A DNA stretch of 64,000 nt. It comes from an uncultured Lachnospiraceae bacterium (GTDB taxonomy: Bacteria > Bacillota > Clostridia > Lachnospirales > Lachnospiraceae). The stretch lies in contig CADBCZ010000019.1 of assembly GCA_902793335.1 (NCBI GenBank), positions 31,702 through 95,701 on the forward strand. The letters are read 5' to 3'. Positions 1 through 64,000 of the stretch are shown here, one piece after another (the stretch's first letter is position 1; every line of letters starts with the position of its first letter). The notes beneath the pieces were generated by a model that was not told where the DNA came from, made no database searches, and worked only from the letters and a program-made list of their open reading frames with translations. A program made the position numbers and the translations under genes.

Positions 1-86
1 CCAAGGCGCTTTGCAAGTTCCTCTCCAATCTCATGTCCAGCGGAGCCAAATTCACGTCCAATAGTTACTATTATCTGTTTTTCCAT
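1..86 (-). CDS. Cytidylate kinase-like family protein, N-terminal part (runs off the left edge)
   Basis: Only the first 28 codons are present. They start with MEKQIIVTIGREFGSAGHEI, the P-loop opening typical of the cytidylate-kinase-like proteins (AAA_26 type) common in Clostridia. These resemble Cmk but often lack a proven nucleotide-kinase role. The ATG at 84-86 is preceded by a strong Shine-Dalgarno sequence (GGAGGGG, plus-strand 92-98). That site overlaps the stop codon of the upstream permease, so the two genes are probably translated from one mRNA. The P-loop is the variant GREFGSAGHE. Function cannot be judged further because the body of the gene lies outside the window. Confidence 0.75.
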   Translation of the reverse strand, partial: MEKQIIVTIGREFGSAGHEIGEELAKRL

Positions 87-97
87 TTAATCCCCTC

Positions 98-1447
98 CTA
101 GCAATATCTTAAATAAATGAGTAGCATAGACATTCCCACTACTATTATAGCCGCAGGTACGGCAGTTTTACAATACTTTCCCCAACTTATAGGATGACCC
201 GCTCTACCGGCTACAGCTGTACCGACTACGTTCGCAGACGCTCCAATCGGAGTTGCAGCTCCACCTATATCCGTTCCGATAGACAATGTCCATGCAAGAG
301 TTGCCTGAAGTGCAGGATTTCCCACTGAAAGTCCTTTAATAATCGGCACCATTGTTGCTGCAAATGGAATATTATCGACAAATGCAGACGCAATAGCCGA
401 TATCCAAATGACGATTGCAATCATGACCTTGGCATTTCCCCCACTCACACGGCTGATAAATCCGGCAATAGCTTCAAGAATTCCTGTTTTCTCAAGGCCG
501 CCTACCACAATAAAGAGACCAAGGAAGAAAAGCAGTATCTTGTAATCCACTTTTGAAAGAATCTCCTTGATGTGCTTTATGTTGAAAATACTTGTTGCCA
601 AAGCTACAGAAGCTCCGATAAATGCAACAGAAAGGTGAGTATTTGCATGAGTTATAAGCATAACGATAGCACACACAAATATAATCGTATTTCCGAAGAA
701 ATAAAACTTGCTGGTTATTGCATCTTTTGGACTTGGCATACTTGAATAATCAATCTCCTCATTTGAGGTTGAAAATTCCTTGCGGTACACCAGATAAAAA
801 TAAATAACTATGACAACGAGACAAATACCCGCGATTACTCCTGTGTTAAGCACGAAATCAATGAAAGAATAATGTAGCTTAGAACCTATGATAATATTTG
901 GTGGATCTCCACACATAGTTGCGGAACCACCTAAGTTTGCACAGAAAATCTCGGACAATATCATCGGCACCGGATTGAAATTGAGCAACTTAGAAAGCTC
1001 AACCGTAACTGCCGCCAAAAACAAAATTACAGTAATACTATCAATAAACATAGAAAGAATTGCCGACACTATCATAAATGTAATAAACAACGGCATTTTC
1101 TTATAAGAAACCATCTTCGCCAAAGTCATGCAAAGCCAGTTAAAGAAGCCGGCCTTACTAAGCCCCTCAACCATTACCATCATTCCACCGAGGAAAATAA
1201 TAGTCGCCCAGTCGATACCTGATGTATCGGGAGCTTCACCAATCCAGAAATTCGGATTGACCAGCGAATAAAAATTCAGCGTGTCCGCAATGGCATCACC
1301 ATCACGCATAATCGCACCAAAAACAACAATAAGCATTATACCTCCACAAGACAGAGTGACCAAATGCTTCTCGAATTTCTCTGATATTACAAGAATGAAC
1401 ATCACGAGAAAAACAATTATTGAACTAATAGCTGCTAAAGACATCAT
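98..1447 (-). CDS. SLC13/ArsB-NhaD-type anion permease (CitMHS domain)
   Basis: A 449-residue, very hydrophobic protein with about 11-12 predicted membrane segments. Two family landmarks can be read: GGSATMCGDPPNIIIGS near residue 175, which matches the first-half GDPPN hairpin of ArsB/NhaD/SLC13 permeases, and the mirrored second-half motif GGAATPIGASANVVG near residue 405. It probably moves a dicarboxylate, sulfate or similar anion across the cytoplasmic membrane, but the substrate cannot be read from sequence. The start is ATG ATG at 1447 with GAGGTAAT just upstream. The next gene on the strand, the cytidylate-kinase-like gene, begins 11 nt after its stop, suggesting an operon. The hydrogenase/GGDEF gene lies 108 nt upstream. 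Confidence 0.85.
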   Translation of the reverse strand: MMSLAAISSIIVFLVMFILVISEKFEKHLVTLSCGGIMLIVVFGAIMRDGDAIADTLNFYSLVNPNFWIGEAPDTSGIDWATIIFLGGMMVMVEGLSKAGFFNWLCMTLAKMVSYKKMPLFITFMIVSAILSMFIDSITVILFLAAVTVELSKLLNFNPVPMILSEIFCANLGGSATMCGDPPNIIIGSKLHYSFIDFVLNTGVIAGICLVVIVIYFYLVYRKEFSTSNEEIDYSSMPSPKDAITSKFYFFGNTIIFVCAIVMLITHANTHLSVAFIGASVALATSIFNIKHIKEILSKVDYKILLFFLGLFIVVGGLEKTGILEAIAGFISRVSGGNAKVMIAIVIWISAIASAFVDNIPFAATMVPIIKGLSVGNPALQATLAWTLSIGTDIGGAATPIGASANVVGTAVAGRAGHPISWGKYCKTAVPAAIIVVGMSMLLIYLRYC

Positions 1448-1555
1448 ATTACCTCACTTTACCTTTAGGTTATTTGGTCTTCAAAAAACCAACGCGATTA
1501 CTATACCACTTCCTCAAGGCAAATACAATGTCTAAAAAAAAATAATTAATCTCGT

Positions 1556-3325
1556 TTACGTCCTTCTTTTCTTTCCGGTCGTCTGGTAATATCTGTCTTT
1601 ATCCTCGTACATCCTTTTGTCTGCAACTGCCAACAGCTCATCCAGATTACCATCAAAATGTTCCGTGCAAGCAAGTCCCATAGATGTACTTACATCAACT
1701 GATGCAAGATATTTTCGCACAAGCTCAATGTCACTTTCTATCTCTGTCTTTCCAAAGTCCTGCAACACAACAAGGAACTCATCTCCCCCTGTTCGAAATA
1801 CCCTTTCAACACCAAACTCATTAGCAAGCGCATGAGCGGTCTCTATTATCAACCTGTCTCCGGCAGCATGTCCACCGGTATCATTAGCATGCTTTAATCC
1901 GTTGACATCTGCCAAAATGATACCGAATAAGCCGCCCTTCGCATAAAGCGATTGAGTCTTTCTCTCATATGCATTTCGATTCATAACTCCGGTAAGCTGA
2001 TCGGAGAAGGACATCTTAGAAAGATACAGACTCTCCTCCTTTTCACTATATACGCAGTTGTGTACAGTGTTGAAACCATTGTGAATCGCTATCATCATCT
2101 CTTCGCATGTCTCATATCCACAAGCAGAGCAATTGATCATTTTCGAGTTATCGGAATCTTTATGTAACTGATGGTATATCTGTGCAGCCTGTTCTTCCGT
2201 CGGATACGATACCTTACACGAACCGCTTAAGTCCTCAAATTCTGTCAGATAATCATCAAGCTCAAGCTCCTCAAACTGCTTATTGAGATTTGCAAGTCTT
2301 TGCTCACATGACAAATCAGGACACCACGGAGAGTCAGGCGAAACCTTCTTACTCTTAGCCCTGATTCGGTTAATCTCCGAAAGACCTCTGTCTTCACGAT
2401 CCTCATCATCAATCTTAGCCGTACCCTCAATACAGCCCTCACGACAATTCAGTGCATCAAACAAAACATATGGCAATGCATTTTCATACAACTTATGATG
2501 GTTCTTTCCAAATTGCTGATATAGATAGGTCTTTCCCGAAATTTCCCTGATCGGTGTATCATCACCCAAAAACCATTTAACATTATCTGCAAGACCACCG
2601 GGTGCAGGATAAAATGTGCCAAGTCCTGCATCAAGCCCATCAAAGTCATCCTCATCAGAAAGACTGTGTTTTTCCACATATTCCATCAACTTAGGAAAAG
2701 TCACGTTATACTGTATCAGTTCAGGATACTTATCCATCTCCATGCGCTTAGCGATGCAAGGTCCGATAAATGCGAACTTATCCGTTATACCCATCTGTTT
2801 CTTAAAATACTGTGCCACACACATCATAGGACTTTTCACAGGCATAAGCTGTCCTATCAGCTCAGGCATCCAGTGTTCAACATATGAAGTCACCACAGGA
2901 CAGGTCGTGGAAATCTTTCCAACACAACTTCTCTCCTGAATCATTTTCAGATACGCCCATGTGCAGATATCAGCACCAAGTGATACCGGGTATATATGTT
3001 TTACGCCAAGCGCCTTTAATACACCCAACACCTTCTTGTATTCTTTCGGATACTTAGCCTCAAACGAAGGAGCAATAAGCAATGAAATCGCTTCTCCATT
3101 TTGAAGATCTTTGAAAAACTGTTCAGTATCATCATGATACTCTCTGGCGTTATGGGTACAAACATCGATACACGCACCACAATTAATACAACGTTCGGAA
3201 TTGATCTCAATCGAATAATGATCCGGTCTGTTATGCGATATACTCGCACCAAACGACGAACAGATACGAACACATTTATTACATCCAATACAATTCTCAT
3301 TAGTGAAAATCAAACCATTATTCAT
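1556..3325 (-). CDS. Iron-hydrogenase-like sensor fused to a GGDEF diguanylate cyclase
   Basis: A 589-residue fusion. Residues about 9-60 hold two 4Fe-4S ferredoxin motifs (C12, C15, C18, C22, then CINCGACIDVC). Residues about 80-330 are an iron-only hydrogenase large-subunit domain. Near residue 390 is a short CSACGYETC iron-sulfur motif, and residues about 432-586 form a GGDEF domain with DQLTGVMNRNAYE, the Mg/GTP segment DVNGLKHAND and an intact GGDEF. The four H-cluster cubane cysteines are kept (TTCP, GPC, CREGC), but the proton-relay cysteine of catalytic enzymes (TSCCP) is threonine. This is the pattern of sensory rather than H2-producing hydrogenases. No RxxD inhibitory site precedes GGDEF. 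Inferred role: redox- or H2-dependent cyclic-di-GMP synthesis. It lies 29 nt after the carboxyltransferase gene and may share its transcript. Confidence 0.85.
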   Translation of the reverse strand: MNNGLIFTNENCIGCNKCVRICSSFGASISHNRPDHYSIEINSERCINCGACIDVCTHNAREYHDDTEQFFKDLQNGEAISLLIAPSFEAKYPKEYKKVLGVLKALGVKHIYPVSLGADICTWAYLKMIQERSCVGKISTTCPVVTSYVEHWMPELIGQLMPVKSPMMCVAQYFKKQMGITDKFAFIGPCIAKRMEMDKYPELIQYNVTFPKLMEYVEKHSLSDEDDFDGLDAGLGTFYPAPGGLADNVKWFLGDDTPIREISGKTYLYQQFGKNHHKLYENALPYVLFDALNCREGCIEGTAKIDDEDREDRGLSEINRIRAKSKKVSPDSPWCPDLSCEQRLANLNKQFEELELDDYLTEFEDLSGSCKVSYPTEEQAAQIYHQLHKDSDNSKMINCSACGYETCEEMMIAIHNGFNTVHNCVYSEKEESLYLSKMSFSDQLTGVMNRNAYERKTQSLYAKGGLFGIILADVNGLKHANDTGGHAAGDRLIIETAHALANEFGVERVFRTGGDEFLVVLQDFGKTEIESDIELVRKYLASVDVSTSMGLACTEHFDGNLDELLAVADKRMYEDKDRYYQTTGKKRRT

Positions 3326-3354
3326 AAATACCCCACCCCATTCTTTATCAGATA

Positions 3355-4899
3355 TTATAATGGTATATTTCCATGTTTTTTATAAGGTCTTGATACACTC
3401 TTAGTCTTTAATACATCAAGCGCTGCAACAATCTTATCTCTGGTCTCATCAGGACGGATAACCTCATCCACAAAACCTCTTCTTGCTGCTGTATATGGAT
3501 TTAAGAATTTCTCCTCATATTTCTCTATAAGTTCTGCCCGCTTTGCTTCAGGATCTTCTGCTTCATTTATCTGCTTTCTACCTATTATATTGATTGCCCC
3601 GCTCGCGCCCATAACAGCAATCTCAGCGATAGGCCAAGCATAGACTATATCAGCACCCATATGTTTTGAGTTCATTGCTATATACGCTCCACCATATGCC
3701 TTTCTCATAATAAGTGTAATCTTCGGCACAGTAGCCTCTGCATAAGCAAAGAGAATCTTTGCTCCATGTCTGATAATTCCATTGTGCTCCTGTTCTGAAC
3801 CCGGTAAAAACGCAGGCACATCAACCAATGAGACAATTGGAATATTAAAGCAGTCACAGAATCTTATAAATCTCGCCATCTTATCAGATGCGTCAATATC
3901 TAAAGAGCCACCCTTATGATTTGCCTGATTGCATACAAAACCTACGGTATTGCCATCAATCCTTCCAAATCCTACAACAGCGTTTTTTGCCCAGTGCTTC
4001 TGCACCTCAAAAAAGCTCTCTCTGTCTATCATTGCATTGATAACGTCATGTACATCGTATGACTTCTTCTTGTTATCCGGTACAAGATTAGTAAGGCAAT
4101 TGCAATGATTAACAGCCTTACCCTGTTTAACCGGTAACGGAGACTGATTATTGTCAGGAAGATATGACAATAATTCTCTTACTCCTCCAAGACAGTTCTT
4201 CTCACTTTTATAATAGAAATGAGCCACACCGGATTTCTCAGCATGTGTCAAAGCTCCACCAAGCTCATCAGCTGTGAGTTCCTCACCTATAACCGTCTTA
4301 ACTACCTGTGGTCCTGTGATGAACATTTTACTAACATCTTCAACAACAAAGATGTAATCACATATAGCCGGCGAATAACATGCGCCTCCCGAACATGGTC
4401 CAAGTATTACCGCAATCTGAGGAATCACTCCTGATGCGATAGTATTTCTCTCAAATATTCCGGAATATCCGCTAAGTGAATCTATTCCTTCTTCAATTCT
4501 TGCTCCACCACTATCATTGATAGTTACGATAGGACACTTCATTTTAAGTGCCATGTCCTGAATATGAACAATCTTTCTAGAATGATATTCACCAAGACTT
4601 CCTCCAATTACCGTAAAATCCTCTGAAGATGCAAAGACAGTTCTTCCGTTAATCTTACCGTATCCAGTAATTACACCATCACCCGGAACTCTTTTCTTAT
4701 CAAGTCCAAAATCATCTATTCTGGATTCAACAAGATCATTTATCTCAACAAACGTTCCCTCATCAAACAGTATATCGAGCCTCTCTCTTGCGGTAAGCTT
4801 TCCTTTCTCATGCTGCTTTTCAATTGCAGTCTGTCCCCCACCAAGCCTTGCCTTGCCACGTCTGGCTTCCAATTCTTCTATTGCTTCATTCCAATTCAT
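3355..4899 (-). CDS. Acyl-CoA carboxyltransferase (propionyl-/methylmalonyl-CoA type)
   Basis: A 514-residue carboxyl-transferase-domain protein (PccB/MmdA family). Signatures include GKLTARERLDILFDEGTF near the start, the oxyanion-hole segment SGGARIEEG, GPCSGGACYSPA, PAFLPGSEQEHNGIIRHGAK in the second crotonase-fold half, and the family-typical ending KKHGNIPL. It transfers carboxyl groups between biotin and an acyl-CoA, either in a cytosolic carboxylase or as the alpha subunit of a Na-pumping decarboxylase. No biotin carrier, carboxylase or beta/gamma subunit is encoded nearby, so these cannot be told apart. I chose ATG 4899 because GGAGGA lies 7 nt before it. An upstream in-frame TTG would place that Shine-Dalgarno inside the gene. 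Confidence 0.88.
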   Translation of the reverse strand: MNWNEAIEELEARRGKARLGGGQTAIEKQHEKGKLTARERLDILFDEGTFVEINDLVESRIDDFGLDKKRVPGDGVITGYGKINGRTVFASSEDFTVIGGSLGEYHSRKIVHIQDMALKMKCPIVTINDSGGARIEEGIDSLSGYSGIFERNTIASGVIPQIAVILGPCSGGACYSPAICDYIFVVEDVSKMFITGPQVVKTVIGEELTADELGGALTHAEKSGVAHFYYKSEKNCLGGVRELLSYLPDNNQSPLPVKQGKAVNHCNCLTNLVPDNKKKSYDVHDVINAMIDRESFFEVQKHWAKNAVVGFGRIDGNTVGFVCNQANHKGGSLDIDASDKMARFIRFCDCFNIPIVSLVDVPAFLPGSEQEHNGIIRHGAKILFAYAEATVPKITLIMRKAYGGAYIAMNSKHMGADIVYAWPIAEIAVMGASGAINIIGRKQINEAEDPEAKRAELIEKYEEKFLNPYTAARRGFVDEVIRPDETRDKIVAALDVLKTKSVSRPYKKHGNIPL

Positions 4900-4974
4900 G
4901 TCACATTCCTCCAAGTTATAAACAAAAAATAACTACGATTCTTATATTGCAATTAGTTTCGTAAACATCAAATT

Positions 4975-5003
4975 ATTTTGCCATGCGAAAGATATTTTGT
5001 CAA
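4975..5003 (-). promoter_or_regulatory. Likely promoter of the carboxyltransferase gene
   Basis: On the minus strand TTGACA (4998-5003) is separated by 17 bp from CAAAAT (4975-4980, four of six -10 positions). Transcription would start about 70 nt before the carboxyltransferase ATG. Assigned by consensus matching only. Confidence 0.45.
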
Positions 5004-5022
5004 CCAACATCTTCTATAGGTA

Positions 5023-5205
5023 TTAAATCTTAGGTCTTTTTATCCTATCCTGTTTTATTATTACATTCAGGTTGCCTCTCGAAAAATCATCAAAATCACC
5101 TTTAGTGTTACCAAGATCATTAGAATCCTTAACCATTATTGATACAATAAAAATAGCGGCAGCACATCCAAAAAATACGCCTAATATTATAACAAAAAAT
5201 CCCAT
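5023..5205 (-). CDS. Small single-pass membrane protein
   Basis: A 60-residue protein with one N-terminal membrane helix (residues about 3-24, FFVIILGVFFGCAAAIFIVS) and a charged cytoplasmic-type tail ending KQDRIKRPKI. GGAGG precedes the ATG at an ideal distance. It begins 11 nt after the stop of the zinc-ribbon membrane protein gene, so the two are almost certainly co-transcribed and may act together. No family was recognised. Confidence 0.65.
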   Translation of the reverse strand: MGFFVIILGVFFGCAAAIFIVSIMVKDSNDLGNTKGDFDDFSRGNLNVIIKQDRIKRPKI

Positions 5206-5216
5206 TGTAAACCTCC

Positions 5217-6590
5217 TTACTGCCCTCGATTTTTAACAAAATTATTAGTTTCGGAAAGACTGGTCAGCGTTGCACTCTCTTTGACCTTCTTAAGATTATT
5301 TATTCCGATACCAAGTCCTGTAACTGCAAGTATAATGCAGGTTACGATAAGTTTAATCGCTTCATCTAAATCAATATCCACTAAGAGGAAAGTTAAAATA
5401 AAGAAAGCTATTATCGAAAATATCGTAGCAAAAATCGCAAACGAAACAGCAACCTTAGTTCTGTCATACGGCACTCCACCTATTATCTTTTCCGTCTGAC
5501 CGTTTACAAGCAAAGTATATGGAACGTCCTCATATCGGAATGTAAGAAACCATGCAGGGAACATTGCATATTCCGTCCTTAATATCTTATAATCGGGATC
5601 TTTTTTCAAAACAGATATGTCATGAGCCTCAATCGTTTTTTCGACAGCACCCTGAAACAGTTCTCCCGCCCTTGATACAGCAAGTCTTTCAAGCTGGGAA
5701 GTATTAACATCATAAGTATCAGCATAAAAACCCGAAAGATATTCTATCGAAAAATCCTTCATATCCTTCGTGTAATATGGTTCCAATCGCTGTGATGACT
5801 CATCATTTAACTGCCGGGATGCATCAAGCGTAAGTTTTACAAACTCACAATCTGCCTCTCGGAAATAATAGTATGTATGAGAGTTCTTACCACTTCCAAC
5901 CGTACCTTTTAAATACTGCGAATCATGGTAATATATATCATAAAGCCAGAACGGAATATAGATACCTCTTACTCTTTCTATCTCAAAATTCTTAATCGCC
6001 GCAGGAACGAAAAATCCTGAGTTTAATTTTTCACGAATACGGCTTATAGCATGCTCCTTTGTCACCGAAAATGGAATTATGTATTTCGGTTTCTTCTGTG
6101 ATGCCACACGGTTAAACACAACTGTCGGCTGTCCACAGAAAGAACAGAAAGTCGAAGCTTCAACGTTATTAATTGCAACCTCTGCACCACATGAGGTACA
6201 TGTGTAGATATTACACTCCATGGTTTCTTCCATGTCTTCGGTATTTTGATAATCTTCCTGCGAATATACATCCGTGTGGTCAAATACCGGATGGTCAAAA
6301 TCACTATTGGGATTGAAGGCGGGTTCCGGATTAAATGTCGGTCTTATCGGAGTGCTCTGCTCCACAGCTTTTTCAACAGCAGCACCGACACCTCCTCCTG
6401 CAAGTTTAAGACCGGATGTCGCAGTGGCTTCTGCTTTTTCTTCACGTTCTAATTCTTTCTGTCCGCGTTTCTCGAAATCCTCTTGAAGCTCATATGTCTC
6501 AAAGACGCTGTCACAGGCTTCACATTTCATCTTCCCTGATTCCGGATCAAACATAAGACCCGCACCGCAAGCAGGACAATCTATTATCAT
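5217..6590 (-). CDS. TFIIB-type zinc-ribbon membrane protein
   Basis: A 457-residue protein with an N-terminal zinc ribbon (CPACGAGLMF then KCEACDSVF) and a second cysteine pair near residue 130 (CTSCGAEV and CSFCGQP). A long soluble region contains aromatic-rich segments (IPFWLYDIYYHD). Two membrane helices follow near residues 380-430 (AIFATIFSIIAFFILTFLLV and VTCIILAVTGLGIGI). Proteins of this plan are frequent in Lachnospiraceae; no biochemical role is known to me. The ATG at 6590 opens the conserved MIIDCPACGAGL segment. It leads a two-gene unit with the 60-residue membrane protein downstream. Confidence 0.75.
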   Translation of the reverse strand: MIIDCPACGAGLMFDPESGKMKCEACDSVFETYELQEDFEKRGQKELEREEKAEATATSGLKLAGGGVGAAVEKAVEQSTPIRPTFNPEPAFNPNSDFDHPVFDHTDVYSQEDYQNTEDMEETMECNIYTCTSCGAEVAINNVEASTFCSFCGQPTVVFNRVASQKKPKYIIPFSVTKEHAISRIREKLNSGFFVPAAIKNFEIERVRGIYIPFWLYDIYYHDSQYLKGTVGSGKNSHTYYYFREADCEFVKLTLDASRQLNDESSQRLEPYYTKDMKDFSIEYLSGFYADTYDVNTSQLERLAVSRAGELFQGAVEKTIEAHDISVLKKDPDYKILRTEYAMFPAWFLTFRYEDVPYTLLVNGQTEKIIGGVPYDRTKVAVSFAIFATIFSIIAFFILTFLLVDIDLDEAIKLIVTCIILAVTGLGIGINNLKKVKESATLTSLSETNNFVKNRGQ

Positions 6591-6686
6591 GGTGTAATCC
6601 CCCTATAACTCAAAATAAAAACCTCTCTAATTCTATCATACAAGGTTAAAAATGGAAATACTAAAATATCAGCTCTTACTTATCCC

Positions 6687-6984
6687 CTACTTTTCCATTC
6701 CAACCACAATTATATCGTTATCATATTTTTCAATTAATTCCCTCTTTATCAAACTCATTTAATATTGATTCCCTGTAAATATCATTACCTATAAGAGATA
6801 GCACATCCACTTTCGAACCCAAAGTATTCAATGCTTTTGTCACATTGTACCCAACTCCCGATATAGAAGTTTCCACACCAAAGAATCTGTAGTCAATCGG
6901 TGAATACTCTATCGGGAATTCATCAATCGCTACTGTTGTTTCTATATTTACCAAACCTGAAATCACTATTTTTTCATAAAGCAT
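6687..6984 (-). pseudogene. pfkB-family sugar kinase remnant with internal deletion
   Basis: The frame opens with a good ribosome site (GGGAGG) and a convincing PfkB/ribokinase N-terminus (residues 1-84, including GVGYNVTKALNTLGSKVDVL and LIGNDIYRE), then stops at TGA 6730-6732. The next bases, read in another frame, give ELIEKYDNDIIVVGM and a TAG at 6687-6689. That resembles the middle segment of the same kinase family. The simplest reading is a gene that lost its central part and its whole C-terminus. The catalytic-base (GAGD) region and the ATP-binding part are missing, so no kinase activity is expected. Confidence 0.6.
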
Positions 6985-7288
6985 ATTACCTCCCGCTTTT
7001 TGTTTATACGAGAGTATACAACTTAAAAGTACAAATAGGCTTGCAAAATACTATTAAAAAGAGACTCTATCCTATCATACATATCGATAATCGAACACCA
7101 ATACAGAATAATAACGATATTAATTATATTATTATTGACATTTACAAGATCATTCTTTATTATGTGCATAAACACGCGAAACACATTCCTTTTCTATAAT
7201 TTTATTCTACTATTCTAAATAGATATATTAAATTCCCCAACGAAATCCATAGATTGAAAAACTACAAAAATAAGAAAAGCAGGATATA

Positions 7289-7326
7289 TTGACAACAATA
7301 CGTTGATTATGCTATATATAGCATAA
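7289..7326 (+). promoter_or_regulatory. higBA promoter with palindromic operator
   Basis: TTGACA at 7289-7294 is followed after 18 bp by TATATA (7313-7318). The -10 lies inside a perfect 20-bp palindrome, TTATGCTATATATAGCATAA (7307-7326), directly before the Shine-Dalgarno of the toxin gene. A dyad over the -10 is the expected place for autorepression by the downstream HTH antitoxin. The rest of 6985-7339 is AT-rich with no further feature seen. Confidence 0.6.
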
Positions 7327-7339
7327 AGAGAGGAGTTTT

Positions 7340-7705
7340 ATGTCACAATATAAAGTGGATTTTTATAAAGAAGCAGATGGTAAAAAACCACTAGGAACAT
7401 TTATCAAATCACTTGATATCAGGATGAAAGCAAAAGTGGTTGCCAGTCTTTCTCTTCTTGAAGAATATGGCAATATGGCAAGAGAACCCTTAAGCAAACA
7501 TCTAGAAGATGGAATATTCGAATTAAGGGTAATCGAAAGTAAAAATATTGTAAGAATATTGTATTTTTTTGATTGTGATCGAATAATAATTGCAACAAAT
7601 GGTTTTATAAAAACGACTAATAAAACACCACGTAGTGAAATCAGTCTAGCAAAACAAAGGAGAGCTATTTATTTTAGCAGAAAGGAGGCAAGTAAAAATG
7701 AGTGA
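7340..7705 (+). CDS. higB: HigB/RelE-superfamily toxin (phage Gp49-like)
   Basis: A 121-residue basic protein of the Gp49-like (PF05973) branch of RelE-type mRNA interferases. It has a KVDFYKEADGKKPLGTFIKSL start, the central LEDGIFELRV strand, and the IVRILYFFDCDRIIIATNGF core followed by a K/R-rich tail. Such toxins cut mRNA on the ribosome and are neutralised by a partner antitoxin. AGAGAGGAG precedes the ATG. The last 8 nt overlap the antitoxin gene, the usual toxin-first higBA order, which supports translational coupling. The toxin looks full length and intact. Confidence 0.85.
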   Translation: MSQYKVDFYKEADGKKPLGTFIKSLDIRMKAKVVASLSLLEEYGNMAREPLSKHLEDGIFELRVIESKNIVRILYFFDCDRIIIATNGFIKTTNKTPRSEISLAKQRRAIYFSRKEASKNE

Positions 7706-7988
7706 CCTACAACAGTTAAAAGATGAATTAATGCAGAATCCCGAATTTAGAAAAGAGTACGAATCCCTACAACCAGAAATGGATATTACAAGGGTATTAT
7801 TGAATGCACGTATAAAAGCAGGATTATCTCAAATGGAGCTTGCAGAAAAAACAGGAATAAGTCAGGCCGACATAAGCAGATTAGAAAATGGAACAAGAAA
7901 TCCTAGTCTTGCATTACTCAAACGACTTGCAACCGCAATGGACAGTACATTAAAAATCGAGTTTATACCCAATCAAAAATTAATATAA
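7698..7988 (+). CDS. higA: HigA/XRE-type antitoxin
   Basis: A 96-residue protein with a C-terminal XRE helix-turn-helix (LLNARIKAGLSQMELAEKTG followed by ISQADISRLENGTRNPS). It overlaps the toxin gene by 8 nt, and an AAAGGAGG-type ribosome site lies inside the toxin's 3' end. It should bind and inhibit the toxin and repress the shared promoter through the 7307-7326 palindrome; both are inferences from the family. Confidence 0.87.
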   Translation: MSDLQQLKDELMQNPEFRKEYESLQPEMDITRVLLNARIKAGLSQMELAEKTGISQADISRLENGTRNPSLALLKRLATAMDSTLKIEFIPNQKLI

Positions 7989-8014
7989 GCAATTGCTTTT
8001 TTTGCAACACAAAA

Positions 8015-8036
8015 GGTCAGGCATAACAGCCTGACC
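8015..8036. terminator. Bidirectional terminator between higA and paaK
   Basis: GGTCAGGC (8015-8022) and GCCTGACC (8029-8036) form a perfect 8-bp stem with a 6-nt loop. It is flanked by AAAA on the left and CTTTG on the right, so it can end both the rightward higBA and the leftward paaK transcripts, which converge here. Confidence 0.75.
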
Positions 8037-8066
8037 CTTTGTATTTTATTATACATATTATTTATA

Positions 8067-9389
8067 TTACTTCTTAAACTGACTCTCTTCATAAAGCGAT
8101 CTCTTATCAATGATACGAACCGCCTTACCCTCACTTCTCGGAACTGTCTTAGGCTCAACAAGATGAACTCCTACTACAATGCCAAGCATAGACTTAAGAG
8201 CAGAAACCAACTTCTTCTCTCTTGCTGCTTTATCTGCATCATCAACCGGTGCGTTATCCGGAAGCCATTCAACATCACAATCTATAGTATCACTGTTACC
8301 TACGCGGTCTACAGTAAGCTGATAATTAGCTTCATAACCCTTGTTAAGAAGAACTGTTTCTATCTGTGAAGGGAATACGTTGACACCCTTAACTACCATC
8401 ATATCATCGCTTCTTCCAAGCGGTTTGCTCATACGGATATGAGTACGTCCGCAAGAACATTTCTCTCTTGAAAGCACACAGATATCACGTGTTCTGTAAC
8501 GAAGAAGTGGGAAAGCTTTCTTTGTAATACAGGTAAATACAAGCTCACCCTTCTCACCTTCAGGAAGAACCTCTCCTGTTACAGGATTGATTATCTCGGC
8601 AATGAAATGATCCTCGTTAATATGCATTCCACGTTGCTCTGAACACTCATAAGAAACGCCGGGACCTGAAATCTCGGTAAGACCATAGATATCATATGCC
8701 TTGATTCCAAGTGATTGTTCTATATTGTGGCGCATCTCCTCAGTCCATGACTCTGCACCGAAGATACCTGACTTTAATTTCAACTGATCCTTAACTCCAC
8801 GTTCTTTGATACTCTCACCTAAAAATGCTGCGTAAGAAGGAGTACAACAAAGAATTGTAGAACCCAAGTCCGCCATAAACTGTATCTGACGATCAGTATT
8901 ACCTGAAGACATCGGAATTGTTAGACATCCAAGCTTATGAGAACCACCGTTAAGACCGGCACCTCCTGTAAACAGACCAAAACCATAACTTACCTGAACA
9001 ACATCCTCAGTTGTTGCTCCCGCTGCAACTAACGCTCTTGAACAACATGTATCCCATATATCAAGATCATTCTGTGTATAAAATGATACAACACGACGAC
9101 CTGTAGTACCACTGGTCGAATGTATTCTTACTACATCATTAAGAGGCACACCCAATAATCCGTACGGATACTGATCTCTAAGATCTTCCTTTGTTATGAA
9201 TGGAAGCTTATGCAAGTCCTCTATTCCATTAATATCTTCCGGCTTAACGCCCGCCTCGTCCATTCTCTCACGATAGAAAGCAACATTATCATATACATGC
9301 TTTACCTGCTCTGTTAACCGGTCACTCTGAAGTTTCTTGATTTCCTCTACCGGCATGGTCTCGATTTCCGGATTAAAATAATTTCCCAT
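8067..9389 (-). CDS. paaK: Phenylacetate-CoA ligase family protein
   Basis: A 440-residue ANL-superfamily adenylate-forming enzyme, about the usual PaaK length. Visible motifs are the phosphate loop STSGTTGRRV (near residue 93), YGLTEISGPG, the hinge aspartate in LRYRTRDIC, and the C-terminal segment GRSDDMMVVKGVNVFPSQIE. It ligates CoA to an aryl-acetate, such as phenylacetate or indoleacetate from amino-acid fermentation, using ATP. GGAGAC precedes the ATG. The gene begins 73 nt after the LacI-type regulator on the same strand and could be its co-transcribed partner. Its 5' end and leader exist a second time at about 12.05-12.23 kb. Confidence 0.85.
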   Translation of the reverse strand: MGNYFNPEIETMPVEEIKKLQSDRLTEQVKHVYDNVAFYRERMDEAGVKPEDINGIEDLHKLPFITKEDLRDQYPYGLLGVPLNDVVRIHSTSGTTGRRVVSFYTQNDLDIWDTCCSRALVAAGATTEDVVQVSYGFGLFTGGAGLNGGSHKLGCLTIPMSSGNTDRQIQFMADLGSTILCCTPSYAAFLGESIKERGVKDQLKLKSGIFGAESWTEEMRHNIEQSLGIKAYDIYGLTEISGPGVSYECSEQRGMHINEDHFIAEIINPVTGEVLPEGEKGELVFTCITKKAFPLLRYRTRDICVLSREKCSCGRTHIRMSKPLGRSDDMMVVKGVNVFPSQIETVLLNKGYEANYQLTVDRVGNSDTIDCDVEWLPDNAPVDDADKAAREKKLVSALKSMLGIVVGVHLVEPKTVPRSEGKAVRIIDKRSLYEESQFKK

Positions 9390-9462
9390 TGGTCTGTCTC
9401 CTTATCATATATAGAACATTTAATGTATATTATATACTTTGCAAATGTGCATAACATGTGAA

Positions 9463-10503
9463 TTATATCATTTTATTATCGCTATCACAATCATTTTTTA
9501 TATATTTTCTGACACTTTCTCTTTCTATTAATTGCACAGGAACACATACGCTCTCTGAATAATCCGGATTTTTTATCATCTCAAGAAGAAGTTCTATGGC
9601 TTTTTTCGACCTTAGTGAATTATCCTGCTCAACTGAAGTAAGCGATGGAATAACCTTAAGACAGTCATCACTTCCATCAAAACCAACCAAAGAAATATCT
9701 TCAGGAACCCTAACATTGTGAGCCTTTAGAAAAGTCATCAAGTCAATGGCATAATAGTCTGATACAGCAAACACGGCAGAGCATTGCATCAAACATTCAA
9801 GTTTTTCCTCATAGAACTGATACCTTTCTTTCGCTGTCATCGGAATTAACAGAAAATCAGCCTTTCTTTCTAAGCCCTCACATAATCCCTCATATCTGGT
9901 AATATCCATGCCCGTTTCATTATCCGAAATACATAAAACCTTAGAATGCCCCATACTTTTAAGATAAGCTCCCGCCTGTCTTCCACCATCATAATCATCT
10001 ATGGTAATATTGCTTATCCTTTCATTCTCCGTCATAATTCCATCGTACACTACAATAGGGATGCGGATATGGTCACGAAGATTCTGATATTCACCCTCGC
10101 AAAAACCGATAATTATAAGTCCATCCAGATTCCACATCGAAGCAAATCTGACAAGCTCCATAATATCTGTCACCTTTTTAAGCATCATATAATAACCGGC
10201 ATTTTCTATCTCATCCGACAAATAATTAACAGCAGCACTGATAAACGGATCCTGTATCACCTTACCTTCGTACTTCTTGTGATCATTTACCACAACACCC
10301 ACTATCCTTGAATTGTTCCTGGCAAGTAAAGTTGCAGCCATATTGGGTATGTATCCGCTCTCCTCAAGCTTCTTTTCAACCCTCTTTACCGTTGCATCCG
10401 AAATCTTCTTCGTCTTGCCATGAAGCACATTAGATACGGTCGCTGTGCTTAATCCGAGTTCATCTGCTATATCAATTATTCTGACCTTGTTTTCATCCCA
10501 CAT
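9463..10503 (-). CDS. LacI-family transcriptional regulator
   Basis: A 346-residue repressor-type protein. Residues 8-55 form the LacI helix-turn-helix and hinge (VRIIDIADELGLSTATVSNV, then YIPNMAATLLA). Residues about 63-335 form a periplasmic-binding-like sensor domain (GLIIIGFCEG, VVYDGIM, DDYDGGRQAGAYL, LVGFDGSDD). The ligand is probably a sugar or similar metabolite. It starts 12 nt after the MATE gene stop and is followed by paaK. Targets cannot be assigned. Confidence 0.85.
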   Translation of the reverse strand: MWDENKVRIIDIADELGLSTATVSNVLHGKTKKISDATVKRVEKKLEESGYIPNMAATLLARNNSRIVGVVVNDHKKYEGKVIQDPFISAAVNYLSDEIENAGYYMMLKKVTDIMELVRFASMWNLDGLIIIGFCEGEYQNLRDHIRIPIVVYDGIMTENERISNITIDDYDGGRQAGAYLKSMGHSKVLCISDNETGMDITRYEGLCEGLERKADFLLIPMTAKERYQFYEEKLECLMQCSAVFAVSDYYAIDLMTFLKAHNVRVPEDISLVGFDGSDDCLKVIPSLTSVEQDNSLRSKKAIELLLEMIKNPDYSESVCVPVQLIERESVRKYIKNDCDSDNKMI

Positions 10504-10515
10504 TCCAACATTCCT

Positions 10516-11838
10516 CTACTCAATTGTATTCATCCACTTTCTGCTTCTGAACATATAAAATGAGATTATCAGTCTGACCACTTCCTCTTGTGACAGGATA
10601 AAATATGTCCAGACTATAGAAAGCTTAAGATATAATCCGGTAAACAATCCAAGTGGCACACCAATAAGCCAGGTTCCTAATATGTCAATAATCATTATGT
10701 ACTTAGTTCTGCCACCGCTTCTAATTATACCGCCTCCAAGTATCATATTCAGAACTTTAACCGGAGCTAAAATTGCAAATGTTATCAGAAGCATTGAACC
10801 TATTGTTTTAACATCCGCATCTACATTATACAATGATGTGTAAAGCTTTCCAACAAGAACTATCACAGCAGATAAAACAACCGAACATACAAAACCATAT
10901 ACACACAACTTCTTGGATTCATTATAAGCTTTGTCATATTTCTGTTCACCAAGTCTTTTTCCAATAAGTATACCCGCAGCTTGAGACAGTCCCGACAGCG
11001 CCCCCATGAAAAGTCCCTGAACCGGTCCGGTAAGAGACATTCCGGCAAGCTCACTCGTACCCATATGACCATATATAAATGTATTCACATTTTGTCCTGT
11101 AGTCCATAACAATTCATTAAGAACAATCGGTATTAACATAGCTGAATACTGCATCACTTCTGCTCTACTCATATGAATATCAAACTTGAAATCACATACT
11201 TTTTTATAACAGATTATCATCAAAATAAGATTGATAACCTGTGATATCACACTGGCAACTGCCGCACCGCGAATACCCATAGCCGGTAATCCCATTCGTC
11301 CAAATATTAGGACGTAATTAAGTCCTGTGTTGATAATAGCTGCTGCACCGCTTATATATAGCGGATATTCGGAATGATTACGGCACCTTAAGTGTACCGC
11401 AAGCAGAGTTGATATTCCGGAAAGCGGATAGATAAATGATACAATCCGGATATAGCTTTCCGCACTGTCTATTACTGCTGTATCCCGTGTGTATATTGCC
11501 GAAAGCATTCCCGGAATAAACAGACAAACCAGAGTTGTTAGAAGTGCAATAGCCATCATGACGCACATATTCACAGACATGCTGACATGAATTTTCTCCT
11601 TATCTTGCTTGCCTATATACTGGGATACCATTATTCCTGTAACCGTTGCAACCGCTCCGCTGACAAACGTGAATATGAATCCCGGTTTACTTCCGACCTC
11701 GACCGCAGCTATAGCGGTTTTTCCGAGTTGTCCGACCATCAACTGGTCTACCATTGAAAAAGAAGATTGCAACATCGCCTGTATTGCTACAGGAATGGCA
11801 ATCTTCATTGAAGTTCTGATAAATGATTCTTTTGCCAT
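10516..11838 (-). CDS. MATE-family multidrug efflux transporter
   Basis: A 440-residue, 12-helix MATE transporter using a Na+ or H+ gradient. The first half holds FSMVDQLMVGQLGKTAIAAVE and the second half begins at LNELLWTTGQNVNTFIYGHMG, the internal repeat seen throughout the family. I start it at ATG 11838 because CGGAGGAAA sits 8 nt upstream. An in-frame ATG nine codons earlier would put that site inside the gene. The LacI-type gene follows after 12 nt. Confidence 0.85.
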   Translation of the reverse strand: MAKESFIRTSMKIAIPVAIQAMLQSSFSMVDQLMVGQLGKTAIAAVEVGSKPGFIFTFVSGAVATVTGIMVSQYIGKQDKEKIHVSMSVNMCVMMAIALLTTLVCLFIPGMLSAIYTRDTAVIDSAESYIRIVSFIYPLSGISTLLAVHLRCRNHSEYPLYISGAAAIINTGLNYVLIFGRMGLPAMGIRGAAVASVISQVINLILMIICYKKVCDFKFDIHMSRAEVMQYSAMLIPIVLNELLWTTGQNVNTFIYGHMGTSELAGMSLTGPVQGLFMGALSGLSQAAGILIGKRLGEQKYDKAYNESKKLCVYGFVCSVVLSAVIVLVGKLYTSLYNVDADVKTIGSMLLITFAILAPVKVLNMILGGGIIRSGGRTKYIMIIDILGTWLIGVPLGLFTGLYLKLSIVWTYFILSQEEVVRLIISFYMFRSRKWMNTIE

Positions 11839-11938
11839 TATTATTTCCTCCGGGTAGTTGTACATTTATTGTATAAATATTATTAGTACAAAACCCTATT
11901 AATGGCAATAGGTTAATCGCGTAACCTACACCAGTATA

Positions 11939-12057
11939 TTATACTGCAAAATACTCCGCTTTCTTCTTTTCATTAAAAACAATTAAGTTTCCATTATCAA
12001 TATAATACATAGTGTCGCAAAGTCTTTCCAAATATTCATGTTGATGACTTGTTAACC
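11939..12057 (-). pseudogene. C-terminal tail of an ABC transporter ATPase
   Basis: Reading leftward from about 12057 gives LTSHQHEYLERLCDTMYYI followed by DNGNLIVFNEKKKAEYFAV and a stop at 11939-11941. The SH pair is the ABC H-loop, and EYLERLCDTMYYIDNG is typical of the end of drug/lantibiotic-type ABC ATPases. Walker A, the signature and Walker B are absent. In another frame the fragment runs straight into the duplicated start of paaK, so this is a recombination scar rather than a gene. Confidence 0.6.
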
Positions 12058-12230
12058 TGTTCTTTTAAACAATCGCTCTGGAGTTTCTTGATATCCTCTA
12101 CCGGCATGGTCTCGATTTCTGGATTGAAATAATTTCCCATTGGTCTGTCTCCTTATCTTATATATAACATTTGATATAGTATATACCTTTTAAATATGCA
12201 TAACATGTGAGTTATATCACCTTATTTTTT
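12036..12230 (-). pseudogene. Duplicated 5' end and leader of paaK
   Basis: From ATG 12140 the sequence encodes MGNYFNPEIETMPVEDIKKL and about 14 more residues before a TGA at 12036-12038. The real PaaK at 9389 begins with the same residues except for one Glu/Asp change. Homology continues upstream through the ribosome site and leader to about 12230, where it matches the region up to the end of the lacI-type gene. Divergence in the leader suggests an old duplication. It cannot make ligase. Confidence 0.75.
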
Positions 12231-12335
12231 CTCGCATCTATTTTTTGATTATACGCAACACCGTTCAACATCATTTCTTTGAGCATGCGCACTATTACAC
12301 AGCAAATTTTGAACTAACCCAATGGAAAAACACAA

Positions 12336-13070
12336 TTATACGAAGTCATATTTTTTTTTATTTAACCGCAACAATTCCAATAAGATTACGCATTCTGCCA
12401 TCATGGTCAATATTATCATCCAACCATAATACGCATTAATTGGCAAATCAATGCGTATCATATCGCTCCATTGCTGAAAAGCCATCATCTTATAAATAAA
12501 TTTTATCATTATAATTTTATCATCTACTAAAAATGATTGTAAGACAATCTCTATCACAAAAAACCTTAAAAATCCCACAACACCTCCCCAAATTCCGTTT
12601 TTACAAAGCATTACATACATTATAGTAGCTGTACAAATATGCATATGTACCACACACAATAAAATGATCCTCCAAACATACGTTAGCGTAAAATTATCCA
12701 CCAAAAGAAACAGATAAAACAATATGCACATCGTATATACTAAAGGTACAATCAACCCACATGTAATTGTTTTCGCTATTGCAATTCGACAGATACCATA
12801 TTCTCTAACCACTTCATAATTAATTGTCTTATATCGATATTCTCTCCCTACATAAATAGCAATCAAAATAATAAACGATAACAGTATATACAAATATGCG
12901 GATGATATCGAACTCCATATTGCAACATTACTAACAGAACTCCTAACAGTGTAAATATTCACATAACACATTAATACCAAGACAATTGGAATAATTACAA
13001 AATACTTGGTAATCTCTAATGAATGAATAAAACGATACCCCTCAATTTTGCATAATCTAAACGTTTTCAT
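12336..13070 (-). CDS. ABC transporter permease, lantibiotic-immunity-like (second of pair)
   Basis: A 244-residue membrane protein with about six hydrophobic segments, starting MKTFRLCKIEGYRFIHSLE. Its layout matches the neighbouring 243-residue permease (charged N-terminus, IYVGREYRYKTINYEVVREYG against IGREFKQKTICYEVMRGYG), so the two are paralogues of the LanE/LanG or BcrB type. AAAGGATAA precedes the ATG. It lies 14 nt after the first permease and ends the operon. Confidence 0.7.
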   Translation of the reverse strand: MKTFRLCKIEGYRFIHSLEITKYFVIIPIVLVLMCYVNIYTVRSSVSNVAIWSSISSAYLYILLSFIILIAIYVGREYRYKTINYEVVREYGICRIAIAKTITCGLIVPLVYTMCILFYLFLLVDNFTLTYVWRIILLCVVHMHICTATIMYVMLCKNGIWGGVVGFLRFFVIEIVLQSFLVDDKIIMIKFIYKMMAFQQWSDMIRIDLPINAYYGWMIILTMMAECVILLELLRLNKKKYDFV

Positions 13071-13084
13071 ACTCTATTATCCTT

Positions 13085-13816
13085 TTAAAAATCCTTCTTT
13101 TTCGATACCAACTGCACCATAACAAGTAATAGTGTATATTCCAATAGAAAACTGACAGGAACACCTACAAGATATATCATTGGAATTGAATCCCTCACAT
13201 TGATTACAACATTCCATTGACTCATTGGTGAAAACGCCATATATATGTCCTGTGCAAAATCCGGAAGAATTATTTCCGAAATAAAAATACCCATAACACT
13301 AAACAACGTAAACCTTACGAACGCAAGACATCCTCCGATTCCACCGTCCCTAAACAAAATAACATATAAGGTAACACATGTACATATATGACAAAGAATC
13401 AAAAACATTAGACACCAGCGCCCAAATGAAAATAGGTTTGTTTTACCATCCATACTTGTTACATATATCCAAATAGCCAATTGCAACAGAATTGCATTTA
13501 TAAATCCGCAAGTTAGCGTTTTAATAAAACCAATTCTCCACATACCGTAGCCACGCATAACCTCATAACATATTGTTTTTTGCTTAAATTCCCTTCCAAT
13601 ATAAACCGCCACCGCAACACAAACGACAAGTGCAATAAAAATATTAGCCAATTTAAGAGTCGATGTTATCGTACCTTCTAAAGTGTTATCTCCAATCAAC
13701 ATTTCCGGATCTTCTGTAGATAAAAACAACAATACACTCAACATAACCGCCACCGCTATCCATATCATACAATCCTTAAAAAAACGATACCTCTCTACTC
13801 TCCACAATTTACTCAT
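13085..13816 (-). CDS. ABC transporter permease, lantibiotic-immunity-like (first of pair)
   Basis: A 243-residue, six-segment membrane protein starting MSKLWRVERYRFFKDC. ATG 13816 is chosen because AGGTGG lies 7 nt upstream; an in-frame GTG exists three codons earlier. The start lies inside the last codons of the ATPase gene, giving an 8-nt overlap and strong coupling. With the second permease it should form the membrane part of an exporter that clears a peptide or antibiotic from the membrane; that role is inferred from operon form. Confidence 0.72.
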   Translation of the reverse strand: MSKLWRVERYRFFKDCMIWIAVAVMLSVLLFLSTEDPEMLIGDNTLEGTITSTLKLANIFIALVVCVAVAVYIGREFKQKTICYEVMRGYGMWRIGFIKTLTCGFINAILLQLAIWIYVTSMDGKTNLFSFGRWCLMFLILCHICTCVTLYVILFRDGGIGGCLAFVRFTLFSVMGIFISEIILPDFAQDIYMAFSPMSQWNVVINVRDSIPMIYLVGVPVSFLLEYTLLLVMVQLVSKKKDF

Positions 13817-14705
13817 GACTACCACCTACTATCTCTCTCATGTAATATGTTTCAAGTTCTACTGACTGCTCTCGAATTCCTGTAAATGTAAATCCTTTTT
13901 CAATTAATTCTTTTGATATCTCAGTAGGATTTTTTTTATCCTGAGTTAAGTAGATATAAGATTCTTTTTGAGTAACATTATCTACCCCATATTGTTGTAC
14001 TAAAAAGTCAAATACTCCAACATCATCTGTCCCAATTTCTATAACTCCACTTGTCAACCGATCAAGAGCATCTTTTGTCATCTTTTTAACAATATTACCA
14101 TTTCGGATAAAAATAAAATCCGTAGACAAGTTATATAGTTCACTCAAAATATGACTAGAAATCATCAATGTAACATTTCTTTTCTCTACCAATGACAAAA
14201 GAATTTCTCTTAAAATCACTATCCCCTCCGGATCAACTCCATTCATCGGTTCATCCAATACAATAATTTCCGGATTTCCAACTAGTGCACATGCAATCCC
14301 CAATCTTTGTTTCATTCCAAGCGAAAAATCCTTAACCTTCTTTTTTCCAGTTTGATCTAATTTTACTATCTTCAAATAATCCAAGAGTACACTATCATCT
14401 GACTCGCCTTTTATCCCTCCAATAATTTTCATATTTTCAAAAGCAGTCATTTTCTCATATAGATATGGAGCTTCAATCATAAAACTCATCTTCATTTTAT
14501 ATTTTTCGAACTTCTCACCCGTCGAAACCATAATTTCACCCTCACTTGGAATTGCCAAGCCTGCAAGCATCTTAAAAAAAGTTGTTTTTCCAGCTCCATT
14601 TGGTCCAATAAATCCATAGATATGTCCTTTTTTTATATCCACATCAAAATGATTTACAGCAACATTTTTTTTATAATACTTCGTAAGATTTGTTATTGTT
14701 AGCAT
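13809..14705 (-). CDS. ABC transporter ATP-binding protein, BcrA/LanF-like
   Basis: A 298-residue ATPase with Walker A GPNGAGKTT (near 34), signature FSLGMKQR (near 128), Walker B IIVLDEP and H-loop ISSH, plus a C-terminal extension of about 90 residues typical of the bacitracin/lantibiotic resistance group. It energises the two permeases that follow. Its ATG overlaps the end of the truncated exporter ATPase by 7 nt, and GAGGGGAA for its ribosome site lies within that gene's end. Confidence 0.82.
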   Translation of the reverse strand: MLTITNLTKYYKKNVAVNHFDVDIKKGHIYGFIGPNGAGKTTFFKMLAGLAIPSEGEIMVSTGEKFEKYKMKMSFMIEAPYLYEKMTAFENMKIIGGIKGESDDSVLLDYLKIVKLDQTGKKKVKDFSLGMKQRLGIACALVGNPEIIVLDEPMNGVDPEGIVILREILLSLVEKRNVTLMISSHILSELYNLSTDFIFIRNGNIVKKMTKDALDRLTSGVIEIGTDDVGVFDFLVQQYGVDNVTQKESYIYLTQDKKNPTEISKELIEKGFTFTGIREQSVELETYYMREIVGGSHE

Positions 14706-15130
14706 GGCAATAATTCCCCTCTTTCCAATCGATATATTTTATTAACATATTTATCAAAAACATTATTGTGTGAAATAAAAATTATTGTCTTACCAATCAA
14801 GTATCGTTCTATAATCTCTAAAAATCTCCTTTCTGAATCTTCATCCAAATTATTTGTGCTCTCATCAAAAATAAACATTTCCGTATTACATAACAACGCT
14901 CTAGCCAAAGCAATTTTCCTTCTTTGCCCTCCTGAAAGATTCTTGCCATTATCACTCAAAACATAATCATATCCTTCTGGATAATTATTAACAAATTCAC
15001 TTACTCCTGTCATTTCACACACTTTAATAAAGTCATCTGGCGAAATATCTTTTTTCCCCAATACAATGTTATTATATATAGAATCATGGAACAAAAATAC
15101 CTCTTGATTTACATAGGTAATATTATCTTT
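14699..15130 (-). pseudogene. 5'-truncated exporter-type ABC ATPase
   Basis: The open frame after TAG 15131-15133 starts at the Q-loop (ITYVNQEVFLFHDSIYNNI) and keeps the signature LSGGQRRKIALARALL, Walker B MFIFDES and H-loop ISHN, ending RLERGELLPC. Walker A and the whole transmembrane or peptidase half are missing, and no good ATG exists. This is the back end of a bacteriocin-type exporter or similar ABC fusion. Its 3' end still carries the ribosome site of the immunity ATPase, which may explain why it persists. Confidence 0.7.
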
Positions 15131-15152
15131 CTACAAGAATTCAAACATATTT

Positions 15153-15212
15153 ATACTATCTTTTTTGATCATCTTTGACAATACCGTTCATCCCCTAATT
15201 TCTACCGTTCAT
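15153..15212 (-). promoter_or_regulatory. LytTR-type direct repeats upstream of a promoter
   Basis: The plus strand carries ACCGTTCAT twice, at 15183-15191 and 15204-15212. The repeats are 21 bp apart centre to centre with a 12-bp gap, and each fits the LytTR consensus ([TA][AC][CA]GTTN[AG][TG]). Immediately beside them on the minus strand are TTGTCA (15176-15181), a 17-bp spacer and TAGTAT (15153-15158), reading toward the exporter remnant and immunity ABC genes. The repeats face opposite to the promoter, so activation by the nearby AgrA-like regulator is likely but not certain. Confidence 0.6.
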
Positions 15213-15215
15213 TCC

Positions 15216-16535
15216 TCAATTTTCATTTTTGACTACATCTAACATCATAATATCTGTTTTAAAAATATTTTGCTCCACAGCAACACTATATTCGCCATGA
15301 TACTTTTCTACGCATCTTCTTATATTCTCCATGCCATAGCCATGCCCCTCACCTTCTTTAGTGGTCTTAAATCCATTTCTATTATCTAGAACAATCTCCC
15401 TATAATTATTTAATACTGAAATAAATATACTCTGTTGTTGAATTCTTATAAAAGCCTTAATTTTCTTTTCTTCCGCCTCATATGCTGCCTCATAAGCATT
15501 TTTTAACAGATTATAAAACACCGTACAAATATCCATATACGACAATATTATATCAGGAATTCTTCCCTTCCACTCTAACTCAACGGTGGGATACCTGCTG
15601 TCCAAATCCGTTATAATCGCATTTACATAATCATTTCCTGTGTCAATTTCTGATGAAAGGTCAAGAACAACGCTTTGTGCTTCATGAATATATGTGCCAA
15701 GTTTTTCGTAGTCTCCTTTTTCATATAACATACCCATACACATAAACTGTGCTCTTATATCGTGTCGAAATGCCTTTGTCTCTTTTTCTTTTTGAAGTAA
15801 TCTTAAATAATAATTACTCTGTGCTTCCATCAATCTACTATTCATTTCATTTATACTACTAAGATGTTCATTTTCTTTTTTGTCATGTTCCAACAAAACA
15901 CATACTGCCACGGCAAAAACAGTTGCAAGCAGTATCCCTAAAAATAAAATATTGTGCTGTATTTTATTATCTCCATCCATACCAATTATCTGTATACCTG
16001 TCACAAAAATCGTAAGTGTAAGTCCACCAATAATATATATAGGCAGCAGTATTCTTGTAACACGCGGGGAATTTACATATTTTTTCCCAAATACAAACGC
16101 ATAAACAACAAGCAAAATAAGACTTACTGTATTACACAGCATCACACCATATACGTTATCAATCAATATACTATAGTCATTAAAATATACGTTAAAAAGT
16201 ATCTCGGCAAATAACATATCCACAAGTGAAATTAGAATAAATGATAACAAAGATAACATCATTCTATTTTTCCCACTTGTAAAAACAGTGATAATAATCA
16301 CATTTATAATCGCATATACAATACTAATTTGAGAAAGATCTTTAAACCATGATATTGTCATAACGAACATTAAACTTGCCACGAACACAAAACCAATACT
16401 CTTTTTAGGTTTTACTCTCCATATAAATACCATCGCCAAAAGTAATTTAATAAATTCAATAGAATAATACAATCCATTTACAAAAATCTGTTCCACAATT
16501 TTCTCCTCTAGAATAAAAATTGATATTATCATCAA
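15216..16535 (-). CDS. AgrC-like sensor histidine kinase (GHKL type)
   Basis: A 439-residue protein with about six membrane segments in residues 1-205 and a cytoplasmic kinase half. The phosphoacceptor region is KAFRHDIRAQF, the N-box NLLKNAYEAAYEAEEK and the G-box GEGHGYGMENIRR, the pattern of the peptide-sensing HPK10/AgrC group. Its ATG overlaps the regulator stop as ATGA. A GTG at 16496 behind GAGGAG is an alternative start. The gene ends 3 nt before the LytTR repeats. No signal-peptide gene was found beside it. Confidence 0.8.
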   Translation of the reverse strand: MMIISIFILEEKIVEQIFVNGLYYSIEFIKLLLAMVFIWRVKPKKSIGFVFVASLMFVMTISWFKDLSQISIVYAIINVIIITVFTSGKNRMMLSLLSFILISLVDMLFAEILFNVYFNDYSILIDNVYGVMLCNTVSLILLVVYAFVFGKKYVNSPRVTRILLPIYIIGGLTLTIFVTGIQIIGMDGDNKIQHNILFLGILLATVFAVAVCVLLEHDKKENEHLSSINEMNSRLMEAQSNYYLRLLQKEKETKAFRHDIRAQFMCMGMLYEKGDYEKLGTYIHEAQSVVLDLSSEIDTGNDYVNAIITDLDSRYPTVELEWKGRIPDIILSYMDICTVFYNLLKNAYEAAYEAEEKKIKAFIRIQQQSIFISVLNNYREIVLDNRNGFKTTKEGEGHGYGMENIRRCVEKYHGEYSVAVEQNIFKTDIMMLDVVKNEN

Positions 16536-17236
16536 ATTATTCGTGCATGTAAGTTAACGTATTCAAAGTATTTCTGCCTAACATCACTATATCGTCTTCT
16601 TGACACCGGTATTGAAATACCAATCTCTCTAAGGTGTATAGAGCCAGTTTCAATTACTAATATATAATACATTGAAACAATATAAGATTTATGCACTTGA
16701 AAAAAATCTTTGTCCGACAGCCTTTCAAACCAGTACTTAAGTGAATATGCCGTTTCTATTATTCCATTACACATATATATAACAGTATATTTCTTTTTTG
16801 CCTCAATATATATTATGTCTTTTACATACACAAACTGATTTTTTCCAAAACTTTCTATAGATATTATTTCATTTTCCCTAATTTCATTCTCCAACTGATT
16901 CAATGATTCCTCCAGATCATAATCACAAATAGGTTTTGTAATAAATCTATATGCTCTTACTTTAAAAGCCTCTTGCATAAATTCAGAATGACTCGTCAAG
17001 AAAACTATTTCACCTTTATATCCCTTATTTCTCAGGTCATATGCAGTCTCCATTCCATTTTTTCCAGGCATCTCAATGTCAAGAAAAATAGCATCATATA
17101 ATATATAAGAATCCATAAGTTCATAAACAGAAAAATAAGTGTCTACTTCATATCCATTTTTTAGATTTAAAATACTTTCTTTTGCGGATTCACATAGAAT
17201 CTGTTCATCATCGCAAATTGCAATCTTTAGTTTCAT
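16532..17236 (-). CDS. AgrA-like response regulator (LytTR output)
   Basis: A 234-residue regulator. The receiver domain starts KIAICDDEQ and carries the phospho-aspartate in IFLDIEMPGKNG; the LytTR DNA-binding domain follows from about residue 130 (IEAKKKYTVIYM to SRRRYSDVRQKYFEY). ATG 17236 is used because the conserved start follows it and GGAGG lies 11 nt upstream. It forms a two-gene unit with the kinase and very probably reads the ACCGTTCAT repeats at 15183-15212. Confidence 0.82.
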   Translation of the reverse strand: MKLKIAICDDEQILCESAKESILNLKNGYEVDTYFSVYELMDSYILYDAIFLDIEMPGKNGMETAYDLRNKGYKGEIVFLTSHSEFMQEAFKVRAYRFITKPICDYDLEESLNQLENEIRENEIISIESFGKNQFVYVKDIIYIEAKKKYTVIYMCNGIIETAYSLKYWFERLSDKDFFQVHKSYIVSMYYILVIETGSIHLREIGISIPVSRRRYSDVRQKYFEYVNLHARII

Positions 17237-17379
17237 ATTATAAAATGCCTCCATTATATATCTAAACAAAATATCTCTGCCATTCTATCATGATTTTGAC
17301 ATAACAACAACTCAAATAAAATAATCATATAACCTATACTTAATTTCTCTTTGACTTGTAACTCACCCCTCAAAAAATA

Positions 17380-17408
17380 TTGAAAAAATAGCCCCCATTG
17401 TATATAAT
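17380..17408 (+). promoter_or_regulatory. Promoter of the propeller/HD-GYP gene
   Basis: TTGAAA (17380-17385), a 17-bp spacer and TATAAT (17403-17408) lie 27 bp before the ATG. The site is a good sigma-70-type match and explains a short leader carrying the GGGGG Shine-Dalgarno. Confidence 0.65.
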
Positions 17409-17434
17409 ATTTCTATCAAAAGGGGGCGTACAAT

Positions 17435-20400
17435 ATGAATAAACAGACTATGAGGAACAACCGGTTTCTACCCCGGTTTATTGTTTCATTTATTGCAGGT
17501 ATCTTAATCTTAGGTACATACATTCCAGTCTGTGCTGCAATCGGCACAAGGCGTAATCTGCTCGGAAAGAATTCCGATTATACAGCTATTCTTTATGACT
17601 CTTCTAACGGACTGCCAACCTCTGAGGCTAACGCAATAGTACAGACCTCTGACGGTTTCATCTGGCTTGGCGGCTACAGTGGTCTTATTCGTTACGACGG
17701 TTCTAACTTCTACAGATTCGATTCTACAACAGGAATTTCCAGCGTATTCAGCTTATATGTCGACTCCAAAGACCGTGTCTGGATAGGCACTAACGAGAAC
17801 GGTATTGCCTGTTATGATCATGGCAATCTCGAAGTGTACGGCAAAGCAAAAGGTATGAAATCCTATTCTGTCCGTGCCATATGCGAAGATACGGAAGGCA
17901 ACATTCTTATTGCGACAACACAGGGACTTGATGTTGTAGGAAATGATGACATGGAAATTCACGTTGTAGACGATCCTCAGGTTAACACAGAATACATAAC
18001 CAGACTTGTCAAATGTAATGATGGCAATGTATATGGACTTACTTTGGATGGTGCAGTTTTTGTAGCGAAGGATCAGAAGATTTCCGCCTTCTACAGTCCG
18101 GAAAAATTCGGTGATAATCCGGTAAATACAATCTATGCCGATCCTGATGATCAGGGTATTCTGTATATGGGTACGATTGAGTCTGAGCTTCTTAAAGTTG
18201 ACGCTGACAATTCCATGAAAATTGTAGACACTTATAATGTCGCACCCCAGCAAAACATCAGTTCCATTTATAAATCCAACGATATATTATGGGTTAGTTC
18301 AACTAACGGCATCGGATATATAGACGAAAAGAAAGCATATCACCAGATGGATGAACTTCCTCTTACCAATTCAGTTGGAAACATCTTATCAGATCACGAG
18401 GGCAATATGTGGTTCACCTCCACAAGACAGGGTGTCCTTAAGCTTGTGCCCGATCGTTTCACCGATATCAGCAGACTTGCCGAACTTGACAACATGGTAG
18501 TCAATTCTACCTGCGTTAAGGATAACGATCTGTATTTAGGAACCGATGACGGACTTGTAATTGTTAACAAGAATAACTATACCAGAGTCGACAACGAGAT
18601 AACGAAATATCTTGAAGGCGTCCGAATCCGTTGCATCAAAAAAGACAGTAACAACAATCTGTGGTTCTGTACACATGGTGACACAGGTCTTGTATGCCTT
18701 AAAAACAATGGAGAGATAACAAGTCTTAACCACACTAACGGTCTTGACGCCGAAAAGACCAGATCATGTATTGAGTGCTCGGACGGAAGCATTGCCGTAT
18801 CTACCGCTAATGGTCTTTTCATAGTTGATAATGATAAAGTAACCGCACATTACGGTCACGACGAGGGTATCAACAACACAGAAATTCTCTCTGTTTGTGA
18901 AGGTCCTGATGGAAAATTATATCTCGGAAGTGACGGAGAAGGTATCTATGTCATCGACGGCAACAAAGTTTCACGATTAAGCTTTGATGACGGCCTTACA
19001 AGTGGTGTTATAATGCAGATTAAATGGGACGAAGACAACGAATTGTTCTGGATTATAACCTCTAACGCCATAGAATATATGAAGGATGGCGAGATAACTG
19101 CAGTATCTAATTTCCCTTACAGTAACAACCTTGATATATACTTCGATAACCACGAAGGTGCATGGGTACTCTCTTCTAACGGAGTATATGTTACCAAAAC
19201 CGATCAGCTTATAAAAAATGAAAATATAGAATACAGTTTCTACAACACAAGAAGCGGTCTCCCTTACATATCAACAGGTAATTCAAGAAGCTACTTAGAT
19301 GAAGAGGGACGCCTGTATATCTCAGGAACCACCGGTGTCTGTGTTGTTAACATCAATGATGACGAAAATGATACAGCAAGTGTTAAGCTAGCCGTGCCAA
19401 CTGTTGAAATAGACGACAAGGAGGTTCCTGTCACATACAATGAACCGGTATCTCTTCCGGCAGGCAGCAAACGCCTCGTAATCAATGCATTCGCAATGAC
19501 ATACGGGCTTAACAATCCAAGAATCAGTTACTATCTTGATGGCTTTGACAAAGAACCTATTACCACGACAAAGCAGGATCTTTCTCCTGTCATTTACACC
19601 AACTTAGACGGTGGTAAATATGTCTTCCACCTCAATGTAATAAATGATGAGACCGGTAAGGTGGATAAGACCATAGCCGTTGCCATCAACAAAGAAAATT
19701 CCGCTTATGAGAGCTTCTGGTTCTGGTTCATACTTATGAGTGTTATCATCGGAGCCATATCTTATGCAATATGGAATCATTTCAAGAAACGCAACGAAGC
19801 ACTTATCGAAAAACAGAAGGAAGATCAGGAATTCATCAATCAGATCATGCATACCTTTGCAAAATGTATTGACATGCGTGACTCACAAAACCGCGGTCAC
19901 TCATTCCGTGTTGCATATTACACCAAAATGCTTGCAGAAAAACTTAGTGAAACCAGGGGGTATACAGAAGAAGACATTAACGAATTCCATAATATAGCAC
20001 TATTACACGACATCGGAAAACTGAGCATTCCCGACAGTATCCTTAACAAACCTGAAAGACTCGATGACACAGAATTTAAGATAATGAAGTCTCACGCTGC
20101 CGCTGGCAGAAAGATATTATCAAATGTTAACATAGTTAAAAATCTGGCAGTCGGTGCTGGATATCACCACGAGCGTATGGACGGAAAGGGATATCCAAGA
20201 GGGCTAAAAGGTGATGAGATTCCTGAAGTAGCAAGAATAATAGCTGTTGCAGACACCTTTGACGCCATGTACTCAACACGTCCGTACAGAAAACAGATGC
20301 TTTTAGAGGATGTTCTGGCTGAGATTAAACGTATACGTGGAACACAGCTTGAGGAAGAAGTTGTAGACGCACTTCTTGCACTTGCAGAGGAGAACAAACT

Positions 20401-20545
20401 CAACAAAGAAGAAGTTGATGCTGCAACCGCTTACGATATGGAAGATGAGAAAAAACTTGTTCACTCAACTGACAAATATTCACAGAGCGAGTTAGATAAA
20501 AAGAACAAAGAGTTTATGAAAAGTATTGGTTTAGACAAAGAATGA
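17435..20545 (+). CDS. Extracytoplasmic beta-propeller receptor with cytoplasmic HD-GYP domain
   Basis: A 1036-residue membrane receptor. It has an N-terminal signal or anchor helix (residues about 13-34), then many two-component-regulator propeller repeats (blade motifs such as QTSDGFIWLGGYSGLIRYDG and DSKDRVWIGTNENGIACYD) to about residue 640. A Y_Y_Y domain follows (about 655-745), then a membrane helix (FWFWFILMSVIIGAISYAIW) and an HD-GYP domain (about 795-990) with HDIGK and HHERMDGKGYPRGL. The periplasm-facing propeller should sense a ligand, often a carbohydrate; the HD-GYP part is expected to hydrolyse cyclic-di-GMP. Propellers more often end in histidine kinases, so the output here is less usual. 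The transporter gene starts 10 nt later. Confidence 0.87.
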   Translation: MNKQTMRNNRFLPRFIVSFIAGILILGTYIPVCAAIGTRRNLLGKNSDYTAILYDSSNGLPTSEANAIVQTSDGFIWLGGYSGLIRYDGSNFYRFDSTTGISSVFSLYVDSKDRVWIGTNENGIACYDHGNLEVYGKAKGMKSYSVRAICEDTEGNILIATTQGLDVVGNDDMEIHVVDDPQVNTEYITRLVKCNDGNVYGLTLDGAVFVAKDQKISAFYSPEKFGDNPVNTIYADPDDQGILYMGTIESELLKVDADNSMKIVDTYNVAPQQNISSIYKSNDILWVSSTNGIGYIDEKKAYHQMDELPLTNSVGNILSDHEGNMWFTSTRQGVLKLVPDRFTDISRLAELDNMVVNSTCVKDNDLYLGTDDGLVIVNKNNYTRVDNEITKYLEGVRIRCIKKDSNNNLWFCTHGDTGLVCLKNNGEITSLNHTNGLDAEKTRSCIECSDGSIAVSTANGLFIVDNDKVTAHYGHDEGINNTEILSVCEGPDGKLYLGSDGEGIYVIDGNKVSRLSFDDGLTSGVIMQIKWDEDNELFWIITSNAIEYMKDGEITAVSNFPYSNNLDIYFDNHEGAWVLSSNGVYVTKTDQLIKNENIEYSFYNTRSGLPYISTGNSRSYLDEEGRLYISGTTGVCVVNINDDENDTASVKLAVPTVEIDDKEVPVTYNEPVSLPAGSKRLVINAFAMTYGLNNPRISYYLDGFDKEPITTTKQDLSPVIYTNLDGGKYVFHLNVINDETGKVDKTIAVAINKENSAYESFWFWFILMSVIIGAISYAIWNHFKKRNEALIEKQKEDQEFINQIMHTFAKCIDMRDSQNRGHSFRVAYYTKMLAEKLSETRGYTEEDINEFHNIALLHDIGKLSIPDSILNKPERLDDTEFKIMKSHAAAGRKILSNVNIVKNLAVGAGYHHERMDGKGYPRGLKGDEIPEVARIIAVADTFDAMYSTRPYRKQMLLEDVLAEIKRIRGTQLEEEVVDALLALAEENKLNKEEVDAATAYDMEDEKKLVHSTDKYSQSELDKKNKEFMKSIGLDKE

Positions 20546-20555
20546 GGTGTCAAAG

Positions 20556-21965
20556 ATGGATAAGAAAGATGTTAAGAATATGAAGACAACAAATCCGTTA
20601 CTTTTGATGATAATTGTAGTATGTGTGTGTGCGGCACTGACTTACATCATTCCCGCAGGACAATATGAAATATCGTTCAACGAAGCTGTAGGTAAGGAAG
20701 TCATTGATCCGGACAGCTTCACATACATTGAAAGAACTCCGGCAACTCCATTTCAACTTCTTAAATCAATGACGCTTGGAATGCAGGAAGGGGCATACGT
20801 CATATGTTTTCTCTTAATCATCGGTGGCATGTTCGGAATACTTAACGGCACCGGGGCACTAAACGTCGGAATTGCCAATATATTGAAGAAAATCAAGGGC
20901 AGAGAATTTCTGATGATTCCTATTCTTATGATCTTTTTTGGGTGCGGGGCTGCTTTCTGCGGTAACTTTGAAGAGTTTCTTGTATTCGTGCCTCTCGTTC
21001 TTGCATGCTGTATAACTGTCGGCTACGATTCCATGACAGCCATCGGAATCATTTTCATGGCAGCCGCTGCCGGTTATGGCGGTGGTATTACCAATCCTTT
21101 TACTGTTGGTACCGCCCAGGAGATTGCAGGTCTTCCAAGGTTTTCCGGAATGAATCTGCGCATCGCTTTATTCATTGTTTTGGAGCTTGCCTCTATCATA
21201 TATGTACTTTTATACACAAAGCTTGTCAAAAAGAATAAAAAACTAAGTATATCCTATGCATACGACTTAGAGCATAATCAGGATAAAAAGATCAAACTTG
21301 ATAACATACCTGAATTTACCATGCGACAGCTTTTTGTTGTAATTGTTTTTTCCATCGGTATCATTTACTCGGTATGGGGAATCATCAAAATGGACTACTA
21401 TGTTGACGAGCTGGCCGGAATCTTTCTTGCAGTCGGAATTATAAGCGGTATTATCGGCGGATTAAAGCCCTCCGACATCTGTGATAAATTCATCAATGGT
21501 TGCAAAGATATGCTGCTTCCGGGAATCATGATAGGTCTTGCTAACTCAGCGGTTCTTCTTCTTAAGGATGCCAATGTGATGGATACGATTCTTCACTCGT
21601 TAGACGAATTGCTAACCAGCATACCCAATACACTTATGGCGTGCGGCATGTTTGTATTCCACCTCGTCTTTAATGTTTTTGTTCCATCAGGCTCAGCACA
21701 GGCCAACATCACGATGCCACTTATGACTATTCTGGCCGATTCATCTGATATAACAAGGCAAACTGCTGTGCTCGCATATCAGTTAGGTGATTCATTTACC
21801 AACATATTATCTCCTACCGGTGGCGAGATTCTGGCCGCACTGGCAATATGCAGGGTACCATTTGGAAAATGGCTTAAATTTCTTCTACCGTTATTCATTA
21901 TATGGTGTGTAATCGCACTGGTTTTTCTTGTGTTTGCAACCAAGACAGGATATGGTCCACTGTAA
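20556..21965 (+). CDS. YfcC-family (DcuC-like) membrane transporter
   Basis: A 469-residue, about 12-helix transporter of the C4-dicarboxylate/YfcC superfamily. Recognisable parts are MKTTNPLLLMIIVVCVCAAL followed by TYIIPAGQYE, GCGAAFCGNFEEFLVFVPL, AAAGYGGGITNPFTVGTAQE and VPSGSAQANITMPLMT. It probably moves amino acids or peptides; the substrate is not readable. ATG 20556 is used because GAGGTG lies 6 nt upstream. It is translationally close to the HD-GYP receptor, suggesting the receptor reports on this transporter's substrate. Confidence 0.82.
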   Translation: MDKKDVKNMKTTNPLLLMIIVVCVCAALTYIIPAGQYEISFNEAVGKEVIDPDSFTYIERTPATPFQLLKSMTLGMQEGAYVICFLLIIGGMFGILNGTGALNVGIANILKKIKGREFLMIPILMIFFGCGAAFCGNFEEFLVFVPLVLACCITVGYDSMTAIGIIFMAAAAGYGGGITNPFTVGTAQEIAGLPRFSGMNLRIALFIVLELASIIYVLLYTKLVKKNKKLSISYAYDLEHNQDKKIKLDNIPEFTMRQLFVVIVFSIGIIYSVWGIIKMDYYVDELAGIFLAVGIISGIIGGLKPSDICDKFINGCKDMLLPGIMIGLANSAVLLLKDANVMDTILHSLDELLTSIPNTLMACGMFVFHLVFNVFVPSGSAQANITMPLMTILADSSDITRQTAVLAYQLGDSFTNILSPTGGEILAALAICRVPFGKWLKFLLPLFIIWCVIALVFLVFATKTGYGPL

Positions 21966-22010
21966 AAACTAATCGTGAGCCTCATAACCTTATGTTGTAT
22001 TTTGTAATCA

Positions 22011-22178
22011 CCTGATATTGTAATTTAGTTGATTGCGAAACGCATGGATATGGTATATCTCGTTGTGCATATTATACAGATTCCATAAACAGACCCTTTG
22101 CGACCGTCGGTACTTATGCACCGTATTTTGAGAGAAAGAACAAATAAGCGTTTCGCAAACGCCTGATATTGTAATTTA
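22011..22178. repeat. Small insertion-like repeat flanked by 17-bp direct repeats
   Basis: CCTGATATTGTAATTTA occurs at 22011-22027 and 22162-22178. Between the copies lies a 134-bp unit with an 11-bp terminal inverted repeat (TTGCGAAACGC at 22033-22043, GCGTTTCGCAA at 22148-22158). Its left half resembles the 38.2-kb element, for example CATAAACAGACC against CATAAGCAGACC, followed by a GTCG-GTACTTA segment. The right half appears deleted. A still weaker match (GATTGCGAAAC) occurs at 58165-58175. Confidence 0.55.
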
Positions 22179-22204
22179 TAAAAAGGAGGGTGCGTATGAC
22201 AATT

Positions 22205-22335
22205 AATAATATTATTGATGGTTTCAACAATTCCGACATTTAGATTAACTATGTCATAACCCAGATTGGAGAATGAGCCAAGATTTGTATATCCTGACCC
22301 AAATCCATCCAGTGTCAGCGTGTGCAAATAAATCA
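22205..22335 (-). pseudogene. EAL-domain (cyclic-di-GMP phosphodiesterase) fragment
   Basis: The minus strand here encodes LTLDGFGSGYTNLGSF followed by SNLGYDIVNLNVGIVETI. This aligns with the EAL-domain core DDFGTGYSSL and the following DILKID segment. The catalytic DD is DG and KID is LNV. The open frame runs into the repeat on one side and has no ribosome site on the other. It looks like a short decayed piece of an EAL gene. On the plus strand a strong Shine-Dalgarno (AAAGGAGGG at 22181) precedes only a 15-codon frame. Confidence 0.45.
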
Positions 22336-22378
22336 AGAAACTGAGAACTAAGCAGGACATCATCAAGTTTACCCATCA

Positions 22379-23599
22379 CTAATCATTTAGCGGTATAGTA
22401 ATAAGAAACATCTTTACATATTTATCCACATATTTAAATCTTACGATATCCGGCTGCTGAATCAACCGGATATTGTATCCGTGCATTTCCACAATCTTCT
22501 TTGCAATGGACAGACCAAGTCCGGATCCACCCCTACTGTTTCTGGATTCATCTCCCATAATAAATGGTTCAAAAAGATGTTCTGCTTTCTCGTCAGGTAT
22601 CTTTTTTCCGGAATCTGCAACCATTATCTGAATTCTATCATCATACTGATCAACCACAAGTGCTATTCTGTCACCCTTCTCATTATGCTTTATAGCGTTG
22701 GTTATCAGATTCGTAATCACTCTTGATAATTGAATTTTATCCACGGACAATTTCATTTCCTTCTCAGGAATATCCACCTCAAGCTCCATGCCGGCATCCT
22801 CGATATCAGAATATTGTATAGCCCCGCATTCTCTCACAATTTCATAAATATCTGTCGGTTGCCTGTTTAACGAAAATCCATCACTGTCTAACTTCACATA
22901 ATCAAACAATAGCTGAATAAGCTCATTTACCCGTTCAGACTTTGCCATAATCGCATCAAGGTATTCCTGTTTCTTTTCGTCAGAAACCATTCCGTCAGAA
23001 AGTGCCTTTGAATATCCCGCCATAGTTGTAATCGGAGTCCTAAGATCATGCGCTATATCAGAAAGCATCAGATTCCTTCTCTTCTCAAAATCCTTTCTCG
23101 CCTTAACTCTCATCTCTGCAATCTTATTAAACTCTTTAACCGTAATACGGGTAAAATGAAGTGCTCCTACAAAATACGGCAGAACAATAAGAACGAACAT
23201 TGCAAGTATTATCATAAAAAGCAGAAACTGCTGCAATCCATTTAATCTGTCAATTATATCCTCGCTGCCGGTTGTAAGCATTGTCCTGTTACTCTGGTTC
23301 TGCAACAGGTTTGAAAGCCAGCTTACCGGACGCTTAATCTGATCGGGCAGAATCGCCTCTATTATTCCCACAAGAAAAGCAGCTAACAACAAAAATGCAA
23401 GTATTATGATTGTACCACTGTTGATAAGTTCGCTCTTGTCATAATGTGGAAAAAAATCTCTAAGTACAAACGGCATAAGAACATGATTGACCATCAATAG
23501 TATTACGTACTCGACCACGCTTACCAAGACCAGTGTTATCATGAATTCCTTAATCAGAAAAAATTGTAGTTTCTTTTCCTGCTCGTTATAGTTCTGCAT
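22379..23599 (-). CDS. Membrane sensor histidine kinase
   Basis: A 406-residue kinase with two membrane segments (residues about 15-40 and 125-150). A linker is followed by HisKA (LSDIAHDLRTPITTMAGYSK), an N-box (ITNLITNAIKHN) and G-boxes (ADSGKKIPDE, RGGSGLGLSIAKKI). The start ATG has AAGGAG upstream. It follows the OmpR-type regulator gene after a 179-nt gap in the same direction and is its likely partner. The signal is unknown. Confidence 0.82.
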   Translation of the reverse strand: MQNYNEQEKKLQFFLIKEFMITLVLVSVVEYVILLMVNHVLMPFVLRDFFPHYDKSELINSGTIIILAFLLLAAFLVGIIEAILPDQIKRPVSWLSNLLQNQSNRTMLTTGSEDIIDRLNGLQQFLLFMIILAMFVLIVLPYFVGALHFTRITVKEFNKIAEMRVKARKDFEKRRNLMLSDIAHDLRTPITTMAGYSKALSDGMVSDEKKQEYLDAIMAKSERVNELIQLLFDYVKLDSDGFSLNRQPTDIYEIVRECGAIQYSDIEDAGMELEVDIPEKEMKLSVDKIQLSRVITNLITNAIKHNEKGDRIALVVDQYDDRIQIMVADSGKKIPDEKAEHLFEPFIMGDESRNSRGGSGLGLSIAKKIVEMHGYNIRLIQQPDIVRFKYVDKYVKMFLITIPLND

Positions 23600-23704
23600 A
23601 TCTTACTAAGCTCCTTTTTCAAGTCACGACACACTTTCCACTTCAATCTAGTCTACACATCAGTATGTTATCCGCTCCCACTCGTTATATCATAAACTTC
23701 GTAA

Positions 23705-23724
23705 TTGTGCCATCCATGGCACAA
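23705..23724. repeat. Perfect inverted repeat between regulator and kinase genes
   Basis: TTGTGCCAT (23705-23713) and ATGGCACAA (23716-23724) form a perfect 9-bp inverted repeat with a 2-nt centre. The tight centre and lack of a 3' U-run in either direction argue against a terminator. It could be a protein-binding dyad or a processing hairpin separating expression of the regulator and kinase. Confidence 0.4.
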
Positions 23725-23778
23725 AAAAACACTCGTTCATGCTATATATACATCCGTGTATAATATATCATGATATAG

Positions 23779-24462
23779 CTATGCTTCAAGCCGATATCCC
23801 AATCCTCTTAATGTCTTAATATATGCGGACGGATCCTCGTCCAGCTTACTTCGTAATTTGCTTATGCAGACCATGATATTATTGTCTGCAATGATATATT
23901 CATCACCCCATCCATGCTCATATATCTGCTGTTTTGTAAACACCTTGCCAGGATGAGTCATGAAAAGTTCCATAATCTTATATTCAACCGATGTAAGCTC
24001 AATTGTCTTATCACCTTTTTTAAAAGTACACGACTCAGGATCTAATGATAAATCTCTTACCTTAATAACCTCCACCTTAACTTCATTAGCTCCAAGACTG
24101 TAAAATCTCCTGATATTGGAATTAACTCTTGCTACAGCTTCTAACGGATTGAACGGTTTTGAAAGGTAGTCATCCGCTCCCAGATTAAGTCCAAGAATCT
24201 TCTCGGAATCTGCATCCTTCGCTGATAAAATTATCACAGGAATATTGCTCTCTTTTCTAAGTTCCTGTAACACATGATATCCATCCATCTCCGGCATCAT
24301 TATATCTAACACACAAAGATCCGGTTTTTCCTTAATAAGCAGTGAAAGGGCAGCCCTTCCATCTGCTGCCTCAATCACTTTATATCCTTCATTTTCAAGA
24401 TAAAGCTTTAAGAGATCCCTTATCTCCGCTTCATCGTCTGCAATTAAAATCTTGTAACTCAT
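23779..24462 (-). CDS. OmpR/PhoB-family response regulator
   Basis: A 227-residue regulator. Receiver domain residues 1-120 carry the acidic DDEAE, phospho-aspartate in CVLDIMMPEMDG, LSAKDAD and SKPFNPLE. The winged-helix output domain runs from about 130 to 227 (ELTSVEYKIMELFMTHPGKV to TLRGLGYRLEA). It starts 20 nt after the DUF975 gene and precedes the kinase, giving a three-gene unit. Confidence 0.87.
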   Translation of the reverse strand: MSYKILIADDEAEIRDLLKLYLENEGYKVIEAADGRAALSLLIKEKPDLCVLDIMMPEMDGYHVLQELRKESNIPVIILSAKDADSEKILGLNLGADDYLSKPFNPLEAVARVNSNIRRFYSLGANEVKVEVIKVRDLSLDPESCTFKKGDKTIELTSVEYKIMELFMTHPGKVFTKQQIYEHGWGDEYIIADNNIMVCISKLRSKLDEDPSAYIKTLRGLGYRLEA

Positions 24463-24482
24463 ACACCTCTCCTTGTCGGCAA

Positions 24483-25403
24483 TTACATCGGTACAACATT
24501 ATTCTCGTTTGAAACTGTACCGTATTTAAGTGCATCGTAAAGTGCTGCCTGAGCTGATCTCTTATATGGTCTTACAAAGAATACTGAAAGAAGACCCATT
24601 GTGAACAATCCTGAAAGAATATCCCATCCAAGGAATGAAAGATCCAACACGAATGCATTCCATTTCTGACCGTCCATCATTCTCTTACTCTCTGCAAATG
24701 CCTCTTCCTTAGTCATATCAGGGTTCTCTGCAAGGAGATAAGGAATCATTTTGTACTCATATGACTTGATGATACCAGGTATGATAAAAAGTAATGACCA
24801 GAGGAAAAGATATAAATCTCTAAAGAACATTACCTTAACACCGTTCTTATAGCTGTTATCAAAACCACTTGCTACATTTGCAACCTTTGCAGGTTCGCTT
24901 AAGTTCTTATAGAAGAACTTAGCACATCCGATTTCAACCGGGTTAAGTAAGAATGCATCAACTACCATTCCAATTGCTACTGCGATCAAAATTATTATTG
25001 TTACAACGATTACCATAACCACTACGAATGCAGCCATAGCTGAACGATCCATATCCTTAAATCTGTCAAAAACAAACTGTACTTCTTTATCTGCTTCCTC
25101 AGCATCCTTGATTGCTTCATTTATATCCTTGCCAAGTGCACTTTCATAAGCCGCCTTAACCTTGGCATCATCCGGATCATTCTCATCAAACAATTCTTCG
25201 TCTGTTGTCTCGTCTTTCTTGTCATCAGTTGTCTCATAAACCTTGTGATTATTGAAGTTGTTAAAATTGTAGTTTCCATGGTATCCGGCATATCCTGCGC
25301 CTCCCATGATAAACGAGAAGATTATTGCTACCAACACGCATCTCCAATAATTAGCCTGAAACTTTTCTTTTGCGATTCCCTTTAATTTTTTTCTATCCCA
25401 CAT
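24483..25403 (-). CDS. DUF975 family membrane protein
   Basis: A 306-residue protein beginning MWDRKKLKGIAKEKFQANYW, the signature opening of DUF975. It has about five to six membrane segments, a hydrophilic acidic insert at residues about 45-95 (DDKKDETTDEELFDENDPDD), and the conserved IPGIIKSYEYKMIPYLLAEN segment followed by AFAESKRMMDG. Function is not established; the family may take part in membrane or envelope homeostasis. It leads the operon with the two-component genes, so it may report to or be controlled by them. Confidence 0.8.
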   Translation of the reverse strand: MWDRKKLKGIAKEKFQANYWRCVLVAIIFSFIMGGAGYAGYHGNYNFNNFNNHKVYETTDDKKDETTDEELFDENDPDDAKVKAAYESALGKDINEAIKDAEEADKEVQFVFDRFKDMDRSAMAAFVVVMVIVVTIIILIAVAIGMVVDAFLLNPVEIGCAKFFYKNLSEPAKVANVASGFDNSYKNGVKVMFFRDLYLFLWSLLFIIPGIIKSYEYKMIPYLLAENPDMTKEEAFAESKRMMDGQKWNAFVLDLSFLGWDILSGLFTMGLLSVFFVRPYKRSAQAALYDALKYGTVSNENNVVPM

Positions 25404-25593
25404 AATGATTCCTCCTTTTTAATAATTATTTATCTTGTATGGGGTATATGTTATATTGCAGTTCTAAATGTCAGATGCAATGTTGATAATTCTTATCTAG
25501 CGAACTGCTCTCTTACCTTTATGACCCTATCATACCAGAGGAATCTTACCGGTAAAATCGCTTAATCTTAACGTTACCTTAACGATCAATATA

Positions 25594-27384
25594 TTATTCT
25601 TCACTAACCTTAACTTCAATGCAAAGCTCATCCAACTGTTTCTTGTCAACGCCTGACGGTGCATCTGAAAGCAAGCAGCTTGCATCCTTAATCTTAGGGA
25701 ATGCGATAACGTCACGAATCGACTCTGCACCTGTCATAAGCATAATCATTCTGTCAAGTCCAAATGCAAGTCCTGCATGAGGCGGTACACCATACTTAAA
25801 TGCTGTAAGCATGAAACCAAATCTGTCATTAGCATCCTCCTCACTTATTCCGAGAAGCTTAAACATTTTCTCCTGAATATCATCCTGATGAATACGGACA
25901 GAACCACCACCAAGCTCGCAACCATTTAATACTATGTCATAAGCTTTAGCTCTTGCCTTACCCATATCTGTATCAAGAAGATCGATATCCTCCTCCATAG
26001 GCATTGTGAACGGATGATGCATAGCCTGATATCTCTCCTCCTCATCTGACCACTCAAATACAGGGAACTCAGTTACCCAGAGGAATCTGTAATCGTCTTT
26101 CTTTGTAAGTTCTAACTGTGAAGCCATCTCACATCTGAGTGCTCCAAGTACAGAGAATACTATCTTGTCTCTGTCTGCAGCAAAGAGAAGAAGGTCACCA
26201 TTCTCACCGTCAAGTGCAGAAACCAGGTTATTCATCTCCTCATCAGTCATGAATTTAGCAAAGGATGACTTAAATGAGCCGTCTTCACCGATTGCAATAT
26301 ACGCAAGCCCCTTTGCACCATAGCCTTTTGCGAAATCAACAAGGGCATCAATCTTCTTACGAGGCATCGCTCCCTGTCCCTTAACATTGATACCTCGTAC
26401 AGAACCACCGTTTTCTATTGCACCTGTGAATACGCCAAAGCCACAATCTTTAACCACATCTGTAACATTTTTAAGTTCCATACCAAAACGGATATCCGGC
26501 TTATCCGAACCGAAACGCTCCATAGCTTCTGCCCAAGTCATTCTCTGGATAGGAAGCGGAACGTCAACGCCAATTGCCTCCTTGAATACTCTTGCAAGCA
26601 GTCTCTCGTTAACATCGAGCACGTCATCTATATCAACAAATGATAACTCCATATCTATCTGTGTAAACTCCGGCTGACGATCAGCACGTAGATCCTCGTC
26701 ACGGAAACATTTTGCCACCTGATAATAGCGATCATAGCCTGAAGCCATAAGTAACTGTTTAAATATCTGAGGTGACTGAGGAAGTGCATAAAATGATCCC
26801 GGATGTACGCGGCTTGGAACAAGATAGTCTCTTGCTCCCTCAGGAGTTGACTTATTAAGAATAGGTGTCTCAATCTCTAAGAATCCCTCTTCAGCAAGGA
26901 AATTACGGATTATACTTACAACCTTACTTCTAAGTATAAGATTTCTCTGAAGGTCAGGTCTTCTAAGGTCTAAAGTTCTATACTTAAGACGGATTTCTTC
27001 CTTAGTCTTGGAATTCTCCTCGATTGGGAACGGAGGTGTCTCAGATTCTGAAAGTATTCTGATATCCTTAGCAATAATCTCTATATCACCTGTTGCAAGA
27101 TTCTTATTGATACCACCTGCACGCAATGAAACCTCACCTGTTATAGCTACAACAAACTCACTTCTTAGCTTCTCTGCCTTAGCAAAGCTCTCAGCTCCAC
27201 ATTTATCCTCTTCAAAAATTATCTGAAGGATACCGCTTCGATCACGAAGGTCCACGAAAATAATTCCACCCTTGTTACGGCTTTTTTGCACCCAGCCCAT
27301 AACGGTTACTGTCTCATTAACATTCTTGTTACTAACTTCTGTACATCTGTGGGTTCTTTTTAAACCCTTCATTGTCTCTGCCAT
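25594..27384 (-). CDS. aspS: Aspartyl-tRNA synthetase
   Basis: A 596-residue class II synthetase of the bacterial type. It has an N-terminal OB-fold anticodon domain (VTVMGWVQKSRNKGGIIFVD), motif 2 (YQVAKCFRDEDLRADRQPEF followed by TQIDME), a GAD insertion domain (about 300-420), and motif 3 (GVPPHAGLAFGLDRMIMLM). It charges tRNA-Asp; whether it also charges tRNA-Asn cannot be told here. It normally follows hisS in Clostridia; here accessory genes separate the two. No T-box leader was recognised in the 109 nt before it. Confidence 0.95.
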   Translation of the reverse strand: MAETMKGLKRTHRCTEVSNKNVNETVTVMGWVQKSRNKGGIIFVDLRDRSGILQIIFEEDKCGAESFAKAEKLRSEFVVAITGEVSLRAGGINKNLATGDIEIIAKDIRILSESETPPFPIEENSKTKEEIRLKYRTLDLRRPDLQRNLILRSKVVSIIRNFLAEEGFLEIETPILNKSTPEGARDYLVPSRVHPGSFYALPQSPQIFKQLLMASGYDRYYQVAKCFRDEDLRADRQPEFTQIDMELSFVDIDDVLDVNERLLARVFKEAIGVDVPLPIQRMTWAEAMERFGSDKPDIRFGMELKNVTDVVKDCGFGVFTGAIENGGSVRGINVKGQGAMPRKKIDALVDFAKGYGAKGLAYIAIGEDGSFKSSFAKFMTDEEMNNLVSALDGENGDLLLFAADRDKIVFSVLGALRCEMASQLELTKKDDYRFLWVTEFPVFEWSDEEERYQAMHHPFTMPMEEDIDLLDTDMGKARAKAYDIVLNGCELGGGSVRIHQDDIQEKMFKLLGISEEDANDRFGFMLTAFKYGVPPHAGLAFGLDRMIMLMTGAESIRDVIAFPKIKDASCLLSDAPSGVDKKQLDELCIEVKVSEE

Positions 27385-27429
27385 GATTTCTTATATCTCC
27401 TTATTATTTGTATTGGTTTTCTATAAAAA

Positions 27430-27461
27430 GACGCTGCTTACCTGATGTGGAAAACAGCGTC
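27430..27461 (-). terminator. Terminator of the chemoreceptor gene
   Basis: On the minus strand GACGCTG pairs with CAGCGTC (27455-27461 and 27430-27436), followed by TTTTTAT. It separates the chemoreceptor transcript from aspS. Confidence 0.7.
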
Positions 27462-27493
27462 CGGATAGATCACTCCAATTATTGAATTACAGC

Positions 27494-29185
27494 CTATACC
27501 GAATAAAAATCTGTAATATCTCTCAAATCCTCTGCAACACTATTCAAACCGGAAGCAATGTCACTAATATTAGAGGTATTGATACTAACCTGATCAATAC
27601 TTGCACTGGTCTCCTCAGCAGAAGCGGCATTCTGCTCTGAAATAGCTGAAAGGTTATATATAATCTCATTAAGCTTATCACATACTGCAGATACTTCATC
27701 CGAACCTGCCTTAACAGATTCAACCTGTCGCTCTGTGTCCTCAATAGCGCTTATAAGCTCATTAAGACTCTTCTGTGATTTCTTAGATGTCTCTCCCTGT
27801 TTCTGCATCATCGCAGAAAGTTCTGAGACACTCTTAACAGCTTCCATCGTCTGTCTCTCGAGATTAAGCATGATTTCTTTGATAGTTCCCGCAGCTGTAT
27901 TAGACTGGTCCGAAAGACTGCTTATCTCTCCTGCTACAACTGCAAAGCCTCTTCCTGCCTCTCCCGCTCTCGCTGCCTCTATTGATGCATTCAGCGAGAG
28001 AAGATTGGTCTGAGATGCGATATCATTAATTTCCTCAGCCGCATTATTAACATCATCCACCGCTTTCTTTACAGTGTGCATCTTTTCATCTATATCCTTA
28101 AGCTTATTAATGGACTCGTCTGTTCCTCTGATAAGTACATCAAAGTCTTCAACAACCTTTCGACTGCCACTGTTCATTATATCTGTAGCCTGTTGTGTAC
28201 TTTCTACAGATGAATTGATATTTCCAAGAGTATTCATAACATTAGAAACCGATTCTGCTGCTGTCTGAACATCCTGTGCCATAGAGCTTGCTCCGTTGGC
28301 AATCTCTTCAACCGCTCTGGAAAGATTCTCTATGTTATCCGCATTCTCGGTAGAAGTTGTTTCCATATTACTACCCTGTGCCAAAATATCACCAGTACGT
28401 CCTATTATACTGGTTATAGATGATTTCAGCTGACCTGCAAGGCGCTGTGCACTTTCTATCAGAACAGCAGTTTCCCGTATATGGGTTGTTGCTTTGACAT
28501 CAACGTTAACAGAACCATTAGAAAGACGTTCCATACCCTTTGCTATCTCACTGATTGGATCAGCAATCTTTTTTCCTAACATTAACGCGATTATGGTAAA
28601 TACAGCACCTAGTATCAATCCTATACCCACTATCGCAAGGTACATATGACGTTCATCCGAATGAACATCATCTGCCTGCTTTCCGGCAAATGTCATACCC
28701 ACAACATTCCCATCAGATCCAAGCAATGGTTCATAATACACATAATACGACTCCCCATTAATTACAACACCATCACCGTAGTAGTCCTTTTTACCAGAGA
28801 CCTGCTTCCATATCTTCGGATCCGCCTGCGTTCCTTCAATTCTATCACCCTTATCATCACGTATAGAAGTCATAAATCTTGTATCACCTCTAAAAATCGT
28901 GAGAAAAACTCCGGTCTCTTTAGTAATCCCATCGATATATGCTTCAGGGTTATATTCAAGGAAGCCATCCACAAGATCATTATCATTGATAAGATCATAC
29001 TCATAATATCCTCTAAGTCCCTGCGATGCCACTTTAAGCTCATCCCTAATATTCTTTTCAACGTTGTTAGTCATAAGATTCGCCGAGAAAACCGCCATTG
29101 TAATTACAGCAACAACCATAGGAATCATAGCAAACATTATCAGCATCGGCTTCATTCCAAGCATCTTATTATTCTTTGAATCCAT
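27494..29185 (-). CDS. Methyl-accepting chemotaxis protein
   Basis: A 563-residue chemoreceptor. It has an N-terminal membrane helix (about 12-36), an extracellular single-Cache-like sensor (about 37-180), a second helix (about 185-207), HAMP (about 208-260) and a cytoplasmic signalling domain with the hairpin tip [20 protein letters not shown] and [15 protein letters not shown]. The sensor contains [17 protein letters not shown] and GMTFAGKQ, typical of sCache_3. ATG 29185 is preferred because GGGGGCGG lies just upstream; an ATG seven codons earlier lacks a ribosome site. No che genes are present, so it signals to a remote array. Confidence 0.87.
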
Positions 29186-29423
29186 TACACCGCCCCCATC
29201 CAGCATTTAATATTAACACAGCCCCTCACCTTCGATTTTAACAGATATTGAAATTACTCGAAAACTCTGCTGTGCCATACACAATATTATAACGCATAAA
29301 TACTATAATTACAATATTTTATTGCTTTTCAATCAAGATTACTCTTCCGGTTCGGCAGCTTTTGTTGTCCGTTTCTTTTTATAGCAACTCCATTAAAGTT
29401 CCTACCAATTTTAGCAATAATAC

Positions 29424-30503
29424 TTACCGGTTTGACTGCCCGGTTGTAATATCCTTCTTTGAACTTAAAGATCTGATATAATCTTCAATCTTTCCGTCAT
29501 TAAGCTCTTCACCGATAACTATGATTACCTCCTGCCCTTTATCGGTGTGAGTAATCTCAACATGCTCATACGTTGCATTTATCTGTATATACCTATCCGA
29601 TTTCGTCTCAACTTCGCTATTTGACATTTCTGACACTTTATCATCGGCAGGCGTTTTGTTATCATCAATAGGTACAAAGCCTTTTACACGATATACATTT
29701 CCATAGCTCTTATCAGAAAACAAGCCCATAGCCATTTTCTCAAGCTCATCCTCTGTCATTTTTACATGATAATAGAATAACGACTTGTAGCCGTTATCCT
29801 CTGTAACATGTAATTTAATATGATCCTCAGGAACATAACCGCAATTCTCTATCCGGTCAAAATCATCTGTGGTTAAATTCTGCCATGGTTTAATTATAAC
29901 ATCACGAGAGACCCTATCATATCTCCTATCACATTTAAACCTCTCCAACGCACGATTCATATGTTCAATAACGCAGTTTGCATCATCTTTCGATGATTCT
30001 GTCACCCGTGTATCATCTCCAACTTTCGAAAACACAACCATTCCCGCTTCCGCAATCTGGGAAACAAGAAGGTAATCCGACTCCTTAGAAAGCACATCAG
30101 AAAGCCCCGAATCCACAATTGCAATAACATTACCAATCTCATAGAATCTGTCTAACGGCTCCTCATAGAGAATGTCGAAGAATTCATCCACATCATAGAT
30201 TCCCGACGGCTCCACAATTACACGATCGTACTTTCCATCATTTATACCGTCCATACCCATTGCGATAAGCTTTGTCTTAAATCTTCTTCTATGACAGTCA
30301 GGATCGGCAGCAACTACCATCTCCATACCACACTCATCGCCAAACTCTTCGTGAAGCAACATCATATCAACATTGATAGCACCATAGTCATTCTCTATAA
30401 TGCCGATTTTCTCTCCTTTATCAAGCAAATATCTTACATATTTTTTTATAAATGTAGTTTTTCCGGAGCCTAAGAATCCGGTAATCAGGTCAACTTTAAT
30501 CAT
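29424..30503 (-). CDS. CobW/COG0523-family GTPase (G3E) lacking the CxCC motif
   Basis: A 359-residue G3E GTPase with P-loop GFLGSGKTTF (residues 9-18), IENDYGAINVDMM, the Walker-B-like VIVEPSG and AIVDSG, and a C-terminal CobW_C-like domain (about 250-345). Family members insert or deliver Zn, Ni, Co or Fe to target proteins. The metal-binding CxCC usually found about 40 residues after switch I is absent: the corresponding stretch reads VVAADPDCHRRRF with one cysteine. NKxD is replaced by SKVGD. It is probably a divergent metallochaperone; the cargo is unknown. Confidence 0.75.
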   Translation of the reverse strand: MIKVDLITGFLGSGKTTFIKKYVRYLLDKGEKIGIIENDYGAINVDMMLLHEEFGDECGMEMVVAADPDCHRRRFKTKLIAMGMDGINDGKYDRVIVEPSGIYDVDEFFDILYEEPLDRFYEIGNVIAIVDSGLSDVLSKESDYLLVSQIAEAGMVVFSKVGDDTRVTESSKDDANCVIEHMNRALERFKCDRRYDRVSRDVIIKPWQNLTTDDFDRIENCGYVPEDHIKLHVTEDNGYKSLFYYHVKMTEDELEKMAMGLFSDKSYGNVYRVKGFVPIDDNKTPADDKVSEMSNSEVETKSDRYIQINATYEHVEITHTDKGQEVIIVIGEELNDGKIEDYIRSLSSKKDITTGQSNR

Positions 30504-30570
30504 AGTTCTTTACTTATCCACATCATTTAAAACTTGTTATTCTCTTCTTTATTAACTGAATCAATAATCA

Positions 30571-31269
30571 TTAAGATAAAACTTCCGCCCTAACATCTAT
30601 TATATCTTTCAAACGCTCTTTCATTTCATCCGAAACGTACGAAATATCAATAACATCCTTAAATATTTTTTTATACTTCAGCATTTGTTTTATCATACCA
30701 TAAGCTACTTTCTCTCGTATTTCAAGATTACTTGCAAGTGCAATAAAGTCATTCTTTTTTAGATTGCTCTTTTTGCCATTTAAAGTTAATGCCATTTGCT
30801 CTTTATCTTCCGGCATTATAACATTTACCGGCAACATATCATATGCAGCTGAAAGACTGTATATTCTATTGCCCGGTCCTTCCTCTATAAGAGAAAAATT
30901 CTTCAGATGCATATCAGAATTACCAGTTAAAAAGCAAAACAACAACCTATAATAAAACTCTGTCATATCCAATCCAATATTTTTAGAATATTTTCTAATC
31001 ACTTTTCCACAACTTTCATACGAACTACGATACTTGTCAGCTGTCATTCTTCCGGATAATTGGCAAAAATCCTCCATTGCATATAATCTACCCTCATATC
31101 TGTCAATTCTTTTCGTTATATATGCATATTTCCCATCTAAGAATACTAACGCATTAGGAACTACTTTGATACCTGCAATATCAGCCATCTTCATTAACAA
31201 AAACTCAGACTCCGGAAGAAATGCAAAATCATCCGATTGAGGCTTTAAGATATAACCTGTCCTTGCCGT
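30571..31269 (-). pseudogene. HipA/HipT kinase core, 5'-truncated and out of frame with the upstream part
   Basis: From TAG 31270-31272 the frame reads RTGYILKPQSDDFAFLPESE then FLLMKMADIAGIKVV, the conserved HipA YILKP...LPENE segment. It continues with ITKRIDR, the catalytic loop GNSDMHLKNFSL and YDMLP. No ATG precedes YILKP; the first possible starts (TTG 31200, ATG soon after) would delete a conserved strand. The ATP-loop region GxQxK that normally lies between the N-terminal subdomain and YILKP is missing. The frame overlaps the HipS-like gene by 41 nt in a different frame. Best explained as a Ser/Thr kinase toxin damaged by an internal deletion. Confidence 0.6.
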
Positions 31270-31510
31270 CTATCTTCCAATTTTTCTCCACCACGCCAAG
31301 CAACCATCCTTCCGGAATCAGACCGTCAAAAAATGGAAACAGGGTATTTGATTGGTATATCTCATGACTTAGTGGCAATGTCAAACTCACAGGTACTGAG
31401 TCCTTTCTATCCAAATATTCCTCGATATAGGAAAACTCGTAACCATAATCTGTTTCTCTGATTATTCCAGCATTTAGATTTTGTACAAAAACCTTTGCCA
31501 CTCTGCCCAT
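31229..31510 (-). CDS. HipS-like / HipA N-terminal subdomain protein
   Basis: A 93-residue product from ATG 31510 (MGRVAKVFVQNLNAGIIRET). It contains SVPVSLTLPLSHEIYQ and FPFFDGLIPEGWLL, the hallmarks of the HipA N-subdomain 1. In three-gene hipBST systems this part is a separate antitoxin-like protein, HipS, which carries the tryptophan seen here in EGW. It starts 1 nt after the hipB stop. Its end (DGKDRLYLKASIG) diverges from the family exactly where the kinase frame resumes, so it could be a genuine HipS or the front half of a broken hipA. Confidence 0.6.
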   Translation of the reverse strand: MGRVAKVFVQNLNAGIIRETDYGYEFSYIEEYLDRKDSVPVSLTLPLSHEIYQSNTLFPFFDGLIPEGWLLGVVEKNWKIDGKDRLYLKASIG

Positions 31511-31511
31511 A

Positions 31512-31721
31512 TCACGTATCACTCCTATCAATTTTTCCCGGAACAGTCTCCATCCCAAACATCTCCAGTGCCTGATTAACTTTGTCAAGACGAACAGTCT
31601 CCTTCCCCTGCTCTAGCTCCCTGACAAACCTCAATCCCAAACCAGATCTTAATGCAAACTCTTCCTGTGTAAGTCCCGCTTTCTTTCTTTCAATTTTTAT
31701 AAATTCGGCTATTTTATTCAT
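31512..31721 (-). CDS. hipB: HipB-like XRE regulator/antitoxin
   Basis: A 69-residue XRE helix-turn-helix protein (MNKIAEFIKIERKKAGLTQE followed by EFALRSGLGLRFVRELEQGK), close in length and motif to HipB. It should repress its own operon through the three TATACC-N6-GGTATA sites upstream. There is no Shine-Dalgarno: the predicted -10 ends only 7 nt before the ATG, so the mRNA would be leaderless or nearly so. Confidence 0.82.
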   Translation of the reverse strand: MNKIAEFIKIERKKAGLTQEEFALRSGLGLRFVRELEQGKETVRLDKVNQALEMFGMETVPGKIDRSDT

Positions 31722-31727
31722 ATAAAC

Positions 31728-31830
31728 ATTATATACCCGATAAGGTATAATATCAACATTAGTTTTCGATATTATACCTTATCGGGTATATTGCCCAATC
31801 AATATATCATTTTATACCCTAAAGGGTATA
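31728..31830 (-). promoter_or_regulatory. hipB promoter with three phased operators
   Basis: Three 18-bp copies of TATACC-N6-GGTATA lie at 31732-31749, 31773-31790 and 31813-31830, spaced 41 and 40 bp (about four helical turns). The first two are the ends of perfect 23-bp inverted arms (31732-31754 and 31768-31790) around a 13-nt centre. The minus-strand promoter TTGATA (31751-31756), 17 bp, TATAAT (31728-31733) is overlapped by site 1. The layout resembles E. coli HipB operators (TATCC-N8-GGATA) in type but not in exact sequence. Confidence 0.8.
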
Positions 31831-31836
31831 AACTTT

Positions 31837-33117
31837 TTACATCCTGTCTACAAAAAACTCCTTAAACTCTGTGTAGCCTTCTTTTTCTAACTGTTCCTTC
31901 TGGAACTTCTTGTTCTTCTTCATGATAGCAATATTGACCTGTGTACCGTTCTCACGCATTTCCTTAGCCTCACGAAGCACCTCTAACATCTTCTCGGTCG
32001 GCATATTCTTCTCAATAAGATATGCAACCTTGTCACCACCACCCGGAACCTGATAATCTCTCTCAAGCAGAAGCATTACGATTCTCTCAAAACCTATAGA
32101 GAAACCACACGCAGGGGTATTCTGTCCTGTAAATTTACCAATCATCTCATCATAACGTCCGCCGCCGCCGACAGATCCGCCGTACTCATCCATTGAAATC
32201 TCAAATATCGGTCCGGTATAGTAGCTCATACCGCGAACCAGCGTAGGATCAAACGCTATTTTGAAGTCTGCAGATTTGACAGCATCAACACTTGCCATGA
32301 TTGTCTCAAGATCCTTAGCGACTCCATCCTCTAAATAATCACCTAATGTATCCTTTAAGAAATTGACACCATTAATATCCGGAGTAACCTTATCAAACAG
32401 GTCAAGATATTTGTCTACAGACTCCTTGCTGTAGCCCTGAGCCACAAGTTCCTCATTTACACCTTCAAGTCCAATCTTATCCATCTTATCAAGAGTTATG
32501 AATACGCTGTCATAATCCTTCTCTTCAAAACCACTGTACGCCGCCATAGCCTTAAGCATCTTACGGTTGTTAAGTCGTATTGTGAACTTCTCAAAACCGA
32601 TCTTACCAAGAAGAGTGGTTGTCGCTGTAATAAGCTCAATCTCCGCAAGTATTGTCGGCTCACCGAGTATATCAATATCACACTGCATGAACTGGCGGTA
32701 TCTTCCTCTCTGTGGACGGTCAGCTCTCCACACATTACCCATCTGCAACGCCTTAAATGGGCTTCCAAGCTCATTGGCATTGTTAGCGTAATAACGAGAA
32801 AGCGGCAATGTAAGATCATAACGAAGACCGCTGTCTGTAAGTATTCCCGAATCGGCATCACTACCTCCATCGGCAATCTTAGATACGGCTGAAGACAGCT
32901 TGTCTCCACGTTTTAAAACCTTGAATATAAGCTTCTCATTTTCTCCACCCTGGTTAGATGAAAGATTCTCTATGTGCTCAACACAAGGAGTCTCCATTGA
33001 CGAAAATCCAAATGTCTTATAGGTCTCCTTGATCTGACCAATGACATAATCTCTTATCTCCATCTCTCTTGGTAATATATCTTTCATACCTGTTACCGGT
33101 TTCTTCTTCATTGCCAT
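31837..33117 (-). CDS. hisS: Histidyl-tRNA synthetase
   Basis: A 426-residue class II synthetase. Motif 1 lies near the start (GMKDILPREMEIRDYV), motif 2 is FKALQMGNVWRADRPQRGRY followed by RQFMQCDIDILG, the histidine-binding segment is LVRGMSYYTGPIFEI, and motif 3 is CGFSIGFERIVMLL. AAAGGA precedes the ATG. The stop lies 6 bp from hipB operator 3. No T-box could be recognised upstream. Confidence 0.95.
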   Translation of the reverse strand: MAMKKKPVTGMKDILPREMEIRDYVIGQIKETYKTFGFSSMETPCVEHIENLSSNQGGENEKLIFKVLKRGDKLSSAVSKIADGGSDADSGILTDSGLRYDLTLPLSRYYANNANELGSPFKALQMGNVWRADRPQRGRYRQFMQCDIDILGEPTILAEIELITATTTLLGKIGFEKFTIRLNNRKMLKAMAAYSGFEEKDYDSVFITLDKMDKIGLEGVNEELVAQGYSKESVDKYLDLFDKVTPDINGVNFLKDTLGDYLEDGVAKDLETIMASVDAVKSADFKIAFDPTLVRGMSYYTGPIFEISMDEYGGSVGGGGRYDEMIGKFTGQNTPACGFSIGFERIVMLLLERDYQVPGGGDKVAYLIEKNMPTEKMLEVLREAKEMRENGTQVNIAIMKKNKKFQKEQLEKEGYTEFKEFFVDRM

Positions 33118-33430
33118 TTTGCTAATTCCTTTCTCTTTATCAATTATCTATTGACCGGATATCCATCTCTTAAATGTGCTCCGGAATATATATTCTTAAG
33201 TTTCGTCTACCTGCTTAATTCTGCATCTTTGCGGTGTAAATGTCAAGTGATATAAAACAAGAAATTATTTATCAGTATTTGAGTCGCATCATCTTCTAAA
33301 ACCTCTAACGTCATCCTCACTATAAATTATAGATGGAACAAGCACTCGCAGGCTCATAAGGCATGACTGGACCTGTAGATTATGGTTTTCCGAGTACAAA
33401 TGCCATTCTCACTCTAACATCATTGTCCAT
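33118..33430. other. 313-bp gap upstream of hisS, no feature recognised
   Basis: No convincing ORF, hairpin-plus-U-run or T-box (AGGGTGGNACCGCG-type) motif is visible on either strand. It separates the 3' end of the GntR-ABC operon from hisS and must contain the hisS promoter, but no clear -35/-10 pair stands out. Confidence 0.4.
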
Positions 33431-33931
33431 TCAACTTCTTCTTATCATTGTAAGCATAACCGTAATCAACGGTATTAAATACTGACTAACAATCGGAACA
33501 GCAAGATTAGCAAATGTCAAACCATGATAAAATACTAGTCCGAATATTGTCTGGCAAAAAAGACATAACACCATAAGTCGCAAGCATAGTTTATGTACCT
33601 TTAACATCTTAAAAAGACAGTACTGATCATAACAAATCGGCATATACTTTAGTATATCGTACACCTGTCTCGTCTTTCCTGTTTCCGAAAATGCACTGTA
33701 TTTACCGACATAACTTAATAATCCCGAAATTTCAAGAGCATAACAAACACCAAGAATTCCATAATCGTCTCTTAAAGACCATATCTGAAAAGGCATTATA
33801 AACATAATGAAAGGAATTCCAATTAGAATACAGGCAAGTAATATATACCCCACATGCTCTGGCTGATAACTTGTTTCTTTATCAAAAAAGTCCTTAAGCA
33901 AAGCCTGCTGTTTTTCATCTACCTTAATCAT
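33431..33931 (-). CDS. Membrane protein of the GntR-linked ABC operon
   Basis: A 166-residue protein from ATG 33931 (MIKVDEKQQALLKDFFDKET) with about four membrane segments. GGAGAG precedes the start, which lies 13 nt after the ATPase stop. An upstream in-frame start would lie within the ATPase gene and is rejected. It probably serves as permease for the adjacent ATPase; no family was recognised. Confidence 0.68.
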   Translation of the reverse strand: MIKVDEKQQALLKDFFDKETSYQPEHVGYILLACILIGIPFIMFIMPFQIWSLRDDYGILGVCYALEISGLLSYVGKYSAFSETGKTRQVYDILKYMPICYDQYCLFKMLKVHKLCLRLMVLCLFCQTIFGLVFYHGLTFANLAVPIVSQYLIPLITVMLTMIRRS

Positions 33932-33944
33932 ATCATCACTCTCC

Positions 33945-34616
33945 CTAAGCAAACTCCTCACCCATACAATCGGCACTCTCTCTAAATTCTCCCATACACC
34001 CTTCTTCCATAACAGCCACATAGTCAGTCTGGCGTTCAACCTCTGATATGATATGTGTTGTCATAAGAACGCTACAACTCTCATCACGGATCAGATTCCT
34101 AAGAATATCAAAATACTCAAGTTTAAAGACGGGATCCATACCGGCAGTCACCTCATCCATTAGATAAATGCAAGGGCTGTATGCCATTGCAAATGCAATC
34201 TGAAACTTCATCTTTTCTCCACGTGACATGCTTTTATAGGTCACATATGGTGATACTCCCATTTGTTTCATCCCCTGCTCAAACCGTCCCATATCGAAAT
34301 TATCATAGAAACCTCCAAGCAATTCCACATTTTGTCTTCCGGTACGATTTCCAAAAAAAACATGTTCCTCTGAAACAAAGCCTATATCTTTCATAGCATT
34401 TACATGATTCTTTCGGATGTCTGTATCATTTACAAAAATGGTTCCTTCATATCGGCTATGCTCCTCTATAATGTATTTCATCAAGGTCGTTTTGCCAGCA
34501 CCATTTTTCCCAATCAGACTATATATATAACCCGGCTTTAGCTCCATGTTTATATCTTGTAAATGAAACTTGTGGTCTTTACCTGTAACATTTTGAAATG
34601 TTAATACTGCGCTCAT
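33945..34616 (-). CDS. ABC transporter ATP-binding protein (YtrB-like)
   Basis: A 223-residue ATPase with Walker A IGKNGAGKTT, signature MSRGEKMK, Walker B IYLMDEV and H-loop TTHI. ATG 34616 is chosen because GGGGGAGC lies just upstream and the ABC fold starts there. It follows the GntR gene by 13 nt and precedes the small membrane protein. The combination GntR plus short ATPases plus membrane proteins recalls the ytr operon of Bacillus, which answers cell-wall antibiotics. Confidence 0.8.
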   Translation of the reverse strand: MSAVLTFQNVTGKDHKFHLQDINMELKPGYIYSLIGKNGAGKTTLMKYIIEEHSRYEGTIFVNDTDIRKNHVNAMKDIGFVSEEHVFFGNRTGRQNVELLGGFYDNFDMGRFEQGMKQMGVSPYVTYKSMSRGEKMKFQIAFAMAYSPCIYLMDEVTAGMDPVFKLEYFDILRNLIRDESCSVLMTTHIISEVERQTDYVAVMEEGCMGEFRESADCMGEEFA

Positions 34617-34629
34617 AAAACAGCTCCCC

Positions 34630-35007
34630 CTATTTTCTCTCCTCATACAACGTCTGCACCATCTCCACAAATTCGGCGCAATCAAGACCGGCATGCTTCG
34701 CATCATCAATAATTTCATTAAGACGTTTCTCTAACATCACAAGTTGCTTTTCTTTGAGGTAGTCTGTATTATACTCACACACATAAAAACCCTTACCTGC
34801 TACAGAACGAATAAGACCCTCCTTCTCAAGTTCTTCATAAGCGCGCTTTGTAGTAATTACACTGACACCCAGATCCGCTGCTAATGAACGTATAGAAGGA
34901 AGTGCTTCTCCCTGCTTCAATTCATCGGACACAATAGCATTTTTCATCTGATTTACTATCTGCTCATAGATTGCCAATGTTCCTTGAGGAAATATTGTGA
35001 TCTTCAT
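34630..35007 (-). CDS. GntR-family regulator (YtrA type)
   Basis: A 125-residue regulator from ATG 35007 (GTAGGAGG upstream). The N-terminal winged helix reads IYEQIVNQMKNAIVSDELKQ and GEALPSIRSLAADLGVSVIT, and a short C-terminal helical tail (residues about 75-125) lacks a large ligand domain, as in YtrA. It sits in the middle of the operon and should repress it at the 36601-36620 palindrome. Confidence 0.85.
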   Translation of the reverse strand: MKITIFPQGTLAIYEQIVNQMKNAIVSDELKQGEALPSIRSLAADLGVSVITTKRAYEELEKEGLIRSVAGKGFYVCEYNTDYLKEKQLVMLEKRLNEIIDDAKHAGLDCAEFVEMVQTLYEERK

Positions 35008-35011
35008 TGAA

Positions 35012-35668
35012 CTACCTCCTACCCGCTTCATAATCTATGGCATCCTCCAACTCGCACCTTATAAATATCCAACTAAACCTCATAAGAGGGAATTGAACAG
35101 CTATAATGAGCCCCAGCATAACAAGCTTAAAAACCAGTGAATAATCCCGATCTACCAAAGCACTTGCCATGATAACATTGGAAAATATCGCCACAACTTT
35201 CACACCATCCTGACACGTCGTCCCCGGTTTTTTCTCTACTGCAACCAGCATTGATAACAACAAACTATTAATTGCAAATTCAGCTCCAATTACAGGGTCA
35301 AAGCCTCCATACATAACAACCGCAATTAATCCAAGCATCTGAACTCCCCAATGCAAACACACACGAAAACAATAGCCATTTCGAATCATTTCACGACGAC
35401 TATCATATGTCATGGGACACAGATACATTATCTTTGGAAGTCTTATTGGATGAATTATTTCCGAAAAAACTACAAATACAATTGGTCCCATCACAGCAAT
35501 ATATAACAATATATTCCCGTTTCTGTTTCTATCTTCCCAGATGCTGCCACCTAACAACAACGGATATATCATTAAATATATTGGCAACCAATATTTTCCC
35601 TTATCCGATTCCCAAACTCTTTTTAAATTGTCAAGTCTAAATGCTCTCCAATAATCTCTCCACATCAT
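35012..35668 (-). CDS. ABC-operon membrane protein (putative permease)
   Basis: A 218-residue protein beginning MMWRDYWRAFRLDNLKRVWE with about five to six membrane segments (LPIYLMIYPLLLGGSIW, ILLYIAVMGPIVFVVFSEII, LIAVVMYGG and others). It lies between the first ATPase and gntR with gaps of 16 and 4 nt and is probably the permease partner of the first ATPase. No named family was recognised. Confidence 0.7.
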   Translation of the reverse strand: MMWRDYWRAFRLDNLKRVWESDKGKYWLPIYLMIYPLLLGGSIWEDRNRNGNILLYIAVMGPIVFVVFSEIIHPIRLPKIMYLCPMTYDSRREMIRNGYCFRVCLHWGVQMLGLIAVVMYGGFDPVIGAEFAINSLLLSMLVAVEKKPGTTCQDGVKVVAIFSNVIMASALVDRDYSLVFKLVMLGLIIAVQFPLMRFSWIFIRCELEDAIDYEAGRR

Positions 35669-35684
35669 CTCATCTCCCTGTTAT

Positions 35685-36572
35685 CTATATATATGGAGAC
35701 AATGGACGGTTCTCTATTTCCTTCCTCACTCGTCTCTGTTTACTAAAGTAATACATAAATTCCTCTATCGTAGGATATGTAACCTGTAACTCTTTATCAT
35801 ATTCCTTATGCCTTCGATGTTTCACAAGTGCTTTCGCACCATATGTGTTCTCTTCAATATGTACGATTCTTTCCTTCGGAAGAAGTCTGATCTTATAGGC
35901 TTCACCTGATACAATCCGATAATCTTCACGGAAACTTTCTATATCCCCTGCAAATATCTGTTTTCCATCTTCTAAATATATCAGATAGTCTGCCAGTCTA
36001 TCGAGATCCTCCGTCAAATGAGTTGCAAGAATCACACTCTTAGTTCCGTCTGACATATACTCCCTAAGTATTTCAAAAAACTGTTCTCTAAACTCCGGAT
36101 CAAAATTGGCTGTCGGCTCATCAAGAATTAAAAGCTTCGGATCGTATGAAAGCGCAAATGCAAACTGAGCTTTTAGCTTCTGTCCCTTCGATAATCTTCC
36201 AAACTTCTGATCAGACTTTAAATCAAAGCGCTTAAGATACCTCTCCATTCTCTCACGACTGTAATTGGTATAATATCTGCCATACTCATCCGCATTTGCA
36301 AGAAGAGTGAAATCCGGATCAAAAAGCTCTTCCGTAAGCACTGTTCCGATACCATCAAGTATCTCATCCCTCTTCTCATCATAAGTTTTTCCAGCAATCT
36401 CCACACTTCCATCGTCGGGGTGATAAAGTCCAAGAATTAAATGCAACAAAGTAGTCTTTCCCGAACCATTCTGTCCCACAAGTCCACATATATAGCCTGT
36501 CGGAATCTCTAATGATATCTGATCTAATTGAAATTTCCCAATACGTTTTGAAACGTTATCCAGTCTGATCAT
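35685..36572 (-). CDS. ABC transporter ATP-binding protein, first gene of the GntR operon
   Basis: A 295-residue ATPase with Walker A GQNGSGKTTL, signature LSKGQKLK, Walker B LLILDEP and H-loop ATHL, followed by an extra C-terminal region of about 85 residues. ATG 36572 follows GAGGAGA; an in-frame start nine codons earlier covers that site. It opens a five-gene unit ATPase-permease-GntR-ATPase-membrane protein. Confidence 0.82.
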   Translation of the reverse strand: MIRLDNVSKRIGKFQLDQISLEIPTGYICGLVGQNGSGKTTLLHLILGLYHPDDGSVEIAGKTYDEKRDEILDGIGTVLTEELFDPDFTLLANADEYGRYYTNYSRERMERYLKRFDLKSDQKFGRLSKGQKLKAQFAFALSYDPKLLILDEPTANFDPEFREQFFEILREYMSDGTKSVILATHLTEDLDRLADYLIYLEDGKQIFAGDIESFREDYRIVSGEAYKIRLLPKERIVHIEENTYGAKALVKHRRHKEYDKELQVTYPTIEEFMYYFSKQRRVRKEIENRPLSPYI

Positions 36573-36600
36573 GACACTCTCCTCACAACTGTTTATCATC

Positions 36601-36641
36601 TGTATATATTAATATATACACCTCATGCACAGTTTTGTCAA
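36601..36641 (-). promoter_or_regulatory. GntR operon promoter with 20-bp palindrome
   Basis: TGTATATATTAATATATACA (36601-36620) is a perfect 20-bp palindrome. It covers the minus-strand -10 TATATA (36613-36618), which pairs with a consensus -35 TTGACA (36636-36641) over 17 bp. A bound GntR dimer would block RNA polymerase. Confidence 0.65.
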
Positions 36642-36717
36642 GAGATTTATATGCAGCAAAACACCTTAAACAGTTCTATGAGAACGAATACGAACAATAC
36701 GAAAGGGGACTTTTAAA

Positions 36718-36861
36718 ATGAACGCAGCGTTGGTACTTATTGTTAGTATCGTAGCACTTTTTGCTTCAATACGTCATCAGGGTCAATCTATCGGTGAGGT
36801 TATTGAAGATACAATGGGATCTATGGGCTTCGGAACTACCTTCTTGGATACAGAAATGTAG
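36718..36861 (+). CDS. 47-residue small membrane protein, hypothetical
   Basis: ATG 36718 has GAAAGGGGAC upstream. The peptide MNAALVLIVSIVALFASIRH continues QGQSIGEVIEDTMGSMGF and ends LDTEM. It has one hydrophobic helix and a glycine/acid-rich tail. No family was recognised. A DUF4143-like tail follows in the same frame directly after the TAG, so the ORF may be a chance neighbour of a remnant or the front of a chimaera. Confidence 0.45.
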   Translation: MNAALVLIVSIVALFASIRHQGQSIGEVIEDTMGSMGFGTTFLDTEM

Positions 36862-37001
36862 ATACCGGACATATACTCGAAAATATCGTCTATTTTGAAC
36901 TACTTCGACGAGGATACGATGTGGCTATAGGAAAAATCGACAATAAAGAGATCGATTTTATCGCTACAAAGGATGATGAAAAACATATTATCGTAAAATA
37001 A
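36862..37001 (+). pseudogene. C-terminal remnant of a DUF4143 AAA-type ATPase
   Basis: The 46 codons before TAA 36999-37001 read DTGHILENIVYFELLRRGYD then VAIGKIDNKEIDFIATKDDE. This is the hallmark C-terminal segment of AAA ATPases with DUF4143 (GHLLEN-VY-ELLRRG...DFV). The ATPase part is missing; it is an isolated gene end. Confidence 0.7.
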
Positions 37002-37005
37002 AAAA

Positions 37006-37048
37006 CCTTTAAGTAGATTTGGGTTATTCTACCTTATCTACTTAAAGG
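37006..37048 (-). terminator. Strong terminator after the 33-residue peptide gene
   Basis: CCTTTAAGTAGAT (37006-37018) and ATCTACTTAAAGG (37036-37048) form a perfect 13-bp stem. On the minus strand it is followed by TTTTTTATTTT, so it ends leftward transcription, consistent with the small ORF at 37113-37214 being expressed. Confidence 0.7.
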
Positions 37049-37112
37049 GAAGCATATAACATACAAAACACAATTATTCCACATAACTGTTAACACAATC
37101 TAATTGCATGTT

Positions 37113-37214
37113 TCAATTTTTTAACAGATACTTTACTGCAAAAAACACTATACCTACTATAAAAAATTCTATTACTTGTTTTACAATCTTCAATACTTTT
37201 TCTTTATTACTCAT
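37113..37214 (-). CDS. 33-residue hydrophobic peptide
   Basis: ATG 37214 is preceded by AAAGGAG at 10 nt. The product begins MSNKEKVLKIVKQVIEFFIV, continues GIVFFAVKYLLKN and has a lysine-rich N-terminus, one membrane helix and a basic end. A strong terminator lies 65 nt downstream, so a short dedicated transcript is plausible. The form is that of small membrane regulators, type I toxins or leaderless bacteriocins; nothing decides between them. Confidence 0.45.
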   Translation of the reverse strand: MSNKEKVLKIVKQVIEFFIVGIVFFAVKYLLKN

Positions 37215-37423
37215 AATATTATAGCTCCTTTAATTTATTTAATCTACCAAGTTTATCTAATCCAACAGATAGCTCGATACTCTTTATGCGCTTACTACCA
37301 CCTTTGCCTGACAAGCCATTCCATTCTGAACCATTAAGCTGTTAAGATTATTTTCGCATTCTTTCTTCTTATTCTGATATGTAAGCAACTCCACATCATA
37401 CAACACCACTCCAATCAATAATC

Positions 37424-37445
37424 AAGCCGTCTGTTAAGACGGCTT
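37424..37445 (-). terminator. Terminator of the HD-GYP gene
   Basis: AAGCCGTC (37424-37431) and GACGGCTT (37438-37445) form an 8-bp stem. On the minus strand it contains the TAA stop of the HD-GYP gene in its loop and is followed by GATTATTGATT, a weak U-tract. Confidence 0.55.
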
Positions 37446-38081
37446 GTTATTCTCTGTAACTATATTCTCTATCTCTTTTTCCTTTTCAGCTTGTGCCTTC
37501 TCCCTCTCAAGTATCTCCTCGTGTACTATACTCTGAAACGGAAGAAATATCTTCATGTCAAAATGTCTTACCTCCTCTATAAGCAACTCAACAGCCGTCT
37601 CATTATCGAATGCCTTTCGATACGGACGGTCAGATGTAAGAGCGACAAAGACATCGCAGATACGAAGTATTCTTGCTCCAAGCGGTATCTGCTCACCGAT
37701 AAGATTGTCCGGATATCCTGTACCATCATAGTTCTCGTGATGATGAAGTATCATCTCACATATCCTGTCAGAATAGCCTTCCTCTTTCACGACTTCATAT
37801 CCAAGTCCTGCATGCAGACGAACATACCTCATCTTCTCGACATTTAACGTATCTTCTTCTCCACCGTAGAGATATGTACTTGCACGTAACTTTCCTATAT
37901 CATGAAGCATTCCTGCAATCTCTATATCATGACAGAAATCAGGATCAAGCTTAAGCTCCTTAGCAAGCTTTCCGGCAAGTCTTGACACCTCAATTCCATG
38001 AGCAATCTCAGTCTCAAGATCCTCAGTAAGATAAAGCTCCATCTCATCTATTTCTGTATTTTCTTCACCCAAATCTATCAT
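37434..38081 (-). CDS. HD-GYP domain protein
   Basis: A 215-residue protein made almost only of an HD-GYP domain. The HD motif is MLHDIGKL (near residue 58), the second histidines are ILHHHENYDGTGYPDNL with an intact GYP, and ICDVFVALTSDRPYRKAF follows. The tail (about 185-215) is a charged helix. It should hydrolyse cyclic-di-GMP in the cytoplasm, with no attached sensor, so control must come from partners or expression. It starts about 90 bp from the MITE-like repeat. Confidence 0.82.
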   Translation of the reverse strand: MIDLGEENTEIDEMELYLTEDLETEIAHGIEVSRLAGKLAKELKLDPDFCHDIEIAGMLHDIGKLRASTYLYGGEEDTLNVEKMRYVRLHAGLGYEVVKEEGYSDRICEMILHHHENYDGTGYPDNLIGEQIPLGARILRICDVFVALTSDRPYRKAFDNETAVELLIEEVRHFDMKIFLPFQSIVHEEILEREKAQAEKEKEIENIVTENNKPS

Positions 38082-38167
38082 ACTTCTCCTCCTCTCTCCC
38101 CAACATTATTTAATAGTTATATTATCGCAACTCAAGTTTTCTGTTTTTCTTTTGTGGAACATTTCAT

Positions 38168-38371
38168 GCAGAGAATTACGAAACATCATGTATTCTGTTA
38201 CTGCGTTGTATATATTATGTAGTAACCATAAGCAGACCTTGGCGCAGTCGTTGGTACTTAATGAACACAAAGTGTGAATTTAGTACCATTACGACGGAGA
38301 CAGAGCGAAAGCATGTCTGTTATGGTGTTATATAATATTTACAACGCATACGGCAGCACGTAAATCTCTGC
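38168..38371. repeat. 204-bp MITE-like element with nested inverted repeats
   Basis: The ends GCAGAGAATTACG (38168-38180) and CGTAAATCTCTGC (38359-38371) are 13-bp inverted repeats with one mismatch. Inside, TGCGTTGTATATATTATG at 38202-38219 and the following CAGAC-side bases (to about 38237) are mirrored by 38315-38347 with few gaps. The centre holds TGGTACT/AGTACCA and ACAC/GTGT. Almost the whole element can fold into one long hairpin. No ORF is present. It ends 10 bp from the hemZ stop, so its RNA form could end or stabilise hemZ mRNA. A shortened relative lies at 22.03-22.16 kb. Confidence 0.7.
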
Positions 38372-38381
38372 AATCATCTAA

Positions 38382-39968
38382 CTATTTAATAATGTCAAAC
38401 ATCTTCTGCTTTCTCTCAATCATCTCATCGATTCTCTCTATATACTGCTCTACATTCTTCACATTCTCAACCCGTTCGATCCTTCCCTCATTACGGAAAA
38501 CGAACTTAGACGAAGCTCCTGCCCCCATAGCAATGATATCAAGCTTCTCCTCCATGATAAGAACGTTGTAAAAACATTCCTTACCCCGCGCTGCATATCC
38601 GATGTTCTCAAGCTTACCCGGAATATTCTTCTGTCTGTACAGATAATAAGGTTCTAATTCTAAAGATCTTGCGCACTCATCCACAGCCATAAGCATCTCG
38701 TTAGTACTGCCCTTGATCAGATTGTGGTATTTCTCCATCTCGATATTTAAGTTAGCCGCCCTCTTAATCGCCAGACTATGCACCGTCAGACTGTCCGGCG
38801 CAAGCTTATATATCTCTGACAAAGTGTGCCTGACATCCTCTATATCCTCACCGGGAAGTCCCACAATCATATCCATATTGATGTTGGTAAATCCCGCATT
38901 TCTTGCCATTGTAAATGCTTCCTTAGTCTGTGCCACTGTATGTGCACGACCTATAAGCTTTAGCGTCTCATCAGACATAGTCTGAGGATTGATACTAATT
39001 CTCTCTACGCCTAATTCTCTAAGAACCTTCAATTTATCCTCAGTAATGCTGTCCGGTCTGCCACACTCCACACAAAACTCTCTAATATACTGCATATCAA
39101 ATGAGCTTTGAAGTTTTTCGATAACAATACTTAACTGCTCAGCCGACAGGGCACTTGGCGTACCACCGCCAACATATATCGCCACAAGACGTTTATTTCT
39201 GTATATCTCCGAAGAGGCCACCGCCTCTATTTCTTTACATAATGCATTAATATAATCACTGACAGTCAATCTGTTTTTCTTCTTCGTATTCTGTACAACT
39301 TCGTTATACTTTAAAGATACTTCGACCTCGTCATCGCCCTTTGAATCATCACTTTCTCTCTTAGACTCCTCATCCTGATACATAGCAATAGGATAAGAAG
39401 TAAATGAACAATACAGACACCTAGTCGGGCAGAATGGCACTCCAACATATATGCAGTACTCATTCTCATAATCAAAACCTGCAAAAAGCTCCTGCTCTTT
39501 GCCTGCAACCTCTATACAGATATCCGCCTTCTGCTTGGTTGTCAGGTACACATCCTCATAGAGCTTTCTAATCTCTTCTACACCCTTGCCATTTTCAAGA
39601 CATTCTGTCGCAATCTTCGTCGGACGTACCCCCGTAAGGCTTCCCCATGGAAGCGTCTTACCGGTATATTTTGAAAGCATCTCGTATAGTTTTCCCTTGA
39701 TTGGATTCCTAGAAAGCTGCTTATTCATGAAATCAGTAACAACTGTGGCCGTAGCACTGTATCCGCCCTCATCTGTCAGGGTAAATGTTACATAGCCACC
39801 ACGCTGAAGAGATGGTATCTCGACATCCGTATCGTAGACAAAGAAAGCCTTTAATGTAAGCCTGGTATCCTCTTTTGAGAGCACCACCTTCTCATTGTCA
39901 AAGAAAGCCTGCAACATAACCCTTATATCATTGTTATATAAATCTATATTCTGATCTAAGTATATCAT
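38382..39968 (-). CDS. hemZ: HemZ-type radical SAM coproporphyrinogen III oxidase-like enzyme
   Basis: A 528-residue protein. The N-terminal extension (residues 1-175) is characteristic of HemZ of Firmicutes. The radical SAM core follows with PFCPTRCLYCSFTSYPI (CxxxCxxC), YVGGGTPSAL and VECGRPDSI, then the HemN-like C-terminal region (LYRQKNIPGKLENIGYA). The family is linked to oxygen-independent haem synthesis, though in anaerobic Clostridia without a haem pathway the true reaction is uncertain. It lies 77 nt after the MBL hydrolase gene, in the usual clostridial order. Confidence 0.88.
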   Translation of the reverse strand: MIYLDQNIDLYNNDIRVMLQAFFDNEKVVLSKEDTRLTLKAFFVYDTDVEIPSLQRGGYVTFTLTDEGGYSATATVVTDFMNKQLSRNPIKGKLYEMLSKYTGKTLPWGSLTGVRPTKIATECLENGKGVEEIRKLYEDVYLTTKQKADICIEVAGKEQELFAGFDYENEYCIYVGVPFCPTRCLYCSFTSYPIAMYQDEESKRESDDSKGDDEVEVSLKYNEVVQNTKKKNRLTVSDYINALCKEIEAVASSEIYRNKRLVAIYVGGGTPSALSAEQLSIVIEKLQSSFDMQYIREFCVECGRPDSITEDKLKVLRELGVERISINPQTMSDETLKLIGRAHTVAQTKEAFTMARNAGFTNINMDMIVGLPGEDIEDVRHTLSEIYKLAPDSLTVHSLAIKRAANLNIEMEKYHNLIKGSTNEMLMAVDECARSLELEPYYLYRQKNIPGKLENIGYAARGKECFYNVLIMEEKLDIIAMGAGASSKFVFRNEGRIERVENVKNVEQYIERIDEMIERKQKMFDIIK

Positions 39969-40045
39969 ATATTTGTCCTATTCAAAAATCCATTATCTCC
40001 TTGCCCGGAACAAATATCGGTCTCATTCAAACATATATAATCTCT

Positions 40046-40690
40046 TCATTTCTCCGGACAGGCAATATTGTTTTTCTTCTCCCATCCAATAGTAGTCATA
40101 TCCATATGTCCCGGGAATACCTTGGTGTCCTCCGGCAACTTATATAATATATCTCTTATAGAGCTTACAAGCTGTGCCGCACTTCCTGTCGGAAAATCCG
40201 TTCTTCCCACACTCTCACAAAACAGCGTATCACCTGCGATAAGAGACTTCATCTCCTCAATATAGAAACACATTCCTCCTGCTGTATGTCCCGGTGTGAG
40301 GATACATTTCATCTTAACTCCAAGTATATCAAGCACCTGACCATCCTCTAACACCTCATCAGCATGAAGTGTCATAGGATCTTCAAACATAGTGGAAAGA
40401 TTAACCCCGGGATTACCTAACACTTTCTCATTCTCTTCCTTTGATGCATAGACAGGAACATTAAATCTCTCTTTAAGCTCCTTAACTGCACCGATATGAT
40501 CATAGTGACCATGAGTTAAAAATATACCCTTAAGTGTAAATCCCGGTGTATTGAAAATCTCCGTAAGTGTATCCGCCTCAGCTCCCGGATCAAATACAAC
40601 GCACTCACCGGTCGCATGATTTGCAAGAATATAGCAGTTCACATCCATATATCCATATACGGTTTTTCTGAAAATTTCTATATCTTCCAT
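40046..40690 (-). CDS. MBL-fold metallo-hydrolase (glyoxalase II-like)
   Basis: A 214-residue metallo-beta-lactamase-fold protein with LTHGHYDHIGAV (HxHxDH), CILTPGHTAGGMCFY and LIAGDTLFCESVGRTDFPTG, ending at FPGHMDMTTIG. It is a predicted Zn-dependent thioester or glyoxalase-II-like hydrolase. ATG 40690 follows GGGTGA, which overlaps the relA stop; a GTG at 40699 (GTGA overlap) is an equal alternative. It lies between relA and hemZ, as in many Clostridia. Confidence 0.82.
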   Translation of the reverse strand: MEDIEIFRKTVYGYMDVNCYILANHATGECVVFDPGAEADTLTEIFNTPGFTLKGIFLTHGHYDHIGAVKELKERFNVPVYASKEENEKVLGNPGVNLSTMFEDPMTLHADEVLEDGQVLDILGVKMKCILTPGHTAGGMCFYIEEMKSLIAGDTLFCESVGRTDFPTGSAAQLVSSIRDILYKLPEDTKVFPGHMDMTTIGWEKKNNIACPEK

Positions 40691-40695
40691 ATCTT

Positions 40696-42963
40696 TCACC
40701 CTACGCTTCTCTCAACATCTATAACTCCCGGAATCTGTCTAACCTTAGACATCACGGATTTCAACTGTTCAACTCTCTTAATTTCAAACGAAACAACAAT
40801 CGTTGCTTTCTCATTCTTACGGCTACTCTTACTGTTGATTGCGGTAACATTAATATTAGCCTCGGTAAATATCTTAGATACATCAAATAACATACCGGTT
40901 CTGTCCGATGCAAATATCTTAATCTCCGTAGAATATACAGAGCCACCTCCATCATCAGCATTCTCAAGCCATTCCGCTTCAATGAGACGCGATCTGTCAA
41001 TTTCATTCATTCCAATAACATTAATACAATCCGTTCTGTGAACGGACACACCACGACCTCTTGTCACATATCCCACAATTTCATCACCCGGAACAGGCGA
41101 ACAGCATTTAGAAAAATGTACTGCCACATCGTCAATACCTTTAACCCGGATTCCACCTTTGGTAGTGGCAAAATGACGAGCCTCTCCGTTATGATTGATC
41201 TGCTCGACAAGATCATCTTCTGTCATCTGAGCCTTAAATTCCTTGTTCTTAGCCTCAATGAGTTTGTTGACAACCTGTCCTTCCTTAAGTGCTCCATGAC
41301 CGATTGCGGCCAGAACCGATTCCCAGTCATTAAAATTATACTTAACCATCACCGAATGCTGTAATTCCGGCTTCGAGTAGTCCGTATAATTATAGCCCTT
41401 ACTCTTGCAATATTGTACAAGCAGTTCTTTACCCTTGTTGATATTCTCTTCCTTAAACTCCTGCTTAAACCACTGATTTATCTTACTTCTGGCCTGACCT
41501 GACTTGACAATTGTTAACCAGTCACGACTAGGTCCCTTAGAGTTACCGGATGTAATAATCTCAACACGATCACCATTCTGCAAAGTATAGGTTACCGGAA
41601 CAACCCTGTTATTAACCCTTGCACCGACCATCTTATTACCTACAGCAGAGTGAATACTGTAAGCAAAATCAATCGGTGTAGAACCCGCCGGCAGATTCTT
41701 GACATCACCGTTAGGAGTGAAACAATATACCTGCTCTGCAAAGAGGTCAAGGTCAGTCTTAACAGTGTTCATAAACTCCTTGTTATCATTATTCTCCTGC
41801 TGAATCTCTAACAGCTGGCGAAGCCATATAAGCTTCTCTTCCTCCCTATCCTTTGACGACCCTGACAGATTCTCCTTATATTTCCAGTGCGCTGCAATAC
41901 CGTATTCAGCAGTCTTATGCATTTCATAAGTACGGATTTGAATCTCAAACGGTCTACCGCTCTTTGATATAAGTGTTGTGTGAAGAGACTGATACATATT
42001 AGCCTTAGGCATAGCGATGTAATCCTTGAATCTACCCGGAATCGGCTTATATTTCTCATGGATTACACCGAGTGCTCCATAGCAGTCACGCACACTGTCA
42101 ACAATAATACGAACCGCAAATATATCGTATATCTGATCCAACGTCTTGTTCTGATTCTTCATCTTCTTGTAGATACTGAAGAAATGTTTAACACGCCCGC
42201 TGATCTCAGCCTTAATACCGGCTTCTCCTATACAGTCCTTAACCTCTTCAACTATATTATCAATAAATGTTTCTCTTTCTTCCAAACATTCATCAAGTTC
42301 TGTTTTCAGCTCCTTAAACTTCTCAGGTTCAAGATATCTAAGTGAAATATCATCCAATTCCACCTTGATCTTACTGATACCGAGTCTATGAGCAATAGGT
42401 GAATAAATATCAAGCGTTTCTCTTGATTTCTCTATCTGCTTGGCAGGACTCTGATACTGAAGAGTACGGAGATTGTGAAGTCGGTCCGCAAGCTTAATAA
42501 GAATTACGCGGATATCCTTTGCCATAGCAAGAAACATCTTACGAAGATTCTCAGCCTGAACTTCAATCTTATCCTGTGAAAAATTGAGCTGTGTCAACTT
42601 GGTAACACCCTCAACCAGAAGAAGAATCTCAGCAGAGAATTCACGTTCAAGTTCCTCATCCGTCATAATCGTATCTTCAATAACATCGTGCAATATACCG
42701 GCAACAATAGTCTCCTTGTCAAGCTCTAATTCTGCTAATATAATAGCAACGCAAAGAGGATGCATAATGTATGGCTCTCCTGATTTGCGAAACTGTCCTT
42801 CGTGTGCTTTGTCGGCAATACGATAGGCCTTCTCAATCATGGAAATATCTGTATTCGGATGATACTTACGAACTTCGTCTATTAATGTCTTGTACAGCTC
42901 CTCCGGTGGTGTAAAATCCTTTGGTGTTGACAACTCCTTATCCAGATTAACCATTCCAGCCAT
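40696..42963 (-). CDS. relA: Bifunctional (p)ppGpp synthetase/hydrolase
   Basis: A 755-residue Rel enzyme. The HD hydrolase domain is near the N-terminus (GILHDVIEDT), the synthetase domain near 240-370 (RVKHFFSIYKKMK, YQSLHTTL), then TGS (VYCFTPNGDVKNLPAGSTPI followed by DFAYSIH) and a C-terminal ACT domain (SDRTGMLFDVSKIFTEANIN). It makes and breaks the alarmone during amino-acid starvation. ATG 42963 with GGAAGGTGA is used; an in-frame start 32 codons upstream adds a hydrophobic leader not seen in the family. It overlaps or adjoins the MBL gene. Confidence 0.93.
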   Translation of the reverse strand: MAGMVNLDKELSTPKDFTPPEELYKTLIDEVRKYHPNTDISMIEKAYRIADKAHEGQFRKSGEPYIMHPLCVAIILAELELDKETIVAGILHDVIEDTIMTDEELEREFSAEILLLVEGVTKLTQLNFSQDKIEVQAENLRKMFLAMAKDIRVILIKLADRLHNLRTLQYQSPAKQIEKSRETLDIYSPIAHRLGISKIKVELDDISLRYLEPEKFKELKTELDECLEERETFIDNIVEEVKDCIGEAGIKAEISGRVKHFFSIYKKMKNQNKTLDQIYDIFAVRIIVDSVRDCYGALGVIHEKYKPIPGRFKDYIAMPKANMYQSLHTTLISKSGRPFEIQIRTYEMHKTAEYGIAAHWKYKENLSGSSKDREEEKLIWLRQLLEIQQENNDNKEFMNTVKTDLDLFAEQVYCFTPNGDVKNLPAGSTPIDFAYSIHSAVGNKMVGARVNNRVVPVTYTLQNGDRVEIITSGNSKGPSRDWLTIVKSGQARSKINQWFKQEFKEENINKGKELLVQYCKSKGYNYTDYSKPELQHSVMVKYNFNDWESVLAAIGHGALKEGQVVNKLIEAKNKEFKAQMTEDDLVEQINHNGEARHFATTKGGIRVKGIDDVAVHFSKCCSPVPGDEIVGYVTRGRGVSVHRTDCINVIGMNEIDRSRLIEAEWLENADDGGGSVYSTEIKIFASDRTGMLFDVSKIFTEANINVTAINSKSSRKNEKATIVVSFEIKRVEQLKSVMSKVRQIPGVIDVERSVG

Positions 42964-43130
42964 ACTCTCACCTTCCTTCCGATTTTTGTGGTAAATAATA
43001 ATTAAAATTATACCCCATAAATCCATTATTGTAACGCAGAAAATTACTATATATAACATTTTTAGCAGTTTTTACATAAATTATCCGCTTACAGCTTCTT
43101 TTCTGTCCATAATGTAGGATAATAATAAAG

Positions 43131-44915
43131 CTATAAAACTTCTCTTATAGTAGCCATGGAATACTCAATTATCTTATACTGAACAGTCCTGTTTCCATTA
43201 AATTCATTGATTTCAGGATAATATATTACATTGAGCATAACATTGTTAAGCCATCCCTGCAGCATTTTGTCATACTCCTCCTGCCCAAACCAGTTGATAA
43301 TATTATCAGTAAATTCGGCAGCTTTAAAATATATTCCCTCGCCGACAAATCCTTCTTCATCTTCAAGAACAATCTTAACTACGTTCTGTTCTTTTCCAAG
43401 TATCTTTGCCGATCTTATACGAAGATCCTTCTGTGCAAACAGCGGCTTTGGATTGCCCTGCCCAAACGGCGCAAGACTTTCAATCTGTGTTATCAGTCCT
43501 TCCGTCACATATGAAATCGGCATAGGAACATCTATCATAACCTTGCAAACAAGATCATCTTCCGTAAGATTACAGTTATCATTTAATCTCTTTCTAAACT
43601 CATCGAGCTTACCTCTCTCTATCGAAAAACCGGCTGCTCCCGCATGGCCTCCAAATTTAAGCAGAATATCCTCGCATTCTTTGAGAGCTTCGTACATATG
43701 ATATTCGTCCGTTGAACGCCCCGAGCCCTTAAGCACCTCAGCATTATCGCTATCAGTCAATACAAACACCGGTCTGTCATAGGCCTCTCTGATTCTTCCG
43801 GCAATTATTCCGGCAAGACTTTCATGACATTCCGGAATGTATATAACATATACCTTATCATCCTCACAATCCTTCACAAGTTCATGTGCTTTATCCACAC
43901 CCTGTCTCGTGAGTTCCTTGCGCTCATCATTTATCTCTTTTAAATCCTTAGCCTTGTTAAATGCTTCCACTCTGTCGGTTTCCAAAAAAAGTTCCATAGA
44001 AAGCTCTGCGCTTTCAAGTCTGCCCGATGCATTTATACAGGGTCCTATTCTGAATCCGACATGACCTACATTTATTGTCATATCTGACAGTTCATTGGCA
44101 TAAATGAGCGCTCTCATTCCCACATTTTCAGAGAACCTTAATCTCGGAAGTCCCTTGGTAACAAACAATCTATTCTCGCCTGTAAGAGGAACCACATCGC
44201 ATATTGTCGCTACCGCAACAAAATCCAGAAATAGTTCAAGTTCTTCCTTAGGTATTCCCCTCTTATCGTACAGACATTCAACAAATTTATATGCAACACC
44301 TGCACCGCATAGTTCTTTGTACGGGTATTTACAGGTCTCCTTTTTCGAATTTAAGATCGCATCAGCAGGAGGCAATATATGCTTCTTCACTCCATTTTCG
44401 ATACTAAACGGCACCTGATGATGGTCTGTAACAACAACAGACAAGCCTGCCGCCTTTGCTTTCTGTATAGCATCCAACGCAGCGATACCGTTATCACATG
44501 TTACTATTGTTGTCACTCCGTCATTAATCGCATTGTCAATTATTTCACGACTTATACCGTAACCATCCTTAACCCTGTGAGGAATAACGTAGTCCACATC
44601 TGCACCAATTCTTTTAAGTCCCGTGTAGAGTATATAGTTAGACATCACTCCGTCAACGTCATAATCGGAAATAATTCTCATCTTATGACCTTCTTCAAGA
44701 CTGTGGATTATGACTCTGACTGCCTGGTTCATATCCTCAATCTGGTACGGATCATGAAATGCTGCCTCTTCAGGGTGTAAAAAATCCTCAAAATCCTCTT
44801 CTTTGATATCACGGTTTACCAGCAGTCTTGCTACTACAGGATCTATATGATATTTTTCGGCCAGCGCATAGAAATCAGCACGCTTAGCTCTAATAATCCA
44901 TTTTCTATCTGACAT
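43131..44915 (-). CDS. recJ: Single-stranded-DNA-specific exonuclease RecJ
   Basis: A 594-residue DHH phosphoesterase with the metal motifs ISDYDVDGV, VTCDNG and VTDHHQVP, then FVAVATICDVVPL and the DHHA1 motif KFGGHAGAAGFSI near residue 415, and a C-terminal OB-type domain. It degrades ssDNA 5'-3' in repair and recombination. It sits between secDF and relA, the conserved clostridial location, 61 nt after the secDF stop. Confidence 0.92.
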   Translation of the reverse strand: MSDRKWIIRAKRADFYALAEKYHIDPVVARLLVNRDIKEEDFEDFLHPEEAAFHDPYQIEDMNQAVRVIIHSLEEGHKMRIISDYDVDGVMSNYILYTGLKRIGADVDYVIPHRVKDGYGISREIIDNAINDGVTTIVTCDNGIAALDAIQKAKAAGLSVVVTDHHQVPFSIENGVKKHILPPADAILNSKKETCKYPYKELCGAGVAYKFVECLYDKRGIPKEELELFLDFVAVATICDVVPLTGENRLFVTKGLPRLRFSENVGMRALIYANELSDMTINVGHVGFRIGPCINASGRLESAELSMELFLETDRVEAFNKAKDLKEINDERKELTRQGVDKAHELVKDCEDDKVYVIYIPECHESLAGIIAGRIREAYDRPVFVLTDSDNAEVLKGSGRSTDEYHMYEALKECEDILLKFGGHAGAAGFSIERGKLDEFRKRLNDNCNLTEDDLVCKVMIDVPMPISYVTEGLITQIESLAPFGQGNPKPLFAQKDLRIRSAKILGKEQNVVKIVLEDEEGFVGEGIYFKAAEFTDNIINWFGQEEYDKMLQGWLNNVMLNVIYYPEINEFNGNRTVQYKIIEYSMATIREVL

Positions 44916-44940
44916 TTGTTTCTCCGCTTATAAAGAATAA

Positions 44941-44962
44941 GGGCATGGTTTACGCCATGCCC
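44941..44962 (-). terminator. Terminator between secDF and recJ
   Basis: On the minus strand GGGCATGG pairs with CCATGCCC around a 6-nt loop (plus-strand 44941-44962), followed by TTATTCTTTAT. Read-through into recJ is possible because the U-tract is broken. Confidence 0.65.
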
Positions 44963-44976
44963 CTGTATTAATATTT

Positions 44977-47202
44977 TTACGCGTTTTTCTTTCTTCCGAC
45001 AGCGTTCTTATTAGCGCCACCGTTTTTCTCTTCCTGTCCCATTCTGGTCTTAAGCATATACCATAAAGGTCCTGTAATACATACTGAAGAGTACGCACCA
45101 CAGATAAGACCACACATAAGTGTAAGAGCAAAATCTTTGATAGATGTAACGCCCATGATGAACAACATCAATATCATTACGAATGTTGTAAGTGTTGTAT
45201 AAATACTTCTTGTCAACGTCTGCGAAATTGATGTGTTAACTATATTCTCGTATGTTTCGCCCTTGCCGTTCATAATTACAAGATTCTCACGGATACGGTC
45301 AAAGATAATGATTGTAGCGTTAATTGAGTAACCAACAATTGTAAGCATACATGCTATAAATGTATTACCAACCGAAAGTCTTCCAATTGAGTAAACAGCA
45401 AATACTACCAATACGTCATGTAAGAGCGCGATAACCGCAGCCGCACCGAATTTAACATCGCTGAATCTGAATGCAATATATATAAGCATTAAGATTGTTG
45501 CAATGACAACGGAAACGATTGCATTTCTCTGCATCTCACCACTGATTGTTGAGCTGATATTCTCAACATTTATCTCTTTCACCTTGAAATTATCCTTAAG
45601 AGCTGTTTCAACAGCATCACGCTTATCAACCTTAAGCTCCGGTGTCTTAAATACTATCTCGTTGCTGTTCTGAACGTTCTGAACCTGAACATCAGCATCA
45701 GATATTCCTGCTGCTTCACAGATTACAGGAAGGATATCACTCTCTGCCTTTGCAAGATCATAGTGGTCTTCAAAATCAACAGTCATTGATGTACCACCTG
45801 TAAACTCAAGACTAAAGTTGAGAGTTGAACCAGTCTTAGCCTTAAATATTGGTAATGCGATAAGTCCTGCCAAAACAGCAATGATTGAAATTGCAAATGT
45901 AATCTTAGATAACTTAACAAATCCTGAAACCTTAGGCTCTTTCTTTGCTCCGTATAACTTAGGATTAGTAGCACCCATAGCATAAACTGCCTTTAAAAGA
46001 TGCTTTGTTACAAAAAGTGCTGTAAACATTGAAAGGACAATACCGATTCCAAGAGTAAGAGCAAATCCCTTAATAGAACCAATACCCATGATATAAAGTA
46101 CAACTGCCGCTATAAGAGTTGTGATGTTTGAATCCAAAATTGCTGATGCAGCCTTATTGAAACCTGAGTCGATAGCTGCCTTAACTGTAGCGCCTGCTCC
46201 AAGCTCTTCCTTGATACGTGTGAATATGATGACATTCGCATCAACCGCCATACCGATTGATAACACGATACCGGCAAGACCCGGAAGTGTAAGGCTGGCA
46301 TTAAATCCATTTAAGCAGAGAAGCATTAATACTACATATGCACAAAGTGCTAAAACTGAAACAAAACCAGGTAACAGATAAAGCACGATCATGATAACTG
46401 CTACCAATCCCATACCGATTGCACCGGCCTTAAGTGTTGTAGCAAGTGCATCTTTACCAAGTGTAGCTCCAACCTCGTTAGAACGTAACTCCTCAAGTGT
46501 AAGAGGAAGTGCACCGATACGGATTGTCTCAGCAAGTGCATTAGCCTCTTCATCATTCTCCATACCGTTGATAACCGCGCTACCACCTGTGATAGCTGTC
46601 TGAACTGTAGGAGCCGAAGCAACCTCACCGTCATATATGATATAAATTCTCTTACCTACATTAGCTGTTGTAGCGTCAGCAAACTTCTTAGTTCCTTCGT
46701 CAGTAAATGCTAACTGAACAACATATTCCTGAACTGCACCTGAGTTATCAATTGCAGCTGCAGCATTCTTAACATCCGAACCTGTAAGAACAGTCTCATA
46801 CTCCTGTCCTGATGCATACTTCTGATAATTCTCTTCATCCATGAATTCCAAAGCACCCGGCTTACCAAGATCCTGTAAAATCTTGTTTGCATCCGATACA
46901 CCCGGAATTTCAATACTGAATCTGTCTGTACCTTCCTGGTACACACTACTGTCTGTTGAATATACATCAGCACGCTGCTGGAGTCTTGTCTTTGTATCAC
47001 TTATCTCCTGTGCTGTCGGATCTTCATCAACAATTCTGTAGGTGATACTTACACCACCTGCAAGATCCAGACCTAAAATAATGTTCTTAGCCTGTCCAAT
47101 GTGATGCTTACCAAGTCCCTGTATCGTTGTAAATGCACCAAGAACCAGTGCCAAAAGGAACACGATTATGGTCAGCAAACTGTTTCTCTTTGTCTTTCTC
47201 AT
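44977..47202 (-). CDS. secDF: Fused protein-export membrane protein SecDF
   Basis: A 741-residue fusion. The SecD half (1-410) has the opening helix SLLTIIVFLLALVLGAF, the DLAGGVSITYRIVDED domain and TMs with GMAVDANVIIFTRIKEEL. The SecF half (about 430-710) has LEFTGGTSMTVDFEDHYDLA, then GYSINATIIIFDRIRENL and ITGPLWYMLKTRMG. It uses the proton/sodium gradient to help SecA-driven export. The extracytoplasmic P1 domain is short, as in Clostridia. It starts 7 nt after the SCIFF maturase stop. Confidence 0.92.
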   Translation of the reverse strand: MRKTKRNSLLTIIVFLLALVLGAFTTIQGLGKHHIGQAKNIILGLDLAGGVSITYRIVDEDPTAQEISDTKTRLQQRADVYSTDSSVYQEGTDRFSIEIPGVSDANKILQDLGKPGALEFMDEENYQKYASGQEYETVLTGSDVKNAAAAIDNSGAVQEYVVQLAFTDEGTKKFADATTANVGKRIYIIYDGEVASAPTVQTAITGGSAVINGMENDEEANALAETIRIGALPLTLEELRSNEVGATLGKDALATTLKAGAIGMGLVAVIMIVLYLLPGFVSVLALCAYVVLMLLCLNGFNASLTLPGLAGIVLSIGMAVDANVIIFTRIKEELGAGATVKAAIDSGFNKAASAILDSNITTLIAAVVLYIMGIGSIKGFALTLGIGIVLSMFTALFVTKHLLKAVYAMGATNPKLYGAKKEPKVSGFVKLSKITFAISIIAVLAGLIALPIFKAKTGSTLNFSLEFTGGTSMTVDFEDHYDLAKAESDILPVICEAAGISDADVQVQNVQNSNEIVFKTPELKVDKRDAVETALKDNFKVKEINVENISSTISGEMQRNAIVSVVIATILMLIYIAFRFSDVKFGAAAVIALLHDVLVVFAVYSIGRLSVGNTFIACMLTIVGYSINATIIIFDRIRENLVIMNGKGETYENIVNTSISQTLTRSIYTTLTTFVMILMLFIMGVTSIKDFALTLMCGLICGAYSSVCITGPLWYMLKTRMGQEEKNGGANKNAVGRKKNA

Positions 47203-47209
47203 TTCCCTT

Positions 47210-48568
47210 TTACTCTCCTCCTTCGGCTAGTGCAGCCTTTATCATGATTGCACATTCCACTCTCTTCTTTTCCAGATCACATCCAACTTCATATGCATCA
47301 GTAAGATTGCCATGGAAATTATAAGAATTGGCAGCACAGCCACCACTACAGTAGAATCTTGCAAAACAATCTCTGCATTTTGGCTTCGCATATACATTGC
47401 AAAGCTTGAATTCGTCCACAACCTCTGTATTGGTCACGCCTTCATCCACATTGCCGACTTTAAAGTCTTCCATTCCGACAAACTGATGACAGGGATACAA
47501 ATCTCCCCAAGGCGTTACAGCCAGATACTCGGTTCCCGAACCACATCCCGAAAGTCTCTTGTATATACAAGGTCCTCCGGATAAATCTATCATAAAGTGA
47601 AAGAAATTGAATCCTTTTCCTTCACGTTCTCTCTTAACCATCTCTTTTGCAAGAAGATCATATTCCTCACATATCTTCGAAACATCCTCAGGTGTTATGG
47701 CATAATCCATATCAGGTCCTGCCACAACAGGCTCCATTGATATCTGTTTAAAGCCGAGATCCGCTAAATGCAAAACATCCTTAGAGAAATCCGTATTATG
47801 ATGAGTAAATGTTCCCCTCACATAGTAGTTGGTCTGATTCCTAAGTTCTGCCATCTTCTTGAACTTATCAATTATCAGATCATAACTTCCCTTACCGTTT
47901 CTCGTCGGTCTCATAGCGTCATGTACTTCTTTTCTTCCATCTATTGAAAGGACGACATTCGCCATCTCTTTATTTGCAAATTCCATAACATCATCATCTA
48001 ACAATACTCCGTTAGTGGTGAGTGTAAAACGAAACTTCTTATTATGTTCTTTTTCCTGTGATCTTCCGTATGCAACAAGATCCTTGACAACCTGAAAGTT
48101 CATAAGCGGTTCTCCGCCGAAGAAATCAACCTCCAGATTAACTCTGTTACCGGAATTAGCGATAAGAAAATCAAGTGCCTTCTTTCCAACTTCATAGCTC
48201 ATCAAAGATCTGTCTCCATGATATTCACCCTCTCCTGCAAAGCAATACTTACATGCAAGATTGCAATCATGTGCAATATGAAGACATAATGCTTTTACAA
48301 CTGTCTTTCTCTTCTTGAAGTCAACAATAGCATCCTTATAGACATCCTCTGTGAACAGCTGTCCTGCTTCCTTAAGCTGGCCAATCTCATCACATGCCTC
48401 TAATACATCTTCCTTAGAATACTTAGAAAGCTTGTCTGCTATCTCTTCCGGTGTGTTATCCTCATACAGTGCGATCACATCATATACAAGATCGTCTACA
48501 ACATGTACCGAGCCACTGCAGACATCAAGTACAATGTTATAACCGTTATTTTTATATTGATGTACCAC
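47210..48568 (-). CDS. scfB: SCIFF peptide radical SAM maturase (thioether-forming)
   Basis: A 452-residue radical SAM-SPASM enzyme. An N-terminal leader-binding (RRE-like) region (1-85) precedes the SAM cluster motif CNLACKYCFAGEGEYHG (about residue 99) and FFGGEPLMNFQVV. The SPASM cysteines are in CGSGTEYLAVTPWGDLYPCH and KCRDCFARFYCSGGCAANSY. It forms sulfur-to-alpha-carbon thioether links in the adjacent SCIFF peptide. The pair is among the most conserved RiPP loci of Clostridia; the final function of the product is unknown. Confidence 0.93.
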   Translation of the reverse strand: MVHQYKNNGYNIVLDVCSGSVHVVDDLVYDVIALYEDNTPEEIADKLSKYSKEDVLEACDEIGQLKEAGQLFTEDVYKDAIVDFKKRKTVVKALCLHIAHDCNLACKYCFAGEGEYHGDRSLMSYEVGKKALDFLIANSGNRVNLEVDFFGGEPLMNFQVVKDLVAYGRSQEKEHNKKFRFTLTTNGVLLDDDVMEFANKEMANVVLSIDGRKEVHDAMRPTRNGKGSYDLIIDKFKKMAELRNQTNYYVRGTFTHHNTDFSKDVLHLADLGFKQISMEPVVAGPDMDYAITPEDVSKICEEYDLLAKEMVKREREGKGFNFFHFMIDLSGGPCIYKRLSGCGSGTEYLAVTPWGDLYPCHQFVGMEDFKVGNVDEGVTNTEVVDEFKLCNVYAKPKCRDCFARFYCSGGCAANSYNFHGNLTDAYEVGCDLEKKRVECAIMIKAALAEGGE

Positions 48569-48686
48569 TTTATTACCTCTTACTCTAAGTTGTGCGCAAG
48601 CACAACGAATGAGCCGCTACTCTGCATCTTACAATAGAAACCCGTCGGCAGCGCAACAGCTCATATATTGTTTCATTTAATGATAA

Positions 48687-48827
48687 TTATTTGTTCTCGC
48701 AAGTCTGATTTCCAACTGTGCAAGATGTCTTACATGCTGACTGGCATGATGTCTGGCACTCGCCACATCCACCTTTTTCCATAGTGTTCTTCAATGTCTT
48801 GTCTGTTAAAGTCTTAATATGCTTCAT
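48687..48827 (-). CDS. scfA: SCIFF ranthipeptide precursor (six cysteines in forty-five)
   Basis: A 46-residue peptide from ATG 48827 (MKHIKTLTDKTLKNTMEKGG) followed by CGECQTSCQSACKTSC and TVGNQTCENK. It has exactly six cysteines (21, 24, 28, 32, 36, 43), the family signature. GAGGTAG precedes the ATG; an in-frame start 18 codons earlier is not family-like. The maturase gene follows after 118 nt. Confidence 0.93.
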   Translation of the reverse strand: MKHIKTLTDKTLKNTMEKGGCGECQTSCQSACKTSCTVGNQTCENK

Positions 48828-49061
48828 AATATCTACCTCACATTCTTGAATATTGTTACCGTTCATATTCATATAAATCAAGCTCTCAAGACCTCAATTA
48901 TATATGATATAAACAATATCGCATGGCACTGCATTCTCACAAAAGGGCGCAATCCCACAAATATTTTATTAGTATATCACAACGTTTTTATAAGGTCAAC
49001 GATATTTGAGGGCTTTTATAGATTTTATTGATTTATTGTTACTTTAAACAGCAGATTGACG

Positions 49062-49424
49062 TCAGCTCAACATTCCTCCGACCAACCCTCCGCCGACACA
49101 AAGCAATACAGTTGTTATATCAGCAGTATTCGGAACGTGAAAGGTATGTGCGATTGCAAATGCAGCTGCAGTTATAATAGCTATATATAACACTCCGAGA
49201 ATAAACCCCCATAAAAACTTCTTTTCTTTAACCCTCTTTCCTACAACAAATGCTCCCAGAAAGGTTACAATCACGTAAATTGCGATAATTGCAAGGTCAG
49301 TTACAGATTCTGTCAAATGTAGTTTAAACACCGCAAAAGCAAGTATTGCAAGTAGCAATCCCGTAACGGCATATGCTACTATCAAACCTCTGATCACTAC
49401 ACCAATCTTCTTTCCTATGCTCAT
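49062..49424 (-). CDS. TIGR04086 family membrane protein
   Basis: A 120-residue protein with four hydrophobic segments (IRGLIVAYAVTGLLLAILAF, LAIIAIYVIVTFLGAFVVG, LWGFILGVLYIAIITAAAFA, TTVLLCVGGGLVGGML), matching TIGR04086, which typically lies beside SCIFF genes and yajC. ATG 49424 follows GGGGAG. The molecular role is unknown; conserved placement suggests a link to SCIFF or Sec export. Confidence 0.82.
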   Translation of the reverse strand: MSIGKKIGVVIRGLIVAYAVTGLLLAILAFAVFKLHLTESVTDLAIIAIYVIVTFLGAFVVGKRVKEKKFLWGFILGVLYIAIITAAAFAIAHTFHVPNTADITTVLLCVGGGLVGGMLS

Positions 49425-49528
49425 ATAATCCACTCCCCATTCCTATTTTTTATAATATAGTGCAGTATATGAGAACCATTATGGATTTATGATATATCGT
49501 TTCTAATTACCATATAATTTGAGAAAAG

Positions 49529-49548
49529 AGCTATCGCACGCGACAGCC
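49529..49548 (-). terminator. Terminator of pckA
   Basis: On the minus strand GGCTGTCG-CGTG-CGATAGCT forms an 8-bp stem with two G-U pairs, followed by CTTTTCTC. It lies 56 nt after the pckA stop. Confidence 0.6.
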
Positions 49549-49603
49549 CTTTCTATTATTTGTTTATTATATTTTCTATAACCAGGTATATTTCAACTCA
49601 ATA

Positions 49604-51217
49604 TTATAACTGAGGACCTGCTGCAACAAGTGCCTTACCAGCCTCATTTGTCTCATACTTCTTGAAGTTCTTGATGAATCTTGCTGCAAGATCCTTAGCC
49701 TTCTCATCCCACTCAGCTGCATCAGCGTAAGTATCTCTAGGATCAAGAATCTCTGTGCTAACTCCAGGAAGCTCTGTAGGAACCTCGAAATCAAAGTAAG
49801 GAATCTTCTTAGTAGGAGCATTCTTGATATCTCCACTAAGGATTGCATCGATAATTCCACGTGTATCAGGAATTGAGATACGCTTGCCTGTTCCGTTCCA
49901 TCCTGTATTAACAAGGTAAGCCTTAGCTCCGCTCTTCTCCATCTTCTTAACAAGCTCCTCAGCATACTTTGTAGGATGAAGCTCTAAGAATGCCTGTCCG
50001 AAACAAGCTGAGAATGTAGGTGTAGGCTCTGTAATTCCACGCTCTGTACCTGCAAGCTTAGCAGTAAATCCTGAAAGGAAGTAGTACTTTGTCTGCTCTG
50101 GTGTAAGGATTGAAACAGGAGGAAGTACACCAAATGCATCTGCTGATAAGAAGATAACATTCTGTGCATCAGGTCCTGATGACTTACCATTAACCTTAAG
50201 AGCGATATTATCAATATGATCGATAGGGTAAGATACACGAGTATTCTCTGTAACTGACTTATCATCAAAATCAATCTTTCCAGCATTGTCAACTGTTACG
50301 TTCTCAAGAAGAGCATCTCTCTTGATTGCGTTGTAGATATCTGGCTCAGACTCTTTGTCAAGACCGATAACCTTAGCGTAGCATCCACCTTCGAAGTTGA
50401 ATACGCCGTTGTCATCCCAACCATGCTCATCATCACCGATAAGAAGTCTCTTAGGATCTGTAGAAAGAGTTGTCTTACCTGTTCCTGAAAGACCGAAGAA
50501 GATTGCTGTATTCTTACCTTCCATATCTGTGTTAGCTGAGCAGTGCATTGAAGCAATACCCTTAAGAGGTAAGTAGTAGTTCATCATCGAGAACATACCC
50601 TTCTTCATCTCTCCACCGTACCATGTGTTGATGATAACCTGCTCACGGCTTGTGATGTTGAATACAACAGCTGTCTCTGAATTAAGACCAAGTTCCTTGT
50701 AGTTCTCAACTTTAGCCTTAGAAGCGTTGTATACTACGAAATCAGGCTCGAATTTCTCAAGCTCTTCTGCTGTTGGCTGGATGAACATATTCTTAATGAA
50801 ATGTGCCTGCCAAGCAACTTCAACGATAAAACGAACTGCCATTCTTGTATCTTCGTTAGCACCACAGAAAGCGTCTACAACGAAAAGTCTCTTATCAGAA
50901 AGCTCTTTCTTAGCAATCTCCTTAACTGCAGTCCATGTCTCCTCAGTTGCAGGATGGTTGTCGTTAGGATACTCGTCAGATGTCCACCATACAGTGTCCT
51001 TAGAGTTCTCATCCATAACGACGAATTTATCTTTAGGAGAACGTCCTGTGTAAATACCGGTCATAACGTTAACTGCACCAAGCTCTGTCTCCTGACCCAC
51101 TTCGTAACCTGTAAGACCCTCTTTGGTCTCTTCCTTGTAGAGATCCTCAAATGAAGGATTGTGAACGATCTCTGTTGTACCTGTAATACCGTACTTTGTC
51201 AAATCAAGATTTGCCAT
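49604..51217 (-). CDS. pckA: Phosphoenolpyruvate carboxykinase (ATP)
   Basis: A 537-residue ATP-type PEPCK. Landmarks are [15 protein letters not shown], the Mn-binding [13 protein letters not shown], the P-loop [11 protein letters not shown], the kinase-2 region [20 protein letters not shown] and [13 protein letters not shown]. In fermenting gut anaerobes it often works in the CO2-fixing direction, PEP to oxaloacetate with ATP gain. It has a divergent promoter region shared with the OFA carrier, and repeated use of a small codon set suggests high expression. Confidence 0.95.
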
Positions 51218-51281
51218 TTTACATATACCTCTCTTCTTATAATATTGTTTATACTAGTTACACCTGATAACTACCCTAAGC

Positions 51282-51324
51282 AATTACACAGTGTAATTAT
51301 ATACCACTGTTTCGCATTGTATAA
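51282..51324 (-). promoter_or_regulatory. pckA promoter with inverted-repeat operator
   Basis: AATTACAC (51282-51289) and GTGTAATT (51291-51298) form a perfect inverted repeat around one base. On the minus strand the -10 TATAAT (51296-51301) overlaps its upstream edge, with TTATAC (51319-51324) as a weak -35 at 17 bp. A repressor here would cover the -10 and start site of pckA. The protein is unknown. Confidence 0.5.
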
Positions 51325-51427
51325 AGCGCGTAACACGTTCGCGAATATTATAATGATAATTCTACGATAAGTCAAGACAGGACTTCACTCATTTTGAGGT
51401 TTTTTGACACAAAGTTAACATAAACTA

Positions 51428-51456
51428 TTGCAAAAAATAATTATTACATATATAAT
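51428..51456 (+). promoter_or_regulatory. Promoter of the OFA carrier gene
   Basis: TTGCAA (51428-51433), 17 bp, TATAAT (51451-51456). The expected leader contains a perfect 8-bp hairpin, AATGCTTG/CAAGCATT (51471-51478 and 51484-51491), between the start site and the Shine-Dalgarno. Confidence 0.6.
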
Positions 51457-51522
51457 GTATTCTGATTAATAATGCTTGTCCACCAAGCATTACCAAAAAA
51501 ATTTAATAAAGGGAGAAAAATC

Positions 51523-52890
51523 ATGGGTAAAAATGAAACAACCTCATCCGGATGGCGCAGTAACAAGTGGATTCGCGCGGCTATTCCGGCGTTACTACTT
51601 CACTGCAGTATCGGTACTGTTTACTGTTGGTCAATCTTTTCACAGGAGATTGCTGATTACATCGGCTTTTCAAAAGGAGCAACTGAGTGGGCATTTTCTT
51701 TTGCAATCTTCTTCCTCGGTATGTCAGCAGCATTCCTCGGAAATGTCGTTGAGAAAGATATTCATAAATCTTCTCTTATAGCAACTATTTGTTTCTCATT
51801 AGGTATGGCTCTTACAGGTTTCTTCATTTACTATGGTGGAAACCATCAGGGAAGTCCTATAGCACTTATCGGAATTTATTTAAGCTACGGTTTCATCATG
51901 GGTGTAGGTCTTGGTACAGGATACCTTTCACCGGTTAAGACTCTTATGCTTTGGTTCCAGGATAGAAAAGGTCTTGCAACAGGACTTGCTGTTGCAGGTT
52001 TCGGTGCTGCTAAGGCTATCGCATCACCTATCATGCAGAGCATGCTTGAGAACTTAGGCGAGGGCGGAATCTACAAGATGTTCTGGATTCTTGCTTGCGT
52101 ATACTTCTGTATGATGTTCGTTGGACATCTCTTACTTAAGAAACCTGACGGATGGCATGAGCCTTCAGGCAGCGAAGGTAAACCTTCAATCATGTCAGTA
52201 CTTAAGACCAAGCCGATGACAAACTATATCGGAATCTGGTTAATGTTCTACATCAACATTACTTGTGGTCTTGCACTTATCTCTCAGGAGAAAATGATCG
52301 TTAAATGTATCGGACTTGCAGCATCAGCAGGAATCATTTCAACAATCTCTGCTATATTCAATGCAGGTGGACGTCTTGGTTTCTCAGCATGGGCTGATAC
52401 AATGAAAGACCGTAACACAATTTATAAATTAATCTTCATTTTATCAATTGCATTTACTGCACTTGTAATGGTTACTCAGGGTATCAAGACAGGCGAGGGT
52501 AACACCGGTCTTGTAATCCTTGTACTTGCTCTTATTTTCATAGTAAACGCAGGCTACGGCGGAGGTTTCTCTAACGTACCTACACTCTTATCTGATCATT
52601 ATGGAATGAGCAGCATCAGTGCAATTCACGGTATCACACTTTCTGCATGGGCTTTTGCAGGACTTACAGGTAACCAGGTTGCAACTTACATCGTTAACCA
52701 TTCAGGCGAGTGGATTGAGCATGGTACAGACGCAGCAGGTAACGTTATCAAGGTTAACCCTGTTGGATACCAGAACGTATTGTTCTTTACTATCGCACTT
52801 TATATTATCGCTTTAATTCTTTGCTTAGTTCTTGTAAGACCTACAGAGAAGGCACTTGAAGCTAAGGCTGCAAAAAAGGCAGCTAAATAA
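51523..52890 (+). CDS. OFA-family MFS carrier (oxalate/formate antiporter type)
   Basis: A 455-residue, 12-helix MFS protein. Family features are HCSIGTVYCWSIFSQEIADY near the start, GVGLGTGYLSPVKTLMLWF, DRKGLATGLAVAGFGAAKAI and GGRLGFSAWADTMKDRN between the halves. OFA members exchange small monocarboxylates or dicarboxylates; substrate is not readable. ATG 51523 follows AAAGGGAG; an upstream in-frame ATG lies in the leader hairpin. It is divergent from pckA, so it may import or export an acid linked to that pathway. Confidence 0.85.
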   Translation: MGKNETTSSGWRSNKWIRAAIPALLLHCSIGTVYCWSIFSQEIADYIGFSKGATEWAFSFAIFFLGMSAAFLGNVVEKDIHKSSLIATICFSLGMALTGFFIYYGGNHQGSPIALIGIYLSYGFIMGVGLGTGYLSPVKTLMLWFQDRKGLATGLAVAGFGAAKAIASPIMQSMLENLGEGGIYKMFWILACVYFCMMFVGHLLLKKPDGWHEPSGSEGKPSIMSVLKTKPMTNYIGIWLMFYINITCGLALISQEKMIVKCIGLAASAGIISTISAIFNAGGRLGFSAWADTMKDRNTIYKLIFILSIAFTALVMVTQGIKTGEGNTGLVILVLALIFIVNAGYGGGFSNVPTLLSDHYGMSSISAIHGITLSAWAFAGLTGNQVATYIVNHSGEWIEHGTDAAGNVIKVNPVGYQNVLFFTIALYIIALILCLVLVRPTEKALEAKAAKKAAK

Positions 52891-52925
52891 TATTTATTAG
52901 CGATCTACAACTAATAGACATCAAT

Positions 52926-52982
52926 GGGCTCTCGGAATCATGAGCCAGACAGACCGGATTCCGATGGCTCATTTTATTTTTC
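52926..52982 (+). promoter_or_regulatory. Block-crossed inverted repeats with U-run: terminator/attenuator candidate
   Basis: Four adjoining 8-nt blocks occur in the order A B ... A' B': A TCGGAATC (52932-52939), B ATGAGCCA (52940-52947), A' GATTCCGA (52957-52964), B' TGGCTCAT (52965-52972). Both pairs are perfect, so the two stems are mutually exclusive or form a pseudoknot. B-B' is followed by TTTATTTTTC, a terminator. A further GGCTC (52927-52931) can pair with GAGCC in B. The run ends 2 nt before the Shine-Dalgarno AAAGGAGG of the surface-protein gene. Confidence 0.55.
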
Positions 52983-52995
52983 AAAGGAGGTAAAA

Positions 52996-53391
52996 ATGCA
53001 AAAATTCAAAAAGCTTTTCAAACGAAAGACACTTGCACACCGTCTTATCGCCTGCGCACTTGTTCTTTCAATGGCTTTACCAAGTTTTCCTGCATCTGCA
53101 ACAAGCGAACCTTCCTTTGACAACGGATACTCTACATCAGATGTGGACATCAAGGACGAATCCGCTGACGGGGAGGTTACACGAGATACACAAAACTCAC
53201 AGAGTATAGAAAACTCACAGAACACACAAGATTCCGATAACTTATCGGTTGTTGTAAAAGAACCTGTTTATGCACCGTCTGACAATATCAATTATGACCT
53301 GAAGAACTTTATCAAGAGAGCAACTCTGGCAGGTGAAAACATTACTGTCGCCGGAAATAACTGGAAGGTGATCAATTCAGGTGTCAACTAA
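52996..53391 (+). CDS. Surface protein, N-terminal part ending at an in-frame TAA
   Basis: A 131-residue product from ATG 52996, behind a near-perfect AAAGGAGG. It has a basic start (MQKFKKLFKRKTLAHRL) and a signal-peptide core ending near PASATSE, then a Ser/Asn/Gln-rich stretch (NSQSIENSQNTQDSDN) and GNNWKVINSGVN before TAA 53389-53391. The same frame continues at once with the 1072-residue ORF. As it stands only this short secreted piece would be made from the strong start. The simplest reading is a single surface-protein gene with a nonsense change; CAA to TAA is one possible route. Confidence 0.7.
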   Translation: MQKFKKLFKRKTLAHRLIACALVLSMALPSFPASATSEPSFDNGYSTSDVDIKDESADGEVTRDTQNSQSIENSQNTQDSDNLSVVVKEPVYAPSDNINYDLKNFIKRATLAGENITVAGNNWKVINSGVN

Positions 53392-53394
53392 AAC

Positions 53395-56300
53395 ATGTCA
53401 CTCGGTTTTGACGAGAGTGACAACTACCAGTTTTCAGAGAATGAAACCGCAATGACATATACTCTTCCCGAAGGAGTCAAGGCTCTCGGAGGAGGAACAA
53501 TTCCAGTCACTGTCAAGGCCGGCGTTACCAAAGAAAGCGAATATGATCCGGCCACAGGTGAGCTTATATACACCATCAACGTCAAAGCAACCGGAAACTG
53601 TGAAAACATCACTATTACAGATACCATGAGCGGAACTACATATGCGGTAAAGCATGACTCCATTAAATGCACGCCTGACGGCACAGCTTTCAACGTATCA
53701 GACAAAAGTGATTACGGTTTCACCGCCACAATAGGAAGTCTTTCCAACCAGACAGCTACGATTACATACAGAGCATACCTCAAAGATGCATCAAATGTCG
53801 GAGCTGATGGAACTATTACTGCCGGCAAGAACACCGTTACGGTAAACACTGCCGACGATTCTAACTCAAACGATAATACAGCAACTACGCCTGACACTAC
53901 ATTTCCTGTAACTTCTGTTTTGGAAAAGACAGGTAGTGTAGTCGAAGAAAATGGTACACCGAAGGTAGATTCCGACGGCAATGTTACCATCAACTGGACA
54001 ATCAAGGTCAATAATGAAAGAATCATTCCACTTAACGGTACACCTATAAAGGATATAATCTCAACTAACCAGATCTATTCCGGCACCGGTATCACCGTTA
54101 AGAAAACCGACAAGAACGGGACAACTTCTTCTTCTAATATCGCATGGGCCAATCTTGAAAAGACCAATGATTCTTTCACATATACGCCAAGTGACAGCAC
54201 ACCTTATCTTTACGAAATAAGCTATTCCACCAAGGCTGAAGCCTCAAATTCATATACAGATTTTGATGTAACCAATAAGGTTAATTTCAAAGGTAAAGAT
54301 ACTGAAGAAAAGGTCGGGGTCGGAGTTCCGGAAGGCGGAAAATTTGAAATCCAGAAGGATATAGTAAATGTAGATAAAGATAAGGGAGAAATAAGCTGGG
54401 TAATCACTATGAAAATCCCACCTGCCGGTCTTCCAAACTTGGTTTTAAGGGATGCTTATCCTCATTGTAAGGATCCAAATGATGATAGCAAAACTTTATA
54501 TTATGACTCACTCGTTCCCGGTTCTGTGAATGTTTCAGGATTAGATTCTGACGAGAGTTATAAAATATACGAAGACGAAGATTCCTACAAAAGATTAAAG
54601 ATTCAGTTTTATCAGGATACATCACAGAAAACCGTGGGTCTTAAAGGCACCGGAAGTGCAAGAACAATTACTGTCAATCTTTCAACCAAAACAAACCCGG
54701 ATTGGCTCGAATATGCCAAAAACAATCCGACAGAAGGCAGACAGGAGCAGCGTCACTCCAATTTAGCAGATGCCAGCATCAACGGAAAAACCATCTCAGA
54801 TTATGCCCGTGTATACCTTGTCGATCCAACATTTAAGAAATCACTGGAAGGCGGTCTTAAATGGGCAAATGCCAGTGACGGAAGCACTTTACCGTATCTT
54901 GACTACAAACTTGTATTCACCTATGTTAATGAAGATGAATTCACTATAAACGAGACTCTTCCGGAAGGATTTGTATTCTATAAGGAAGCCGTAGGCAGTG
55001 AAAATGCTGACGTTTATAAGTCAGAGGTATTAGGCGGCGACAGTCCAAATGCTATGACTCACAAAAGCAACAGTTCTGTCACATTCGAGGACAATAACAA
55101 GATAAAGGTAAAAGTACCGAAGAAACCGGACGGTGACTATTATACCTATTACGAAGTAACCTATCATATAATCGCCAAAGACTCAGCCGCAGCAAAGGCT
55201 CTCAACCAGCGTGCAGTTGATAACAACGGTTCAATAGATCTGGTTAACACCGCCGAGTATAAAGGTGTTACATACTCTGCAAGCATAAAATACACACCTG
55301 ATATAGGATATTATCTGTGGAAATCTCTCAATAACGAAGCTGAGCTTTCAGATTACCAGAACGAAGCTAAGTACTCAATAAATATCAATCATTTAGGTCT
55401 CAAGCTTAACGGCATCTATGAGGTTTCAGAAGTTGCATCAAGCACAACTATTGCCAACTATACGCTCGATACCGGCAGCGTTACTTCAGAGAATGTTGAA
55501 ATAAATGTCGGAGCTACAAAGAATGTTACTCTTATAAACAATTACAGCCAGGACAAAGGGAAATTGTCAATCAAAAAGACTGTTACAACCGATGATACCA
55601 ACGGGGAAGTTGATAAGAAATCATTACCTTCAACCTATCAGTTTGCAGTTAAGAATTCCGACGGAAATTATATCAAGGATACTAACGGTACTATCGGAGA
55701 CAATACAGCATTTTACTTCACAGGAATTGCCGAGGATGCTACTCTTACGATCAATAATCTTCCGGTTGGCAAGTACACCATCGAGGAGAAAGATGCAAAT
55801 GTTGACGGATTTGCTTTAACTACAACAGGTTTGGGTGAAGTCAGCGTAACAAAGAATTCCGATGCAACTGCTACAGTCAACAACCAATACACGGCAAATA
55901 AAAAACCGACAGGCGATGACAATGATACCAACCCGCCTTCAGAGGATGATGACAGTAGCAAAAAACCTTCAGATGATAACGACGACACTAAGAATCCTTC
56001 AGGGGATGACAACAGTTCAAGACAGCCTGTGACCGAGCAGAATACAACCGAACAACCTACAACCGTTCAGCCTACTACTGCAGGCATTACTACAGAGCAG
56101 CCAACAACTGCACCGGAAATAACTACAGAGAAGAAAAAAGTCAGCACCAAAAAGAAAAAGAACAACAGTGATGACGACGATGACGATGATGATGGCAAGG
56201 GTAAGCCCATTATCACAATCCATGATGAAAAAACCGGAAAAGCTGTTCCCGGCGCTATAGTAACGGTGACTACTCCTGACGGCAAGAGCAAGAAATATAC

Positions 56301-56613
56301 TACTGACAGCAATGGACAGATAAAGCTCAAGAAAACAGAAGCCGGCGATTATACTGTGAAAGTTACTAAAGTTCCTAAGGGCTACACAGTAACAAAGAAC
56401 AAAGAAGTTGATGTTGAAGTCGAAAAAAATAAGACAACCACAGCATTGGTTAAAATCAACAAGGACGGAGATATTACCGTTTCATCAAAAACAACTAAGA
56501 CAGCAGCAAAGACCGGCGATACAATACCGGTCAAACCTATTACAACAGCATTAATCATAGCTGTATTCGGACTTATAATACTCAGTTTCAAGAAAAAGCA
56601 GTACAACAGGTAA
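53395..56613 (+). CDS. Large Cna-B/DUF11-like surface protein, C-terminal part
   Basis: 1072 residues in the same frame as the preceding piece, separated by TAA plus one codon. It consists of several beta-sandwich, isopeptide-type repeats (for example KAGVTKESEYDPATGELIYT and GGKFEIQKDIVNVDKDKGEI), then a SpaA/Cna-B domain near 720-835 (KLSIKKTVTTDDTNG, LPVGKYTIEEKDANVDGFAL). A Thr/Pro/Asp/Lys-rich stalk (about 840-940) leads to a second Cna-B-like domain (IHDEKTGKAVPGAIVTVTT). The C-terminus AAKTGDTIPV, a hydrophobic helix and KKKQYNR resembles a sortase signal but lacks canonical LPXTG. The first ATG has only a weak AGGTG upstream and no signal peptide, so it is probably not exported unless the stop is read through. 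Probable role of the intact gene: wall-anchored adhesin or pilin. Confidence 0.72.
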   Translation: MSLGFDESDNYQFSENETAMTYTLPEGVKALGGGTIPVTVKAGVTKESEYDPATGELIYTINVKATGNCENITITDTMSGTTYAVKHDSIKCTPDGTAFNVSDKSDYGFTATIGSLSNQTATITYRAYLKDASNVGADGTITAGKNTVTVNTADDSNSNDNTATTPDTTFPVTSVLEKTGSVVEENGTPKVDSDGNVTINWTIKVNNERIIPLNGTPIKDIISTNQIYSGTGITVKKTDKNGTTSSSNIAWANLEKTNDSFTYTPSDSTPYLYEISYSTKAEASNSYTDFDVTNKVNFKGKDTEEKVGVGVPEGGKFEIQKDIVNVDKDKGEISWVITMKIPPAGLPNLVLRDAYPHCKDPNDDSKTLYYDSLVPGSVNVSGLDSDESYKIYEDEDSYKRLKIQFYQDTSQKTVGLKGTGSARTITVNLSTKTNPDWLEYAKNNPTEGRQEQRHSNLADASINGKTISDYARVYLVDPTFKKSLEGGLKWANASDGSTLPYLDYKLVFTYVNEDEFTINETLPEGFVFYKEAVGSENADVYKSEVLGGDSPNAMTHKSNSSVTFEDNNKIKVKVPKKPDGDYYTYYEVTYHIIAKDSAAAKALNQRAVDNNGSIDLVNTAEYKGVTYSASIKYTPDIGYYLWKSLNNEAELSDYQNEAKYSININHLGLKLNGIYEVSEVASSTTIANYTLDTGSVTSENVEINVGATKNVTLINNYSQDKGKLSIKKTVTTDDTNGEVDKKSLPSTYQFAVKNSDGNYIKDTNGTIGDNTAFYFTGIAEDATLTINNLPVGKYTIEEKDANVDGFALTTTGLGEVSVTKNSDATATVNNQYTANKKPTGDDNDTNPPSEDDDSSKKPSDDNDDTKNPSGDDNSSRQPVTEQNTTEQPTTVQPTTAGITTEQPTTAPEITTEKKKVSTKKKKNNSDDDDDDDDGKGKPIITIHDEKTGKAVPGAIVTVTTPDGKSKKYTTDSNGQIKLKKTEAGDYTVKVTKVPKGYTVTKNKEVDVEVEKNKTTTALVKINKDGDITVSSKTTKTAAKTGDTIPVKPITTALIIAVFGLIILSFKKKQYNR

Positions 56614-56642
56614 ACAAGATTACTAAATAAATCAAACGAGTT

Positions 56643-56678
56643 GAGGGCGGTAAAGTGAATATTTCACTTACCGCCCTC
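56643..56678 (+). terminator. Strong terminator after the surface-protein gene
   Basis: GAGGGCGGTAA and TTACCGCCCTC, extended by AGTGAA/TTCACT with one bulge, form a stem of about 16 bp (56643-56678), followed by TTAATAATT. It lies 29 nt after the stop. Confidence 0.85.
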
Positions 56679-56724
56679 TTAATAATTAATATTCAAGTAA
56701 ATTTCAAGCTGTCAATAATCGGCA

Positions 56725-56904
56725 TTAATACATAACAATGCGACATTCTTTGCCAAGCATATTCAGCATGCCAAGCAAGCTCGCTCCATCTACAGATATT
56801 GCTCCGCAATTTACGTCACATTTGATATTTTTGTGACATACCTCGTCAACAAAATCTGTAATTTCTTCCAGCGATTTAAATACTTTCTTATTAATTTTAC
56901 CCAT
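56725..56904 (-). CDS. HPr-like small protein without the active-site histidine
   Basis: A 59-residue protein from ATG 56904 (AAAGGAAC upstream). The C-terminal half, CDVNCGAISVDGASLLGMLN then MLGKECRIVMY, follows the HPr pattern around Ser46 (G...VDAKSIMGLLSL). The N-terminal part lacks the His15 region of PTS phosphocarriers. It may be a regulatory HPr-fold protein or an unrelated small protein with similar helix-strand order. It has its own promoter and a leader of about 110-120 nt. Confidence 0.5.
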   Translation of the reverse strand: MGKINKKVFKSLEEITDFVDEVCHKNIKCDVNCGAISVDGASLLGMLNMLGKECRIVMY

Positions 56905-56956
56905 ATGTTCCGTTCCTTTCCACACGTGTGTGTTATCTTACGTGTTTTTTGCCTCA

Positions 56957-57046
56957 TAGAGTCTTTTGCTTTGACTCCTCTATCTCAAAACAGACTCTAG
57001 GTGGCTGGTCCTTGCATATATTATCGCTGTGCTCTCCTATTGTCAA
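56957..57046 (-). promoter_or_regulatory. Promoter and structured leader of the HPr-like gene
   Basis: On the minus strand TTGACA (57041-57046), 17 bp, TAATAT (57018-57023) is a near-consensus promoter. The leader holds TAGAGTCT (56992-56999) and AGACTCTA (56957-56964), a perfect 8-bp pair. A middle segment TAGAG-G-AGTC (56973-56982) can compete for the same 3' partner. No intrinsic terminator follows, so any switching would act on translation or stability. Confidence 0.55.
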
Positions 57047-57106
57047 TACTTCAAACAATATTTTATTAAAAGATTAATATTATTTACTAAAATTTAGGAA
57101 TTAAAT

Positions 57107-58129
57107 TTACTTTTTATTCCATATTTTGATCAAATCATCCCTTATGGGATCATAATGGTTATCGGCTATTCCAAAATCTTTTTCTTTATAATTCCATATG
57201 CAGAATCTTATATTGTACTTTGAGAATACCTCATTCACATCATCAAACCACCTCTTAGTATCCTCAACCGGAGCTTGGTCAATGACACCAAATTCTCCAC
57301 AATACAGACCCACGCCTGCATTTTCTGCTGCCTTTATCGCATCCTGTACAAAATCATCTATCAACTGCGTACCAATCTCATCCAATCCACATTCAAAAAC
57401 CGCTTTACCCTGATCACCGATAATCCTGGACTTTGTAACATAATCTTCCATAACCCCCGGATATTGTATATCCCACTCAGGATTCATTGTCGGAACCCAA
57501 TAAGCCTTCTGGTGTGTGAAAAGAAGCGGCTCATAGAAATGGAATGTAAATATAATCTTAGAATCCCTTGGCTTTTCAAGAAGTTTTAAAGTCTTTGCAC
57601 TATTCCACTGAATACCACCATAAATGATATAAGTGTCCGGTGCATTCTTCCTTATGACATCCACAGTTTTTACAATAAGTCTATTCCATGCATCTGAATT
57701 ATCTTCCTCTACAACTTCATTTAGCAGCTCAAATACAACATTATCATATTTGCAAAAATAATCCGATATTCTATCCCATAACTTAATAAACCTCTTCTGC
57801 AGTCCCTCATCCGAAAAAAGATTATTCTTTTTAGAATCTCCCGCATCGTTAAAGTCATAGCCATATGCCTTATGGAGATCAAGCACAATATTAAGACCAT
57901 GTCTCTCGCACCAGTTAACCACACGCTCTACAATAACATATCCATCGTTTTTGATATGGCCCTCCTCATCCTCAAGAACTTCATAGTCAATCGGAAGCCT
58001 TACATGGTCAAATCCCCATGACGCAATCTTTGCAATATCCGCTTCAGTAATAAACTCCTCATAATGTTTTCTGTTATGTTCACACTGTGAAAGATAGCCT
58101 CCAAGGTTTAATCCTCTGTTGATGTTCAT
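57107..58129 (-). CDS. Glycoside hydrolase family 5 enzyme, cytoplasmic
   Basis: A 340-residue TIM-barrel GH5 protein. Features are the start INRGLNLGGYL, FDHVRLPIDYEVL, LNIVLDLHKAYGYDF, the acid/base segment VVFELLNEVVEE and the nucleophile segment GLYCGEFGVID near residue 280, ending FCIWNYKEKDFGI. It has no signal peptide, so it probably cleaves short beta-linked glucan or mannan oligosaccharides after uptake. AGGAGGAG precedes the ATG. It is divergent from an AraC regulator that may control it. Confidence 0.85.
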   Translation of the reverse strand: MNINRGLNLGGYLSQCEHNRKHYEEFITEADIAKIASWGFDHVRLPIDYEVLEDEEGHIKNDGYVIVERVVNWCERHGLNIVLDLHKAYGYDFNDAGDSKKNNLFSDEGLQKRFIKLWDRISDYFCKYDNVVFELLNEVVEEDNSDAWNRLIVKTVDVIRKNAPDTYIIYGGIQWNSAKTLKLLEKPRDSKIIFTFHFYEPLLFTHQKAYWVPTMNPEWDIQYPGVMEDYVTKSRIIGDQGKAVFECGLDEIGTQLIDDFVQDAIKAAENAGVGLYCGEFGVIDQAPVEDTKRWFDDVNEVFSKYNIRFCIWNYKEKDFGIADNHYDPIRDDLIKIWNKK

Positions 58130-58355
58130 ACTTGTCTCCTCCTAATATTAATGTCTTTTTAGGTGATTGCGAAACTCTATGAATTGTGAATTGCCTATGT
58201 TGTAGTGTTTAAAGTATAGAAAAAGGGAAGTATAAAATATATCGTTTTCGTTGCTATTGTATCGTTATTATGATATATTTATAATGACTTTAGACAATAA
58301 AGCAGGTTGTCTTTTTCATATTTTATGCATATTGTATAGTAAATGAGGTATTGTT

Positions 58356-59105
58356 ATGAACTTTCAGCAAGAACTGTTTTACAGAGAATTTGTCCAGAGA
58401 GAAAATGAATTTGTCAGAGCACCCTACAATCCCGAGATAGAATTCTACTCTACTATCAAAGCAGGTAACGTAGAGCGTGTAAAAGAATTATGCAAAGTTT
58501 CTTTTCTGGATAAACCGGGACTTGGAGTACTTTCAAATGACCATTTACAAAATATAAAATATCATTTTGTAGTGACCACAGCATTAGTAGCACGTTATTG
58601 TATCGAGGGAGGAATGGATCTGTCTGCCGCATACAGCTTAAGTGATTTTTACATCCAGAAAGCTGACAACTGCAGAAATATCGAGGAAATCTCAGCACTG
58701 CACCCTATAATGTGTATTGATTACGCTAAGAAAATGAGAAATCTCAGAAAGAAATCCATATGTTCAAAGCAGATTGCTCAATGCATTGATTATATATACG
58801 ATAACCTCCACGCAAGGATTACTGTTGATGAGCTGGCTAAGTACGTCAAATTAAATCCCAGCTACCTGTCACGTCTTTTCAAAAAAGAGATTGGCACTTC
58901 AATCAGCGAATATATAAGAAGACAGAAACTTGAAACCGCAAAAAATATGCTGGTCTATTCCGATTACAGACCAGCACATATTGCTTCTATTCTGGCTTTT
59001 CCAAGCCAGAGTTATTTTACTGAGATTTTTCATAAATATACAGGTTTGACACCGACCGACTATCGAAAGCAGAATTTCCGCAATACACTTTCTGACCAGT
59101 CGTAA
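58356..59105 (+). CDS. AraC-family transcriptional regulator
   Basis: A 249-residue regulator. Residues about 150-245 hold the double helix-turn-helix (ARITVDELAKYVKLNPSYLS, RLFKKEIGTSISEYIRRQKL, HIASILAFPSQSYFTEIFHK, YTGLTPTDYRK). The N-terminal 145 residues lack a cupin signature and form an uncharacterised helical region. It is divergent from the GH5 gene across 226 bp and is the likely regulator of that gene. Confidence 0.83.
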   Translation: MNFQQELFYREFVQRENEFVRAPYNPEIEFYSTIKAGNVERVKELCKVSFLDKPGLGVLSNDHLQNIKYHFVVTTALVARYCIEGGMDLSAAYSLSDFYIQKADNCRNIEEISALHPIMCIDYAKKMRNLRKKSICSKQIAQCIDYIYDNLHARITVDELAKYVKLNPSYLSRLFKKEIGTSISEYIRRQKLETAKNMLVYSDYRPAHIASILAFPSQSYFTEIFHKYTGLTPTDYRKQNFRNTLSDQS

Positions 59106-59162
59106 AGAATTAAAGTATGAGTTTAAGCAAATGTTGTTCTTAACCTCGCAAGCGCCAGACAG

Positions 59163-60683
59163 TTACAATACGACATACTTTCCGTCCCTTTCGCATTTGA
59201 CCGACACCGAATAGAATTGTTTAGTAGCTTTTACAAGGTAGAATGTATCATTTACACCGGCCGTCTCATATGCCGAGTGCATGGCAAGCTGCGGAAGGCC
59301 TATATCCACTGAGTTCATCGAAACTCTTGTAGTAGCAATGTTTCCAAGCGTCGAGCCTCCGGCGATATCCGAACGGTTCACATATGTCTGAATCGGCACA
59401 TCAGCCATTTTGCATATCCTTCTGAACAATCCACCAGACACCGCATCAGTAGTATACTTCTGATTAGCATTATATTTAATGACTATGCCCTCATTGAGTT
59501 TCGGACGGTTGGTAGGATCAGCTTTATCAACATGATTAGGATGAAGTGCATGTGCGTTATCTGCGGATACCATAAAGCTGTTTGTAAATATACGCCTAAT
59601 CTCCTCTTCATTTTTGTCAAATGCGTAGTTGATCCTTGCAAGTACATCCTCAAGAAATGATGATGCCGCTCCCTGTTTGGTTGAGCTTCCAACCTCTTCA
59701 TTATTAAATATACAGCAAACCGGGATTGACGATATACCTGCTGTTTCTCCATTATCATCAACAGAAGAATCATCAAAGTTACCCGCTTTGTCTGTCGTCT
59801 TATCTTCAGAATCCACAAACCCTTTCATAGTGGCAAATGCGCACTGAAGATCATCGAGTCTGCCGCTTCCCACAAATTCACCATTCGCACCGAATATTAC
59901 ACCTTTATTCCTATTATAAAGGAAAAGGTCCGTATCTAAAATGTCAGAGACATCCACCCCTGCTTCTTTTGCGATAATTCCCGAAAGACCGGTATCTTTT
60001 CTTTCAATATTATCTGTGGTTAAATTACTACAGCAGGCATTCCCGGTATTATCGTCTCTGTCATCTTCAGTCTGTCCGTCACAATCTATAAAACCCGCAA
60101 ACAACGGCAACATATCTTTCTGTGCATTCCACGAATATCCTTCATTGGTTTTCCTGTCCATATGAATTGCAAGACTCGGAATCATGCATAAATCCCTGTC
60201 TATGTTAACAAGCTTTGTCTCGATTCCATTTGGAGTTTCTACAACTATTCTGCCCGCAACCGAAAGCGGTCTGTCCAACCACGTTGACATTATCATACCG
60301 CCATACTTCTCTGTATTTAACTTGACATAGCTTTTCTCAACAGTTATCTCTGCATCAGGTTTTATCTTAAATGCAGGAGAATCACTGTGACTTGCCATAA
60401 TCATAAACCCCGTATAATCCTGATCAACATAGCTTTCTGACTCGTCAGCAACATAATCCGCATTACTCATTTGGGGAATCCTAAATGCGATTATTGACGA
60501 GTCGTCTCTTGTAACATAATATTTCCCGCCATGGGATAATTTCCATTTGGCTCCTTCAAATAATCTGACATATCCTGCATTTTCCAACATTATCATCAGA
60601 TTCCCAACTGCATAATACGCATTAGGGCTTTTGTCGATAAATGAGAGCATTTCCTTATTAATTTCGATTACATTGTTATGCAT
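59163..60683 (-). CDS. M18-family aminopeptidase with acidic inserts
   Basis: A 506-residue M18 (aspartyl/lysyl aminopeptidase-type) zinc enzyme, longer than the roughly 430-residue bacterial norm. The metal-site segments are MIMASHSDSPAFKIKP, LDDLQCAFATMKGFVDSED, CCIFNNEEVGSSTKQGA and VSADNAHALHPNHVDKADPT, and the C-terminal STLGNIATTRVSMNSVDIGL then PQLAMHSAYETAG is intact. Extra length comes from two Asp/Thr-rich inserts (DCDGQTEDDRDDNTGNACC and KAGNFDDSSVDDNGETAG). It probably acts as a cytoplasmic dodecamer releasing N-terminal residues from peptides. Confidence 0.87.
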   Translation of the reverse strand: MHNNVIEINKEMLSFIDKSPNAYYAVGNLMIMLENAGYVRLFEGAKWKLSHGGKYYVTRDDSSIIAFRIPQMSNADYVADESESYVDQDYTGFMIMASHSDSPAFKIKPDAEITVEKSYVKLNTEKYGGMIMSTWLDRPLSVAGRIVVETPNGIETKLVNIDRDLCMIPSLAIHMDRKTNEGYSWNAQKDMLPLFAGFIDCDGQTEDDRDDNTGNACCSNLTTDNIERKDTGLSGIIAKEAGVDVSDILDTDLFLYNRNKGVIFGANGEFVGSGRLDDLQCAFATMKGFVDSEDKTTDKAGNFDDSSVDDNGETAGISSIPVCCIFNNEEVGSSTKQGAASSFLEDVLARINYAFDKNEEEIRRIFTNSFMVSADNAHALHPNHVDKADPTNRPKLNEGIVIKYNANQKYTTDAVSGGLFRRICKMADVPIQTYVNRSDIAGGSTLGNIATTRVSMNSVDIGLPQLAMHSAYETAGVNDTFYLVKATKQFYSVSVKCERDGKYVVL

Positions 60684-60897
60684 TTATATCCGCCTTTCTT
60701 CTCATACTCCTTTGCGAGAGGTATCACGCCTGTCATAAAGAGGTTAAGCTTTTATTATCTATCAAATATCTGCGTTATCTTACTTGAATATAATAGCACT
60801 CGACAACATACATAACAACATAATCTTCACGTTACACCTTATAAAGAACACTCCCGGCGTTCTTGCCGCAAAATACAAAGGTTTCTACCTTAAACAT

Positions 60898-62904
60898 TCA
60901 CTTTCCGTATACAATCTCATAATACTGCTTTGATGTCAGCTTATACACCAGCGCATAGACTGCAAAGAATACCAAGCATATCACCGCCATTGACAGTCCA
61001 AATGTCAGAGGATCCACATAAACCAGCATCTGTAAAAACTGTCTGACTATCTTGCTTGCCACAATCATATGCACGATTGCAGTGCAGACCGGAAGGAAAA
61101 ACAGGATCATCACCTGGCTGCGGATCGTCTTTTTTGCCTCTGCTTCTGTCATCCCTGCATTTGCAAGAATTTCGAAACGTTTTCTGTCTTCGTATCCCTC
61201 AGACATCTGCTTGTAATAAATAACGACAACTGTTACCACCAAAAAGAGGATTGCCAGAAAGATTCCCACAAAGAATATTCCCCCGTACAATGTGTAAAAG
61301 AATGCGCGTTCCTCCTCTTTATAACTAATTTCCAACTCCTCGCCAATGTTTTCCTGTAAACACTGCTTAAATGTAGCTTTCTGTGAATCACTCAGATTCT
61401 TTTTCAGATTCATGCCCAGAAATACTGCCATATCCTGTCCATTCTCATCTTCACCTGATGTCACATGTTCTTTAATCTGTAAAAGCACGTCTTCATCCGC
61501 TACAATGATAATCTCCTTTTCAAATAGTACCATTGTGGAATCATAGATGTATTCCAATCCGTCCGGTTTAATCAGATCTTTGATCTTAAAGTCACCATAA
61601 AACAACTCAAGCTGCTCTCCCGACGTTCTTTTTCCCTCAGAGGAATACACTAGTATCTCATCCTTGTTTAACGCCCTGCTTTCACCTGTATATTCGTTGA
61701 AATCTTTAAGCGTTAAAAGATACACCGTTTCAAGATTTGTCAGATCAAGATTAGCCATATCCATGCTGTACAGTCCGTTTTCTCCTTTGATTGCCATAGT
61801 AGGACAGTACTGTCGGTACACAACATCCTTTACATCTATATTACTTTCCTCTGCTGCCTTTTTCTGTGCATTAATGAATACGGAAGGATCCTCTTTAAAA
61901 GACTTGTTAATATAGGTCAGCACGTCTGTAGGATACATATTATTGATATTCTGCTCGCCAAGTGTCATAAGTGAAAAAGTGCATACCAAAAGCAGAATCA
62001 CACCTGTCGACAGCACACAAATAGAAGCTAATCCTGTTGCATTGTGTTTCATACGGAACATCAGATTCGAAATACTGATAAAGTTTTTTGTACGATAATA
62101 CATTTTTTTATTTTTCTTCAACACCTTTAACAGGAAGATCGTGCCTGCTGTAAACAGATTATAAGTTCCTATAATTACCAAAAGAATACTTATAAATATA
62201 ATTTTCATCGCCTGATACGCTCCATTGACATTCAGTGCCAGAAAATATCCGATAAGCAGTGCCTCAATTCCCGTTATCAACAACAAGACTTTTACTTTAG
62301 GTTCCTTCTCTCCCATGTTTTCAGAATGCAACAATTCAATCGGATTTCCAAGTCGAACTGAAAATAAGTTTTTGATAAAGCAGACCATAAATGCCACAAC
62401 AAATAAGATTATGGTTTCCACCAATGCTTTTGGCGAAAAAAGGAATCCATTTACCGGCTCCTGCTTTACTGCCTTGTATAAAAAAAGCAGCATAATTTTG
62501 TTTAAAAAAGCCCCAACGATCAGACCAAGTCCCAATGAAGAAAACATTTGTGTCAAAGAGTCAATCAACATCACTTTGGTCAGATTTTTCTTACTCAGGC
62601 CAAGGACACCGTATAATCCCATCTCTTTTTTACGTCCTCGCATTACAAACTGATTACCAAACAGCAAAAAGACAACAGCTATAACCGCCACAATCCTACT
62701 TCCAACAGTCAAGAGAAACATGATGTTTTCCGCCCCGTAAAACAATGCTTTTCCTTCTTTAACCAGATACGGACCGTAAGCAATCGATGTCATAATGTAA
62801 AAGATCATCACCGTGACTGCACTGGCCAAAATATAAGAAATGACTGCTTTTTTATTATTCTTCAATCCATTCACTGCAAGCTTTGTCAAAAGATCAGCCG
62901 TCAT
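60898..62904 (-). CDS. BceB-type ABC transporter permease (FtsX fold)
   Basis: A 668-residue permease with about ten membrane helices and one large extracytoplasmic domain between helices 7 and 8 (residues about 320-540), the hallmark of BceB proteins that handle bacitracin, nisin-like peptides or lipid II complexes. FtsX motifs include GRKKEMGLYGVLGLSKKNL near the start and YEDRKRFEILANAGMTEAEA late in the chain. It overlaps the ATPase gene by 11 nt. Such transporters act both in resistance and as sensors for a BceRS two-component system. Confidence 0.87.
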   Translation of the reverse strand: MTADLLTKLAVNGLKNNKKAVISYILASAVTVMIFYIMTSIAYGPYLVKEGKALFYGAENIMFLLTVGSRIVAVIAVVFLLFGNQFVMRGRKKEMGLYGVLGLSKKNLTKVMLIDSLTQMFSSLGLGLIVGAFLNKIMLLFLYKAVKQEPVNGFLFSPKALVETIILFVVAFMVCFIKNLFSVRLGNPIELLHSENMGEKEPKVKVLLLITGIEALLIGYFLALNVNGAYQAMKIIFISILLVIIGTYNLFTAGTIFLLKVLKKNKKMYYRTKNFISISNLMFRMKHNATGLASICVLSTGVILLLVCTFSLMTLGEQNINNMYPTDVLTYINKSFKEDPSVFINAQKKAAEESNIDVKDVVYRQYCPTMAIKGENGLYSMDMANLDLTNLETVYLLTLKDFNEYTGESRALNKDEILVYSSEGKRTSGEQLELFYGDFKIKDLIKPDGLEYIYDSTMVLFEKEIIIVADEDVLLQIKEHVTSGEDENGQDMAVFLGMNLKKNLSDSQKATFKQCLQENIGEELEISYKEEERAFFYTLYGGIFFVGIFLAILFLVVTVVVIYYKQMSEGYEDRKRFEILANAGMTEAEAKKTIRSQVMILFFLPVCTAIVHMIVASKIVRQFLQMLVYVDPLTFGLSMAVICLVFFAVYALVYKLTSKQYYEIVYGK

Positions 62905-63661
62905 TTTCTTCTCCTCCTCTCATCAATACCGTTACCGTATCACAGATTTTGTCTAACATCTGTGATCTGGACATATCGCCACGATAGATCTGGTGAAATA
63001 CCTCTCCGTCACGGATAAACATAACCCTGTCTGCATAACTTGCTGCCACATTGCTGTGTGTCACCATCAATATAGTCTGGCCGCCCTTATGAATCTCCCG
63101 AAGCTGTTTCATCAGATTGGTAGCAGCTTTGGAATCCAATGCTCCTGTCGGCTCATCCGCCAAAAGAATCTGCGGATCCGTGATCAGCGCTCTTGCTACT
63201 GCTGTCCTCTGTTTCTGTCCTCCCGAAACCTCAAATGGATATTTCTTTAATAAATCTGTTATTCCAAGCTGACCGGCAAGCGGACGTACCTTTTCATCCA
63301 TGCTCTTATAATCAACTCCGGCAAGCACCAAAGGAAGTTTGATGTTATCTTCTATCGTAAAATTATCAAGAAGATTAAAATCCTGAAAGATAAATCCAAG
63401 ATTTTTTCTTCTCATAACAGCTCTTTCATCATCTTTGAGCGATGTAAAATCTTTTCCGTTTACAAGCACCTTGCCGGCAGTCGGAACATCCAGACTTGCC
63501 AGAATATTCAAAAGAGTAGTCTTTCCGCTTCCTGACTCTCCCATGATTGCCACGAACTCTCCCTTTTCCACACTAAAATGCACATCCTGTAACGCGGTTG
63601 TCTCTGCTCCCAATCTTGCTTTATATACTTTCTTAATATGATTGACTTCTAATACTGCCAT
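62894..63661 (-). CDS. BceA-type ABC transporter ATP-binding protein
   Basis: A 255-residue MacB/BceA-like ATPase with Walker A GESGSGKTTLL, Q-loop IFQDFNLLD, signature VSGGQKQR, Walker B ILLADEP and H-loop VTHS. ATG 63661 follows GGGAGG; an in-frame start 28 codons upstream lies in the leader and is rejected. It overlaps the permease gene. Confidence 0.9.
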   Translation of the reverse strand: MAVLEVNHIKKVYKARLGAETTALQDVHFSVEKGEFVAIMGESGSGKTTLLNILASLDVPTAGKVLVNGKDFTSLKDDERAVMRRKNLGFIFQDFNLLDNFTIEDNIKLPLVLAGVDYKSMDEKVRPLAGQLGITDLLKKYPFEVSGGQKQRTAVARALITDPQILLADEPTGALDSKAATNLMKQLREIHKGGQTILMVTHSNVAASYADRVMFIRDGEVFHQIYRGDMSRSQMLDKICDTVTVLMRGGEENDG

Positions 63662-63748
63662 CTCTCTGCCTCCCTTGTTTTGATGATATGATGATATCAA
63701 AAAAGGAAATGTATTGCCCTTTCTTTGGCTTACATTTCCCTTCACTAA

Positions 63749-63768
63749 CCTTACATTTTTGTAAGGTC
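63749..63768. promoter_or_regulatory. BceR-type operator upstream of the BceAB-like genes
   Basis: ACCTTACATTTTTGTAAGGT is a perfect inverted repeat with 8-bp arms and a 4-nt centre. Its core TTACA-N4-TGTAA matches the published BceR-like site TNACA-N4-TGTAA. It lies 87 bp before the ATPase ATG. A second half-site, TTACA, occurs at 63731-63735. Confidence 0.65.
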
Positions 63769-64000
63769 CGCCTGCTCCGGTACACCGGAAACATCCTACA
63801 TCCAGTGACAGTCACAATATCAATACTTATACAAGTTTCGTTAACAAAACTATAACTATTCATAATTGTGCGTACTTTATACAAACAGCTCTACAAACAC
63901 AAATTGAACAAAATCGCTGCGCGATGGCCTGCCAAGGCTGTGGCGCAGTTTTACTTTATCTAAAAAAGCAGTGGAAACATCTTCCTTTATTCGGTATAGT
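63769..64000. other. Right-edge non-coding stretch with a hairpin
   Basis: No supported gene. CTGCGC (63917-63922) and GCGCAG (63943-63948), with a GGCC/GGCT inner stem, form an imperfect hairpin followed on the plus strand by TTTTACTTT. On the minus strand it is followed by CGATTTTGTTC and could end a leftward gene beyond the edge. A minus-strand frame open to the edge (ending near 63881) is too short to judge. Confidence 0.4.

Follow-up and report, generated by a model that had tools for sequence, protein, structure and literature searches.

What does an [FeFe]-hydrogenase domain do in front of a diguanylate cyclase? The question is raised by a gene in the window, the 64,000-nucleotide stretch of DNA from an uncultured Lachnospiraceae bacterium that was analyzed here. 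Two papers (PMC8924675, PMC13104023) term putative both the stimulus of sensory [FeFe]-hydrogenases and the way in which the signal exits the protein, and the two characterized examples that they name lack an easily read output; the former paper also calls H2 sensing by group C enzymes putative. A soluble output enzyme with a simple product would offer a one-tube assay format, with H2 in and c-di-GMP out. Based on the domain order, the cofactor ligands, the intact GGDEF motif, their conservation, the modular outputs of the relatives and, in the host genome, HydF, hydrogenases of groups A and B and a YcgR-type protein, we propose with a probability of roughly 0.6 that the window protein is a soluble diguanylate cyclase that would respond to H2 or redox state.

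Domain organization of the window protein

The gene is a single open reading frame with an ATG start and no internal stop (Table 1). Pfam places a 4Fe-4S dicluster at residues 11-60 (Fer4_7, E 1.5e-8), Fe_hyd_lg_C (PF02906) at residues 83-301 (E 2e-23, 83.7 bits against a cut-off of 22.1), the FeS domain PF04060 at residues 397-426 (E 1.4e-5, 25.2 bits against 23) and GGDEF (PF00990) at residues 440-577 (E 2.6e-19, 70 bits against 23.8). This is the order given in an earlier note on the same DNA (2x4Fe4S, H-cluster domain, cysteine cluster, GGDEF), which had also recognized the four cubane cysteines (C142, C190, C294 and C298) and a threonine, T141, in place of the group A proton-relay cysteine; both readings were confirmed. 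The Pfam match and the cubane cysteines together identify the H-domain, and the GGDEF domain, with GG[DE]EF intact at 513-517, has the sequence of a diguanylate cyclase. The positions that we take to be equivalent to C299, M353 and M497 of CpI (numbering from PMC10055695) were placed by motif matching. The RxxD of an I-site, at its usual spacing, is absent ahead of the window GGDEF in the alignment, as the note had stated, and by eye none was found at that spacing in any of the aligned GGDEF-only proteins.

Table 1. Features of the hydrogenase-GGDEF gene, in window coordinates
Feature	Position	Strand	Basis or remark
Sensory-type [FeFe]-hydrogenase/diguanylate cyclase fusion, whole gene	1556..3325	-	589 aa; 15 near-full-length orthologues
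Ferredoxin-like domain at the N terminus with two 4Fe-4S motifs (residues 9-60; C12 C15 C18 C22, C46 C49 C52 C56)	3146..3301	-	Pfam and alignment
H-cluster domain Fe_hyd_lg_C (residues 83-301)	2423..3079	-	Pfam; model matches [FeFe]-hydrogenase structures
C142, first cubane ligand; T141 before it at the CpI C299 proton-relay position	2900..2902	-	Alignment
C190, second cubane ligand, within GPCIAKRME; G188 at the CpI M353 position	2756..2758	-	Alignment
C294, third cubane ligand; L292 in place of CpI M497	2444..2446	-	Alignment
C298, fourth cubane ligand	2432..2434	-	Alignment
C-terminal cluster domain Cx2Cx4Cx16C (residues 397-426; C399 C402 C407 C424)	2048..2137	-	Pfam PF04060; spacing as in groups C/D (PMC8163306)
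Linker helix, residues 425-438, from last cluster cysteine to GGDEF	2012..2053	-	Predicted helix; alignment
GGDEF diguanylate cyclase domain (residues 440-577)	1595..2008	-	Pfam
GGDEF motif, residues 513-517; upstream I-site RxxD absent	1775..1789	-	Sequence and alignment

The cysteines that follow the H-domain have the Cx2Cx4Cx16C spacing that PMC8163306 describes for both sensory groups, C and D. The replacement of the relay cysteine by T141 is likewise of the sensory type: this cysteine is given as present in only 17% of sensory enzymes (PMC10055695), which usually lack it and both methionines of the CpI C299/M353/M497 set (PMC10055695; PMC8163306, PMC11803613). A PAS domain after the cluster, as in group C enzymes of the TmHydS type, was not found among 20 Pfam families to E 1, and the link to MCP that characterizes HydDB group C2 is not seen inside the window protein, the output being GGDEF. 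An AlphaFold2 model built from 31 aligned sequences (mean pLDDT 87.1, pTM 0.74) has a helix at residues 425-438 running from the last cluster cysteine to GGDEF. A structure search with the model gave 169 PDB matches at E <= 0.001, and the 50 listed are all [FeFe]-hydrogenases or complexes holding one (TM-score by target <=0.63), with no GGDEF structure among these 50.

Conservation of the fusion

An alignment-based profile scan of genome contigs confirmed at least 452 stretches, and the best 80 loci were kept. Among these 80 there are at least 15 GGDEF-only orthologues that span nearly the whole window protein at 44-74% identity, 14 of them with a stop codon; L074 reaches the edge of its contig before any stop codon, and a further GGDEF-type relative, L066, is broken off at residue 456. 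According to their records, the orthologue hosts belong to Clostridia, Coriobacteriia, one 'actinobacterium', Erysipelotrichia, Bacillales and Negativicutes. Selenomonas bovis DSM 23594 is the sole isolate, the rest being uncultured or MAG records. The G+C content of gene and flanks differs by <=0.05 in 16 of 17 loci (the exception, L077, has 0.64 versus 0.55), so the genes fit their own contigs, an agreement that bears on the contigs and says nothing on MAG naming. The draft assembly of the window's genome, in 157 contigs, could in principle have joined two genes in assembly or binning, but the chance of this is negligible: it is refuted by the 15 near-full-length orthologues that carry the fusion too, including one from an isolate, and the adjoining carboxyltransferase is typical of the genus, with up to 95% identity in other species. 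The fusion is not a chimera, and its recurrence in these orthologues is beyond chance.

Conservation was read from an alignment of 29 proteins, comprising the window protein, 17 GGDEF-only proteins and 11 GGDEF-EAL proteins. The four cubane cysteines and the four cysteines of the C-terminal cluster are invariant in all 29, and of the eight N-terminal cysteines C18 alone varies, once (C18Y in L119). P189 and E196 are also invariant and K193 is kept in 27 of 29. The relay position is occupied by T, P, S or R, never by Cys. The GGDEF letters are intact in 18/18 GGDEF-only proteins and in 1/11 GGDEF-EAL proteins. The occurrence of degenerate GGDEF domains in these sister proteins would suit a reading in which the GGDEF of the window protein only binds GTP or serves for docking, with no cyclase activity. 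We consider this improbable, since the GGDEF motif and the GLK, ND, GH and GD letters around it persist in the window's 16 GGDEF proteins even where identity falls to ~44%, and since without an I-site the domain is not an I-site receptor. Given GGDEF letters that are intact in one branch and degenerate beside EAL matches in the other, the GGDEF-only branch is predicted to keep the cyclase and the GGDEF-EAL branch the phosphodiesterase. In L053 (G193), of the GGDEF-EAL type, the pocket lysine is replaced (K193I) and the branch is very long; this protein may no longer have an H-cluster.

Comparison with catalytic and sensory hydrogenases

The window protein scores far below the curated cut-offs of both catalytic families, with 78 bits of the 405.95 needed for group A (TIGR02512) and 134.3 of the 450 needed for group B (TIGR04105). 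Group letters A-D on the tree rows were assigned here by motif, independently of labeled TmHydS or TamHydS references; in an NCBIfam check of four A/B rows, L001 and L146 pass the threshold of group A, L002 passes that of group B and L198 falls short of the latter. In a quick tree of 97 rows, the window protein groups with all four kinds of output in a single starred 66-row clade that excludes the A-, B-, C- and D-like rows. In a careful tree of 75 rows, it is placed within starred clades that hold 4, 10 and 16 rows; all their members are of the GGDEF type except for the kinase protein L005 in the 16-row clade. Another GGDEF protein, L086, is nested within a kinase clade (100/99, starred), and L197 stands outside the starred nodes, with weakly supported placement on a long branch. 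The quick tree, together with the scores, bears out the claim that the hydrogenase is sensory-type rather than catalytic. That TmHydS and TamHydS are reported to turn H2 over (PMC8163306) and that two relatives (L046, L057) have no recognized output domain would be in line with a low-rate catalytic hydrogenase to which the fusion is incidental. Such an enzyme is, however, very unlikely in view of the unmet A and B cut-offs, the position of the A- and B-like rows outside the window clade, and the signaling output of 130/130 classified relatives, a count in which only output-bearing proteins were classified.

As described in the literature, TmHydS of Thermotoga maritima (group C/M2f) shares with the window protein two N-terminal 4Fe-4S motifs, a residue other than Cys at the relay position, a Gly in place of M353 and, together with other group C/M2f enzymes, the C-terminal Cx2Cx4Cx16C before the output. 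It differs at the relay position (Ala, versus Thr in the window protein) and at the M497 position (Ser versus Leu), and it has a PAS domain with no GGDEF described. TamHydS of Thermoanaerobacter mathranii (group D/M2e) has the same FeS layout, the same Cx2Cx4Cx16C and Leu at the M497 position. In contrast to the window protein it is without an output domain, with Ala at the relay position and Ser at the M353 position where the window protein has Thr and Gly; the group D proton path is given as E252-E289-S249-D265 in PMC10407848. The D-like rows, so labeled by motif, form a starred clade separate from the window sensor.

The earlier note gave the known outputs of sensory iron hydrogenases as PAS or SpoIIE-like domains. 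This list is incomplete, as HydDB already includes histidine-kinase-linked (C1), chemotactic (C2) and phosphatase-linked (C3) enzymes under [FeFe] group C. Diguanylate cyclase does not figure in that [FeFe] table; a cyclase link stands only under [NiFe] group 2c (putative), which rests on a like concept, the coupling of H2 sensing to the making of c-di-GMP, in a nickel-iron enzyme unrelated to the [FeFe] enzyme of the window. Among the open-access papers listed, subscription journals being mostly outside the survey, the titles and abstract openings mention no [FeFe]-hydrogenase whose output is GGDEF or c-di-GMP. This suggests that the window fusion is a sensory [FeFe]-hydrogenase with an output new to that kind, although silence of the literature is no proof of absence.

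Range of output domains and origin of the GGDEF fusion

Outputs were classified against five reference domains (phmmer) in 130 of 141 loci, which are best matches to the window and not a random sample, and among which duplicates across collections may remain. Left out were the catalytic hydrogenases L001 and L002, copies of the window gene (L003, L004), the truncated L066, L078 (same as L005), three loci with in-frame stops (L007, L024, L130), and L046 and L057, in which no output domain was recognized. The 130 comprise MCP in 64, kinase in 26, GGDEF plus EAL in 24 and GGDEF only in 16, and Pfam on ten representatives gave the same outputs as the reference-domain classes. With MCP as the commonest output of the clade in which its sensor is nested, the window protein is probably a relative of the putative chemotactic group C2 of HydDB, judging from the outputs of its nearest relatives. 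The combination of the same sensor with a degenerate GGDEF and EAL (L037, L053, L079, L083, L084 and others, 24/130) is predicted to be an H2/redox-controlled c-di-GMP phosphodiesterase; the EAL matches come from Pfam for L037 and L053 and from phmmer for the others. Two entries of the window clade, L007/L130 (one gene, Roseburia hominis An869) and L024, have an in-frame stop in their sensory hydrogenase genes and are perhaps pseudogenes.

Ten further sensors from other families of the phylum were read for outputs at E 1e-6. They include PAS (L182), GAF plus kinase (L192), kinase (L202) and a further hydrogenase-GGDEF fusion, L197 (GGDEF E 1.4e-37), while no output domain was found in three of the ten at this threshold. 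In L189 (1756-3945, -) and L190 (2159-4384, +), a C-like sensory hydrogenase is joined to a sigma-54 AAA+ activator with HTH_8, making a one-protein hydrogenase-type transcription factor. L193 (2490-5867, +) has a sensory hydrogenase with a CheA-like kinase region (kinase ATPase) and a CheX phosphatase domain.

On the careful tree, the GGDEF-only label changes 4 times (bootstrap 4-4; the starred branches force 4; the shuffled mean is 16.4), so hydrogenase-GGDEF coupling recurs. The changes would most simply be three separate fusions and one loss, the count by itself being blind to gain versus loss. As the pairing recurs in several bacterial groups, fermenters may tune their behavior to H2 or redox state. 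A wider generalization, to which we give slightly less than even odds, is that one interchangeable H2-sensing [FeFe]-hydrogenase module governs motility and sessile life in anaerobic gut bacteria, wired by lineage to c-di-GMP synthesis, c-di-GMP breakdown, chemotaxis receptors or kinases, with fermentation H2 as a direct behavioral signal.

Distribution of the cyclase form

The sensor was found in 64 of 397 family genomes at E <= 1e-110, weaker relatives lying below this cut-off. The match runs past residue 500 in the window's genome and four others, and GGDEF alone occurs only in the window's; the other four are EAL or MCP types (L037, L206, L213 and L212; L206 and L213 by eye), and two shortened matches (G730, G702) fall outside the GGDEF verdict. 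In the phylum set of 398 genomes, the sensor is present at E <= 1e-60 in 18, of which two, the window's and G252 (L197), carry GGDEF alone. Another four phylum matches were read in sequence and the remainder judged from frame length and match range. Frame length alone misleads: L208 and L209, with 572 aa and 576 aa, are short MCP types by eye. Within the genus, 15 of 26 genomes have the sensor and the match enters GGDEF only in the window's; in the 14 of 25 other genomes with the sensor at E <= 1e-60, no match was found beyond query residue 451. The cyclase form is rare and patchy, which is consistent with transfer or repeated swapping.

Host genome and proposed mechanism

The genome encodes three Fe_hyd_lg_C proteins, namely the fusion and two others, of which one passes the NCBIfam threshold of group A and the second that of group B. 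With these two catalytic types beside the fusion, the host is probably an H2 producer with a single sensory-type hydrogenase. The maturase HydF was also found (555.6 bits versus a cut-off of 325.55). GGDEF is matched 31 times, with 30 of the matches over cut-off, EAL 15 times and PilZ once. An intact-looking diguanylate cyclase as the putative output of a sensory-type hydrogenase, in a genome rich in c-di-GMP proteins, is supported at the level of sequence. The single PilZ protein has a PilZNR domain, 'Flagellar protein YcgR' (E 1.5e-15), and is encoded between the genes for a MinD-like ATPase and a CheB methylesterase. Its sequence contains RRxxxR and DxSxxG, motifs that usually contact c-di-GMP. 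With a YcgR-type protein beside cheB, motility is a plausible target of c-di-GMP here.

In the proposed mechanism, the H-cluster would be inserted by Hyd maturases, of which HydF was found. The H-cluster domain would then bind H2, the presumed stimulus, or track the cellular redox state, at low turnover, and its state may induce a conformational change in the C-terminal [4Fe-4S] domain and in the 14-residue helix leading out of it. In a putative dimer, the helix would reposition two GGDEF domains so that GTP is condensed, or not, to c-di-GMP, depending on the direction of control that is assumed. The lack of an I-site would remove the usual product inhibition and leave the output to be set by the sensor, and c-di-GMP may act on motility through the YcgR-type PilZ protein. 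If this is true, the H2 levels of rumen and gut, central to methane formation, would be tied to c-di-GMP-controlled motility.

The protein could instead be a sensor of redox state (or of O2/CO), with the clusters or the H-cluster poised with the ferredoxin/NADH state, GGDEF reporting it, and H2 as one of several inputs. Three accessory cluster motifs beside the H-cluster, the slow turnover expected when the relay cysteine is absent, and the report that not only H2 but also photoreduction alters the secondary structure of TamHydS (PMC13104023) speak for it. A pure FeS redox sensor, however, would have no need of an H-cluster pocket, and across the 29 aligned proteins no change is seen in the cubane cysteines, P189 or E196, and K193 is kept in 27/29. 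We regard this alternative as unlikely, yet the most serious of those considered, and prefer the H2/redox-responsive cyclase.

Gene neighborhood

The fusion gene lies 29 nt from the upstream carboxyltransferase ORF (3355..4914, -), the distance read in the earlier note, which had taken the adjacency as a hint of metabolic coupling. The ORF is mmdA-like (781 bits, under the 998.8 cut-off), and the carboxyltransferase occurs in 22 of 26 genus genomes, with 86-95% identity outside the window's genome. The fusion gene was found beside it in 0/10 sister-species stretches, eight of which run on for kilobases downstream and two (L246, L248) stop within 250 nt. In the relatives' loci, with flanks up to 4 kb (16 with >=2.6 kb upstream, L069 with 289 nt), no carboxyltransferase match was found in any of 17. 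Since the adjacency was seen only in the window and in none of the eight readable sister stretches or the 17 relatives' loci, the idea of coupling to the acyl-CoA carboxyltransferase was dropped. By eye, the gene downstream of the carboxyltransferase differs between two sisters, being signal-peptide-peptidase-like in L253 and IspE-like in L247. In L254, a GGDEF-domain match (query residues 435-587, 40%) lies ~3 kb from the carboxyltransferase, without a hydrogenase part.

Across 16 orthologue loci and the window, no neighbor family occurs in more than three loci and none ties the gene to H2 metabolism. A promoter and terminator scan of window positions 1-5400 gave chance-level counts (18 versus 16.9 expected, and 3 versus 2.9), and Rfam over the window gave 0 matches at the gathering threshold. 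Two overlapping small ORFs at 7340-7988 (+), of 121 and 96 aa, look by eye like a toxin-antitoxin pair (RelE/HigB-like plus helix-turn-helix). At 5217-6590 (-), the window encodes a 457-aa protein whose N-terminus, with CxxC, resembles a zinc ribbon and for which Pfam gave no match at E 1e-5; a relative of this protein is encoded near the orthologue L075.
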